Both the position numbers and the translations under genes were made by a program. From positions 682,001-746,000 of the forward strand of contig OY101117.1 of assembly GCA_956465555.1 (NCBI GenBank): DNA of 64,000 bases, read 5' to 3'. A model generated the notes under the pieces. It ran no database searches and was not told the DNA's origin. It worked only from the letters and a program-made list of their open reading frames with translations. The DNA is from Nitzschia sp. pyKryTriq1. Lineage: Eukaryota > Bacillariophyta > Bacillariophyceae > Bacillariales > Bacillariaceae. Positions 1 through 64,000 of this stretch are shown in pieces. Within the stretch, counting starts at the first letter, position 1; each line of letters begins with the position of its first letter.

Positions 1-701
1 TGTGATGCATGCATGCATACTTACTGATCTTGTGGTACAATCCGCGTAGTGCATGTATTGGTAATGGCGAGATACTTGGTCATTCGCAGACTTAGTATTG
101 ACTCTACAAGGCTTTTCGCAGTAGAGTCGAGAGAACGGAGTACCAGACGAAGATAAAGATTGTGGCTCGGGAGAGGGCTGGCAGTTTTCCTACGAAAATT
201 ACAATAAACGATATACAGTATCCCAGCTAAATTCTTAGTCCTTCGATTGCATTGACACTTCAAACTTTAATTGGAATGATAGCTTGACATGAAATCGGGT
301 TGCGACGACGAGGAAGCGGAACAGCATAGTCATGCTAATGTGCGGGATCTTTCACCAGCAGGACACCGACGTTTTTGTATTCGTAGGTCGACTGTCTCGA
401 GCTCTACTGGCTAGGGACAGAGAAGATACGGTGTCAAAATGCCGTGGACTCCAGGCAGGGTGTCGGTAGCAGGCAAACACGCGTAGTAAACTAGATGAGA
501 TCATGATCGTTGGTGCCGTCGTGTATGGATGTGAGTATGAGTTGCGTTCATTGTTTCTGGTGCACCTTTCGTGATAGCGTTCTGGCCTAATCAGGGTCAA
601 GAACTGCTCTATATCTACTCGCAGTACTATTACCAATTATAGTCGTAATCAGCCCACTCGACTGGGATAATCGTAACAATGATGGCAAATAATACAGTAG
701 A

Positions 702-746
<45 letters not shown>

Positions 747-1112
747 GATCTACCGGTAGCTCTCTCTCTCTCTCTAGTGGAGTGACCACTATACTTATCG
801 TACTTGTAGTTCTGCTTTGGGCGCACCGCCCGGCGTGCACCGTTCACCTCCAACCACCGGCCATCATCGGTGCGCGGTGCTGCTGGCCGGCAGGCGCGTT
901 CCTCATTTAATGACAGCGCGCTGGATGCGCCCTGGTCACAAAATTTTGAGTTTCTCTTTCATCGCCAGACGTGACGTTGTGCTGAACGTCTTTCGAAGAA
1001 GACCATTTTTGGACTAATATTGACAACTTCCACAGCCTTGCTACTTTCCGCAACGCCATTATAAAGAAAGCACAAGAAAACATCTGTCTGGAGAAATATT
1101 TGATCAGATTTC
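1..1112. other. Intergenic, no gene seen
   Basis: No open frame here resembles a protein family or shows a repeated or compositional coding signal. The stretch holds a CT microsatellite (separate entry) and ends in an AT-rich leader just before the start codon of the repeat membrane protein at 1113. It could carry the promoter of that gene or the end of a gene lying left of the window. Confidence 0.5.
707..775. repeat. CT microsatellite, interrupted
   Basis: A run of CT dinucleotides fills 707-742 and a second one 761-775; a short palindrome with the core TACCGGTA separates them. On the other strand this reads as an Arg-Glu run, which is an artefact of the repeat and not a protein. Confidence 0.9.
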
Positions 1113-3026
1113 ATGTCAATGATGAGTGCGAAAGCGAGTGTTAGAGGGCTACTGATCAAAATATGTATCGTATCGCTCTTGGCAGCTGCCGAAGCATCGC
1201 ATACGAGGCAAGGAAGCCCTCATATTAAGGGTGAAAAACTTGCATCTGAAAAACGCATGGGCTATTCACGCTCGCGTAGGTTGGGGCAAAGCTTATCGGG
1301 GCGAAATCTGAGCGGCAAAGATGGTGGAAAAGACGGAGGCAATAGCGGCGCCAAGATTATTGGCGGCAAGAGTGGCGGCAAAAGTGGCGGCAAAAGCGGT
1401 GGGAAGAGCAGTGGGAAAAGTGGAGGGTCTAGGAGCCAAGGCTGGTTGGACGGAGAATACTATGGTTGTTTGGCGCTTTCCGAGCAGGAACGCTCGGAAC
1501 TAAGAAGTTCTGGACACGGCCTTGATTGTGATTACGTTGCCCATGATATTGACGAGACAAGCCGTACCGGCGCCAGCGACTACACGATTTCTTATTCGTA
1601 CAACAACACGGAAAAGCAAGGTTCTGCCACAAACTCAGAAGGAAGTAACGCGAGCGGCGAGAATGGAGGTAATGCCAACTCTGATGCAAGCGACTATACT
1701 ATTTCCTACTCCTATGGCGAAAATCAAGATTCAGAAGCAAGTAACACAAACAGTGAGAATGCAGATGGCGCGAACTCGCGAGCGAGCGACTACACTATTT
1801 CCTATTCTTACACTGGTAGTGGCGGAAATAAGGCCAACTCGGGCATGAGCGACTACACTATTTCATATTCTTACAATGGTGCTGGTGGAGATGCTGCCGA
1901 AGCAGCCGACGAAGCGGATGAAGCCACGGAAGCTGACGCAGTTGACTACACTATTTCCTACTCCTACAATGGCAAGGATAGCAATGAGTCCGTCGAATCC
2001 ATCAGTGGCCAGGTCGACAGTCCTTACAGTGTATTCGATATCACTCATTGCGATACGTATGAGCATCTGTGGACATGGGATCTCGAGCTTTCATGTGGGA
2101 GCACCACCCACTACGAAGATTGCCATTGCACCTTCGCAGAAAGTCTAATGGATAAAGGACTATTATCCTGTGAAGATTCTCAAAACTGCCCACCTGGGTG
2201 CTCCATCTGCAGTAATTGCTTACGTCTTCTTGGATGTGAAGAAGAAGGTTCCAGTCATTCGTCGTACGCAGGGAGTGTCGGAGCCTCGACGACCGCCACA
2301 GCAGCAGCTGTCTTTACGCTCCTTCTCGGAGCTGGTTGTTGTCTGGCAATGCGCCGCAGGAGGAACGGAAAAGGAGGGAAGCTCAACGACCATCTAATTG
2401 ATGACACAAGCGTGGAATCTCATGACAAGATCTGGATGGTTCCGGTTGACCAGGGATTGCCAAACGAAACGGGGTCTTCGGTGCAACCGGTTTGGCTGGT
2501 TCCCGATGGTGATTCTGTGTCGGTCGATGGATCGTCATCAACGTCTTCCGTGTTGGAAATGCAATACCTATCAAAAGGACAAACTATCAACATGAGAAAA
2601 GCAAGATTTCCAGATCTGCTCGGACCAGCTCTGGGCACAGATCAGGTATTGCCGCGGACACGAATCCCCACCGTCCCCACAGATATGAGCAGTCAAAGTG
2701 GTGATTCTTCCCTCAATTGCGATCGAAGCAGAATAATGTACAAGCACAAAGTCACTCGCAGTATTCATGTCGGAAATGGAGTCTGGTTGATACCTGATCC
2801 CCGCGAGGCTGACGAGGCATCGGTAGACCCAAGCGAGTCCCTGAGTGAGGACTCGCCTTGGAGTAGCAGCGAATCAAGAAGTTCTGGTGCTTCACTGTCA
2901 TCGCACACGGAAGAGTCCATTTTGCCTCCAAATGCGAGAGCCCGAATGCGTGTGCCAGGAGATCCCTATCCGAGCTTTTCCTCTACCCTCACGAACAGCT
3001 TAAATTGCGAAGAAGGATCAATGTAG
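1113..3026 (+). CDS. Single-pass membrane protein with SDYTISYSY repeats
   Basis: Unrecognised family; 637 residues in one exon. An N-terminal hydrophobic stretch at about residues 10-28 looks like a signal peptide. A Gly/Lys/Ser tract with repeated GGKS units follows at about 62-107. Five copies of the octapeptide DYTISYSY begin near residues 155, 193, 225, 246 and 277, separated by Asn/Ser/Gly/Glu-rich linkers with several N-glycosylation-like sites. A Cys-rich patch (about 320-380) precedes a transmembrane helix at about 392-413, followed by an Arg-rich stop-transfer and a long Ser-rich tail. This layout fits a type I plasma-membrane or cell-wall-associated protein with an extracellular repeat region and a cytoplasmic tail. 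The start at 1113 is chosen because the signal-like segment follows it; ATG codons also occur at codons 3 and 4. The function is unknown. It converges on the next gene with an 88-nt gap. Confidence 0.85.
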   Translation: MSMMSAKASVRGLLIKICIVSLLAAAEASHTRQGSPHIKGEKLASEKRMGYSRSRRLGQSLSGRNLSGKDGGKDGGNSGAKIIGGKSGGKSGGKSGGKSSGKSGGSRSQGWLDGEYYGCLALSEQERSELRSSGHGLDCDYVAHDIDETSRTGASDYTISYSYNNTEKQGSATNSEGSNASGENGGNANSDASDYTISYSYGENQDSEASNTNSENADGANSRASDYTISYSYTGSGGNKANSGMSDYTISYSYNGAGGDAAEAADEADEATEADAVDYTISYSYNGKDSNESVESISGQVDSPYSVFDITHCDTYEHLWTWDLELSCGSTTHYEDCHCTFAESLMDKGLLSCEDSQNCPPGCSICSNCLRLLGCEEEGSSHSSYAGSVGASTTATAAAVFTLLLGAGCCLAMRRRRNGKGGKLNDHLIDDTSVESHDKIWMVPVDQGLPNETGSSVQPVWLVPDGDSVSVDGSSSTSSVLEMQYLSKGQTINMRKARFPDLLGPALGTDQVLPRTRIPTVPTDMSSQSGDSSLNCDRSRIMYKHKVTRSIHVGNGVWLIPDPREADEASVDPSESLSEDSPWSSSESRSSGASLSSHTEESILPPNARARMRVPGDPYPSFSSTLTNSLNCEEGSM

Positions 3027-3114
3027 TCTAGTACATGATGTACGCCAGCATATACAGAAAATGATAACAATGTATAAACCATACGAGATGTGTTGTTAAC
3101 GACGAGATTTTTCG

Positions 3115-4649
3115 TTACTGTATTTCCTCATCAGTCCTTATTTCTGGTTTTGGTGAGTGTACACTTCTTTGGGGTCGTTGTCCTCGATTCCTCCTCTCTG
3201 CTGGGTGCTGCTTCCGCCCTTCCCTGGCCTTCAAAATACCACTTAACACGCCCTTGGCTTTTGTATTCTTTCCGGGACCTTTAAGAGCTTCCAATCTTAG
3301 TGGCAACCCGGACTCACTGTAGCTTAGGTATTTCGAGTATCGTTGCAGGTATAAGTTTTCATAACCAGGACGCACAAAGTCAGGGACGTAAATGATTGAC
3401 ACATTCTGCTGGTGCTCTGACGGGAAAGGTATTGTTCGATTATTCCCAAGAAACCATCGACCGCAATTCACTTCATTTTTCAAGGACAAATCGTCTGAAA
3501 TTGATTCTGATTTAGCAGGACAAAACTTTCGAATTTGAACTAGTCCTGGGTCATCGATGCCCTGCACACTCCTGGTGGGGCGATTCCATTGGCTCACGTT
3601 GTTTCCCAAGTGAAAGGTGCCGTGTATATTCGACTTGACATTGGTATACTTGTCGGACATGATCTCCAGCATCAAATGGACGTTGAATCCCCTAGAAGCA
3701 GAGTAGCACGAATGATGAAATTCGGTGCGGTTCTGTGAGATACATTCCCGTAGTACCAGGTAATCTAATTTGAGACAACTACTGTAGACCAAGGCGGTCA
3801 GTAGTGCTATACTCACCAAGGTGGTCGACCAAGGAAAAAGTCTCCAAATCGAACCCGTTTCAGAACAGAAGAACTCATACAAAACATATCATAGCCTGGG
3901 TGTTTTCTCCCGCCTTGCATCAAGACATCAATTTGATTTTCCAGCAGGTCGGTAGCATTGGTGACATCATCATTCTTCACACTGAGTTTACCCTCTGGGA
4001 TCGTCAAGCGGTTCATGGAAAAAGAATCAAACCTCTCAAACAAAGATTGGAGATTTCTGTAAAGATGTTTGGACAAACCAATGTCCGCGTTGGTAAGCAT
4101 GACATGAAAGGAAGCACTCCTAGTGGTGGTGGTCGCCAGACTACTAGTCATCGCTGCCTCGATGAGGTCGGAAATAAACGGCAGATCGCGTTTGGGTCTC
4201 AGATGAGGGTACTCTGTGCGAGTGGAACGCTCGAGCAGTACAAATCGGTGACATGGTAGGCCTGCTTTGGACAGAGCTTCCAGGTCCGACTTGGAAATCG
4301 GACACACAACCTCCACTTTCATGAAATCACTGGGCACGTAGCGAAGAGCCCTGCGAATGCTTTCCATGGTTGCCCACTGATTCAAATCAAGCGGATAGAA
4401 CAATGCTTCATCAGCATCCTCGACGACATAGGGAGATATGACGTGCACGAGACGGTGCCTGATGTCTTCATCGTCACTACTTGTATCGTATCTTGCCCTT
4501 TGATTAATTTCATCCTTTCGTACGGCCTTGTAGTCGAGCAGACCTTCTCCTTCGAAATTGAAAAGTGAGTTCCAAACCCCCGAGACGAAAAGCAAGATCA
4601 CAAGCAGTCTCAAGACACACCGCCTTGAACACCATCTATCCATGGACAT
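3115..4649 (-). CDS. Type II membrane protein, glycosyltransferase-like
   Basis: Two exons, complement of 3115-3691 joined to 3817-4649, giving 469 residues. The 125-nt intron opens with GTGAGT and closes with TTCTAG, and splicing makes a continuous GRPPWGFNVHLML. A short basic N-terminus is followed by one hydrophobic helix (about residues 10-27), typical of a Golgi type II anchor. The middle has LTNADIGLS and HPGYDMFCMSSSVL, and after the splice TFHLGNN. I recall this order (an NxDI motif, HPGxD, then an FHLG motif) from uncharacterised algal and plant proteins thought to be sugar-modifying enzymes. The assignment as a glycosyltransferase rests on that recollection and on topology, so it is tentative. 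The C-terminus is Lys/Arg-rich. Confidence 0.75.
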
Positions 4650-5200
4650 CTACAGATAGACACTGCCATAACCAGGCCATAACTCCCATTGTCCATCCTT
4701 TATCTTCTAAAAATAATGAAATTTCAGAGCAGAAGATGCAAAACGCTGCGCAATATTATTTTTTTACACGGCCGAGCTGGGGGGCGGCGGGGGTCCCGAG
4801 CAGGTCCCGAGTCCCGAGCCGCAGATACCCCAGCCGCGCACGAAAAGCGGAGGATCAAAAATCAGAATGGCACGCGCGGCGGCGGAATGAATCGCCCTGT
4901 CGAACGTTACGAGTACATACCGCAGTACGTGTACATCCCGTGCGTGGTAGCCCGGAGCAAACGACTGGTGACACCACATACCAACAGCTACCTGGTACTA
5001 CTACTACCAATACACCATCATCATCTCCCTCTGCCGGTACGATTGAATATTAGACAAAGCTCCGACCAATACCTGACTTCTACTCTTGACGGACTGCTCT
5101 TCATTTTAGTCTCTAGTCTACTAGTATTCAATGACATTGCACCTCTACTGATTTTGCCTTTTTGTGATTGAAACAGTGGCAACTTACTTTAGAGACCAGC
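4650..5200. other. Divergent intergenic region
   Basis: This lies between the start codons of two divergent genes, so it should hold both promoters and 5' untranslated leaders. It contains a GC-rich patch at about 4770-4900. No convincing gene is seen; the open frames are low-complexity. A ribosome start in the 30 nt upstream of 5201 (a TTG at 5168) was not used. Confidence 0.5.
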
Positions 5201-7039
5201 ATGGACGAGGGCAGTAAATCTACTTCGGGCGACGACAGTCCTCTGAAGCAACAAATGCTAAAGCGAAACAGTTTGTTTGGGGATGAATTGCTCAACTTTG
5301 ACCCTGACGAAATGGATGACGATGATTGGCGAGATGTCTTTGATGACCCTACCTCCGATTCAATCATGCCAGAGCAGGCTTTCGGCCCGCAGGACGCTTC
5401 TGACGACGACTCGGACGACGTTTCCGAGGACGGGTCGACGTCCCCGTCAGCCTCCAATACCGGACGTACCGGTTCCTCGTCGTCGACAAAGGATAAGACA
5501 ACAGCCCAACCAGCATCGACAACTGGCAAGAAATCCTCTGGAGGAGCACCAGGTGCGCGAGACAGCGGCGGTGCGAAAGCACGGCGTGGCGAGGAAGACG
5601 ACTCATCAAAACGGCCGGCATCGCGGCGTCGCAGCAAGAAGGCAGTGAAGACTGCCGCAGGAGACAAGAAAAACCAGGATACGGAGAAAAGTTCGTCGCC
5701 GACACCAACAGCATGGCAAAATCCTGAAGTAGACAAGCCATACCGTGAGAAGATGATGCAAGATATGTAAGTTGATGTCCTTTTGTTCAGTTATGCTTGT
5801 ACTCATCATTATGCAACTTAATATTTGCACGCAACAGCCTGCTCACATCCGAGGACCTCCACATTCATGTTTCTCTCTCTTTTGCCCTCTTTTCCCCTTT
5901 ACTTCTCCCCTAGAGCACAACTCTTATTTTCTAGAAAGAAAGAAAAAAACCCAGATGAAAAATGGATTGCTAGGGTCAAGGCGCAAGCCCGCGCGTTTGA
6001 GTCTCAACTTTACAAGAATTCAGCATCTCTGGAAGGGTATACTGACGTTACAACTCTCAAGCGCCGGATAGCAAAACTCGCCGATGCATTCGCACATCAT
6101 TTCAGGCAAGCTAAAAGACGAGGAAACTCAATGAGAAGCTCTACATCCAGTGTGGTGAGTATGTCAAGTCTAGGATCGTTGGGCGATCACTTCTCGAATG
6201 TGGAACTACGCCGGTCCTCGGCGGGATCCTTGCCGTCAATGGCTACCGGTAGTACCGGTATGCTCATGCAGTCTGCAACGACAAATCCAGGGCCGATGAT
6301 GAATAATTTGGCACGTGCCCAGTCAGATTCCTTCATACCCAACAACCCAAACAATCTCCGTAGAGCATCGAGTGGTGGTCCGAAGAATATGTCTTCGTCC
6401 ATGGTTGGGGGTGATATGAACAATCCGATGGGAAATGATAATATAGGTGCAATGGGCATGCAGCAGCAGCAGCCTCAGAATAATCAACAGCTTCAACAAC
6501 AACTTTTGGCGAATATTCAACAGCAGCAACAACGACTTCTAGCGCAGCAAATGAACATGGGAGGAGGTGGTCAGATGGCAGGAGCAGGCAATAATCCCAT
6601 GATGGGATCACAAGCAGCAATGATGGGGAACAATGGAATGGCAATGCTGAATCAAATGCAGCAGCAGCAGGCCAACCCCATAAATATGAATATGAATATG
6701 AACATGCTGCAACAACAACAAAATCTTTTGCAGCAGCAGCAGAATGCCATGGGTCTGAATATGATGCAGAATCCGAATGCTACCATGTTGCTGGGAAACA
6801 ATGGGATCAATATGATGAACATGAACATGAACATGCAGCGTGTCATCCCGGGACCGACTAATGGAAGTATGGGAAGCATGCAGGGGATGAACATGGGAAA
6901 CATTCCCAGTATGGGTTCTAGGGATAGCACGTCAATGCCGCGACCCGGTATGCTGAATTCTACCGGAATGTCTCGAAGGCAATCTGGATCAAACGACGAA
7001 TCAGGGAGCTCGATGTCGCCTGGATCGTTTCTTTGGTAA
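5201..7039 (+). CDS. KIX-domain protein with Gln/Met-rich tail, likely transcription coactivator
   Basis: Two exons, 5201-5766 and 5914-7039, coding for 563 residues. The 147-nt intron (GTAAGT to CCCTAG) is placed where it rebuilds a KIX fold: KPYREKMMQDI, then a LLFSRKK segment, a Trp, then LYKNSASLEGY and TTLKRRIAKLA, at about residues 179-250. KIX domains bind activation domains of transcription factors, as in CBP/p300 and Mediator MED15. Residues 1-175 are acidic and Ser-rich with a basic patch near 140-160 that could be a nuclear signal. Residues 350-563 are runs of Gln, Asn, Met and Gly, typical of disordered coactivator tails. The first ATG in frame, at 5201, is used. A nuclear coactivator role is inferred; no catalytic domain is present. 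Confidence 0.8.
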
Positions 7040-8216
7040 CGACAGTCCTTCTTGGGCCAGAAGCTAAAGACTGCAGTCAACTTTGCTAGGAATCGTATTG
7101 GTAGTTGTAGGATGGAATAGAAAATGAGATGCCACATACTGCCCACGTATGCAGTTCAAAGGTTTCTCGCCTTCCGGGACTTTGGTCGTGCGGTGGAGTG
7201 TTCTTGCACAGTACTTGTACGAAATGGGAGCAATGTAGAAATGGTTGACCCTGACTAGTAGAGCTACATGTAGCAAACGCGTTTCGGATACTCTGTACCC
7301 GATCAGGCCATTGTGTTTAAAAAAAGTAGCGAGACTGGATTCTCTGGCTAGTTCTACCGTACTTCTGCTCTCAAGTACAATAGGGACCCTAACTGTTATT
7401 GCGCTGGACCTTGACCTGGAAACCCCTTCTGGCTGGCTGGACGCTACCGGTACCGGCGGTAGCTTGCTCTGATACCGGTACTGTACCGGCGGTACAGGTA
7501 CACAGGCAACTTCGGGTTTCTAGATTATTTAGCTTTTAAAAACCCGCCCGCCATCCCTTCACACCTTGATAAGAACGAGGCAAGGAGATGTACCCAAGGG
7601 TATTCCCGAAAGAGGACGTCGACTTTGCTACGCAAATCGAAATCGACTAGGGACATAGGCCAGCGAATTATCTACAATCTACTAGATCATCGGTCGACAG
7701 TGTCCGAGAGAGTTGAGGGTTAGTTGGCGCCAGAGTACACACGTTTGCTTTCAGTCGCTCTACAGGTACAGTGTACTGGTACACTACCCGTAGTACAGTA
7801 CAGTACTGGTACAGTACTTGTAATGTACCGGTACCAGGTACGGTACCAGTACCCGTACTTTCGAGGCTCACTCATACACATCTACCAGTATGCCTGGAAG
7901 GCGCGCGCGAAAATGCGAAAATGCAAGATCTTGATTGGTCAGTGGCCACGAAGGGCCCAAAAATGTCCGTCTTGCCGGAGTACGTGGCGCCCCCACCTTT
8001 CTGTCCAGGCAGGGGGGGGGGGGTACGTACGTGGTACAGCGTATCTGAGTACGGTCGGTACGCTTGTGTACGGGATATTATTTTTTGCTGCAACTATCAG
8101 CGTCGAAAAAAGACACGAGTGCAACGAACGTATCCTTCTGTCAACTGTCATGGCCGATCCGAAAGGTTTCCTTTCGGAACACAATCTCAGCAGCCGACAA
8201 AATATCGAAATTGAAA
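7040..8216. other. Intergenic with palindrome clusters and poly-G
   Basis: No gene seen. Between 7440 and 7500 and between 7745 and 7860 the sequence is a dense mix of GTACCGGTAC-like palindromes and CAGTACTG units. A run of 12 G lies at 8012-8023. The last 100 nt before 8217 form the leader and promoter of the plastid GAPDH gene. Confidence 0.6.
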
Positions 8217-8433
8217 ATGAAGTTCTCTACCATTGCTTTCGTTGCCGCCATTGGCTCTGCCTCCGCCTACTCTGGATCTTCGTAAGTAAACTAGTGTCAG
8301 GCGACTTCAGTAATTGTGCAAATTGTGAGAACGAGTGACACTAACTTCTCTCTCCTTCTCGGCCTTGTTAAGCTTCTCCGGAACCTCCTTGAAGGCTGTC
8401 TCCAATGATGCCACCATGACCATGGCCACCGGC

Positions 8434-8489
<56 letters not shown>

Positions 8490-9000
8490 AGACTCGAGCA
8501 TCGAATTGAAGGGTATCAATGCCGGATCTGCTACCCCCGATTACATGGCCTACCAATACAAGTACGACACCATCCACGGAAAGGCGAAGCAAACCGTTGA
8601 GATCGATGGAGACTTCCTTGTCCTTGACGGAAAGAAGATCCAAACCAGCCGATGCCGTGATCCCAAGGAAGTTGGCTGGGGTGCCCTGGGAGCCGACTAT
8701 GTCTGCGAATCCACTGGTGTCTTCCTTACCAAAGAAAAGGCCCAGTCAATCATCGATGGAGGTGCCAAGAAGGTCATCTACTCTGCACCCGCCAAGGATG
8801 ACTCCCAAACCATCGTCATGGGTGTCAACCAAGGTGAATATGATGGATCTGAAGACTTCATCTCATGCGCCTCGTGTACCACCAACGGACTTGCCCCCAT
8901 GGTCAAGGCCGTCCACGACGAGTTCGAAATTGAAATGGCCCTCATGACCACTGTCCACGCCATGACCGCCACCCAAGCTGTTGTCGACTCTTCTTCCCGC

Positions 9001-9032
<32 letters not shown>

Positions 9033-9444
9033 AAACATCATTCCTTCCTCCACTGGTGCCGCCAAGGCCGTCACCAAGGTCATTCCTTCCCTTGTTGGAA
9101 AGCTTACCGGTATGGCTTTCCGTGTCCCCACCATCGATGTCTCCGTTGTTGACTTGACTGCCGTCTTGAAGAAGGAGACCACTTACGAAGAAATCTGTGC
9201 CCACATCAAGAAGCTTTCTGAGGGTGAAATGAAGGGATTCCTTGGATACTCCGACGAGCCCCTTGTCTCCACCGACTTTGAAGGTGACCTCCGATCGTCC
9301 ATCTTCGATGCTGATGCCGGTATCATGCTCAACCCCAAGTTCGTCAAGCTTGTTGCCTGGTACGATAACGAGTACGGATACTCTGGCCGTGTCGTTGACT
9401 TGATGAAGCACGTTGCCATGGTCGACGCCAAGGTCAGCGCCTAA
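8217..9444 (+). CDS. GAPC1: Plastid-targeted glyceraldehyde-3-phosphate dehydrogenase
   Basis: Two exons, 8217-8281 and 8373-9444, coding for 378 residues. The enzyme interconverts 1,3-bisphosphoglycerate and glyceraldehyde-3-phosphate; in diatoms this GapC-type form serves the Calvin cycle. Exon 1 encodes a signal peptide ending SASAYSGS, matching the diatom plastid motif with Tyr in place of the usual Phe; the catalytic part starts near residue 44 at [10 protein letters not shown]. The active-site motif SCASCTTN has its nucleophile at Cys190, and WYDNEYGYS lies near the C-terminus. After GIN the usual NAD-selecting Asp is replaced by Ala-Gly, which agrees with the use of NADP known for chromist plastid GapC1. 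Codons are strongly biased to C-ending forms, unlike the neighbours, which suggests high expression. The 91-nt intron separates the signal peptide from the mature enzyme. Confidence 0.96.
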
Positions 9445-10204
9445 GCGTTGTACGAGAACTCATAATTCGTATTCTCGATATTAGTGTTGTTCGGCTACAA
9501 CGTACTCGTAGGCATGATTATTATTTTTTGTTCTCCTCACAACACTAGAGATAAACAATTCGCTTTACCGTGGGATCGGGGCTTCGATTGAATGGAGCTG
9601 TCGTGATTTCTGTCGTATCTATCTGCGTTGTCGTCCGTCGTGTCGGCAGCTGCTTCAGTTGACGAGTGACGTTGGGATGACAACGACGCAACAGGGAAAA
9701 ATCCCTCCAGATATTACTTGCCCACGTGCGTCACTTCTGCTACGGTACATTGCTTCATTCTGGTACATATCATCGTACAGTACCAGTGCTGTGCCGGTAC
9801 CAGGTACCAGGTACCGGTACCAGTGTACTGGTAGTCTACCGGTACAAAAAAATTAAAAAATCCCGCCGACAGCTTTTTCCTCATTCGGCGCGCGTGCTCC
9901 ACAAGAAAATTGCTACCGCCACGCACGTGTTCTTGGTCTCGCGTCGTTCAGTAAAATACCTGTGGTAATGTTCTCGACTGTGGCGGTTGCTGCTTTGCAA
10001 TCGTACTATTGTACTGTACCGCGTACAATTGTTCACTATGTGGTCGATAATCGTACTCGAAAGGAGGAGACTTCTACTCGTACGTATCATCGATCTTGGC
10101 CTTAAAAGCAAAACACACCATCTTTCCGCTAGCTTGATGGCAGAAACTCCTTCATTACCTTTCGCCCATCAATAGTCCACAGTACAGTACATTGAACCAG
10201 TTCG
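9445..10204. other. Intergenic with ACCGGT/GGTACC palindromes
   Basis: No gene seen. The clearest structure is a cluster of GGTACC and TACCGGTA palindromes at about 9775-9845. The right end is the leader of the HAD phosphatase gene. Confidence 0.55.
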
Positions 10205-11359
10205 ATGAAGAATCATCACATCATGGCACTTTGCTTCACAGTGTTTGCACATCCACTTCATTCGGCCAGTGGCTTTGCTGGAAGAAAATTTCGAAATGCA
10301 GGGATTCGAGCCAGTGGGATTGCATCTACAATTGGGGTTTCCGCCTCGTTTTCACGTTATACAAGTAGCAGTGCCACGGATGATATGAGGACCGATGCAG
10401 AAAATCAGGTTCGCAAACTTGAAAGCTTTTATAGCCAGTGCTCATTTGACACGCCATCTTTCTGGAAGTCTCGGTCGGATGCTGCTGGTGTGATGAAGAA
10501 CATCGACACGATTTTGTTCGACTGCGACGGAGTACTTTATCGAACGTTGGATCAATGCCCTGGAGCATCGGAGTGCATTCAAGGATTAATGGACAGTGGA
10601 AAGAAAGTGCTTTTTGTTACTAACAACGGAGGAATCAATCGAAGAGAACTGAAGGACAAGTTGAGCACAGTTCTTGGCCTTGGTTCCTTAACGAATGATC
10701 AGATGGTCTCCAGCTCATACTCATGTGCACAGTATTTGAAATCTAAACTTGAACCTGGTAGTCGAGTGCATGTTGTCGGCTCCGCTGGCCTTTGTGAAGA
10801 GCTTGCTAATAGTTCCTTCGAAATCAGTGGTGGTCCTTCACTCGACGACTCTCCGTCGATGACAAGACAAGAACTAGCTGACTACGAATTCCCCAAACAC
10901 CCGATTGATGCAGTGGTAGTCGGACATGATGTGGCAATGACTTTCAGAAAGCTTTGTATTGCCGACAATTTACTCTTGCGCAACCCTGCCGCTCTCTTTG
11001 TCGCAACCAACGAAGACTCTTTCGACCTGGTTGGTTCAGATCGGCGACATATCGCTGGGAACGGGTGCACCGTCAAAGCTCTTGAGTATTGTTCAAGGCG
11101 AAAGGCTACCTGCGTTGGAAAACCAAGTAGTACGCTGGCAGATCTAATTGCAGCAGAACATGGTTTGGATCCATCGCGTGCTCTCTTTGTCGGCGATCGA
11201 CTCGACACTGATATTCTTTTCGGAAAAGCTAACGGTATGAAGTCACTTCTTGTGATGACAGGAGTAACATCTGCGCAAACAATGATCGACCTTGAAGAAG
11301 GTACAGACGAGGAACCTCTCCCTACTTTTATCGCCCCATCAGTGGAAGTTTTTGTATAG
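10205..11359 (+). CDS. HAD-family phosphatase, phosphoglycolate phosphatase-like, probably plastid
   Basis: One exon, 384 residues. Residues 98-384 match the HAD IIA subfamily that includes phosphoglycolate phosphatase and 4-nitrophenylphosphatase. Motif I is FDCDGVLY with catalytic Asp106 and Asp108, motif II is FVTNNGG, then VVGHD in the cap region, GKPS for motif III and VGDRLDTDI for motif IV. Catalysis by an aspartyl-phosphate intermediate with Mg is known for the family. The first 95 residues form an extension; a hydrophobic stretch followed by SASGFAGRKF resembles a diatom plastid presequence with Phe at the cleavage site. If plastidic, it would clear 2-phosphoglycolate made by the oxygenase activity of Rubisco. 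The substrate is inferred; pyridoxal phosphate or p-nitrophenyl phosphate activity is also possible for this subfamily. A second Met seven codons in is an alternative start. Confidence 0.87.
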   Translation: MKNHHIMALCFTVFAHPLHSASGFAGRKFRNAGIRASGIASTIGVSASFSRYTSSSATDDMRTDAENQVRKLESFYSQCSFDTPSFWKSRSDAAGVMKNIDTILFDCDGVLYRTLDQCPGASECIQGLMDSGKKVLFVTNNGGINRRELKDKLSTVLGLGSLTNDQMVSSSYSCAQYLKSKLEPGSRVHVVGSAGLCEELANSSFEISGGPSLDDSPSMTRQELADYEFPKHPIDAVVVGHDVAMTFRKLCIADNLLLRNPAALFVATNEDSFDLVGSDRRHIAGNGCTVKALEYCSRRKATCVGKPSSTLADLIAAEHGLDPSRALFVGDRLDTDILFGKANGMKSLLVMTGVTSAQTMIDLEEGTDEEPLPTFIAPSVEVFV

Positions 11360-11689
11360 CATTTTTAGGGAGGCGAATTCGACCACTGTATCCCATTCTA
11401 CGAGGAGCCGTGTTGTAATCTTTTTGAGCCCAAAGGTACAGAATGAGTCTACTCTCCTTCGCGCTCTGGTAAAGAAGGATAAATGAATCTAGATTTCCCC
11501 TTTGTGTTGTCGATTAAAAATGTCCAGCCCATCGCAACGCAATTTGACCACGAGTGATCATGATCACAAATCAAGGCTGTAAAAGTATGAAAAAAAGTGG
11601 CGAGGTATCTCTCGCAGAAACCAGCAATACACTGAGAAGTGAAAAAACAAGCACTCCGTGCATGATACAGTATACAAACGTCGGCTTCA
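11360..11689. other. Convergent 3' intergenic region
   Basis: A 330-nt space between the stop codons of the HAD phosphatase and the leucine-rich-repeat gene. It should hold the two 3' untranslated regions. Nothing else is seen. Confidence 0.5.
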
Positions 11690-12904
11690 CTAGTCGTCGT
11701 CGCCAATCAGGACCTCCTGAAACTTTAGAATAGCCTTGGGAATCGAAACCAGAGACTTGCACTTGGTAAGATCCAGCAACTCGAGGTTCTTCAATTCTCC
11801 CATGGACGGTGGGAGGCTGGTCAACATAAAGCAGCATCCCAAATTGAGGCTGCGGAGCATCTTTAAATTTCCAATAGAAGGCAGCGTTGTGAGAGCTTCG
11901 CAACTGCGAAGATTCAGCTCTGCGAGGTTTTCAAATTCACAAATACCATCGGGGAGAGTTTTGAGAGACTTGCATTTGTTTAAGGACAGTTCTTCTAGCG
12001 ATTTCCATTTGACAATAGAATCGGGAAGGGCTTGTAATTCGATACACTTCGCAAAGGACACTTCTACCAAAAGGGTACATTCTCCAATGCTTTCTGGCAG
12101 CCGGGTGACGGATTTGCATTCGCGCATATAGAGGTGTGTCAGATTTTTTAAGCTCCCGATCGAGTCTGGAAGCCCTTCGAGACCCTTGCATTTGTCCAGG
12201 ACCAGTTCTTCCAAACTCTCTAATTTGCCGAGGGAATCCGGCAAGGCTCTTAGAACTTTATTGGCAACACCAGACGAGCCACCAAAACTGAGTTTTTTCA
12301 GACTGCATGTGGCAACGCAAAATATGATTTTGAGATACTTCAACCACTGAGATTTTCAGAACGCTCCAGAACAACTAACCTTTTAAGCCCACCAATGGAC
12401 TCTGGTAACTCAGAAATTTGATGCGAATCAAACAAATTAAGCTGTGACGAATGAAAGTGAGCGAACAGGCCACTGTGATGTGCACCAGAAATCCGAAATA
12501 TCACTTACCTCAGTCAAGTTACTCAAATTACCGATCGAATTGGGCAATCGCTTCAGGCTGCTGCAGCGTGTAAGCATCAACTGTCTGAGCTGACGCAGGT
12601 CACCAATAGAACCATTTAGCTCTTGGAGGTACCTCGATTTATGAAGATCAAGAACTTGGAGCGTGTCCTTGAAGCATTCGAGCGATGGCATCAAGCTCCA
12701 GCGGTCCGCATCTGGCGATTTCCGAGTGCTCAGAAAGACTTCATGTCCAGATTTCTTCTCTGCCATCAACGCGACACCAGCAAACGAATCATCGTTCTCC
12801 TTTGATCGATTTGATCCTGATACGTCCTTCACCAGCACCCAGTCTTCCACCACCCCAGAGCCCTCTACCAAATTATGCGCGAAATAAACTCTGAGATCTT
12901 CCAT
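11690..12904 (-). CDS. Leucine-rich-repeat protein of plant-resistance-like type
   Basis: Three exons on the complement: 12509-12904, 12380-12441 and 11690-12302, coding for 356 residues. Introns are 77 nt (12303-12379, GTTAGT donor) and 67 nt (12442-12508, GTAAGT donor); both joins keep the repeat register, for example NLTELNLFDSHQISELPESIGGLKSLKKL. About ten repeats of 23-25 residues follow the pattern LPxSIGxLxxLxxLxLxxCxxL, the form found in plant TIR-NBS-LRR and plant intracellular Ras-group LRR proteins. The first 90 residues are not repeat and carry no signal peptide or nucleotide-binding motif, so the protein is likely soluble and intracellular, a binding scaffold. An upstream exon cannot be excluded. 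Start is the ATG at 12904; a TTG four codons earlier was ignored. Confidence 0.85.
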
Positions 12905-13127
12905 GTTGTGCCCCAAGCAAACCTGAGCTTGTTCTGCTACTATACTTTACTTGCAGATCACCTTTTTCGCTGAATCTGAAATCTATGGAGAGTGTAGTCT
13001 CTGTTCAGACCACGCTGCCCTTGTTCTGACGTAATCTTGGTTTGTGCCTGCGATTAGCGTGACAATGATGATCATAGATAATGAAGAATCATCAGATCTA
13101 TTTATTGATCCCTGTTGAAATAGCCGG

Positions 13128-13170
13128 TACCGGTACTCTGGGGGACTTCTTCTGTACCCCAGTACCGGTA
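13128..13170. repeat. Imperfect hairpin built on ACCGGT
   Basis: The arms are 13128-13144 and 13157-13170, each combining TACCGGTACT with a run of G or C; the loop is 12 nt. The arms differ by a two-base insertion. A transcript could fold here, but no gene is close enough to assign a role. Confidence 0.7.
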
Positions 13171-13537
13171 GGTCTGGCGATCGATAATAATATCAGTTGA
13201 CTAACTTGACTCGAGTATTACTCAATTCTTCTTGCTATCAACTATTATGAGACGAAACTATCCTTTCGTCTCTCTCTTTTGCTAAAACTAATCATAGCTC
13301 GAGATCTTACTCGACACCACTCAACCATATATATTAGAATCCATTCAGTACTGCTCTTACAGCATGCTACTGATGGTCTTTTCAAATGTCCAAGATCTGA
13401 AGCAACATCATAGTGCGACAGCCATATTATGTACTTCAGATCCCACGATCACTTCGACCGCGGCTGGGTTGACTAAACTAGTTTTACGTAGTAAGTTGGA
13501 ATTCGATACGTACCTTACTTTAGTCACAGGTTGATGA

Positions 13538-13620
13538 ATGCGTGTTTACAAAGGGAACGTCATGTACATACTCTACACCGACGATTCAATCTTGGCCGGA
13601 CCTAACAAGGCTGCAGGGAT
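13538..13620 (+). mobile_element. Ty1/copia reverse transcriptase relic
   Basis: About 27 codons resemble the catalytic core of copia-type reverse transcriptase, with the Tyr-x-Asp-Asp signature followed by SILAGPN, as in the CoDi copia elements of diatoms. Nothing else of pol, gag or integrase is visible beside it. It is a broken fossil that keeps only a few percent of an element. Age cannot be judged from so little. Confidence 0.6.
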
Positions 13621-14213
13621 GAATAACCCATACGGTACAACTTGGGATGTGCAACACGCTCGTACAGTAGAGCACCGTGCACGATCGTGTTCCGTTCGTG
13701 GAGTCCAGGAGCAAGACGGCGGCGCGATAGCTCGTAGCAGAATCAGACAGGGCCTCAGACAGACGACGTGTTGTATCAAGGTTGAGGTTGTATTGGTTGG
13801 TATTGATAGACGGACAGACAATAGGTCCACCCCAGGGCCCAGGGCCCAGGGCTTGTCACCAGTATTACCGGTATACCTCTTCTTCGTGACAATAACAATA
13901 ATGCACATAAAGTAGTCTAGTCTAATCGTACCGGTAGTGATTTTGCGTGGTGTTTTTCGTACTGTACGGCGAACAGTCCATACTTCTCAAAGTATTGTAT
14001 CGGTACCGGTATTACGTCTAAAAGTACTCTAGAGCTAGTAGTAGAGAGTGGGTCTGGGCGATTACTGTACATACTCCTGTTTCGTAGGTGTCCGTAGTCT
14101 GCAAACCAAGCATTTTCTTCCAACATACATACTACCTGTATTTTCAACAAACGTAGACTAGTCTCTTTTCATTTGGACAAAAGAGGCAATAATGCTCTAG
14201 AATATTACTAGTG

Positions 14214-15563
14214 TCAAACGGTGTGAAAGGCCTCCACCCACTCTAAATCCAACGACCAATGTTGCTGTCGTCGCAGCGACCTGGTGAGTATACTTTCAGA
14301 CATGTGTAGGGCAGCAGAAACACGGAACCATGGACTGGCAAAGGATCCGATTAGAAAATCAGACGATGCAATTGCTTTCAATAGTTGTTTTTCGGTCGCG
14401 AGCTCTTCTTTATCTGGAAGGACCTCCCAGATGACTATTGTCCATCCATCTCCTTCGAAAGTTGCAGAAGGAAAATCGGCAAGCACTTCGCCTGGTTCTT
14501 GTACGACAGTGCTAGGAACAACTGCAAGTGCAAACATCCATTCTTCTTCCGTCTTGATGTGTTCGCTGCGTATGTGGTTGCCGATGGCCAGAATTCGGTC
14601 CCATGCATGCGTCTTGATGCTGTCTCGTCCAAAGCTGTGCCTAGCAGTTTGTTGAGCATCTAGATCCCAGACAAGGGTCACCGTCCTGCTACCACCCAAG
14701 TTATCTGCACTGTTCAAATCTCTGACATGAGTATTGCGCGTTGTCATACTACTATCGTAAAGATATAAAAGGATCTGCGACCGAACCCAAAAGGCTCCCC
14801 ACGGCCTGTCCCAGGCTAAGCCCGCATCTATCAGCCATGATTTGGGCCAAGGCCAAGTGGTAACGTTTGGAAGTGCGACCACTGATTCAGGTCCATAATA
14901 CTGTGAATTGAAAAAGTCACTCTTTGAGTCTTGTATCCCTCGACGCAAGGGTGACGATGACTCGATCAATTTCAATACATCATTTTTTCTTGTCTGTTGA
15001 CGTTGTGGACTTTCTGGATTCGGTGTGATGTTCCCAGATAGAGGTGGACAGGAGCTGGTATTTATCACCGCGACGAATTGGCAGTATGAATCTTGGTTTA
15101 AGTTGTTGCAAACCGAGGAGTCGTTGCCATCATACTCAGTAGTTCCAGAAGCCGAAAGAACCAAACGCCGTTCCGTCGATAAAGCAACTTTCAGAGCGCG
15201 AGCTATCAACTCCAATGAATCAATCCATGAACGTGCTTTGCTTTTGTATGGTGTGACGAGGATCAGAATTCGTGAGCAGTCACTCGGAATTTCTTGTTGC
15301 CGCCGTATAAACTGCTGGAATTCGGCCGCTGCTGTCGTCTGCTCCTCGAGAAAAATAGAATCGTGGTAGGCCTCCTTCGAGATTCTTTCTTTTGAAGTGG
15401 AACGCGGTGGCGGTCGGAAGCCAACCTGCAAATTGTGCTTGTCACGGGTTACAAATGCGTCACCCGAGCCAGTTGAGCATGGTGCCGAAGAAAGATAACC
15501 AATAATGAGACAAATGAGGGCAGTCAGAAAAATCAGCCAAGAATCTGACGCAGAATACATCAT
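14214..15563 (-). CDS. Type II membrane protein, possible glycosyltransferase
   Basis: One exon, 449 residues from the ATG at 15563 (a second ATG follows at once). A single hydrophobic helix at about residues 6-28 gives a type II anchor, suggesting the Golgi or endoplasmic reticulum. The lumenal part has no motif I can name with certainty. Two stretches, IGNHIRSEH and DFLIGSFASPWFRVSAAL near the C-terminus, are reminiscent of the IGVHVRR and SQVCR regions of alpha-1,6-fucosyltransferases (family GT23) and related GT-B enzymes. That similarity is weak and the fucosyltransferase call is a guess. The gene ends in LEWVEAFHTV. Confidence 0.7.
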   Translation of the reverse strand: MMYSASDSWLIFLTALICLIIGYLSSAPCSTGSGDAFVTRDKHNLQVGFRPPPRSTSKERISKEAYHDSIFLEEQTTAAAEFQQFIRRQQEIPSDCSRILILVTPYKSKARSWIDSLELIARALKVALSTERRLVLSASGTTEYDGNDSSVCNNLNQDSYCQFVAVINTSSCPPLSGNITPNPESPQRQQTRKNDVLKLIESSSPLRRGIQDSKSDFFNSQYYGPESVVALPNVTTWPWPKSWLIDAGLAWDRPWGAFWVRSQILLYLYDSSMTTRNTHVRDLNSADNLGGSRTVTLVWDLDAQQTARHSFGRDSIKTHAWDRILAIGNHIRSEHIKTEEEWMFALAVVPSTVVQEPGEVLADFPSATFEGDGWTIVIWEVLPDKEELATEKQLLKAIASSDFLIGSFASPWFRVSAALHMSESILTRSLRRQQHWSLDLEWVEAFHTV

Positions 15564-16153
15564 TGTGACTGGTTCTTGCTTGTGCAAAGCTGGAGCACGA
15601 ACGTACGAGTAGACGCCTCAGTCACAAAAGACTCCTCCTCATCGCTTCATGCAACCATGAAAGGACTGCAGCACATGGGCTCTACTACTCTAGAGACTAA
15701 AGAAGAAAGTAGTAGTAATTGCGGTGACGCCCAGAAAGTCTTGTCTTGGTCGACTGTCGACTTTTGGTTTTGGATTTGGTGCACCTTTCCCTTTTCTCGC
15801 CATTTCTTTAGCTATCGGCTGACGTACATACTGATTTGGGGTCATTTTGGGGACTTTGGGGGACCAGGAGACCTGACTGTATCGCAGCGGTTACAGTATC
15901 CCCCCAATTTAAGCGCCTGGTCTCAGCAGGCACAGTCGTCTCGTCATCATCATCCGATACTGGCATACAAGGTATGGCTGGCAACATTCGCATCTCTTTT
16001 TTCGTAGAATTGTACACAAATTTAATACTACACGTTGAAATCCTACCAAATTCCTACGTGTCCCCCGAAATATTCCTTCCACAAGCACCGAGAAAACCAC
16101 GATCAAAATCAAAGGCTGATCGATGAGTTTTGAACTCTTTCGTCAACCTTTCG
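15564..16153. other. Divergent intergenic region
   Basis: This separates the type II membrane protein from the small Pro-rich protein. It should hold both promoters. Long open frames across it on the plus strand show no family or composition signal and are taken as chance. Confidence 0.45.
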
Positions 16154-16363
16154 ATGTCGTCGAGCCACAATGGTACGAGTGATACAACAAAGACTGCTGA
16201 TGTGTCACCAGCAGCAGCACCACCACCACCACCAGCAGCAGTCAAGCAGCATCCGCCGGAATTCGACGCGTACATGGACTGGCTTAACACATTGCCGGCA
16301 CATCCTGATCAGCTGCCACATTGCAGCGAATGGAAGAAGGAACATGGCCCTCTACAACCATGA
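16154..16363 (+). CDS. Small Pro-rich conserved-looking protein
   Basis: A 69-residue frame from the ATG at 16154. The first 35 residues are Ser/Thr/Ala and a run of six Pro; the rest reads EFDAYMDWLNTLPAHPDQLP, then HCSEWKKEHGPLQP. The ordered C-terminal half, with several Trp and Pro residues, looks like a real domain or peptide motif and not random translation. It has no signal peptide or membrane segment. I do not recognise the family. The Ala/Pro tract comes from a CAG/CCA-rich stretch, so the true start could differ. Confidence 0.5.
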   Translation: MSSSHNGTSDTTKTADVSPAAAPPPPPAAVKQHPPEFDAYMDWLNTLPAHPDQLPHCSEWKKEHGPLQP

Positions 16364-17887
16364 TAGATAGACCGACCGTGGATGCAAGAGACGCATGTGG
16401 ACCCCATCCTTCTTGGTTTGCGCCGCCACACCTCGACTGGTAGATAGAATGTTATGTCTAGCGATCGTTGCAAAGCAATATTTTTTCTTTCGTAGAATTC
16501 TAATAGGCGGATCCCTCTATCATTACTTTTTCTAGGTTGCGCAAACCTGTTTGTGCTGTCGCCACGCTAGCTTCTGGCATTCTTTGGAGCAATATTGGAC
16601 TGCCTGGCATGAGTATAGGTGTGGTCATCCTCGCCGCTGCCAATATGGGCAGAGTGATTGCCACAGCCTTGTTTTGTTGCTCAGACATGGCAACAAGAAG
16701 CCCCAAGCAGATATGTTGTTATTAGTAGGGTTGAGATGGATTCTACTACCTTTAGGCTCCAAGAACTGAATGGTATTGTGTCCAAAATGGGTGCCGTATG
16801 ATGGGTTTGTTGTTGTTGTTGTTGTTGTTGTTGTTATCGAAGTCATGGCGGCAATACACTCGATAAAGGTCTGCCCGTCATCAGGGAACGATGAATCAAG
16901 GTGTGACCGGTGTGACGGGCAGCCAGACGTCTTGTACCAGCTCTACGCGTCCTACTACTCCGGGCTGGCGAAAGTCGCCAGCCATACCGGTACCGGTCCT
17001 GGTAGTATCGGGCGCCAAGCGGCAAAGCGAGAGAAGAAAAAAGTCAGTCGTCGGGCTCGCGGAGGGTCGCTCCGGTCATTTGCCGGCGGGCGGCGGCGGG
17101 TTCTCGGATCAATAGGAGGACGGGACTTTCCAATGAGCCTCAGTCCCGTAAATCTGAGTAGCAAAAGTACACTTTTTAGAGGAGTAAATTTGCTACAGTA
17201 AATACAGTTTACATTTTATTTAAAACATATACGTAGGTACACATGAAACATTGTCAATGTATGATACCGGTATCGGATAACAGGGTTAAACGCTCAAATA
17301 CAAAAGGAAATTCCCAAATAATCAATCGTCCCTCCTTTTGATCGTGAACGTGGCGTCGTCTATTACTATTTCTTGATAAGCCTTTGACTTTGATCCCATA
17401 ATCAGTATTGCCTTTCTTGAAGATTATTTCAAAACGAATGACTCACAACACGCCCAAAATGATATTTTCGAAGTAATACAATAATTATTTTTTTGTACAA
17501 GCATGCACCTGCATGCTTGGTGGCGGAGACCAGAATGTCCCCAACTAAAACTGTGCTGGTAGGTAAAAGCTCCTAGTAAAAGAAGGCCGAAAAAGCCCTG
17601 TACCGGTGCCGGTAGTACTCGTACTCGTAGTAACGACGTAGTAATAGTCGTACCTCAAAACCATGCATCATCATGAAGAACTGCCGCCGGCGATGGCCCC
17701 GATCATGACACAAACAATAAACAATTACACGACAGGAAATCAACGAACACACCGCCCGTTCATCCATTCATTCATTTGATAGAAGAAAACAGCAACATCA
17801 GCTGCTTATCTTCTCCCATATTCATTGACGACAGGAATCATACATCGATTTGATCGGATTATTTGTTGACGAGAAAGAATTTCCGCC
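16364..17887. other. Intergenic, possible unassigned exon
   Basis: No secure gene. At about 16537-16725 on the plus strand a 62-codon frame encodes two hydrophobic segments (CAVATLASGILW and VVILAAANMGRVIATALF) and follows a TTTTTCTAG acceptor-like site, so it might be an exon; the opposite strand is also open there. A TTG trinucleotide run lies at 16807-16835. The section 17035-17110 is GC-rich. From 17200 to 17560 the DNA is AT-rich and shows nothing. Confidence 0.4.
16807..16835. repeat. TTG trinucleotide microsatellite
   Basis: About nine tandem TTG units (CAA on the other strand), not inside a recognised gene. Confidence 0.9.
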
Positions 17888-19029
17888 ATGACAGCCAAAG
17901 TCATGAAACCTCAACGTTCAATTTTGAAATCGGAAGATCATCCCCAAGGATCTGGCGTCGGCAAGAAAGTATTCTTCGATGAAGTATGGATCCAAGAATA
18001 TCCCATAATATTGGGTGACAACCCAGCAGTGTAAGTTTATTTGCTGCCGATGGCTGGGTGCTATTCGTGACCTTCGGTGTTCGCAATGGTGCCGGTGATA
18101 ACCGCCTTTTATATGAATACGTTTCTCACATCCTACACTTCCCATCAAACCATCCACAGATCATCCGGTGCCCCCGTAACCATTGATTGGAAGTCGTCCA
18201 CAGCTTCTACCGTCGACTTGGACTTTTTTGAATATTGCCGAACGCCGCAGAGGAGAAGTCGGAAGAAACTCATTCTTTCTGTCCGGCGACGCGCTGGATT
18301 GTAAGTAGTGTCGGAGTTTTTCTGGTTGCTATTGTACCGCGGCCCTATGGGTTCTAATTTCTCTCTCGTCCTTGCTTTCAAAATTGTCTTGATGGTATTA
18401 TTTTTAGCCTGTTGGCGTCTGGTTATTCTTTGGAAGACATTGCGAATGCGACACTCCTTGCTGAAGAGACCAAGAAGATGAGAGCTGAATCCCTTAAAAG
18501 TGCGGGATGGTCCAACCCATGGGAACTTCTCAACGGAGCTGTTGAGACCACTGGTACTGCATTGAGGCGAGCAGATATCTTGGGAGTGGGCGCAGTTGTC
18601 GGTGCAGGAGTCATGGGTGTCAATGCAGTTGTTGGTGCTGGAGCTGACGTTACTGTCAAAACGGGAAGGTTGCTTGTTGACGGCGCCACAAAGAGTACTC
18701 GAGCAGTGGTTGACGGTGCCAAAACAGGAACTAGAGCAGTAACAGATGCAGGGAACAAATTGGTCGTCAAGCCTGTTGGTAAAGTTGTGACTTCCACAGG
18801 AAAAGCGGTGACGAGCGGTGTGTCACAAACTGGCAGGGCCATCGGGACTGGGATTACCACGACGGGAAGAGCAGTCGGTGGAGCCGTGGGCTCAGTGATG
18901 AATTCCACTAGCCGTGCATTATCGTATGTAGTCAACCCAGGAGCATTAAGTCAAGCGCAACAGAGAAGAGACGCAAAGCTGACTCCTCCTCGCGAAGTTA
19001 GCCCAAAACGCTCCATCGACGTCCAATGA
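17888..19029 (+). CDS. Protein with EYP-LGDNP motif and amphipathic repeat tail
   Basis: Three exons, 17888-18030, 18160-18300 and 18408-19029, giving 301 residues. Introns of 129 and 107 nt both start GTAAGT and keep phase. Exons 1-2 encode KKVFFDEVWIQEYPIILGDNPAVSSGAPVTIDWKS; I recall this motif (V-x-F then EYP, LGDNP and G-x-P) from many diatom proteins of unknown function. Exon 3 contains a region from about residue 150 to 270 made of imperfect 11-residue units such as TKSTRAVVDGA and KTGTRAVTDAG, with Gly, Val, Thr and Lys in fixed positions. Such repeats form amphipathic helices in LEA, apolipoprotein and perilipin-like proteins and often bind membranes or lipid droplets. No signal peptide is seen. 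The function is unknown; lipid-surface binding is an inference from the repeat. Confidence 0.85.
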
Positions 19030-19450
19030 GAAGTTGACCGACTGCCGACTGACTCCCACCAATAAATATCCCATACAGTCAACGCGAAAATAATCTGCTA
19101 CGCACCATTACATGATATGATTGAAACACCCGTTATTTTCATACCGGTAGAAGCTATTGTGGTTTAAAGACTTTCGAGAGCAGGCTTCGTATTCTCTACT
19201 AGTAGATGTTGTTCAATACTTTTTCGACCTCGTAGAAACAAAAATCCCGTAGGTCCTTGACTTCTGACACCTACATACCACACAATCCAACCCCACTTCA
19301 TTCAGTACCAACCCATCCAATCACCTCTATGTTATACATTACTTCCCATGGGAGCCGCCGGAAATCACTCAAGACGTCCGCGGCCCATCCATCTTATCCT
19401 TTCTATACCGACACCACTGCGGAAAAGCCGCCACTGCGGAAAAGCCGCAC
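19030..19450. other. Intergenic
   Basis: No gene seen. It runs from the stop of the repeat-tail protein to the eroded end of the Ty3/gypsy relic. Confidence 0.45.
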
Positions 19451-20572
19451 AACAATCCAGCGATCTACGAGGGTTGACGCTTTGGCACATATTCGGGTGT
19501 TCCACTTCGTTCTTGTTGTTTTGTTTGATAAGTTTCTGTTTTCGATCCTTGATCAGTTTCCAATTTGCTTCGAATTGGATGTTCATAATAGCGTCTCGTC
19601 CGAACACGAGTTGCATTGGGGTTGCTTGAGTTGTGGTGTGGACGGTAGCTCTTACTGCGAAGGCTACTGCGTTGAGGATTCCTGCTAGAGGGTCTTCATC
19701 GTCCATGTCTTGGACTTGAAATGTGCGGATCATATTTCCTATGGTTTGGTGCACTCGTTCCACTATGGCGTTCGCCTGTGGATTCCTTTTTGTTATTGGC
19801 TTCTTTTTAATGCCCTAGTCGTTTACGAGCATTTCGGAGAATTCTGCCATAAATTCCGTGCCTCGGTCGAAGGTGACTTCTTGAGGCCACGGGTAGCGCG
19901 TGAGCCACGCTTGTTCTACGATGTTGGCTACGACGTCTGCGCGTTTCGTGCCTGGTACTTGTTTAATTTCGAACCATCCGGTTGCGGGATCTATCATGGT
20001 TACGCACCATAATATAAGGTCTTTGTTGCCTTTGCGGCGAATTTGGTAGGGTCCAATCATGTCTACACATAATTTTTCCCAAGGGTAGCTTTCGGCTTCC
20101 TTTTCGGGCAGATGACCGTATTTCTTTTTAGTCTTTTTGGTCAATTGACATGTGTGGCATGTCGCGCAGGATTCTACGACGTCTGCGCGCATTTTGGGCC
20201 ACGTGAAATGTTGTGCTATTGTTGCTTCCGTTCTGGTTTCGCCTGGATGGCATAGTATTTCGTGATACCATGATACAATGCGTTTTTGTAATCGAGTGGG
20301 GACGACGATCTTGCCGTTCCTTGTGATTAGTTTGCGTTCTCTTCCGCCCCCGCGAAAGGAGCGAATAGAGTAGTCAGCGGGTGCGTCGCGCACTTTCGCT
20401 AGTAGAATGTGGTCTTTGCCTTGCTCGTATTCGATGAGTTTTAGGCGAAGCGGGAAGGCATCGTTAGGTAGGTCTTCAAACGGAAATGCTTCGTGAAGTA
20501 ATCTACTGTCAGGCTCGTCGAGCACTGAGTAGTTGGGCTCGGACGTGAGCGAAGGCTCGAGGCCGAGTCTAC
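19450..20572 (-). mobile_element. Ty3/gypsy-family integrase relic
   Basis: The complement strand carries much of a retroelement integrase: the HHCC zinc-binding region, then the DDE core with VDMIGPY and DRGTEF, then a downstream region with MERVHQTIGNMIR and FGRDAIMNI. Reverse transcriptase, RNase H, protease and gag are absent. It is a broken fossil with at least one break and large losses. On its upstream side it abuts an LTR-like block (20573-20964). The protein matches the family well, which suggests a fairly recent insertion, but age cannot be measured without a close relative. Confidence 0.85.
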
Positions 20573-20964
20573 TGTTCAAAATCAATTGTTGAGAAAAGAT
20601 ATTGCGCTGACTTGGCGAAATATTAATCTTGCATGACTTTCACATGGTTGACCAGATGAATCTATTTCATGTGGTTTGAATCTCATTTTATGTGATGAGC
20701 TATTTTCGGTGCCTGTTTGGCAGTTGCAGTCTAGTACATAGACTTGTAGTTTCTGTTGAGTCTTAGCAACGGACGGGGGCCAGTCGTACGTCGCGCGTCT
20801 CACACGCACCCGAGTCATTACGGGCCGACCACGTCATCGACTGGTCGTGGCTAGGGCGTCTGCGCATGCACGGCGCGCACTAGCGTGGAAGATCCTTCAG
20901 GACATTATCTACCGACGACGGGCAGACTATGGTCGTACGAGTCGCGTAGACCGTGTGTATTGCA
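20573..20964 (-). repeat. LTR-like block, copy A
   Basis: A 392-bp block bounded by TG and CA, beside the integrase relic. A near-identical block lies in inverted orientation at 55815-56205. Read on the minus strand it begins TGCAATACACACGG and ends beside the relic. The paired ends and the position support a long terminal repeat of the same or a related element. No clear target-site duplication was seen. The high similarity of the two copies suggests a recent origin. Confidence 0.7.
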
Positions 20965-21477
20965 GGTAGTAGTAGTAGTAGTAGTGCGGCGGCGGCTTCG
21001 TGTGTCTCTACTAGACCTGACCGAAGTGCAACGAGACCGGACATCTCGTCTGCACGTCATCGGATCTACAGAGTACGAGCCGAAAACCTCACACGCTCTG
21101 AGTTTTATGTAAACATTGCAGGCGGAGGCCTGACAGACAAGAAACTAGTTCTGTCTCCGTCTGTCTGGCTCACGAAACAATCTCTACTACGTACCAGGAA
21201 GATACTGCTTCGGTGTATTCCCGGATAATGTGCTGGTACACGTACCACTGTATGAATCCAGACTGCGACGCTGGCTAACTCGACTAAGTCAAATGGATTT
21301 CGATCGAAGCGTCATCTTCAAATAATAATCTTCAAGATGCATTTCCAGCCACCGAAAAAGATCTCGCAGCCTTCGTCATCCGTCTTTGTAAGAAAGATCG
21401 TTGGACACGACTTCCGACTGACCCTACCCTCCCATTGTCTCACATATACTCACACATACATCGCAATCAATTGAAAC
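20965..21477. other. Intergenic with GTA repeat
   Basis: A short GTA trinucleotide run lies at about 20965-20985, next to the LTR-like block. The rest is the promoter and leader region of the MAM33 gene. No other gene is seen. Confidence 0.5.
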
Positions 21478-22242
21478 ATGAGACTTGCTCAAGACTTGCT
21501 ACGAAGGGGACTTCCTCTGGTGAGACGCAATGTATCCATGCGGGCTTCCTGCAGTCCAAAGATCTATAGTGTCATTTCCCCCCTTCAAACCAGCAGTGTT
21601 CTCGGTGGGGCGGAGACTTCTTTTCGAATGTTCTCTTCGCAGGCTCAAAATACGTTAATTGAAATCTTAGCCCGGGAAGAGAAAGAAGAGAAAGATAGTG
21701 GCAGCTTGGAAATGCCGCCAGACTTGGCGGAGCTCAAGTCGAGTTTGGAGAACAACTGGAAAATCGTCGAAGACGGCGCCACCACCAACCTATTCATGAA
21801 AGACAAAAAAGTCCAGGTTTCATTTCACTGTCAGGACGCAGTCGAAGAAACAGTAGGATACGAAGAAGAGTATGAAGAGGAAGAGGGAGACGAGCCCTTG
21901 GACCCTATGCGCTTTTGTGTGACTGTCTCGAAGGCCGGGAAAACCCTTGTAATCAACTGCGTATCCGAATTTGGACAGACAAAGATTGAAGGCGTTTTTT
22001 CTACGACTAGTACACCCGATGCAATTCATGGGAATCAAGGAAACCTTCCCGACAAGTCTCAGTACCAAGGTCCAGACTTTTTGGAACTTGCTGAGGATTT
22101 GCAAGAGGCTTTTATTGAATATCTAGAGGAAGAGTGCGGCGTCAATTCCGATGTGGCAAGCTTCGTTGCGATGTACGCTGACTACCGAGAGCAGATGCAG
22201 TACGCTCAGTTCTTGAAAGATTCACAAGCCATCATTTCTTAG
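21478..22242 (+). CDS. MAM33: Mitochondrial p32/gC1qR/MAM33 family protein
   Basis: One exon, 254 residues, close to yeast Mam33 (266) and human C1QBP (282). An Arg-rich, acid-free N-terminus of about 50 residues (MRLAQDLLRRGLPLVRR) is a mitochondrial presequence. The body has the family's acidic stretch (EEEYEEEEGDEPLDP) and the diagnostic C-terminus, with ECGVNSDVASFVAMYADYRE followed by QYAQFLKDSQ. Family members form doughnut-shaped trimers in the mitochondrial matrix and support mitoribosome assembly and oxidative phosphorylation. The start at 21478 gives the expected presequence. The gene converges with C2CD5-like with 90 nt between stops. Confidence 0.94.
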   Translation: MRLAQDLLRRGLPLVRRNVSMRASCSPKIYSVISPLQTSSVLGGAETSFRMFSSQAQNTLIEILAREEKEEKDSGSLEMPPDLAELKSSLENNWKIVEDGATTNLFMKDKKVQVSFHCQDAVEETVGYEEEYEEEEGDEPLDPMRFCVTVSKAGKTLVINCVSEFGQTKIEGVFSTTSTPDAIHGNQGNLPDKSQYQGPDFLELAEDLQEAFIEYLEEECGVNSDVASFVAMYADYREQMQYAQFLKDSQAIIS

Positions 22243-22332
22243 ATAAATTGATCACTAGAGAAGCGCTTTTTAAAGTGTACGAGTAAGTCACACTACCCGA
22301 ACGAGGAGCGCCTGGAGCCTTCTTGTAGTCAA

Positions 22333-26941
<4,609 letters not shown>

Positions 26942-27726
26942 CTCTACTAACGTTAAGGCTTCGAAACAAGGAAGCTATTTTGTGTGTATACCAATGTACC
27001 TGCACAGGTAGCTTTCAAGTTTCAAATGATCCTCGATCCTCTCTGCCGCCATCGTCATCCACAGAGGACTTGGATGTGTGTCGTCGCTACCGTAGCTTGT
27101 TGCGGCTTGCGGCAACATAACGCGACGCGAGAAGCGAGACTTGAACTGCTGCAGACCGCATCATCAGCGACCGCTCAGCGCGCGAGTACTGTAAGATATT
27201 TTCGTCCGGGACTGACTGTAGACTGACTGACGACTTCTCACTCGTGGCTGACACAAACGACTACAGTACCGGAACTTCCTAGTACTAGTACTCTATTCTA
27301 CCGACTATGGAGGTCAATTCTTCCATGTAGTCTACCCGAGTACCGAGTACTTCAAAACTTCGTCGTTACAGCTATTGCCATAACAATTGTACTTTCTACA
27401 TGCATGGGCTCCTATTCTTGGTATTAGGTAGCTTGTCGATGATATTCGCAAAAGGTGCCATCAATCAAAAAGAATATGTAGGAGTACTATTGCAAGAACG
27501 TTCTTATTGATATCCCCGACGTACAGTATGTGGTTGCGATGAGGATGGTCGGTTTCACTTCTCAGTGCTCAAGATAAAGACGAATGAATGGTACAGAAGT
27601 CAACTCACATCTGGGCCGTATGCCAACTTGGTAATGTAGTATTCTGTACAGTACGTATACGGGTATGATGGTTGCCAGCAAAACGGGACACACACAAGGA
27701 GTGAAGATGCAAAGCCGTTCTATATT
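26942..27726. other. Intergenic
   Basis: The part next to 26941 is the leader and promoter of the C2CD5-like gene. The rest, to the stop of the DUF2358 gene, shows no gene. Short frames on the plus strand here lack any family signal. Confidence 0.5.
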
Positions 27727-28761
27727 CTATGATGAAGTTGCTTTGATTTCTTCTGACACTTCCTCTTCTTCAGATTCCTCTTTCCAAATTCTTCTTGCAA
27801 TGCTGGGAAAAAGAGTAAAACAAAATGCATGTGCCACCGAAATGTTCCAGAACTCTTCGTGTTGCTCTATCAGCCCATCAGTATCTACATGGTATACAGT
27901 TTTCCCCGAAAATGTTGGGAGGTGTGGGTGCCATGGTAGCCTCAGAATACCTCTCAGTCGCCATTCTGCCACCAGTGTATCGTCCACCACTTCTAGGGAT
28001 TTGAGAGTGGCACGGCTCTGATCGAAATCAAAGAGATGAGCGGCGACTCCAACATACTTCCGGAGCCCCTTAATAGGCATGTCAGGGTCCGGACCGGAGA
28101 AGAGACAGTCGTCTCGATAGCATGCAGTCGTTAACTTTCCAGTAATGTAGTAGCCTTTTCCAGTCTCGGGCTTCCAATCACGCCACACGAACGTTCGGAG
28201 TTCCTCGAGAGAAACGCCCTTGTATTTCATGCGCTGCAGCTTCTTGTTTACACCAGCTGGCCTCATTGCTTGTGGCGGCCCCATCAACGGCACGCACTGC
28301 GGCCGTATCACTGTGTGTTTCAACATTGTTTCCACGTTATCGAGAATATCCCCGTAACGCCTCCTTAGAAAGGGACACTTGACGGCTTGTGATTGGTGAT
28401 AGCAGCGATCTAAATGGGTAAGGCACCATGCCTCCAAAGGAGACAACGTTCCAGTTGTAGGAGCTGCTGTAGGAGACAATGCTGCAACGGCACTAATGTG
28501 GCCGATTTGACTCTGCAACGAGACTGCATCAGCACTACTTGACGATGAATCACCATCATCATCGCCCTTTCGTTCAATTTTTCTGATCTGCCCCTGGTCT
28601 TTCCCCGGGTTCGGAATCGTCCGTATTAATCCCTCCTTATTCGGTACATCCCTCGCAAGAGTCCTATGCTGAGAATCTTGGAAAATATACGAGCGCACCA
28701 ACAAAGCATCAAGAGAGAGAAGGAGCACAAGTCCCGCTGTGTGTATTCTAGAGGTACGCAT
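27727..28761 (-). CDS. DUF2358 (NTF2-like) protein with signal peptide
   Basis: One exon, 344 residues. Residues 1-24 (MRTSRIHTAGLVLLLSLDALLVRS) form a signal peptide, so the protein enters the secretory route and possibly the plastid. The C-terminal half, about 180-320, matches the DUF2358 form of the NTF2/SnoaL-like fold: DDCLFSGPDPDMPIKGLRKY, WRLRGILRLPWHPH, TFSGKTVYHVDTDGLIEQHEEFWNIS. Plant members are often plastid proteins without known activity. The first 100 residues are Ser/Asp-rich. No catalytic residues can be named. The ATG at 28761 is the first in frame and gives the signal peptide. Confidence 0.87.
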   Translation of the reverse strand: MRTSRIHTAGLVLLLSLDALLVRSYIFQDSQHRTLARDVPNKEGLIRTIPNPGKDQGQIRKIERKGDDDGDSSSSSADAVSLQSQIGHISAVAALSPTAAPTTGTLSPLEAWCLTHLDRCYHQSQAVKCPFLRRRYGDILDNVETMLKHTVIRPQCVPLMGPPQAMRPAGVNKKLQRMKYKGVSLEELRTFVWRDWKPETGKGYYITGKLTTACYRDDCLFSGPDPDMPIKGLRKYVGVAAHLFDFDQSRATLKSLEVVDDTLVAEWRLRGILRLPWHPHLPTFSGKTVYHVDTDGLIEQHEEFWNISVAHAFCFTLFPSIARRIWKEESEEEEVSEEIKATSS

Positions 28762-29984
28762 GATTGTGTGTTGTTGTATGAAAGCTCTGGATCGATTTAT
28801 TGTGTGGGTCTCAAACCTTTCTCTCCTACCAACAGCTCTTTAGTAGAAGAAGCAAAATATTGTTCGGTTTCTGCGGTTGCTTCAAAATAAGGCCAGGCTT
28901 CCTGTCCAGCTGCTTGCTTTTCTATTCTGTTGCCGAGCGAGCGAGCGAACGACTAGCGATCAATCGATGACACCCTTCCTCTCCTTGCTTTGAGGCAGAA
29001 AGCAAATTAGTGCACTTTCTAGGCTGCGGTTATCGACGATGATGCGAAGAGCGTGGAATAGGTAGGAAATCAAGCGATCCCTCCATCGATCATCAACAAG
29101 ACAGCCAACAAACATAGCCATCATGGGGGGACACATCATATCGGCGGGTGGCGGGTGGACATCACGCGAGTACGTACGTACCGGTACTAAAATCTCAAGC
29201 AAGCGTCGTGCCATAATTAATGCCATCAATCATTATCGCTCGATCGGAACGGGAACGAACCCCATTTTGTGAAGTACGCATCACGACGTTTCGTGATAAG
29301 CAGAACTACGTGCGACAACCTCAACAGATAGAACAAGCGTTAAATAAAATGATCGCGAAGAAGACCAGCTGTCCCTGCCAACCGGCGGGCGGGTCATCAT
29401 CCGGTCGGTGGTGGGAGGAGAAGGAGCCAAAAGCTTCGCCGTCTCAAACTTTATGTTCCCCACCATTTTTATTTTGTTTGACACTGAACAGCTGGATGCC
29501 GCTTCCGACATATGCCTCCATGATGATGGTGATGGTTGATTATGATGATGATGATGATTCTTCTTTCTTCTTCATTCGAGTTTGAAGTTGTTGCTTGCTA
29601 TCGCCTCAATATTATGTCTCTAAAAGAATGTAGAAAGAAGCACAGGAGGGGAAAGGGAGCTACTAGTAGAATGCGGTTTTTGTCTCCTATTTTATCTGGG
29701 TGTAGGATCGTGAGCAGCTCAACGATAGGGAGCTAACTTGGAATGAGAAATGAGAAGGTTGCTAGTGTAGTTATTTGAAATATTAACAATAACTGTCGTT
29801 TGTTCGCTGGTATGCATGAGTAGCTAGTTACATGATGCAGTCATGTGCGATAATAAGGTTCGTCCATTGTATGTACAACAAAATCGGATCGACCTTGAGA
29901 GGAGGAAGGAGTATTTACAGCTGGAAATGGCGAGATATGTGCAAGTTGGCAAGGCCATGCGCCCAGATCCAGTTCATTAGGTCC
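28762..29984. other. Intergenic
   Basis: The left end is the promoter of the DUF2358 gene and the right end the 3' flank of the PAP/fibrillin gene. Repeated ATGATG units lie at about 29530-29560. No gene supported. Confidence 0.5.
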
Positions 29985-30896
29985 CTATTGGGCAAGAGAT
30001 TGTTTGTTCATGCGCTCCGCCACAACGATAGTACCGCGATTGCCCTTGGTGATTCTCAAGTCTTCGTCCAAGTAGAGAATATCGAGGAATCCGACTGGAG
30101 AACGCTTCATTCCAAAACGAAAGACGTGCTTGGAGTCGGTTGGATAGGTCAAACCAAGGAGGATTTTGATGATGAACTGAAAGACCCAGCCAAAGTAAGA
30201 GCGTTCCTCGTCTGCTTTCTTGTAAGCGCCTTCAAAGGTACTGCACCAAAGTTCTAGCTTGGAGGGATCGTTACGAACTTCTTCAGCGGGCATCAGTGTG
30301 CCACCAGTAAATGAGACCATGAGTCGATTATTTACATCGGAATTCTCATAGCAGTGGGCCTCGTTGATCAAAATAGCGGGAAGGTCCCCACCAGGAGTGT
30401 GAATAGTGAGATCCACTACCAAAGGGTAGGAAAGCTTCGTCTTTCCATCCTCGGTGGTTCCTTGCTTTGCAACAGGGTTGCGCACACTTCTCATGGTACA
30501 GACAAGCTTTGCTGGTTGGAAGATTTTGAACGACATTCTTCCCAGTGTGTACTGGACGAGACCTTCTTGTCCTGGTTTGGGCGTGAGTCTTCCCGGAAAA
30601 TTGGGGCACGTGAGTGATTGGAAGTCGCCCAGGAATTCCGGGGACTGAGCGCAGTTTTCTACGCAAGGGTTGAGCTCAGCGAGTTCATGGACTATGGCAG
30701 CGACAGCTGGGTCTTTGGTGGATCCACCGTTCTTGGACAGTAAGGACTTTAGTTCCACCTTGAGATCGTCAATTCTGATCTGGGAGCTGTTCGTCTGTGA
30801 GTGTTGCGATGAGTCCTCTTCGAGGTCCGCATCTTTTTGTGCAACTCTGGAGGACGGCTCTGTAATAATTCTGTGTGGCAAGGGATTCCAGCCCAT
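29985..30896 (-). CDS. PAP/fibrillin domain protein (plastid lipid-associated)
   Basis: 303 residues from the ATG at 30896. The open frame extends 83 codons further upstream, but that section includes palindromic intergenic DNA, so the internal ATG is preferred. Residues about 40-300 match the PAP/fibrillin fold: KVELKSLLSKNGGS and IVHELAELNPCVE at the start, LTCPNFPGRL and YTLGRMSFKIFQP in the middle, and LDILYLDEDLRITKGNRGTIVVAER at the end, the signature of the family. Fibrillins coat plastoglobules or thylakoids and bind carotenoids, quinones or lipids under stress. No classic diatom plastid presequence is visible from this start; an upstream exon could supply one. Plastid location is therefore inferred from the family only. 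Confidence 0.87.
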   Translation of the reverse strand: MGWNPLPHRIITEPSSRVAQKDADLEEDSSQHSQTNSSQIRIDDLKVELKSLLSKNGGSTKDPAVAAIVHELAELNPCVENCAQSPEFLGDFQSLTCPNFPGRLTPKPGQEGLVQYTLGRMSFKIFQPAKLVCTMRSVRNPVAKQGTTEDGKTKLSYPLVVDLTIHTPGGDLPAILINEAHCYENSDVNNRLMVSFTGGTLMPAEEVRNDPSKLELWCSTFEGAYKKADEERSYFGWVFQFIIKILLGLTYPTDSKHVFRFGMKRSPVGFLDILYLDEDLRITKGNRGTIVVAERMNKQSLAQ

Positions 30897-32535
30897 TCTT
30901 TCTAATAGATAAAAGAATGTTGTCAAGCAGGAGGGTGTAAATTGCTGTTTTTGTTGTTTCTTGTGTGCCCAACAATGTTGGATATGGGAAGGAGGCAGGG
31001 ATGAGCGAAGATGATGGCTGCTGTGAGGAGACCCGAAGTGAGAAGGTGGTCGAAGCCTCCTCGCGATGGTGATGGATGTGCGATCTGTGTACGTACCGGT
31101 AATTGTACCGGGTACAGTACGTGTACGAAGTACTGCTATTTTCACGAAGGAAGAATCCCGTACACGCTAAGACGACGAAGGTTTGGTGGTGAACCCGTAG
31201 ATGCTCGTACTTAAATGTACGCGTGTTCGGAGTTTCAAAAATAATAATGTCCGATGATGATGATTAATTGCCCGGCGGGTGGGGAAATGCCGAGGCACGC
31301 CAATAATTAATTATTGGTAGGGCCTTAGATGGACAGATATTGAATGAATGATCAAGCCGTCCAATAAATGAAAATCACTGACGTCGCTCAAATTTATTTA
31401 TTGCACAACAGCAGAAGGCTATTGTAAACAATCTTGGGCAGATGCGTCATGACAAATTACATCTTTTGATTGGCGGATTGCACCGGAGAGCGTACTTTAC
31501 TTTTAGTGGCTGGTAGTGCTGGGCAGGTGGCAGATAGATTGTACGGTAAACGGGGGTCTCCCCCCCCAGGGATGTCCCCCCCCCTACCACACTGCTTTGG
31601 TACCCCGGGGTACCAGGTGCTGTCAAAGTATATGGTATTTATAATAACACAAAATGTTACTGTAGACCTTGTACCAGATTCTACAGAGGGAAGGGCTTGT
31701 ACGGGTACAGGTAAAGGATGCAGCGAACATGCGAAGTGATGAAACTTACTACTTAGAAATTTCTAGTGCCTCATGGGGTCCATCCAGCAGCGGCCCATCC
31801 ATTGGAGCCGGAAGCGACAAGGGAAGGAAGACAGGCGAGCAGACTACGGCCAACAACCCGGGTGTCTCAAAGATCTTCGACCCATTCATCCCCAGGATGA
31901 CCAAGTTGTCCATCCGTGAGGCCATCACAAAAGGAGGTCCTCCGCCGGAACTAGGACGGAGGAAGGTCAGACTTTGGCAGTCTTGAAAAGCCGCCGTGCC
32001 AGTCTTCCCTTCGGTGCTCGAGCAGCAGGAGGGTCATCCTCCCAAGCAGCGAGAGACAACCGAAGGAGTACGATGACCACGAGACTCATAATTTGTTGCT
32101 TTGTTTCCTCGAACAAGCTGTTACGAGGAAAGCAAAGCAAGCAAGTTTGTTTTAGTTAACCCACCCGCCCATCCCACTGGCTAGTGAACCGTTTGAGTCA
32201 TTCGACTCTTTCGGGGGCGAAGGCGCGGCCTAGTAAATGCCTGCCCTTTTTCCCACACTAACCCGCAGCGTACTTATATGACCGCACGTAGGACGGTGAG
32301 CTGACGCAGCCGTTGGTAGACGCCGCACCCACCATGTTGTAATCGTTCAGATCTACACGCCCTGAATTTTCCCCGTCGCACGCCCCACAATAGGCTCGAT
32401 GACAGCAGCCATCCCGAACGGAGCATGTCGGTGTCTTACTGTACTGTAGTATCGGTACTGGTAGGCCCACCGGAATCCGCAAGGTTGTATCAAGGATTGT
32501 CGATGATTCATTCATCTTGAGCCTCAAGAACTACT
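30897..32535. other. Intergenic with an unexplained open frame
   Basis: No recognised gene. At 31560-31620 lie runs of C and the palindrome TACCCCGGGGTA. At 31669-31986 the plus strand is open for 105 codons (IFDPFIPRMTKLSIREAITKGGPPPELG), with composition that could be coding, but no family is recognised and no start context supports it. The last 100 nt lead into the FTO-like gene. Confidence 0.45.
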
Positions 32536-34065
32536 ATGAAAGGAAAGTCGAAGAAGCGTCAGCGAAATCGCGACGGCTCGAAAGAATCATCTAAAGAGGA
32601 GCCAACTGCCGATAGTTTCGCTGCACAGCGAAAGTTGCCTTCTCGGGCAACAGGAACATCCACCGCTCTCAATCTTCATGGAAAGAGGTTCTTGACCCCC
32701 GAGGATGGACAAGCTTTTCAGGATCTTGTCCGTGATCACTACCAAGGTTTCGTTCACATTCCTGCCGATCGAGTTACCCCGGCTAATTTTCATCAAACCG
32801 CAAAGGCCGCCTTCGAGCGCTTGCGCGATGCTAATTATTATCAGTACGATATTGTCAAAGCGGGAGGGCAGCATGCATCGCGAACGTTTGTGAAACGAAC
32901 TCTGGTGGGGGAGCCTGGGATCACCTACAAATATCTTGGTCTACGACTGTTCGCTCATGCATGGTCGGGGCCTGGTGTTCCTCCCGTTCTGAAAACAATC
33001 GGTGATCTGAATCGACAAATGATCGAAATGACCAAGCAGCACAAAAATCATGGCAAATGCGACTACAATTTGACCCTTATAAATTTCATGGAACCATCCA
33101 GCCATTCCAAGGTTGGTTTTAAAGAGGAAGCATATTATGGAATGGGAAAAGTCTCGGTCAGCTGGCACGCCGACTCATCGCTTGAAAGTAATTCATCGAT
33201 AGGCGTATATCATTGTTTACCTTCACAACGGTCAACAAAGTGGGATTGGAGGATTGCCCTTCGCCGAATACCGGAAAGTGGGGGAGAAGCCAGCGAAATT
33301 TTGCCGGTCGCGACATCCACTAAAGATGGCGATGTTTATTTCTTGCTCGGCACTTTCAATGAATCGAACCAACATTGTGTTCTATCGGGAAGTGAGTCCA
33401 ATCGAATAAGTAGCACGCACAGAGTCGCCGTCACCCAGGAGGACACCTTTGAGTATATTCAAAAGAAGACGAAAGGCGCCCTCAAGCGGTTCCGCCTTCA
33501 ACTGGCAGGAGATCGATCGAAAATGGACGCCAAAGTCATCGTGTATTGTCAACGCGTTCTCACCGAGGTAGAAATGGAATGGATAGCTCAATACTGGTTA
33601 CAAGGGGCGGAACATGACAGAATGCACGTATGGTGGCAACGTCCGATGAGAACTTTAGAGGCACTCTGGCTATCGTTGGAGGAACAAACGTTTGAGATGT
33701 ACCAGCTGTGTAGAAAAGAGCCAGCGTCGGTGCCCCGCCTGGTAATGAAAGGTTTCCTGTTGGAATTGCAGAGTCGGCAAAGTCAGCGACAGGAATGGGA
33801 CGAGCGACGCGCCGATAAGATCTACAAACGCAGAATCAAACCACCCTATCATCCTGTCGCAAAGCCTCTATTTGACGCCACCGATTCCAAACGCATTGGT
33901 AAGGATTTGGGCCGCGTGATCCAGGATATCACTGAAATACGACAGCGGCAGCTAAAGCGGGTTTCTCATACCGGAGCTAACTCGACATCAGGGAAATCAT
34001 CGGGTAGAGATGACGAGATAAAGCCCTGGACAAAGAAGAGCCAGAAACGCCAGAAGCGTGCATGA
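32536..34065 (+). CDS. FTO: FTO-like Fe(II)/2-oxoglutarate RNA demethylase
   Basis: One exon, 509 residues, against 505 in human FTO. FTO removes the methyl group of N6-methyladenosine and m6Am in RNA, using Fe(II), 2-oxoglutarate and O2, mainly in the nucleus. The jelly-roll domain runs from about 50 to 320: GFVHIPADRV, GEPGITYKYLGLRLFAHAW, NLTLINFMEP, EEAYYGMGKVSVSWHADSSL, then GDVYFLLGTFNESNQHCVLSGS and RISSTHRVAV. The iron ligands are His211, Asp213 and His280, and the 2-oxoglutarate-binding arginines equivalent to human Arg316 and Arg322 are Arg290 and Arg296, so the site looks intact. The helical C-terminal domain is present too, with EMEWIAQYWLQG, WWQRPM and LEALW. Basic ends (KGKSKKRQRNR and KKSQKRQKRA) fit nuclear entry. 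FTO is known from vertebrates and marine algae and is lacking in most other lineages. Confidence 0.95.
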   Translation: MKGKSKKRQRNRDGSKESSKEEPTADSFAAQRKLPSRATGTSTALNLHGKRFLTPEDGQAFQDLVRDHYQGFVHIPADRVTPANFHQTAKAAFERLRDANYYQYDIVKAGGQHASRTFVKRTLVGEPGITYKYLGLRLFAHAWSGPGVPPVLKTIGDLNRQMIEMTKQHKNHGKCDYNLTLINFMEPSSHSKVGFKEEAYYGMGKVSVSWHADSSLESNSSIGVYHCLPSQRSTKWDWRIALRRIPESGGEASEILPVATSTKDGDVYFLLGTFNESNQHCVLSGSESNRISSTHRVAVTQEDTFEYIQKKTKGALKRFRLQLAGDRSKMDAKVIVYCQRVLTEVEMEWIAQYWLQGAEHDRMHVWWQRPMRTLEALWLSLEEQTFEMYQLCRKEPASVPRLVMKGFLLELQSRQSQRQEWDERRADKIYKRRIKPPYHPVAKPLFDATDSKRIGKDLGRVIQDITEIRQRQLKRVSHTGANSTSGKSSGRDDEIKPWTKKSQKRQKRA

Positions 34066-35125
34066 ATATGCCTTCTTCTGTTGAGCATAAGCATCAGACC
34101 CATACAGGATTCCACAAGTGACTTGAAGTGTCTCTTGGGGGGCAAGTAGTCACCGATGAAATAGAAAACTCAAGAGACCCTTGCTGCACTCGTAGCACTA
34201 TCGGTCAATGTTGTTTCTCCACTTGTAATGCTGAACGATTCTACTAGTTCTCTCTCTATTCTACTCTTCTCGTACTGCAGTGCCAGTAGACTAGGATAGG
34301 AGGGAGTACGAATAGCAAAGTGTATCGTACCAGTATAGGGTACCAGGTACATACAGTTAGTATCTCATAGCATACAGCAGTACCTCCTGGGGTACCCCTG
34401 TCATCATCTCCCCTCCTGAACGACGAGGTCGGAACGCGTTGGGTTCAGTCCCGCACAATATATTATCGAAACGTGCTTCTTCTTCGCCCCCCAGGCAGAT
34501 AGAGCGGACGACGACAGGAGCCCACGGCGGGTAGACGACTGGTTCCTGGCGTCACCCGCCAGTCGACGACGACGACGAGACTCTCCTAACAAACCCGCGC
34601 CCCACACCGGTGCAGTACAAGCTACGCAATTCTTCTACTGATGCGGTACCCCTCTACTAATGTAAGAAAGCTTTTGGTGCGCGCCAGCCGGCAGGTTGAA
34701 GATCAAAGACACCAACAAGCGTGCAGTACTCAGTACTTCTTCGTACTGTACAACCGTACTGTACCTGTACCACCTGGTGCCGGTAGTACGTGTACAGTAG
34801 CGACGACGACCCGTTAGTTTGCTCCTTGTGTTCCAATGTTTTTTTCTCACTTTTTGTCAACTCCGTCGATCGAGGTCGAGGAGAGGACAATCAAAACAAA
34901 GATAGAGAAGAAAAAATCCTATCATCGCGAAAGTAAGAGTAGGAAGGAAGCGACATTCAGTATTAGCGACGATTTATAAGTCTCATCATTGAAAAAGGAT
35001 CAATTTCACCGAACAGCAACGCGTACTGAGTACGACAACCGGTGGAATCCATTCGCCTCGATCGATTGCAGTCAGTATCGGAACCTTGTTGTATTCAGTC
35101 GCCGCCGAGATACAATTCGTTGTAA
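34066..35125. other. Intergenic with palindromes
   Basis: No gene seen. It contains GGTACC units at about 34340-34400 and CAGTACTG/CGTACTG units at about 34720-34800. The right part is the promoter and leader of the next gene. Confidence 0.5.
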
Positions 35126-36094
35126 ATGCCGCAGGCCCCAAGCGAGATTGAGATATTTACCCTCAATAGCAACAGAGAGGAGAATGCTTTTCTTAATTGC
35201 TCGAGGCAGTCCTCGAGCTATGATGTAGCACTGCGTATCAAGGAGTATCCAACAACCTCGTCCGAGTCGATTCCCTTTTCAGCCTTTATCGCTTCCACTG
35301 TTAACCTGATTTCCACGATGATCCAAGATACAACTGGGCTGGTTGATGCCATAGATTCTGGTAAAACACCACCCTTCGACGGTCCTCAAAACCACAGCCG
35401 ATGGAGTGAGCCGTCCCTCGACCAGCAACTAGTCCTAACCTGTGCGGTTTTGGCACCGAAAGATTCTGAAGATTGCATCGGTATTGATCGTACCAGTGTG
35501 GAAAAGAACCATTTATCAGAAATTGAGCAGTGGTCCCCACGCTCAGACGGAGTCATAACCTACTCGGATGGAGTCGGCGTTGCTTCGAGCCTGTTTACAA
35601 TCGGAAATTTTGAGGCCGAGAATTTCCCACCAAAAGAACCGAGCTTTGAGTTCGAGACGATCGTCGATACGATTAGTTCTACCTCCACTGAAATCACCTC
35701 AGAGGACGAAAATGATTTTGAAGACCCCGATTCAGTCTATGAGCTCTTCGATGATGTCTCGGTCTTGACGTCCGACAGCAGCATGGAAGGAATACCGATT
35801 GACAACGAAGACACACAGGAAGCGGTGAATTTTTCCCCTGCTTGCGCAGATTTCCAGGACTGTCCAGATTCGTCCACACAAGAAACAACTTCTGAAAGAT
35901 CGATTTCAGTCTCTGGGGAGGCTGCCTCGTGTAAAAGCCCGATTGACACTCCGATCGAGGCTTTGCAAATCAATTCCATCGCCGGGGAAAGCCCAATTCC
36001 GGACGTCGTACACGCTACCGACGATCTCCGTCTCATGTCCTTTTTGCTGGACTTCTGTTCTGAGGCAAGCTCTCGAAATTTATCGGAATTATAG
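35126..36094 (+). CDS. Acidic Ser-rich protein, unknown
   Basis: One exon, 322 residues. It has no signal peptide, membrane segment or known domain. Residues about 180-260 are rich in Asp, Glu and Ser. The last 25 residues (DDLRLMSFLLDFCSEASSRN) form a short hydrophobic, helix-like end that resembles the end of the acidic protein at 38593-40491 (SLLEFCQPDTS). It is likely soluble and largely disordered. Start is the first ATG of the frame at 35126. Confidence 0.7.
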   Translation: MPQAPSEIEIFTLNSNREENAFLNCSRQSSSYDVALRIKEYPTTSSESIPFSAFIASTVNLISTMIQDTTGLVDAIDSGKTPPFDGPQNHSRWSEPSLDQQLVLTCAVLAPKDSEDCIGIDRTSVEKNHLSEIEQWSPRSDGVITYSDGVGVASSLFTIGNFEAENFPPKEPSFEFETIVDTISSTSTEITSEDENDFEDPDSVYELFDDVSVLTSDSSMEGIPIDNEDTQEAVNFSPACADFQDCPDSSTQETTSERSISVSGEAASCKSPIDTPIEALQINSIAGESPIPDVVHATDDLRLMSFLLDFCSEASSRNLSEL

Positions 36095-36535
36095 CACAGG
36101 CATGATGGGGAATTCTTCCCCATCACCGCCTGGCTCGGTGTACCGTTATGATCCATCCGGGCAATCGTCCGAAGACACATATATGTACGCAGATTACAAT
36201 TAGTGGAGCTATAACATTTTTGCAACCTCGCTGGCTTAACGCTAAGCTTTACTCGTAGAATCCTTGTCATCGCTAACATACCAGCTAGAAGTAGACGATT
36301 CTTCAATTGAATTGCTTTCTAATTACTTTCTATGATTGTCGTAAACGCTATTGCATATTTACACAACATGGGAGGTGCCTTCTTCGCCTTCGTGGCGAGC
36401 ATAAAAGCCCCAAAGTGTCAACTAGATCCACCATAATATGTACAAGGTATTCCGTGGGGGCGGGTCTGCCCATGTTGCAGCTGGGACCCGAGAAGACGTT
36501 CGCGGTGCGTGGGTTCCACACAGCATAAAATTGAA
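36095..36535. other. Convergent intergenic region
   Basis: A 441-nt gap between the stop codons of the acidic protein and the lumen protein. It should hold their 3' untranslated regions. Nothing else is seen. Confidence 0.5.
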
Positions 36536-37141
36536 TTACTTTCCATAATCCCTGACCTTCCATTCATTTTCCTTGTAAGTTGGGAAACCTCCGGCAGTAG
36601 CACTGACAGAGGATGAACCTCCCGGCGTCCAGGCTCCTTCCTTGAAACCAGGGATGGAATTTCCCATAGAGTCGTTGGTGCGTCCATAGACTGAGGGAGT
36701 TGCGAGCCGGTCGCCACACTTGTTTTCCATAAGCGGAGAAACTGCTGCACTGGGCCCGTTCGGACAAAAGATTTTAGAACTGCTATCATTCATGGGCGCG
36801 ATTTCCTGCAGCTGGGCTCTTAGGTCTCGTGCCGAGGAAACCTTGACTTCGCCCTTGGAAATTCGCTCCTCCCAGTCCTTTTCTCTACGAGCATAGTCAG
36901 AATATTTCGCGGAGGCTTCTTGCGGGGCAGCTACACTAGCGGCCGTGGCCAAGAAGGCGGCAGCAAACCCTGTCAAAGCCTCCCGTCGGTTGATTGAAGA
37001 CGGTGACGATTCCTCGTTTGCCATCGACAAACCCGTATACGGTCGGGTGGACGCCGGCGAAGGCGCAAACGCTTGACATTGCTCAATGCTCATAACAGCA
37101 GCGATAGCAGCCACCAACATGGAAGAAGTAAAACGTGCCAT
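36536..37141 (-). CDS. Thylakoid-lumen protein with tripartite presequence
   Basis: One exon, 201 residues. The N-terminus has three targeting parts: a signal peptide (1-23) ending QCQAFAP, the diatom plastid-import motif with Phe25; a Ser/Thr-rich transit stretch; and a twin-arginine thylakoid signal, [19 protein letters not shown] with Arg52-Arg53, ending at ASA78. The mature part of about 123 residues is charged at the start ([16 protein letters not shown]) with one long helix, then Gly/Ser/Pro-rich, and ends [18 protein letters not shown]. Size, lumen targeting and lack of enzyme motifs suggest an extrinsic or accessory subunit of photosystem I or II, like the Psb31 or Psa29 class known in diatoms. 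Which one, if any, I cannot tell. Confidence 0.88.
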
Positions 37142-38592
37142 TGTTGAATATGCTTAGAACTTTATCAACAATATGGGGCAAATAGAAGTACTGTCTCGCT
37201 TCCGGCGGATTGGGCAGAATAGCAAACCAAAAAAGTATGTACTGGTACCGAGTACAGTAGAAGTATGAATCATCATCGACAGGCTCGGCGGCGCGAATTT
37301 CTCAATTTCAGAAATTGCGTTCGAATGAAGGCAGGTCAGGTTGACGGTCGGTGGAAGTTTTCTCACGATAGAATTGGACGATGTTACGTGTTATATTGGT
37401 GTGACGCAACTTTTGCCTTCTGGCACGTTGGCAGCTGGTTGGGCAATGCAATGCTCTGTCCGATGATGACGTCGGTCGTGCAATCTCACTTGTCACGTGG
37501 CGGTCTTACTGGGGGAGGATTATTATGGGGCTCTCGCTCCTCCTAATCCTACGGATTACCTGGTGCCGCCTCGGTAGCCGCCTGCGTAGACGATGCGGGC
37601 GAAGAAAGATCAGCTCACGTCGACACTACATAGCCTCGTAAGTACGATACGGTACGAGCGAAGAGGCCAGGGGCCAGTATGGCAGAAACGTGAATGACTA
37701 GTGAATGGACTGAAGGCGGGAGTCGATCCCTCCGATCCAAAAGGATTCGGGATCGGGGAACAGGACTATCAGAAACTTCATTAGCTTCGCTCAGCCGGGT
37801 GGGAGCGGTGTGGGTGAAAAATTACGAAGTCCTAACGACAAAACAGGCACCCGGCCCATCATTGTCGAAGATTCAGCAATTGCAAAAACAATGAAGCTGA
37901 TCTCAAACAATGCAGTGCGGTGCCACCAAAAACTTCATTCCACTCCATCAGTCAGTCAGTCAAGCGACTGGCGGAAGGACTGAAGCTATGCAGTACATAG
38001 TTTCAACAGACTTGTTGAAACTAAGGCGAGGTCTGATGGTCGTCTCGCCTCTTTTGTGAGCTAGCCCGGCGCGTAAGACGTTATTTGCTTGCTAAGTAAA
38101 TATCTTACATACAGGCGTTTTCATGAGAGACCGTCTGTACGTCGACCATGCTCATTTTTACCCCGTGTTGCAGTGAAGATTTTTTTAGACAGTGCACTTT
38201 TTTGCTGTTTTACGATACTTGCACTGTCATGTCATGTCTACTCGACCCACTCCCACTCCCACTCCCACTCACTCTACTCGTCCTCATGCAATACCCAATC
38301 GCTCTACTCTTCGCTTCGTACGAAGTACAGCAGCTCCTCCTCTCTTCTCTCCTACTGTACGGTACAAGTACGTAGAGTAGAGATTACTACGACTTAGTCT
38401 CTTCGTCGTCGTCTCAGAGAGCGATGGTAGTCCCCCTTAATGATTTTTAAAAATAGCAATCCCAGTGAGAACCGGTGCTGGGAATATTTTATGATGCGAA
38501 GATGCCAAGACGATAGCTGCTTGGCATTGGTGCAACACAGTTATTCTAGCTACCCCAACCATGTAATACTAGCATGTCGACATTATTGAGCG
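37142..38592. other. Intergenic
   Basis: The first 100 nt are the promoter of the lumen protein. A tandem CCCACT run lies at about 38246-38270. No gene is supported in either strand. Confidence 0.5.
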
Positions 38593-40491
38593 TCAATCCG
38601 CGAATGCGTTGCCCCAGAAGGTTGCACGTGACAACCGCTTCTCGGCTGTCGACGTGTCGGGCTGGCAAAACTCTAGAAGCGACTGAACAGCTTCGGATGG
38701 AAGTGACCCAACGGAGAGTACTTCGCCGCTAATATTCCCTTCCGAGCCATCCAAACTGTTTTGATTTTCAAACGAAAATGTTTCACCCATCGTCGACGGT
38801 GTTTCAGAGATCTTTGCTTTATGAAAACCACCTCCACTGAATAGAGCCACAGGTGTGTGCTGGTTATTTGTATGCACATCCATGTGGTCGGGAAGAAACC
38901 ATTCATATTCTGGTAGCTCATCATTGTTGGCCTCAAAAGACTCGTCGACCAATTTGAAGGGCAGCTGTTGCGTAGCCTCCGGTAGCATCCATTCAAGGGG
39001 GAGGGCGCTACCATTCGACGAATCGGATCTGCAGTCCAAGTATTTGCTGCTCTTTGAAGAAACTTCATCCGAGGATGACTCATCTTCGCCAAGCTGCTCA
39101 GAAGCATAGAAAACTATTTCGATCTCTTCCCCATGATCTTCAGCTCCGAAGGAGTCAATAGCAGGGTTGGCGCCAAAAGAAAATACGATTTCTTCCTCGT
39201 CTTCAAGTGTTTCAGAAGGAAAAGGGCAATCTGGTTCTTCTGTCGAAGTATCAATCTTAGGTAGAGCAAAGGAATCCAAGTGAAACCCTAGAATATCGGA
39301 GATGGATGGTGTCTCTTCTGTTGATGATTCTTCTTCCACTGTCCTATCCCCCAACAAGCATCCCTTATATTCTTCGGTTTTCTGAAGCTCACTCAACATG
39401 GTCCTTTTAATACACTGTGGCTCGGTTCCCATGTCAAGCATTTCGGTAGTCGGATCATATGTAATTATAAGTCCAATCAATACCGAGTCATCCCCGTGTT
39501 TCGGCTTCTGATTCTTTCGCTTTTTCGGCTTTGGTGGCTCCCATGCCTGTATTGCCTCATCGACTGCAACAGAAGACTCGGCTAGGGAAGGATGCACACC
39601 ACCAGTGCTTTCGGCATCCATCATCGAGAAACTTTCGTTTTCCTCTGGTGTAGGCACCTCTGGTACATATATGCGTCGAGGAGCACATTGATTCGCGATG
39701 CCGATAGTAGCTGACATCGATGCTTGAAGCATGAAATCAGGTTGTTCGTGAGAAGGCACCACTTGACTCGTGATACCCTCATCGCATGGATCCAGTGTGG
39801 AATAGGGTTGAGCTAGGCTTCGTTTCCGGAGGTCATGTAAAGGTCGCAGTAAGCGCTTCCGCACCATCGTGGCCTTGTTACTTTTTTGACGTGGTTCTGT
39901 CCGTAATCGTTCATGAGTGGCATCTCCGTTGCTATTGTTCGATCTGCAACACTCGTCATCGGAAGCCAACGGAGCACATGATACAGTAGTAGCCATGGTG
40001 AAGTTCGTCTGCGTTTTGCGATTCCAGAGTCTGGACACCCTCCCTTGTGCCTTTCGGAAGGCGGGCCCAAGGCGTTTCGTTCGCTCCGAGGCATTCTGGA
40101 TACCAGCATTTGTGCCACTAACGCTTTCTACATCGTCCCGCTCTTCTTTGATTTCTGTTTCCCCCCTTTTCCTAACCCGTCTGCCTAGTTTCACCCGGTT
40201 TCCCTCGCGAGGAGCCCATGGTCCCGAAGGAAACGGCACCGCGGGATGAAGGATCGACATGGGGCCTGACGGTTTTGTGTTTGTGCCGCTTTTGCTCTTC
40301 GACCTCCCGCGGGACGACGTTAGAAACGGCTCGCGGCAGTCCTCGCCCGATGGTTTATTAGCCTTACCGAACAGCGGCGCCATCCTTGAAGCTAACCCTG
40401 ACAACTCCATCATCTTGCTTGATCGCCTTGTTGTGGTCGACCTTGTGCGTTGTTGGCAACCGGCAGGGTGATTGTTTAGCAATGAGAACAT
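38593..40491 (-). CDS. Acidic Ser-rich protein, unknown
   Basis: One exon, 632 residues. The first 240 residues are basic (RKRGETEIKEERDD, KKRLLRPLHDLRKR-like patches, and PKPKKRKNQKPKHGDD near 340), which fits nuclear signals. Residues 380-560 are acidic with Ser/Glu tracts. No membrane segment, signal peptide or catalytic motif is visible. The C-terminus SEAVQSLLEFCQPDTS is similar in style to that of the protein at 35126. It is probably disordered and nuclear; function unknown. The ATG at 40491 is the first in frame. Confidence 0.8.
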   Translation of the reverse strand: MFSLLNNHPAGCQQRTRSTTTRRSSKMMELSGLASRMAPLFGKANKPSGEDCREPFLTSSRGRSKSKSGTNTKPSGPMSILHPAVPFPSGPWAPREGNRVKLGRRVRKRGETEIKEERDDVESVSGTNAGIQNASERTKRLGPAFRKAQGRVSRLWNRKTQTNFTMATTVSCAPLASDDECCRSNNSNGDATHERLRTEPRQKSNKATMVRKRLLRPLHDLRKRSLAQPYSTLDPCDEGITSQVVPSHEQPDFMLQASMSATIGIANQCAPRRIYVPEVPTPEENESFSMMDAESTGGVHPSLAESSVAVDEAIQAWEPPKPKKRKNQKPKHGDDSVLIGLIITYDPTTEMLDMGTEPQCIKRTMLSELQKTEEYKGCLLGDRTVEEESSTEETPSISDILGFHLDSFALPKIDTSTEEPDCPFPSETLEDEEEIVFSFGANPAIDSFGAEDHGEEIEIVFYASEQLGEDESSSDEVSSKSSKYLDCRSDSSNGSALPLEWMLPEATQQLPFKLVDESFEANNDELPEYEWFLPDHMDVHTNNQHTPVALFSGGGFHKAKISETPSTMGETFSFENQNSLDGSEGNISGEVLSVGSLPSEAVQSLLEFCQPDTSTAEKRLSRATFWGNAFAD

Positions 40492-41308
40492 GATACAAAG
40501 TAGAAAATGGCGGGCCGTCGGTGGGTGCGACGTTGGTCGTCATACCGGTATGTACAGCGAGCAACTTCCTCGCGCGCCGGGTGGCCGCAAGCCGGACTTG
40601 TCCAGCTATCAAAACTTTATTTTTAACGATGTATTTTTGTAATAAGATACCTTTTTCATCTGTAAATGTACCAAATATCATATTTTAGGATATATTAGAT
40701 ATAAACGTACCAAGGCAAGATGACTGCGTTAACGAAAAATAACGACTTTCACGCCGGCAGTTGTCTCCCGCGCCCCGCCCGCGGCGGGTCGGTTGTTGTC
40801 TCACTTTTCGAGCCAATCGCTGTCCTCCTTTGTGGAGGGCAACGACCGGAGTTCACAGACAGTACCAGTACTGGTACTGTAGTACCGGTATGTTACCGGT
40901 ACCGGTGCGTACCAGGTATCATGTACCTGTACTTGTACCGTACGAAGTATGCTATTCCGAATAAACTCTAGCTAGTAGAGACACTTGCAACGACAGCGAT
41001 ATTTTGTATGGTAGACTTGCAACTACCTACCGGTAGTCTCTACTCCTAGAGAGCAGTCCATGATACTCGTCATCCGAGGATTGAAGCAGCCTAGCATAGC
41101 TAGACAGTCACAATAAGCCGATAATTATTCTTTTAAACTGTCCTGGGCGACGGCCAGCAATTGCTCGAAAGAACAAATCAACAACAGATGTAGCGCATGC
41201 AGCTAGACTGACTCTACCAATATACTCGTCGCACTGAAAACGAGCCAAACGACAGAAAATTCTTGTCTCCTTCGTACTTGTACAGAAAAAGCGCCCTGCT
41301 GACTTAAA

Positions 41309-41340
<32 letters not shown>

Positions 41341-41356
41341 CTTCAAATTCCACTTC
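40492..41356. other. Intergenic with palindromes and TTC repeat
   Basis: A dense cluster of TACCGGTA and GGTACC-type palindromes lies at 40860-40945. A TTC microsatellite is at 41311-41344. No gene seen. The left edge is the promoter of the acidic protein. Confidence 0.6.
41311..41344. repeat. TTC trinucleotide microsatellite
   Basis: About eleven tandem CTT/TTC units just beyond the stop of the folate-biopterin transporter. The Glu run it encodes on the other strand is not a gene. Confidence 0.9.
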
Positions 41357-43096
41357 TCATGACTCGCCACTCCAACCTGGTGCTACAACATTCATGACAC
41401 CCACAAAAATGGCATACAAGATCGAAAGAAAGGTGACGGCCAAAAAGATGAAACCACCTACTTTGGAAGATCCAACGGCCTTCTCCTTTAAGGCAAAGAG
41501 CTCTTCCTTCGTACGCGGTAGCAAAAAGACGAAAAAAACACCCGATACTTGCATGGCTGTTGTCAAGTACGTCAAGTTGATCATCCCAGTGAGGTCATGA
41601 CTCGCCAGAGCTTCCTTGGAGACGTCCCACCATCCTAGTAAGTGGGTGGAAAGGGCGACATTCAGGTTCAAAGCAGAATTGTTGACAGTCGTAAACATGG
41701 CATACGAGGCTCCCTCCGATCCAGAGGGACAGAGATGGACCATCATAATGGTGGTGGGCAAGAACTGAATTCCTTGAATGAATTCGGAAAAGGCGTCGTC
41801 TCCCAGGGCAAACCAAAAGTCGGACAGTCCAAAGGTAATTCCCATAATCAACAGCACTTGGAGGATGGAAAATATCCCATTCAAAAAAGTGGTAATAATG
41901 TACACAAATCGCCAACTGTAATGCATCAGATGGTACTTGTAGGTAAGGATTCCCATGTAAAGCAAGACGCAGCTGGCAATGTAGATGGAGTTGAGCTGAG
42001 TCGCCGTAAAGCCCAAAGTCGTTCGAAGGAATTCTTTCCAAGCCCCATTTCCCACTTGTAATACATTATAAATGTAAACAAAGCCCAAGGGTTGCCACAC
42101 AGCCCGACTGCAGACGGTATTCCAGATTTCCCTGCACTGTTCCCTCGTACTTGCGACAGGAGCGTATCGGACCTCGCCCAGCATGTATACCAGAGGTAAA
42201 ATGGACAAGGGCAAGAACGAAAGCAGCAAAATAACATAGTACGGTCCAACCTGTCTGTATAAAACAGTGGAAAAGGGTGCTGCGATCATGAGACCAAAGA
42301 ATCGGTAGGAATAGCACGAGGATTGAACGCTGCCTCGCGAGTGGAGAGGTTCCAACTTGGCCTTTTCGGCCACTACTGAATCTCCCATGACATCCGCCAT
42401 CCAAAATCCCGTTCCGAAGAGTAGAGTTATAAGACTGAGCATGGGAATGCTGGGTGCATTCTCAGGGGCGACTGTTCGTGTGGCGGAATTGCCAGCCTCG
42501 TCGACGTATTCTTGGTCGGGGAGAGTTAGATCGGAAAACAGCAATAGATATGCCATACTGGCAGCTGCTAGAAACCAGCCCACTAGCATATAACTTTTGC
42601 GGCGGTATCCAATGATAGGAAAGTTGTCAGAAATAAATCCAAAGAGCAGTTTGAAAGAAGCTGGCAGCGACCGAATGCTCCCAAGAGTGGTTTGCTGGGC
42701 CTCTGTCGCACCGAGATCCAGTGGGTAAACATTGATAAGAGGTCCAAGCAGGCCTGACAAAATTCCCACGAGCAAATAACAAGCTGGGATCGCAATATTT
42801 TCTGGTCTCAGCAGCTGACAAGATCGAGGCAACTCGGGAGGAAATAGAAAATCGTGAAGATTCCAGGGCTTGTCGTCCTCGACGCGTGGATACAGAACAT
42901 GGTCAATATATTCATCTTCGAAGCCCGTTTCATCACCGTCCATGGAAACACCGGTTAGGGGTCTTAATTCGATTTCCTTAGCCTCGGTCACTGCATTGTC
43001 GCTGGCAGCTGCCATTTTCTGGCTGTTGACCCCCGAGCTGCTCCGAGCAGGCTCACCATTCCTGCCGTTCATTTCAGCGGAATGATCATCGGCCAT
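41357..43096 (-). CDS. Folate-biopterin transporter (BT1/FBT family)
   Basis: One exon, 579 residues from the ATG at 43096; an earlier TTG start was ignored. After about 105 polar residues, 12 hydrophobic segments follow, as in the major facilitator superfamily. The FBT signature is clear in the first half: YLLVGILSGLLGPLINVYPLDLGATEAQQTTLGSIRSLPASFKLLFGFISDNFPIIGYRRKSYM, given here as blocks LLGPLINVYPLDLG, LPASFKLLFGFISD and YRRKSY, then FWMADVMGDSVVAEKAK, a motif typical of the family. Members move folate, pteridines or S-adenosylmethionine across plasma or plastid membranes. The compartment is not shown by the sequence; the N-terminal extension lacks a plastid motif. Confidence 0.92.
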   Translation of the reverse strand: MADDHSAEMNGRNGEPARSSSGVNSQKMAAASDNAVTEAKEIELRPLTGVSMDGDETGFEDEYIDHVLYPRVEDDKPWNLHDFLFPPELPRSCQLLRPENIAIPACYLLVGILSGLLGPLINVYPLDLGATEAQQTTLGSIRSLPASFKLLFGFISDNFPIIGYRRKSYMLVGWFLAAASMAYLLLFSDLTLPDQEYVDEAGNSATRTVAPENAPSIPMLSLITLLFGTGFWMADVMGDSVVAEKAKLEPLHSRGSVQSSCYSYRFFGLMIAAPFSTVLYRQVGPYYVILLLSFLPLSILPLVYMLGEVRYAPVASTREQCREIWNTVCSRAVWQPLGFVYIYNVLQVGNGAWKEFLRTTLGFTATQLNSIYIASCVLLYMGILTYKYHLMHYSWRFVYIITTFLNGIFSILQVLLIMGITFGLSDFWFALGDDAFSEFIQGIQFLPTTIMMVHLCPSGSEGASYAMFTTVNNSALNLNVALSTHLLGWWDVSKEALASHDLTGMINLTYLTTAMQVSGVFFVFLLPRTKEELFALKEKAVGSSKVGGFIFLAVTFLSILYAIFVGVMNVVAPGWSGES

Positions 43097-43790
43097 TGTT
43101 GCTGCTGTTTGTGCTTCAGCGGTGTGAAGTGATGGAGGAGCTGGAAGGGATGCTGGGCCACAAGGCAATCAGGACTACCGGTAGAGGACTATTCGAGTTT
43201 TAAGTTCAAAACTTCTCAAAAGTGAATTGGAATGTTTCTCCCTTGGTACGCGAGTATCGCGATGTTCCCAGTGTCATGATGATGATTATTGATGATGCGT
43301 GTCTCTTGTGTGCTCGATCGCCAATGATCAATGATGATTGTTCGAATTTGACTTCATGGACCTCTAAAATTTGAATTGGCGAATCTATTCGCCGCCACAA
43401 AGCAATCAGAGAACGCAAACCGTGCCCAAAAACCGCCCATTTTCTACCACGCACACGAAGAAGATGCAACCGGTAAATGCTACCTGTACGAATTGGAGAT
43501 TTCAAAACAAAAGGGCAAGCTTTGCCTTTCAGATATTGCCTTGGTCTTTTTGATGATGGTACATGGAACACGCACCGCATTTCTATCTACTTCCTCGCAT
43601 CCTACGTATTCCACTCAAGCACAGTCAGTCATGCATTGGGCTTTGGGCCGCGGACACAACTTATAAATCCCATGTACGAGTACGCGAGGCGGTTCAACAC
43701 GAAAACAAAAAATAATAATAATAATAGTACCCTCAAACAGTTCTGAAATCGTTGGCTTCAGTGGGCTGTTGCCATTGATTGAAAATCAAT
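43097..43790. other. Divergent intergenic region
   Basis: Shared upstream region of the transporter and the secreted protein. A 96-codon plus-strand frame at 43376-43666 (starting with TTG) has no family match and is left unassigned. Confidence 0.45.
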
Positions 43791-45102
43791 ATGGCGAGTT
43801 TAACACTGATATCCATTGCAGTAATGGTGATACTTCTTCAATGTCTGATATCAGCACGAGTTGTGAATGCTCAAGAGGTACGTTTTATGCGTTGTGGCAT
43901 CGTCCTCGTGTCTTCGATGGCTGGAACGATAATTCTTAATCATGTTTTTTTCGTTCTTTCTCTTCGACTCCTCCACGCTCACGGTACTACCACAGACAAA
44001 TGCAACGGTACCAAAGACAAATGTAACAATCGACTACGAGACCGAAAATATTTTGGCGTTACGCTGGAAAATTTCCAAAGACAGCGTTTCCTATAGTGGC
44101 CTCATTTTCGATATCCATTATACAGTCAGCGATTACGTCCAAGAGAATCTAGTGGCGTACAGCATCTACGATGGTGCAGGCTGTTCAGCGACTGCAAATT
44201 TCATCACACAATTGGACTATTTCACCGCTTGGGTTACCGTGGACGATACACCTCCTGGGGGTGGCTTGGGAACCAGAGAAATCATGTTATCGACGCAAAT
44301 CAATCCTCAAACTATCGCTCAATCACCAGTGTACAGAGAATTCGGCGATGAAGCTCAGATAGTCTTCTGTGTGCGTTTGAGTCTTTTCAATAAGGATACA
44401 TCCGATCCAACAGCTGTTGAAATCAACCACCACGAAACGGCCATCAATCTGAAGGTGGACCTGAAGGATCAATTCAGCATAAAAAGTCAAACCGTTGAAG
44501 CGACCGATGTAGGAAAAGAGACAGCCGAGGATCAGTTCTTTGTGGAAGCTTTTATTTGTACACCAGAGGGACTGCGGATATATGATTCCGTGCCGCTTCT
44601 CCAGGGTTCTTCAGTACGGGTTTGTGTCCAACCAACGCAACAAGCTTTCGACATTGGGTTCCGAATGCGCAGCATCGATCGGTTCACATTTTGGCAGGGA
44701 TATGTGTCGCAAGAAGCCGTTGTCAATCAGAAAATCGCTATCAACGGGCTCACAAACTTGGACTGCAATCAAGGGGACGGACAATGCAATTTCGAAACCT
44801 TGCTCACGGCACCATTCTTTCAAGGTGTCAGTACGGTCGATGGAACTGGATTCGCAACACTCCAATTCGGCTCTGGTTCAAGGCGACGACAACTGCGGTA
44901 TAACTTCACGGACGATGCAGCATTATCACACCGAAAACTTTCGGGTGGACCGAAATCTTTACAGCTGGAGAGATTTCAAGTTCAACGAAGTCAACTTCGT
45001 CCAAGAGGCGGATTATCCGGGTGCAACTCTCGAAAAGTGCTGCCTTGGTTCGTACTTCCTTGGACCATGCTGACAATATGTGCGATAGAGCTTTTCGGGT
45101 GA
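43791..45102 (+). CDS. Secreted or membrane-anchored protein, unknown
   Basis: Two exons, 43791-43877 and 43996-45102, giving 397 residues. The 118-nt intron starts GTACGT and ends CCACAG, phase 0. Exon 1 codes for 29 residues that are almost exactly a signal peptide (MASLTLISIAVMVILLQCLISARVVNAQE). Exon 2 begins with a Thr/Asn-rich stretch with possible N-glycosylation sites and beta-rich sequence with paired Cys. A basic SRRRQLR near residue 333 could be a processing site. A hydrophobic C-terminus (VLPWFVLPWTMLTICAIEL) could be a membrane or GPI-attachment signal. Related-looking secreted proteins with RRQLR-type sites are common in diatom cell-surface proteins, by my recollection. The gene converges on the methyltransferase with only 38 nt between stops. 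Confidence 0.75.
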
Positions 45103-45140
45103 CGAGGGCACAGGTTTTCCATGGACATACATAGAAGATA

Positions 45141-46061
45141 TCACCCAGTAACGCTATCGACTGGGGCTTTGCAATGAATGCAATGATTCTGCCATTCCCT
45201 GCTCCAAAAGACGACGCCTCTCCCATCGGCATCCTCACCGTTTCGAAACACTCCAAATAGTAAACCACAAGCTGGGCACTGTTCCTCGTCCATTGGTAGG
45301 CTTCGATAGTTCTCCCTAAATGCTGTGGTCTTGCCAACCACATAGTTCAAATTTTTGCGGCAAATGTACATGTAGCAAGCCTCGTCCCTTTCTTTTCTGG
45401 TAGTATTGTTCTTGGAGCATATTTTGCCGCCCTTTTCCTCGCTTTGAACCGCACGGCGCTCAACGGAAGAGAAACCCACATAGTCCCGCACAGCCTTGAG
45501 TTTTGTTCTAGGCGACATGAGCATGTACACTCCACCGGGTGCCATCAGGGTCCAAATATTGTCCAACGCGGTCTGTACGAGTTCTGGGTAAGCTTTCTTT
45601 AAGCCACGATGGCGACTCCGAAACATAAAAGTGTCTAAGCAGGCCTTGTCCAAAATCACGTTCCAAGCACCACGCTCCGCTTCCACTGGGGTTTCCAGTA
45701 CATTCAGTGTGGTGTAATTTAGACCACAACCCCCCGCCACAGTCCCCCCCTGATCCGAGACATTCGTCAGGTCCTTGTCTCGGGCAAAACACGCATCCAC
45801 GCAAACCTGACTGACATCGGTCGACCGAACATGAAAATCACGTTCATTCTTGATACCACTAATGTACTTCCAAAACTCCCTCGCCATCGTAGACGTTCCG
45901 CAGCCAATTTCTAGCACTTGAAACCGCCCATCCTCCCTGACCGATGAACATTCCGCATATATCAAGTCGAAGAGTTCGGCCGTGGGATGAACAATCCATT
46001 CCTTGGTGCCTTCAGTTTCGTGGAAGTCATCCCAGAACTTGAGTGTACTTTCTTTCTGCAT
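45141..46061 (-). CDS. SAM-dependent methyltransferase with C-terminal CxxC tail
   Basis: One exon, 306 residues from the ATG at 46061. A further upstream frame starts without ATG and is ignored. The class I fold is shown by VLEIGCGTS (motif I, SAM-binding), DVSQVCVDAC, and LDKACLDTFMFRS, then LMAPGGVYMLMS. FWDDFHETEG and EWIVHP at the start resemble the METTL12/METTL13 group of protein-lysine methyltransferases, which modify citrate synthase or eEF1A. The last 45 residues contain CPACG and CIHCK, a pair of CxxC motifs that could bind zinc, which those enzymes lack. The target substrate is unknown. Confidence 0.83.
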   Translation of the reverse strand: MQKESTLKFWDDFHETEGTKEWIVHPTAELFDLIYAECSSVREDGRFQVLEIGCGTSTMAREFWKYISGIKNERDFHVRSTDVSQVCVDACFARDKDLTNVSDQGGTVAGGCGLNYTTLNVLETPVEAERGAWNVILDKACLDTFMFRSRHRGLKKAYPELVQTALDNIWTLMAPGGVYMLMSPRTKLKAVRDYVGFSSVERRAVQSEEKGGKICSKNNTTRKERDEACYMYICRKNLNYVVGKTTAFRENYRSLPMDEEQCPACGLLFGVFRNGEDADGRGVVFWSREWQNHCIHCKAPVDSVTG

Positions 46062-46489
46062 GTTTGTACCTGAGGATTCCGTCAATCTGACATGAGGTAT
46101 GTGTGATTGGTGATAGGTGATGCCGGTAGTTGGAAATGGCACGGTACCAGTACTCGTACCGGTAGGGTTGTCCTCTGTTGCGTTTTCGATTTTGGGTGTG
46201 ATGATACTGCATTATGTGCGTGTGATGATGGGATGGATCAACGGCTCGCGCCGCCGCCCGCCGCCGATGCAGAACTTTCGACTACGTGTACAATGACCAT
46301 GATGACGCAGGGTGATGACGTTTCATTCATGACTTGACCGGTTCGTTTTCGCCGTGTGTACTGGTATCCTTGTCATCCGCCGACCGCCGACTTCGGACCA
46401 GGCTTCGGACTTCGCCATCATCTTCAACAAGGTTCGATCACAATACTTGCAGTATTGATACACTGAATCAAGCAACCATTCATAAAATC
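46062..46489. other. Divergent intergenic region
   Basis: A 428-nt space between the methyltransferase and TspO-like start codons, with one ACCGGT/GGTACC palindrome cluster at about 46140-46165. It should hold both promoters. Confidence 0.5.
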
Positions 46490-47380
46490 ATGTCTCCAGC
46501 AAAGTCGAACAGAATGAAGCCAGTAACCGCCTTTCTCCTTCTCCTTTGTGTTGGTGTTTCCGCTTCGGTGGAAAAGCCCTTCCGTAACGTAGTGCCGATC
46601 GGTGGGCCCGTTGAACGGCCGTCGTTCTTGGTGGTTCGGAAAGCAGCGACAACGGGTTTCGAGGATTCGGTAAATTCAGCCCTTATGACTCGAGGTGGGG
46701 CTTGTGGTGACTCAAATCCAGCTCTCTTTTTGAAAATTGCGATCAATGCTATCCTAGAGACTGGGGCCATGTTAGGCGTGTTGGTGGGTACACAAAAACT
46801 AGCCGAAAAGGTGCAGATATTTTCTACTCTTGCAGGACTGCCCCTCATCCAGTGGCTGGGTCTATTCGTTATCATATTCGCGTCAAGTCTTATTGGGTCG
46901 ATTGTGGAAGGTGGCATCAGCGTGGCTTCGAATCAAGTCTTGGATCCAAACGTCGTTCCTGGAGACCCGCAATGGTACAGCAATCTCATTAAGCCAAGTT
47001 GGAATCCGCCCGGTTGGCTTTTTCCGATCATGTGGCTGATTGTCAGTAAACCGACTCAAATGATAGCAGTGTCACAGATTCTCAAGAAAGCGACATCTGC
47101 CGCATCAGATATGGATACGACGACCAAACTCCCCCTTCCCATTTTGGCGCTCTACTGTGCACACCTGTCGCTTGGTGATGCATGGAATAAGGTATTCTTT
47201 GGGCTGCAATGTATTGGTCGAGGTGTTGTTGTTATCACTGCCTTCTTCGGCCTTTTGTTGGCCAGTGCTTATGCATTTTATCAAATTGATCCATCGGCAG
47301 GTCTTTTCCTTTTGCCTACTTGCGGTTGGGTCTTGGTTGCTTCCTCACTCAATTGGAGCATCTACCTCAAGAACAAGTAA
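46490..47380 (+). CDS. TSPO: TspO/MBR (translocator protein) family membrane protein
   Basis: One exon, 296 residues from the ATG at 46490; an earlier in-frame ATG was not chosen because the signal peptide begins here. Residues 9-27 (KPVTAFLLLLCVGVSAS region) form a signal peptide. After about 75 residues come five hydrophobic segments. The family's loop is present as WYSNLIKPSWNPPGWLFPIMW (written here as LIKPSWNPPGWLF) and the C-terminal end is SLNWSIYLKNK, with the LNW motif. TspO proteins bind tetrapyrroles and cholesterol and take part in stress and tetrapyrrole handling. The core is standard size (about 190 residues), while the N-terminal extension is long for the family. Plastid or ER location cannot be decided. 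Confidence 0.85.
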   Translation: MSPAKSNRMKPVTAFLLLLCVGVSASVEKPFRNVVPIGGPVERPSFLVVRKAATTGFEDSVNSALMTRGGACGDSNPALFLKIAINAILETGAMLGVLVGTQKLAEKVQIFSTLAGLPLIQWLGLFVIIFASSLIGSIVEGGISVASNQVLDPNVVPGDPQWYSNLIKPSWNPPGWLFPIMWLIVSKPTQMIAVSQILKKATSAASDMDTTTKLPLPILALYCAHLSLGDAWNKVFFGLQCIGRGVVVITAFFGLLLASAYAFYQIDPSAGLFLLPTCGWVLVASSLNWSIYLKNK

Positions 47381-47966
47381 AGAAGGAATGGCGGAGCTCA
47401 TGCTAGCTAGCAGCGAAAGGCTTCTTAGATATTAAGAATACCTTTCTCCTACCGGTCGGTTCACGAATATAATAGTAGAGCATGATATTACTGGTACAAT
47501 AACTTCGTTCCGACCATTTTTCCGATGTCGATGCTCGAGGCATCCTGCGCGTCTTGCAGCACGCGTCGAAGAGAGGTAATTCCACCTCAGGGGTCTTTTA
47601 CATTGTTATGATTTTTTATATACGATAACGATTGGCCCCTGTGCATCGACAGACGACAGACGTACAAACTATGATATAGATTGCCGATCATCAACTTCGC
47701 CGTGGTTTCGTCCACCACACATCATATTCCTACCACCAATCCCCATCCTCTACCCATCCATTATCATCGTCTCATTTTCGATTGCCTTCGTCTGAGCTCG
47801 ATAGTGCGGACTGCAACTAGGCCTCTTCTCGCCTCCTTATTTCGTCCCTACTCGAAGTTCGTGGGGGGTCTGCGTTATTGGCTTTCTCGCGGTGTTACGC
47901 AACGCCCTGAATCCTCGGTGGTCTCCATTGGATCTTTACAGCAACTATATTGCACATCAAGATACC
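47381..47966. other. Intergenic
   Basis: 3' flank of the TspO gene and promoter of the NAA25 gene. No gene seen. One ACCGGT site lies near 47449. Confidence 0.5.
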
Positions 47967-50900
47967 ATGTCCAAACTCCACCCGGTATATGTGGCCTTGG
48001 ACAATTTCCAGTACAGCCGGGCTATCAAGCTAGCCTCTGCGTTGCCTGATGACAATGTTCTCGGTAAAGCACTTCTGGCGCATGCGTATTACAAATCGGG
48101 CCAACGATATCTTTGTCTGGTGACTCTCCATAAGATGTTGGGTGGCCTTGCTGGTGATGGCAACTATTTTTGCGAACTGAAACGAGAGGTGGAATATTCC
48201 CTGGAAGCCGTGGAGGAACGAAAAGAACTAACATCCAAGGCACCTGAGTCTACGACGGCGGCGGCGGCGGCTTCCAAGAAAGGAAAGAACAACAAGGGAA
48301 AGAAAAAGCCGTCGAAACCCACCACTCCAGTGCAAGCGGCCAAGGAGACGGACGAATCCTTCCTTGATTTATTGGACCAACTAAATATGCAACCCACTTT
48401 ACCTGAAAACTGGGATGCTCTACCGGCATCTGCCAATGCCATCACGGACGAGGTAGGTTCCTAGAAAGCAATCAGGCGGACAAGCTGTCGTCGTCCATAT
48501 GATATCAAACCGTGGTTGCGCACAAATGAACGTGTGAATGGCTCGCTTCCCCTCACTCGTTTGTTCTTTCTCCTAGACAACACTTGGAACAATGTTGGTG
48601 GCATTGAATGGACTCAAACTGCCGCTGACTGCATACCAGCTGTACGCCTGGGCTACCACCAGTGATGAGGCGACGGATGAAATTTTACAGAAGACCTATT
48701 GTCTTGGATTGGCTGTCCTTGCAGCACCCTCCAAATGGACAGTCGAATGTCATCAACAAATGGAAGCTCACGTCTTGGCACATATTCAGACCGTGGCATT
48801 GCAGTGGGCTCGGCTTTACGTAAACCACCCAGGTGGGCTGTCGACATTCAACCCCTTGTTGGCAACAGCATGGTCAGCTCAGGCGGCTCTTTGGCAATTA
48901 CAATGGCTACCAGAGGACCCTAAACGTTCCATGATCTTACCTCGACTCGCAGAATCCATGGCGCAGAAATTGTTACAGCAGGAGGAGGAAAGCAAATCTA
49001 GATCCGCCGAGGTTCAAAGGCTGGCACTACGCACGTCACAGCAACAGTCCAAATGGGAAGATATGTTAGAAATCCTGGGAAAACAGTTGCCTGGCGAATC
49101 TGAAGACGAGGCAAACCCCGCAGCTGTTACAGACTTTGGTGTTTCCATGACGAGACAGCAAATCATGACTGAGAAGGCGCGAATTTTGTGCGAGTTGAAG
49201 CGCTATGAGGGAGCGAAAGCAGTATACGAAGAACTTCTCGCGAGAAGTCCAGATGACTGGTCGTGCTGGAAAGGCCATCTACAGTGCTGTTCGAAGTTGG
49301 AAAGTACGTCACTTACACAAGAATTGGTGGAAAACGTTCTTTCGCAACGAGCTGGTGAAAAATATCCACTACGTGGACCTCATTTGATGATGGTAGAGTT
49401 GGAGGCAGACAAACTTCGATGCAATCCATGTGAAACTTCTCTGGCAGCACTTTCATCATCCATCCAAACATACATTCAGCTGTTTTCATCCCGTACTGTG
49501 TGCGCGTTTTCGGATCTGGAAGGTTACATAGAGCTTGCCTTGTCGTCGAAAGTAGACAAAAGCAAGCAAGTCGCTGAGGACCTTTTGCGATTTGCACAGA
49601 ATTTGCGTAGCTCAAATGCCTCGGCGCAAGAAAGCGGGAGCCATAGCAACAAGGAGTGGCAATCTCGACTCCGGGCGTATATCTTTGCGGTGAAGTTGAA
49701 TCATAAAATTTTGGCCGAGTATGTCGATCTCCAAGACGAGTGGCTACCGGAATGGGCTGAGCTAGTAACAGAATGGAAATCAACACTAGCAATGAATTCG
49801 TTGATTGAAGGTGAAGAGGTGAGTTTTGGTATTGCTGTCTGAAATGCTTGAGCGTAGCAAAACATTGTGTCGCTGACTCGTTTGTTTAAACGATTGACCT
49901 GTTTGAACTACTAGTCGCAAAAGGAAGTTAAACCAGGCGATGATTTGGCGCTGCTTGCCGTGCAGCAACTCCTGTACAAGAATAATGGGGACGTCGGCTG
50001 TCAAGTTGTTTGCGCTGCCTTGCTTGAGACAGCCATTGAGCATTCACCCGACAATGGCTATCTGAAAATGTCAGCAATCTATGTCTATTTTCAATTGAAC
50101 GCCCTGTCGCGATCGTGGAACCTCTACCAGACAATGGGAGTGAAGCATATTCAGTTGGATTCGTGTACCTTCATCATACTTCCCTATTTGCTTAAAGGTG
50201 GATTGTACAACGAGGCTGTTGAGGTCTGCAATGCGGTGCTACGTTTTCAAGGAAGTACAGCTCGTGATTGCGGCGACTACGCTGGTCGTGCCATGGGAAA
50301 TGGGAAAATGGGCAAAGCAGACGAATTTCTGATATTTCAGAGACAGAAAATGAACAGAAGCCTTTCCGTTTTAGACGCCAAGGGTATGATTCTTGATTGC
50401 GCAGCAGTTCTAGCGACAGCCGTACCAAGAAACAAGCTCGACGAGGATCCAATCTTCAAGGGAGGTTTGGGTGTTCATCAGGGAATTGTGGGAGGAGACG
50501 ATGACATGACCCGTGCCACACAAATGATTGTAGAAGCTCACAATCCCAATGCGGCCCTGAGCCTTGTCTCTTGGGCAGATCACCGTGGAAGTGCTAACGA
50601 CTTCGACGGTATGGCAGACAACCGTGATCTTTCAATCCATTGTCAACAAATTCTCCTCCGCATTCCACGCTTGAGCAAGGAAGAGATTAGCCGAGATGCT
50701 CTTCGTCGTGGACATGTGCATGGTATGTTGATTCGAGCAGCACTTTGTCTCGATGCAGCCAAGGGACCCAAGAAGGGGAAAATTGTGAAATCAAGCGAGG
50801 AACTAGAAAAGAGGACAAACAGTCTACTCGATTGTGTCACTGCTGTCGCTGCTTTCATGGAGGAGCGTTCCCTACCGGATCACGCTGAGGGTACACTCTT

Positions 50901-51535
50901 GGAGGCAACGCTCGAACTTTGTCGAGCTCTAGCAGTTGTCAGCGCTGGTTTACCCTCAGTGGAAACCGATTCGCTAGAGCAGCGTGAACAAAGAGTGGGT
51001 GACCTTTTACAAACAGGAGTTTTGCCCAAACTGAAAGACGCTACAGGCTCTATCATACTTTCGGTGAAAACAGTATGTTCACTGCTACCCAACTTTACAG
51101 TTCCATTATTTGCTGTGTTTCGAATGTGTGACAATATTTGCAACATTTACGGTTGGGGAAAACGAAAACATAAAACAAAGCAATGTGCTAAAGCCATGCA
51201 GGAAGTTGCAATCGAGTTCCAAGGGCTTATCGCTAATTTGCTCTCCATTTTGGCAAGGTAAGTTTATACCGTACGATTGGTGAACCATGGGGGTAGAAGG
51301 AAATTCTCACTCACCACGACTTTCTCCTTCCAGTTTGCCTGCCGTAGAGGAAGTTACAGTGGAAAGTATTGCTGTTGAAGTAGACGACAGATACAGGAGC
51401 TTTATTGACGATGGAGTAATGGTGCAAACGCTGAATGGCTTGGCCCAAGCGCAATACAGAACGAGGCAAAGGGTCGAGCCGATTCTACAAGAAATGCACG
51501 AATACTTGGATACTTTCACCGCAAACGAAGACTAA
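47967..51535 (+). CDS. NAA25: NAA25, auxiliary subunit of N-terminal acetyltransferase B
   Basis: Four exons, 47967-48452, 48577-49818, 49915-51257 and 51334-51535, coding for 1090 residues (human NAA25 has 972). The three introns (124, 96 and 76 nt) are GT-AG, and phases match at each join. NatB acetylates N-termini of proteins starting Met-Asp, Met-Glu, Met-Asn or Met-Gln; NAA25 (Mdm20) anchors the catalytic NAA20 to the ribosome. The protein starts SKLHPVYVALDNFQYSRAIKLASALP with a TPR-like repeat, as in Mdm20. A Lys/Ala linker follows at about 100-120. The middle carries TPR units such as RQQIMTEKARILCELKRYEGAKAVYEELLARSPDDWSCW (shown as ILCELKRYEGAKAVYEEL). Exon 3 has LLAVQQLLYKN and GYLKMSAIYVYFQLNALSRSWNLYQTMGVKHIQLDS (shown as AIYVYFQLNALSRSW), the family signature. 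Start is the ATG at 47967, as the upstream frame begins with GTG. Confidence 0.9.
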
Positions 51536-51590
51536 CTGCGTGCCCTAATCGAATGCTATGATAAGACATTACTCGGGTGGCATGCGCCTC

Positions 51591-52196
51591 TCAGCTCTCT
51601 TTCCCGTTCTGCTTAGCCTCTCGCCGTAGGCCTTCAATGGAATGTTCTAGCTGGTTTCGTCGATACAGCATTTGTTGATAATCAATATTCAGCTGGTCTA
51701 ACTCGGGACCATATTGCTCTTGCTGCGCTCGCTGTCGTTGGAAATTGATTTCCTCGACCCCCTCTCGTTGATCCGACAGCGCCTTGGACCACTGGGCTTG
51801 CAGTTGCTCGAGTATCTGCGAATTATATGATTTCCAATTCTGGACAGCTTCTTCCTTTTCCGCATCCAGGATCAGGCCCCGGAGCCTTTCTGCCTCAAAG
51901 CGCGCTTTGGCCTGAGGAAGGGCGACTTCCCGCCATTCGCCCAGTGTCGACGGTCGAGAGATTTTCGGCGGCTGGTAGGATCGTTGTTCTTGTGGCTGAA
52001 ACTCGTTGTGAACCACGCGTGCTGAATACTCAGCTTTCATCATCGGCGTCCGATAGTTGATGGCAGGCATTGCTTTCAACGACCGAGGAGGAAATTGCTT
52101 CATCTCATCTTCAATCATCGCAAGAGCATACTCTTCGTAGTCCTCGTGGACAGCTTCCACATATGGCAAGGAATCTATCACAATTTCGGAGTTCAT
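51591..52196 (-). CDS. BCAS2: Splicing factor SPF27/BCAS2
   Basis: One exon, 201 residues (human BCAS2 has 225). SPF27 is a helical subunit of the Prp19/CDC5L complex that activates the spliceosome in the nucleus. The N-terminal IDSLPYVEAVHEDYEEYALAMIEDEMKQF (key residues LPYVE) matches the family's LPY motif, then NWKSYNSQILEQLQAQW and EINFQRQRAQQEQ as in BCAS2, ending in a coiled coil to EGLRREAKQNG. It converges with NAA25 at a 55-nt gap. Confidence 0.92.
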   Translation of the reverse strand: MNSEIVIDSLPYVEAVHEDYEEYALAMIEDEMKQFPPRSLKAMPAINYRTPMMKAEYSARVVHNEFQPQEQRSYQPPKISRPSTLGEWREVALPQAKARFEAERLRGLILDAEKEEAVQNWKSYNSQILEQLQAQWSKALSDQREGVEEINFQRQRAQQEQYGPELDQLNIDYQQMLYRRNQLEHSIEGLRREAKQNGKES

Positions 52197-52431
52197 TCTC
52201 TCTTCGTTTGTGAGTTGTGAGGCGGGTGGGGGGTGGGCTGAGCTGAGCTGAGCGGTTGTGGTGCTGATAGACTTGGTCTACTAACTTCAGTGGGGGGGGG
52301 GGGGTGCATTACGAAGTAGCAGTCTATTCAAGTCTATTATTCAAAACGCATACTTTCGGCTAGCAGCATACAAGTACCAAGTTACGTGGAGGGACGAGGT
52401 CACTGGGCACCTGGCTGGGGTGCAGGTTACA

Positions 52432-53001
52432 GGGACCTTCGGGAATTCGCTAAAAATGGCGAACTCGTTCGACCTCCGACCGTGTCCTTTCTCCCCGAAC
52501 CGACGACTCATTGGAGCTTTTCCTCCGCTTTGCGGCTTCCGCTGCCGCCTGTTGTTTCAGACCCTTGATTTTAGTAGTAGCTGCTACTAGAGTAGTAGTG
52601 GCAGTTAGTACTGGTGCTGTAGTAGTAGCACTGGCAGTGGTGTTAGCAGTGCTACTACCGGTAGTACTTTACCGGCGGTCCTACTACTCGTACCTTGACG
52701 GTCATCGTCGTGCGGAAGTTCAACTGCGGTTAACCGCGGTTAACCGCGCGGTTAACCACGGTTAAACTTTGTTGAACTTTTAGCGATGCGCTGGTACGTT
52801 GAAAAATTGATACAATACCAAAACGCTTCTTTTAAAGCGCATTATATCAATAAGTTGAACTCGTTCGACCGCGGCTGACCCTTTCTCCGTGAAGACCCGA
52901 AACATGTCAGGAAAAGCTCCAATGAGTCGTCGGTTCGGGGAGAAAGGACATGGTCGGAGGTCGAACGAGTTCGCCATTTTTAGCGAATTCCCGAAGGTCC
53001 C
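52432..53001. repeat. Fold-back element: 93-bp inverted arms
   Basis: Arms 52432-52524 and 52909-53001 are inverted copies of each other with one mismatch in 93 bp, around a 384-bp spacer. A further, less exact copy of one arm end lies at about 52854-52890 in direct orientation to the left arm. The arm reads MANSFDLRPCPFSPNRRLIGAF in one frame, which may be chance. The structure could be a fold-back transposon, a small non-autonomous element, or a local inverted duplication. No target-site duplication is obvious. Confidence 0.85.
52716..52779. repeat. Nested GGTTAACC palindrome
   Basis: About 64 nt in the spacer of the fold-back repeat. It begins AAGTTCAAC, ends GTTGAACTT, and holds four GGTTAACC or CGGTTAA units. 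As it is nearly self-complementary it can form a hairpin on its own. Confidence 0.85.
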
Positions 53002-53872
53002 AGTATGTTTGTGGATGGAGATGGAATACTGGAAATGGGGGTGCTGCGGATGGGGGACGGAAAGCAGGGGAGGTTGGTATGGGGTGGAATAAATACCGGT
53101 AGGAGCATAGGGGGGCTCTAAGTACGTCACTTTAGGGGATAATATTTATATTGGTACTCGTACAGTACAGACAGTACATACAGTACTGCTGTGCAGCAAG
53201 CGACCAACCGACGGGTTGAAGGCAAGGGGTCTTGTCAACTCTGCAAGAATAAGAGGGGGAACAGGTGAAATTGAGAGAAGTACATTCCATGGCAAGAAGT
53301 CACAAAAAGACTGCCTCTTTGCGAAAGACACAGCAAGAACCATCGAAGATACCTATGCTAAGGCAAATTCGATGTGCAGAGGAGTGTTTGTTTGGGTCAT
53401 AACCTGTCATTAGACTCTCAATTCTAATCTAAAGCAAGTTGAATTGTTGAGATGAAAAAGAGTGAGCTAGTTTAGTTTGTTGAATGATTTTCCTTTTGGT
53501 GAGAGGTGAGAAGTTTCTTGGTCGTGAAAGTGAAAGCTCGTGTGAGTCGATTTGAGTCACGTGTGATTCGATCGATGATGATTCGTTCGACAACCACTAC
53601 GAGTATGGTATAATGTTGAAGTATTATGTACTGTACATACCGGTATGTAGACTAGCTGGCTATGCGAATAGAAATCTTCCTCTTAGTTGGCGTGGAGTGG
53701 TATACGAGTACTGGAACGGTACAGGACATGCAGGAGGGATGCAACAATATTGCACCTTTTTCTATTATACGTTAGGATAAACGTGGACGATCCTTCATCT
53801 TTGAAAACTAGTACATCAAGAAGTGACAGGAAATGCCCCATCGTTAATTGGTATCTGGTGCCCTAGCCCGTA

Positions 53873-54934
53873 TCATCTCGAGACACCGGCAGTGCTGCCT
53901 TCTTGCAGGCCTACCTCGATTTCCTCACCCTTGGTGGCTGGAACTCGATCTCCCATTTCTTCGTCGAAGGAGCTTGAGACTTGAGTGTTTTTTCCCTCGG
54001 GTTCAGCACTACCTCCTTCGCTTTCTTTCGTCACAGATTCGTCTCCTGGTGGAGGTTTTCGGCATAGCTTGTACTTCCGCCAGTGCAGAAACAGACTGAA
54101 GAACAGCCAAACCCAAAATGACACCATTTGGAGGAGAGTTCTAGTATCGCTGTACCCAAAGGGCTTGAAGATGGTCATCGGTAGACGATCAACACTCCAG
54201 AATTCATCGTCAAGTTGCCAGACAATGGGAGTATAGCCGTACACCATTTCAAATTTGTAGACCCCGCCAGAAAAGAGTCCCGTCGACAAAATCAGAAGAA
54301 GACCCACTGTGAAAACAGTCAATTTCACGGTATTCTTCATTCGATGGTTTGCTATGTAGATACCGGCACAAATAGCTCCACCGATACCGCATCCAACAAC
54401 TGCACTGAGGGGAATAGCTTTGATGCCCTCACCCGTCAGAAAGAAGGGAATGAGAAAGACTCCACATTCCGCAACTTCTCTCCAGATGTTCCAAGCCACG
54501 TTGAAACGAATTGATCGCCTTGTCAATCCATGAGAGGCCTCTTCCGCTTCCTCACTTTCACTTTTACCGCTCAACACGTGGCTCTTGCTGTAGTAGAGGC
54601 CAAAGAACTTGGGCATTTTCAGAGACAGCCCGAGGATGCAGATGGCAGCCACTATTTTGGAAACTCCCTCGATGATTATAGCTGTCTTATCATTGAAGTC
54701 TCGAGATAAGACGGCCAGTGGAATAGCGATCGCAGCACACAGAACCAGGGCAAACGCGGCGGCTGCCAGAGCGGAAACAGTGACGGCGCGCAGAGCCTCT
54801 TGCTTCGTCATGTCGGCATTGTTGTCCCAGTTACTTCGTAAAATAACTGTGCGATATTCTCCAATAATAATTCCTCCCTCCAGTACTTCCCTGGCGAAGA
54901 TGGTGACTACAGCAAAATTCAGAAGATCTGACAT
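53873..54934 (-). CDS. FTR1: FTR1-family high-affinity iron permease
   Basis: One exon, 353 residues. Seven hydrophobic segments. The first holds REVLE at residues 15-19, matching the REXLE iron-binding motif of yeast Ftr1, and a second copy REVAE is at residues 152-156, the two helices known to line the Fe(III) path. The C-terminal 70 residues are cytosolic, Glu/Ser-rich. Ftr1 works beside a multicopper ferroxidase at the plasma membrane; no such gene is within this window. The ATG at 54934 is first in frame. Diatoms use related permeases under iron limitation, so induction by low iron is expected but not visible here. Confidence 0.91.
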
Positions 54935-57302
54935 TGTAGCCTAAAATCCAAAGCCGCCCCCGATGGCCGGCAGAATGACAAGGATGCGATCGAAATTGCG
55001 AGCTGCAAGTCCGAGTTTCACGCGATGGTTGCTCCGAATGGACGAAGAGTGTTGTTGGCGGCGGAATGTTGGTGTGGGTTTTAATCTTCTAGAACTTTGT
55101 GACTGAAGTACTCGTCAGCAACTTGCTTGGCATGTGGTTGTATTATGTTGACAATACTACTGTAGACAGAGATAGACCCGAGAACTGGTTTGATGTTTGA
55201 GGATTGAGGATGGATGCGTGCCCTATTATTACCTTTCTGGATTTTGGAAGCCGGAAAATAAAAGGAGATGACTACTACAACCCGGTACTGTACCAGTAAC
55301 GTACTAATAAGTACATAGCCGTAACCGTTTTGGTTACTGTAGTGGACATACTGGGGGTACGAACCTGGTTGCGCGGCACCTGTGCTTGTACTGTACTACC
55401 TGGTATCGTCACGGTACCTGGTACTGTACGGTCTTCTACTCGTATTTTCAATTATTTGGCACGATTTCCCTTTGCCAGCCGCTGTTGGACCGCCATACGA
55501 GTATACTCGTAATAGTGTAAGTAAAATAACGAGAGCGCCTGGAAGGCCACGTGCCTACTTATCGAGATGGCGCGTGGAGGAAACTACAGTAAGACGTTCT
55601 AATCGAAGTTCGCGTGCTTTTCCGCGATAATCATCATTTTTAAGGCCCTTTCCGGACTACTTTTTGAAACATCAAAGTTCGGAGTTTCCGACTGACGGGG
55701 GTACAAAGTAATCAGGGCAGAAGTTTCAACCAATCATTTCTTCATATCATGTCTTAACAGTGTCTTAACGTACTTAAGGACTGTCTCGCAAACACACCGC
55801 GCCAAAATCCCAAGTGCAATACACACGGTCTACGACTCGTACGACCATAGTCTGCCCGTCGTCGGTAGATAATGTCCTGAAGGATCTTCCACGCTAGTGC
55901 GCGCCGTGCATGCGCAGACGCCCTAGCCACGACCAGTCGATGACGTGGTCGGCCCGAAATGACTCGGGTGCGTGTGAGACGCGCAACGCACTACTGGCCC
56001 CCGTCCGTTGCAAAGACTCAACAGAAACTACAAGTCTAAGAACTAGACTACAACTGCCAAACAGGCACCGAAAATAGCTCATCACATAAAATGAGATTCA
56101 CACCACATGAAATAGATTCATCTGGTCAACCATGTGAAAGTCATGCAAGACTAATATTTCGCCAAGTCAGCGCAATATCTTTTCTCAACAATTGATTTTG
56201 AAACAAGTAGTTCCAAAATAACAATTCATTTCTAGCTCACAATTTTTACTTTCAATCATTCTGTCGACTACCTCGTGCATAGGGCACTGTAAATTTACAC
56301 CCACATCAAGTGCATTAGCAACATGAAAGTAAACACCCCCAACCCCAACCAAAAAGCACGCATCGTGCCACCTATTCCCACAACAAAAAAGACAGAAAGG
56401 CCACTGGCCACTGTGCTCGTTTCTCAGAAGCCTTGGAGAGTTTGAATCGGGAAGATTGGCCGTTATCGGTAACGGAAGAGCAGACGAACTGTAGCTAACA
56501 TCGACACTGCACAACACGCGGGCTGAGGAAGTGGTCCCACTAGTCAAAGCGTCAGCTGACAACGTACAGACTACGGAGATTTCAACAGGGAAAGGCCCTA
56601 AAAGGCCATTCTTCGTCGAAGAATCAACATCGGTCGGAGTACCATTGCGAGCGTGCGCACCCCGCCGTCGGGCCAAATTTGAATGTGCCACATACTGTAC
56701 CGGTACACCCAGCCATATGTACTCGTACATACATGAGGTCCCGCCGCCGGCGGGCATGATGAGCGGATGTTCCTGAAGGAGAAACGTTAAGTAGTTCCGC
56801 GGTACCTGGTACTGCACTGCACTGCACTGCACAGCACTGCAACAGTGAAGCGGAGTCCGTGTAGGCATCAATTTCGTGTATGTTGATAAAAGTCAGCTGG
56901 TTTTAGGAGGTAAGTATTATGCCTTGTAGGACAAAAGACTGGCAAATTGCCGAAAAGCAATCGGGAACATTTTCGATTCTCTCTTCTGTCGTCGCTTCTT
57001 CCAGAACAATGATGTGAAGTTCCAAAACGCCGAGCATGCATGATGATGATGATTCGAACCTTCGATACTTTCGTCGGAGCCCAATGCCCTTCCAACTTCC
57101 AACTTCCAACGGCAGAGAGCAGTGAAGTCTCACTGGTACAAGTACCGGTACGAGAGAAGAGAGAACAACAACTTCCTGGAAGAATCAATCTCGAGTCGAC
57201 CATCAGCTCACAAAACAATACCAATACTGGTGTTCTCATCAGAGGCTTCTCGTGGTAGCTCATTATAATCGTCCTTTCTGTCTACTTGCTAACTTCTGCA
57301 TC
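54935..57302. other. Intergenic with LTR-like block
   Basis: The left end is the promoter of the iron permease. GTACC and CAGTACTG palindromes occur near 55290-55440. The LTR-like block B lies at 55815-56205. A minus-strand frame at 56185-56871 starting in it has no family match. Short TGCA/CACTGCACTGCA repeats occur near 56810-56835. No gene is supported. Confidence 0.5.
55815..56205 (+). repeat. LTR-like block, copy B
   Basis: A 391-bp block bounded by TG and CA, inverted relative to the block at 20573-20964 and nearly identical to it apart from a few scattered differences. No integrase or other pol sequence is visible beside it, so it would be a solo LTR or the end of an otherwise lost element. 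A target-site duplication was not resolved. The high similarity suggests recent spread. Confidence 0.7.
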
Positions 57303-57806
57303 ATGACAGCCTTTTATGCCAGCCAGGAAACGTCTTCCGAGGAGGGGAAGAATACTAGTCATGGCAAAGTGGTGGTACAACAGGAAGTTGTGTCCACACT
57401 ACATGATGGATCGGGCTCCGAAGAGTCCGTCTCCTTGCCTAAATCTGCAGATTTGCCAACAATTCTGAGCAATTGGAATGCCAAAGAGTCAATAATTAAT
57501 CCTACCCCTCGCGGTAGCGGGCAAAGCACCCCTACTATCATTTCCGAAGACGACGAAGCCGAAACTGCTCCAGTGGGATTGAAGCCGCTCGTGAGATCTT
57601 CGGCCATTCGAATGAGCTCCATGTTGGTCAAGCCACGTGTCGTTTCTGCTGTCAGCAGCAAAGCCATATTCAAAGAAGCCTACACTGGCAGCAAGAAAAA
57701 GGTGCAGCAACCGAAGACAAATATCGGCTTTCCGCTTCCTGTGCCGCCAAGACTCCCGTCGGTAGGCGCAGGCAAGGTGATTGTCAATAAAAGCAGCAAG
57801 AGATGA
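57303..57806 (+). CDS. Hypothetical Ser-rich protein
   Basis: One exon, 167 residues from the ATG at 57303. It is rich in Ser, Val, Lys and Pro with no signal peptide, membrane segment or known domain. The C-terminal 60 residues are basic (KPRVVSAVSSKAIF, TGSKKKVQQPK). The frame opens at 57252 without an ATG. It could be a real small disordered protein. Confidence is moderate because no relative is recognised. Confidence 0.5.
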   Translation: MTAFYASQETSSEEGKNTSHGKVVVQQEVVSTLHDGSGSEESVSLPKSADLPTILSNWNAKESIINPTPRGSGQSTPTIISEDDEAETAPVGLKPLVRSSAIRMSSMLVKPRVVSAVSSKAIFKEAYTGSKKKVQQPKTNIGFPLPVPPRLPSVGAGKVIVNKSSKR

Positions 57807-58469
57807 AGCTACGCCGATTCCTCCGCAAGGTGGCGCTGGGGTCATCATACTGCGATTGAGCACTCCAGCAATTGTCTTTCATTGCTATTGTTGTCTGCAT
57901 TCACCCCCAGAAAGGGAACGGACGGTGTGTCTCGCCCGCGTTGTCCAAGTCGCAACTGATCGGCTTCTGGGTGAAAAGGCAGTTGCGATGACGAAAACGA
58001 TCACGCAAGGGCCAGCCACCACCGATGATTTCATGTATGTGCGCACTTCTAGCCACATATTCTAAGCGCTTACGAACGACGAGAGCTAGAGTGCTGCAAC
58101 TCGATACTCGATGCGGGTATAAACAAGTACAAAGATCTTCTCGAAAGATAATCCAATATAAAATCAATGTTGAAACGAGTATACTGCTACGGCTACTTTT
58201 GCTTTGCTAATGCGAGGTTATATTATTATTATGAGGCACTATGATACAGCAAGTTGCAGAAAATGAGACATGAACGAATCATCATCCAATTGTCTGATGT
58301 TTAGTAGGCGTTCTTGGAATCACAACACAGTATTAGTTTCAATATGTGGCTGTAGTGCTGTACTTGTACAGGGCACCGCACATGGCTGTCTACTCGCAGA
58401 GAATCGATATCATGCTCCTCTAACTAGAGTAGTCTCCCGTTGCATTGCGCTTGCTTCGAGATTGATTTT
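57807..58469. other. Convergent intergenic region
   Basis: A gap between the stops of the hypothetical protein and CNOT9. No gene seen; AT-rich at 58150-58300. Confidence 0.5.
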
Positions 58470-59498
58470 TTATAAACCCTCGCCCCCAACCAGCAGGGGA
58501 TTGGAGCCTGAGGCACCCCCTGGTGGAGCCTCTTCGGATCCAACACTTCCCAACAGCTGCGACAGCCACTTTTGAACTGTGGGGTCGTTATGAAGATGTG
58601 GACCAAAGGTATTGTCTCGTAGTGAGTTTGGCAAGCAGGTCTTCAAGGCTTCGCGCGCTCGGGGATGGTCCGCCAATCGAAGGTAACATCGGACAACATG
58701 CTTCAACAGACGAACGGATGGATGTACCTGGAGTAATTGCACCATATTGGCCAGCACTGTACTGACCGCATAGAACCTTTCGGCGGTGGCACAGACATAG
58801 TTCAAGCCGGTTTCTTCTAGTAAGATCTTTTGTACGATAAATGTGGCGACTGTCTTGGACAGTTCGGAACCAGTCTCCATGATACGGAGGCAAAGAGGAA
58901 TGATTTCAGTGCTCAACAAAAACGAAATAACTTCCGTGTCGTCCACCTTGACCAGGGCTCCAATCACTCCAAGACTTGTCAAGCGCAAGTATTCGAAAGG
59001 TCGCGATTTCGATTGTGTGTTTAGAAAAGGGTACAAGTATAGTGGGATCTGTGCCGCCAAAAAGGGTTGTCGAGTATCTGCATGACTCGCCACACACTGT
59101 AGCAAGGCCAGCGCATTGCACACTCGGTTGCTTGCATGGGCCGTAAGTGTTGGCGGTGTCAACAAGGGGTAGATCGACACAATTTCCTGCAATAACGCGG
59201 CCACTGTCCCCGTGGAATGCCATAAAATCGGCGCCAGATCTGCAAAGGATTCTCGCTTCTTGGAGAGCTCCAGCAAAACGACTTCTCTCTATGAAACAAA
59301 AGCAGGTGTGAGACCTGGTGGGGCGTGGAGGTTTGTGATGAATCATCAATTCCAAGCATTTCGACATACCTGTTCCGAGTTGGTCAACTGCATCACCAAT
59401 GGAAGAAGCTCTTCCATTCCACCGCCGGCGGCAGAGGTCGGGAGGGCAGCGCCTCCGGCGCCGGAATGGGTGGAACTTGCTGATGCGGTGGATGCCAT
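58470..59498 (-). CDS. CNOT9: CCR4-NOT subunit CNOT9 (RCD1/Caf40)
   Basis: Two exons on the complement, 59370-59498 and 58470-59288, coding for 315 residues (human CNOT9 has 299). The 81-nt intron opens GTATGT and ends CATAG, phase 0. CNOT9 is an armadillo-repeat scaffold of the CCR4-NOT deadenylase that binds GW182 and other peptides for mRNA decay. From residue 44 the match is continuous: [20 protein letters not shown], then [40 protein letters not shown] (shown as [13 protein letters not shown] and [12 protein letters not shown]), [19 protein letters not shown] and [23 protein letters not shown]. The first 30 residues are Ser/Gly/Ala-rich. Start at 59498 is chosen because the upstream frame is low-complexity. 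Confidence 0.96.
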
Positions 59499-60333
59499 TA
59501 TTTTAGAATATGAACAATGTGTAACTGAATAATACCTTGATGTGGAGTTGCGGCAGTGAGATAGGAGGAGGGAGTACGGTGGGCGCCATTGTCCATGCAT
59601 TCATTCATCGCATGCCTCTCATGCATCATGCATCTATTGCGATCGTCGTGGCGGCTTTCTCTACTCGATTAGTACTGTACCGGTAGTACTGTACGATACT
59701 GTCGCTCTACTGCATTACTACGTAGCTACCAGTAGAGAGAGCTGTACTACTACAGTACCGGTACAGTGCTACTACAGCAATGTATCCTGTACGTACATAC
59801 GGTACCGGTACCGAACGCACGGGGGCAGACACCCCTCTGCTGTCCCTCTCTACCAGGTACCGTACTACGAATAGTGTGTATCCATACCGGTACCAGGTAC
59901 GGTACGTACGTGTAGTAACACTGGGTTTTACAGGTAGGAGGTAAGAGTGAGTCTATCTAGTCATCCCCTCAATCCCAAGCAAGGGTGAAAGTGGTCGTTC
60001 GAATTATGTACTCGTTTCTCGTATTTCTTTCCGTCTTACTTCGTCTCCAGGTACTCGTAGAGTACTACCTCAATACCTGACTATTACCTGTGGTCTTTCT
60101 CTTCCATCTCGACGACTCCTCACAATAGATCCCTCGACATTATTGCCAACTATTCGCGTACGGCTCAAGCAAGTCAGCATCCTCTAGTCTCTACTAGTTC
60201 CATAGGAAGAACGTGAGAAGTGAGAAGATCGACCCAACCGTACCCTACTGGTACGCCTGAAAGATCACCTCCCGCCCGATCCATTTTTGCGATCATAATA
60301 TTATCTAACTACTCCTACCGGTAGTTGTGAAAC
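59499..60333. other. Divergent intergenic, densest palindrome cluster
   Basis: Between CNOT9 and the ABCC gene. At about 59680-59910 some fifteen GTACC, ACCGGT and CAGTACTG palindromes stand close together. The rest is ordinary and should hold both promoters. Confidence 0.6.
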
Positions 60334-63300
60334 ATGGTGTCGGGCGAGATGAGACAAGTTGGTGACGACAAGTCATACAGTAGTGTGCCCACCGTCGAAG
60401 ACTTTGAAGAACGAGCAGAGGTGTCAGCTCAAGGGTTCACTGCCCTAGCGAACGGTTTTTCAATGTCAGGTCTCTGGAATTTTCTAGTCTTTGGGTGGTT
60501 CACGCCAGTACTGGAGCGGATGAGGGAGCAACTGGCCATGGGCAGCTCCCCGGATTTGGAGGACGAGAGCATCCCACCTCTGCGGACAGAGGATTCTTCG
60601 ACTTTGTTGCTCAAAGATTTCAAAGAGTTGTGGCGACAAGAGCAGAATTTAGATATGGAGGAGGACCCTTCCCTTACACGCTGCTTGTGGAAAGTCCTCT
60701 CTCCACTCTTCATCCGTGCGGGGATGCTGAAGGCAGTCCATGATTGTCTGCAGTTTGTTGGTCCACAGGTCCTCAATGGACTCATTGAGTTCTTAAGAAC
60801 ACCCACCGATAATCTGTCTCGCGGGCTCGCTCTGACGGCAATTGTAACGGTTGCTCAGCTGGGTATGAGTTTGTGTTTACGGCATTACTTTTTCATGTGC
60901 TATCGAGTCTCTCTACGAATGCGAACCGTGGTTCTGCTGGCTATCTACGAAAAGGCCTTGACCATCGATCCGTCCTACTATCAAAACCATCCTATTGGGC
61001 AAGTCACAAATCTCATGTCGGTGGATACGCAGCGGCTGCAAGACGTCATCAGCTATCTCCATGCTGTCTGGTACTCGTTTCTGCAGATTGCACTCTCCAT
61101 GTACTTCTTGTGGCAACAGCTGGGACCGAGTTGCTTGGCTGGAGTCATGGTGATTCTTTTGAGTATACCTTCCACTGCAGCCGCGGCGCAACTAATGGGC
61201 CGCCTTCAAAAGAAGTTAATGACCCGTAAGGATGATCGGGTTCAAACGAACCAAGAAACAATTACCAACATGAAGGTGGTCAAGCTTCAAGCGTGGGAAT
61301 ACCCCTTTCGCGAGAAAATTGTAGAGTTGAGACGTCTGGAGATACGACAGCTTTTTATTTATTCCTTGGGGAAAGCCTTGACTTGGCTTCTAGCGAGTGC
61401 TGTCCCATTGATGATTGCTCTTGCAACCTTTGGTGTCTACGTGACAATTGCGGGACATTCTTTGGACGTGGCATCTGCGCTGACATCTCTCGCCTTGTTT
61501 GAAATATTGCGTTTTCCTTTGTTTATGGTACGTATATTACTTTCCTTGTTTGCACTGGTCCCCCATCGTTGTTCTCTCGCTCACGAGGTAGCGATGACCC
61601 ACTCGTACTGTATAGCTTCCGAACGTGATTAATCAGCTTGTGGAAGCAAAAGTAGCGATGAAGCGGATAGAGGAGTTTCTGAACGCGCCAGATCATCAAC
61701 CTACCAAGATTTTGGACGATCCTTCCAAGGTCATTGAAGTGAAGAACGGGGCATTCAGCTATCGAAATTTGATCAGACAAAAGAAGACAAACGCCTCGCT
61801 GAAAGAGCAGTTACAGCAAACGGAACAGGAACTTTTGCTCATGAAAGCGATGTTGAACGATGCCGAGGACAAGTTGGCAAGACTTGAAGGACGACCAAAT
61901 TACAAACGATATGGGACGAGCAGTAGCAATGGCTCTTTGGCAGGGGACGATGACGAAGTTGCTGCCGTAAAGTTCCTTTCTCTGAGACAACTTGATTTCG
62001 AATGTGAGGCGGGCGAGTTCGTTGTGGTTGTTGGTAGGGTTGGGTCTGGAAAGAGTACTTTTTTGAAGGCCTTGCTTGGGGAGGTCGGAGTAGTTACCGG
62101 TGAGGTGAAAGTTCGTGGTAAAGTGGCGTACTTTGATCAAAAGCCCTTCATAATGAACGACACCGTGAAAGGCAACATACTGTTTGGGAAATCAGACGAT
62201 AATGAAGAACTCTACAAGCATGCGATCGAAGTGAGCTCCATGGTGCATGATTTAGCGCAGCTCCCTGACGGAGACCAGTGCGAAATCGGCGAGAGAGGAA
62301 TCACACTAAGTGGAGGACAAAAGGTAAGAGCAAGGGATGGTGCGACAACTCAACGCGGAATTCTCTCGATTTGAGTCTAATCATGTTGTCAAATACAGGC
62401 AAGAATTTCATTGGCTCGTGCAGTTTACCATGACGCCGATGTCTCGCTTCTTGACGATTGTCTATCAGCGGTCGACGCTCATGTCGGTAGGGACCTTTTT
62501 GATCACTGTATAGTAAAAACCTTGCTGGGAAGAGGGCCGGATACTAACAAATCAAAGAGAAAGAACACCGTCATTTTGGTCACCAATGCTCTTCAATACC
62601 TCAGCCACCCGTTGGTGGATCGTATTGTGGTCTTGGAACATGGTGTTGTGGTCGAGTGTGGGTCTTACGCAGAGTTGTCGGGACGGAAGGACTCGCAGTT
62701 CCAAACTCTACTGAGCGCCTTCACAGACGGGATGTCGGGTGACTATGGAGGTGGTAAACATCAATTTGAAGCTGATACTGCAGCTGATCCCGATTCAGAG
62801 CAATTAACTCTCGCTGATGTGGACCTCAATGCTAGTGAAAGACAACCCACCAAGCTTCATCACGGGGAAGAGGTCGATGAAAAGAAGCAACAGAAGCTGA
62901 TGTCCGACGAAATGGCTGAGAGAGAGGTTGGTAAAGTTGGACGCGAGGTTTACCTTACCTGGGCGAATGCCGCTGGAGGACTATGGGTGATTCCAGTCGT
63001 GCTTCTGATCTTTGCGCTGGGTGAAGCCACTTCCATTTTATCCAACTGGTGGCTAACGTACTGGTCACACACAGCAGACACCTCCAGCTCAAGCCAACTG
63101 TATTTTCTTGGTATCTATGGAATCATCAACGTTTCGGCCATATTTGCAGAATTCCTTCGACAGGTTGTGGTTGTACTCTTCGGCCTGCAAGCTTCAAAGA
63201 CCGTAAGTGCCGTCCTTTTGAAAAGGAAGCTCGAGGCGGAAGATCTCACATTCTCTATCTTTCTATCTCCAGTTGTTTGCACTTTTGTTGGATTCGACCC

Positions 63301-64000
63301 TGAGTGCACCGATGGCATTCTTTGACACCACCCCAGCCGGAAGAATCATGAATCGCTTCAGTAAAGGCAAGTCTTGTTTTTCGCAAACATTTGTCATCTT
63401 TTTGCGCCACCTATCTAACCAACCGACCCCTGTTGATAGATATATACACCCTCGATGAAGGTTTACCAGCATCGTTTCAGATGTACATCAGCTGTCTCTT
63501 TTCCGCCGTCTCTACTCTTGTTGTCGTTACATATGTTACACCTGCTTTTGCATCAGTTTTGATTCCTATCATTTACTACTACCGACAACAACAAGCATAT
63601 TTCAGTCAATGCTATAGAGAATTGAAGCGAATCGACTCTGTCACAAGAAGCCCAATTTATGCTTTATTTGGTGAGACCTTGGACGGACCGGCAACAGTTC
63701 GAGCCTTTGGGGCGCAGCATTCCTTGTTTGTCCGAATGAGCAAGCTGGTAGATATCCAGCAGCACGCCTTTTACTTGACTCAGGCTGGACTATGTTGGCT
63801 TGCGGTTCGTCTGGAATTGATCGGCACAATCATCATCACCGCTTCGTGTTTGGCAGCCGTATTCCAGAAGAGAAATTTTCTCGAAGGCGACGCAGTTTTT
63901 GCGGGCTTGGCTGGGCTCGCCATCTCTTATGCTCTCAATGTCACCCAAACTTTGAATTGGGCTGTTCGAGTCGGGTCTGAATTTGAAGCCAACATGGTTT
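60334..64000 (+). CDS. ABCC: ABCC/MRP-type ABC transporter, 3' end outside window
   Basis: Five exons so far, 60334-61527, 61616-62323, 62399-63202, 63273-63366 and 63440 onward past the window; 1120 codons are visible. Introns are 88, 75, 70 and 73 nt; the fourth has a GC donor. The first transmembrane domain ends near residue 400. Nucleotide-binding domain 1 has Walker A GRVGSGKS at about 538-545, a signature LSGGQK whose last residue abuts an intron, and Walker B DVSLLDDCLSAVDAHVG (key residues LLDD), the ABCC form. The second transmembrane domain (FFDTTPAGRIMNRFSKDIYTLDE, key residues AGRIMNRFSK) is seen up to residue 1120; the second nucleotide domain is missing. ABCC pumps export glutathione conjugates and drugs or load vacuoles. 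Start at 60334 is the first ATG in frame. Confidence 0.95.

Follow-up and report, generated by a model that had tools for sequence, protein, structure and literature searches.

The open reading frame at 32536..34065 of the window, hereafter FTO-A, encodes a true FTO, and our main reading as a whole, to which we would assign a probability of roughly 0.5, is that it acts as an RNA demethylase on m6Am or METTL16-made m6A. The window is the whole stretch of DNA analysed (64,000 nucleotides; G000:C3:682001-746000 of a 40.65-Mb, 20-contig assembly). On this reading FTO-A would be an Fe(II)/2-oxoglutarate oxygenase of the FTO family that most likely oxidises the N-methyl group of a base in single-stranded RNA, releasing formaldehyde, and its target would be the m6Am that PCIF1 places next to the cap, or the m6A that METTL16 makes, rather than internal mRNA m6A of the METTL3 type. 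We infer the activity, the RNA substrate and the methyl mark, and these parts carry different weight: that FTO-A is an active oxygenase appears quite probable from its sequence, and the altered site for base recognition described below would leave a real chance of another substrate.

The gene is intact in a single frame, with an in-frame stop at 32518, 18 bases 5' of its start, and both the coordinates and the residue numbers given for it in the earlier note agree exactly with the open reading frame and the alignment. Its parts are as follows.

32536..34065, +: FTO-A, intact single-frame CDS, ATG to TGA, 509 aa plus stop
32536..32595, +: basic N-terminal stretch KKRQRNR, read from the sequence
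32713..32967 (G000:C3:714713-714967), +: FTO catalytic domain, first part (profile 2-84), carrying R121, Y131 and Y133 (human R96, Y106, Y108)
33019..33429 (G000:C3:715019-715429), +: FTO catalytic domain, second part (profile 135-274), with the iron and 2-oxoglutarate site
33166..33174, +: HxD iron ligands His211 and Asp213 (human H231, D233)
33175..33177, +: Ser214 codon at the position of human Glu234, a substrate-recognition residue (placed by alignment; role from PMC5424463, PMC3985658 and PMC7835257)
33373..33375, +: His280, third iron ligand (human H307)
33403..33423, +: Arg290 to Arg296 (human R316...R322), 2-oxoglutarate site
33442..33930, +: FTO C-terminal domain, residues 303-465 (Pfam)

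The domain matches are far beyond chance: FTO_NTD scores 205.2 bits (1.5e-60) and FTO_CTD 99.4 bits (2.6e-28), each against a Pfam cut-off of 27 bits, and the latter bears out the C-terminal FTO domain claimed earlier. The only further Pfam family at E<=1 is DUF5137, which is sub-threshold, and 2OG-FeII_Oxy_2 (PF13532, the ALKBH1-8/AlkB family) is not among these three. FTO-A has no PHROGs match, and neither FTO-A nor the second FTO gene of this genome, FTO-B, has an NCBIfam match. When FTO-A was compared with PDB sequences by phmmer, each of the 12 distinct hits at E<=1 was named FTO (best 3.8e-49); we take these entries to be human. The aligned stretches are 52-147 and 174-462 of the 509 residues, so that an alignment to animal FTO over the whole length, as proposed in the earlier note, holds for these two stretches and fails for 148-173 and both ends. 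A two-sequence structure model (mean pLDDT 39.6) was too poor for use. Reading KKRQRNR as a nuclear signal would be conjecture; conservation of the basic N-terminus of vertebrate FTO was described as not extending to the homologues then known from algae and diatoms (PMC2241624).

On the strength of the FTO_NTD and FTO_CTD profiles, together with a tree in which the FTO group stands apart from the AlkB rows, it is nearly certain that FTO-A belongs to the FTO family (PF12933 + PF12934). The 15-row tree contained human FTO as two joined pieces, FTO-A and FTO-B after trimming, and the full-length open frames of the 12 PF13532 (AlkB-family) matches that the profile search found elsewhere in the genome. 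Human FTO, FTO-A and FTO-B form one group apart from the 12 AlkB-type rows with support of 100/98, which is the outcome sought by the tree test of the earlier note, in a limited form that covers one vertebrate and one alga and takes all its AlkB rows from the genome of FTO-A. Since the tree leaves 8 of its 12 internal branches open and has several long-branched AlkB rows, only the FTO grouping was used. The AlkB-family proteins could themselves be other erasers. Two of their frames, L014 (C9:1860513) and L015 (C9:1855069), lie ~5.4 kb apart and are 99.86% identical over 724 aa, apparently a recent tandem duplication. Beyond this genome, FTO homologues were sought in viral contigs (two scans) and in prokaryote genomes (one scan); the pattern matches numbered 1, 103 and 17, and tblastn confirmed none of them.

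The earlier identification of the host as a diatom is borne out by the silicon transporter family (Silic_transp), for which 8 of 8 scored candidates were over the cut-off (best 6.9e-266) and one of 14 control genomes gave a signal, below the cut-off. The chlorophyll-binding family has 72 matching stretches, and the one light-harvesting protein compared with the PDB is of the chlorophyll a/c kind, which is not diatom-specific. Like-scoring matches on contigs C1 and C3 recur at a near-constant offset, namely the PCIF1-like frames L006/L005 and the chlorophyll-binding pairs C1:4283352/C3:3144038 and C1:4323268/C3:3186600; this suggests that 110 kb or more is duplicated, either as a segmental duplication or as an assembly artefact, with L005/L006 as the one pair aligned. 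Elsewhere in the window there is an iron permease FTR1-family frame at 53873-54934 (-), and the frames at 22610-26941 (-) with C2 and YbjQ-like domains, named after C2CD5, are perhaps one gene in several frames.

The active site divides sharply into a conserved and an altered part. In the alignment, His211, Asp213, His280, Arg290 and Arg296 of FTO-A correspond to human H231, D233, H307, R316 and R322, and human N205, Y295 and S318, which we take to be further residues of the 2-oxoglutarate site, are kept as N183, Y268 and S292. Ungapped stretches place human R96, Y106, Y108 and L109 at R121, Y131, Y133 and L134, with human positions below 110 numbered on our assumption that the T of the 'HMTPKDD' start is T32. 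The five human residues named first form the motif described for human FTO (PMC4224472). All iron and 2-oxoglutarate residues are conserved in both FTO-A and FTO-B, which also have the motif WHADSS in common, and as the two copies are only 33% (MAFFT alignment) or 25% (BLAST, 476 positions) identical, selection has probably maintained the FTO core. The L1 loop, by which FTO excludes double strands, keeps KEE-Y-GMG and K216 in the FTO-A sequence and is two residues longer than that of human FTO. At the place of human Glu234, both copies have serine (Ser214 in FTO-A), and the flanking H232 and N235 are A212 and S215 in FTO-A. The earlier statement that every catalytic residue is kept therefore stands for the binding of iron and cosubstrate and falls for substrate recognition.

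In human FTO, the methylated purine is hydrogen-bonded by R96 and E234, and activity is abrogated when these positions are mutated (PMC7835257); Glu234 is singled out as central to substrate specificity (PMC5424463), and the E234P enzyme is inactive (PMC3985658). FTO-A keeps the arginine of this pair (R121) and has lost the glutamate, and so departs from the vertebrate type of base contact. Given the serine and the inactivity of E234P, the diatom FTOs might fail to act on adenine marks, or might have another substrate. Replacement by proline is more drastic than replacement by serine, so that the human mutant does not settle the effect of serine at this place.

FTO-B was found when the genome was searched with the FTO profiles, which gave four matching stretches in two genes.

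L010 1261-4032 (G000:C7:2179092-2181863): FTO-B, 923-aa frame on contig C7, FTO_NTD 2.7e-51, FTO_CTD 8.6e-18

Its C-terminus carries an ASCH-like domain, which scores 19.3 bits in the whole protein, below the Pfam cut-off of 21.2, and 22.8 and 23.0 bits in two trimmed segments. The site is the only ASCH match at E<=0.1 in the genome search (23.5 bits, E=0.0026). The matches span 40-44 of the 103 profile positions, and a phmmer search of the last 210 residues against the PDB returned only a match at E=0.65; for these two reasons we hold the ASCH assignment, which comes from Pfam alone, with moderate confidence. A single-sequence structure model of the segment (mean pLDDT 35.1) was too poor for use. 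The ASCH fold is akin to the YTH and PUA folds. A literature search brought up no FTO–ASCH fusion in print.

The genome was also searched for writers and readers of methyl marks. In the 40.65-Mb assembly, searched as a single assembly in six frames with introns ignored, MT-A70 (PF05063; METTL3/14/4 type) gave 0 profile matches and 0 first-look candidates, and the METTL3 catalytic domain as a query gave 0 matches at E<=1. The same profile gives a signal of 1.4e-32 in a phage record carrying such a gene, and this positive control is a phage and not a eukaryote; the 14 built-in control genomes were all without a signal. In a tblastn search, the METTL3 query retrieves 124 phage records. No WTAP was over the cut-off in the genome; one candidate, at 21.2 bits against 35, was dismissed as coiled-coil noise, with 3 of the 14 prokaryote controls also giving sub-threshold signals.

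Genes of other writer types are present. The PCIF1_WW profile has four genome matches (two near-identical, one divergent and one weak), and NPPF, presumably the catalytic motif of PCIF1-type genes, occurs in three of the four frames. The locus DNA retrieved for L005 (C3:3073680) and L006 (C1:4213272) is 97.4% identical, and a single gene that the assembly contains twice may account for two of the three NPPF copies. L008, a PCIF1-like open frame of 1175 aa, shows no NPPF in the 914 residues read and is perhaps a non-catalytic relative of PCIF1. There is also one METTL16-like gene with NPPF, whose PDB matches are led by entries for the U6 snRNA m6A methyltransferase (1.1e-27). The one YTH match in the genome has the YTH domain of CPSF30 as its sole PDB match at E<=0.001, and two of its tryptophans align with tryptophans of that domain, which we take to be the methyl-adenine cage. 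At L009 703-2577 a CCCH-finger frame lies directly upstream of a frame that has both YTH and DCD, and if the two frames are one gene, as we infer, L009 may encode a CPSF30-like reader that has a DCD domain in addition. For another diatom, Cylindrotheca fusiformis, MTA, MTB and FIP37 have been reported from gmap with a 40% identity cut-off (PMC11312118); several of the queries in that source are given at 100% identity, and we read these rows as short spurious alignments.

As METTL3/14/4-type writers were not found, and PCIF1, METTL16 and YTH genes are present, m6Am and METTL16-made m6A are the leading candidates for the target of FTO-A; that these are its main substrate would be a tentative proposal, to which we give somewhat less than an even chance. 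METTL3-type mRNA m6A is an unlikely target. The PCIF1-type genes keep m6Am plausible, with PCIF1 linked to FTO-A only through gene content. Of the reversible m6A or m6Am marks that the earlier note had suggested for diatom RNA, the m6A part is thus weakened, both by the MT-A70 result and by the serine in both copies, and the m6Am part remains plausible. A tie of such marks to stress or light, which the note also put forward, would be speculation. DNA 6mA was judged a less likely target, as Phaeodactylum has been reported with 5mC only (PMC12695648).

Three other readings have to be weighed against an eraser of m6Am or METTL16-made m6A. FTO-A could be an ordinary vertebrate-type eraser of internal mRNA m6A, as its catalytic core, R96 and Y108 are kept, a YTH gene is in the genome, and total RNA from Phaeodactylum gives an m6A signal by ELISA (PMC12024952). 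We consider this unlikely, because Glu234 is replaced, no MT-A70/METTL3/14 writer was found in the assembly (with the phage-only positive control), and an ELISA on total RNA is not specific for mRNA m6A. A shift of the diatom FTOs to another methylated base, such as m3U or m1A in rRNA or tRNA, would make the change at Glu234 the mark of that shift. The same serine in two paralogues whose core is otherwise conserved fits such a shift, as do the contact of the Glu234 backbone amide with m3T in FTO (PMC5424463) and the loss of m1A activity with a rise in m1G activity in AlkB D135A (PMC3985658); against it, mutation of Glu234 in human FTO abolished activity on m3T as well (PMC5424463), and we hold it to be fairly unlikely. 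Replacement of Glu234 would also fit an FTO-A that is catalytically dead, serving only as a binding protein or decaying as a gene, and the intact frame and the retention of every iron and 2-oxoglutarate residue in both copies make this very improbable.

If FTO-A does erase m6Am or METTL16-made m6A, a wider view would be that diatoms run an FTO circuit free of METTL3, in which two FTOs with a rebuilt base-recognition site, one of them ASCH-joined, erase cap m6Am or METTL16-made m6A, and that the original partner of FTO was PCIF1 or METTL16 and not METTL3. This wider view is doubtful at present. Whether FTO acts on m6A, cap m6Am or snRNA marks is disputed, part of that debate being set out in PMC7835257. 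A cell with FTO, PCIF1 and METTL16 but without METTL3 would allow the role of FTO to be tested minus the usual m6A background. The residues MKRTPTAE are presumably the start of human FTO. They are encoded by the first codons of the primer for the exogenous FTO used in Phaeodactylum as an m6A editing tool (PMC12024952), on which our findings also bear. Phaeodactylum has its own FTO homologue (PMC2241624), and the available text of PMC12024952 does not discuss the native gene, the word 'endogenous' occurring 0 times.

An ELISA on total RNA does not separate mRNA m6A from rRNA, snRNA or cap marks. The signal in Phaeodactylum was 15.7-26.3% lower in three exogenous-FTO lines (PMC12024952), and the signal and its drop together make some m6A-like mark in diatoms probable, which could come from METTL16, rRNA enzymes or PCIF1.

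Compared with human FTO (PDB 6aej, 3lfm, 5zmd and others), FTO-A has both domains, HxD...H, R...R, R96, Y106, Y108 and K216 of the L1 loop, at 31% identity over 411 aligned positions with the human row lacking one loop; it differs in E234 to S, H232 to A, N235 to S, I85 to A and K88 to Q, and in a genome where, unlike the setting of human FTO, METTL3/14 were not found. FTO-B resembles FTO-A in its FTO_NTD, FTO_CTD and WHADSS motif and differs from it in being a 923-aa protein with long low-complexity inserts, in the divergence of its L1 loop and in its C-terminal ASCH-like domain. The stramenopile Phytophthora sojae is similar to this diatom in that METTL16 was found and METTL3/METTL14 were not, but it has two METTL4-type MT-A70 genes (PMC11449341), whereas no MT-A70 was found here. 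The distribution of FTO across algae and vertebrates has been treated as a case of horizontal transfer (PMC4358723). FTO homologues of Phaeodactylum tricornutum and Thalassiosira pseudonana, which like FTO-A keep the iron and 2-oxoglutarate residues, were printed in 2007 (PMC2241624), and Table 3 of PMC3265494 also includes diatom FTO. The presence of FTO in a diatom is hence not new; what appears to be new here is the change at Glu234, the ASCH-joined paralogue and the set of writers around FTO.
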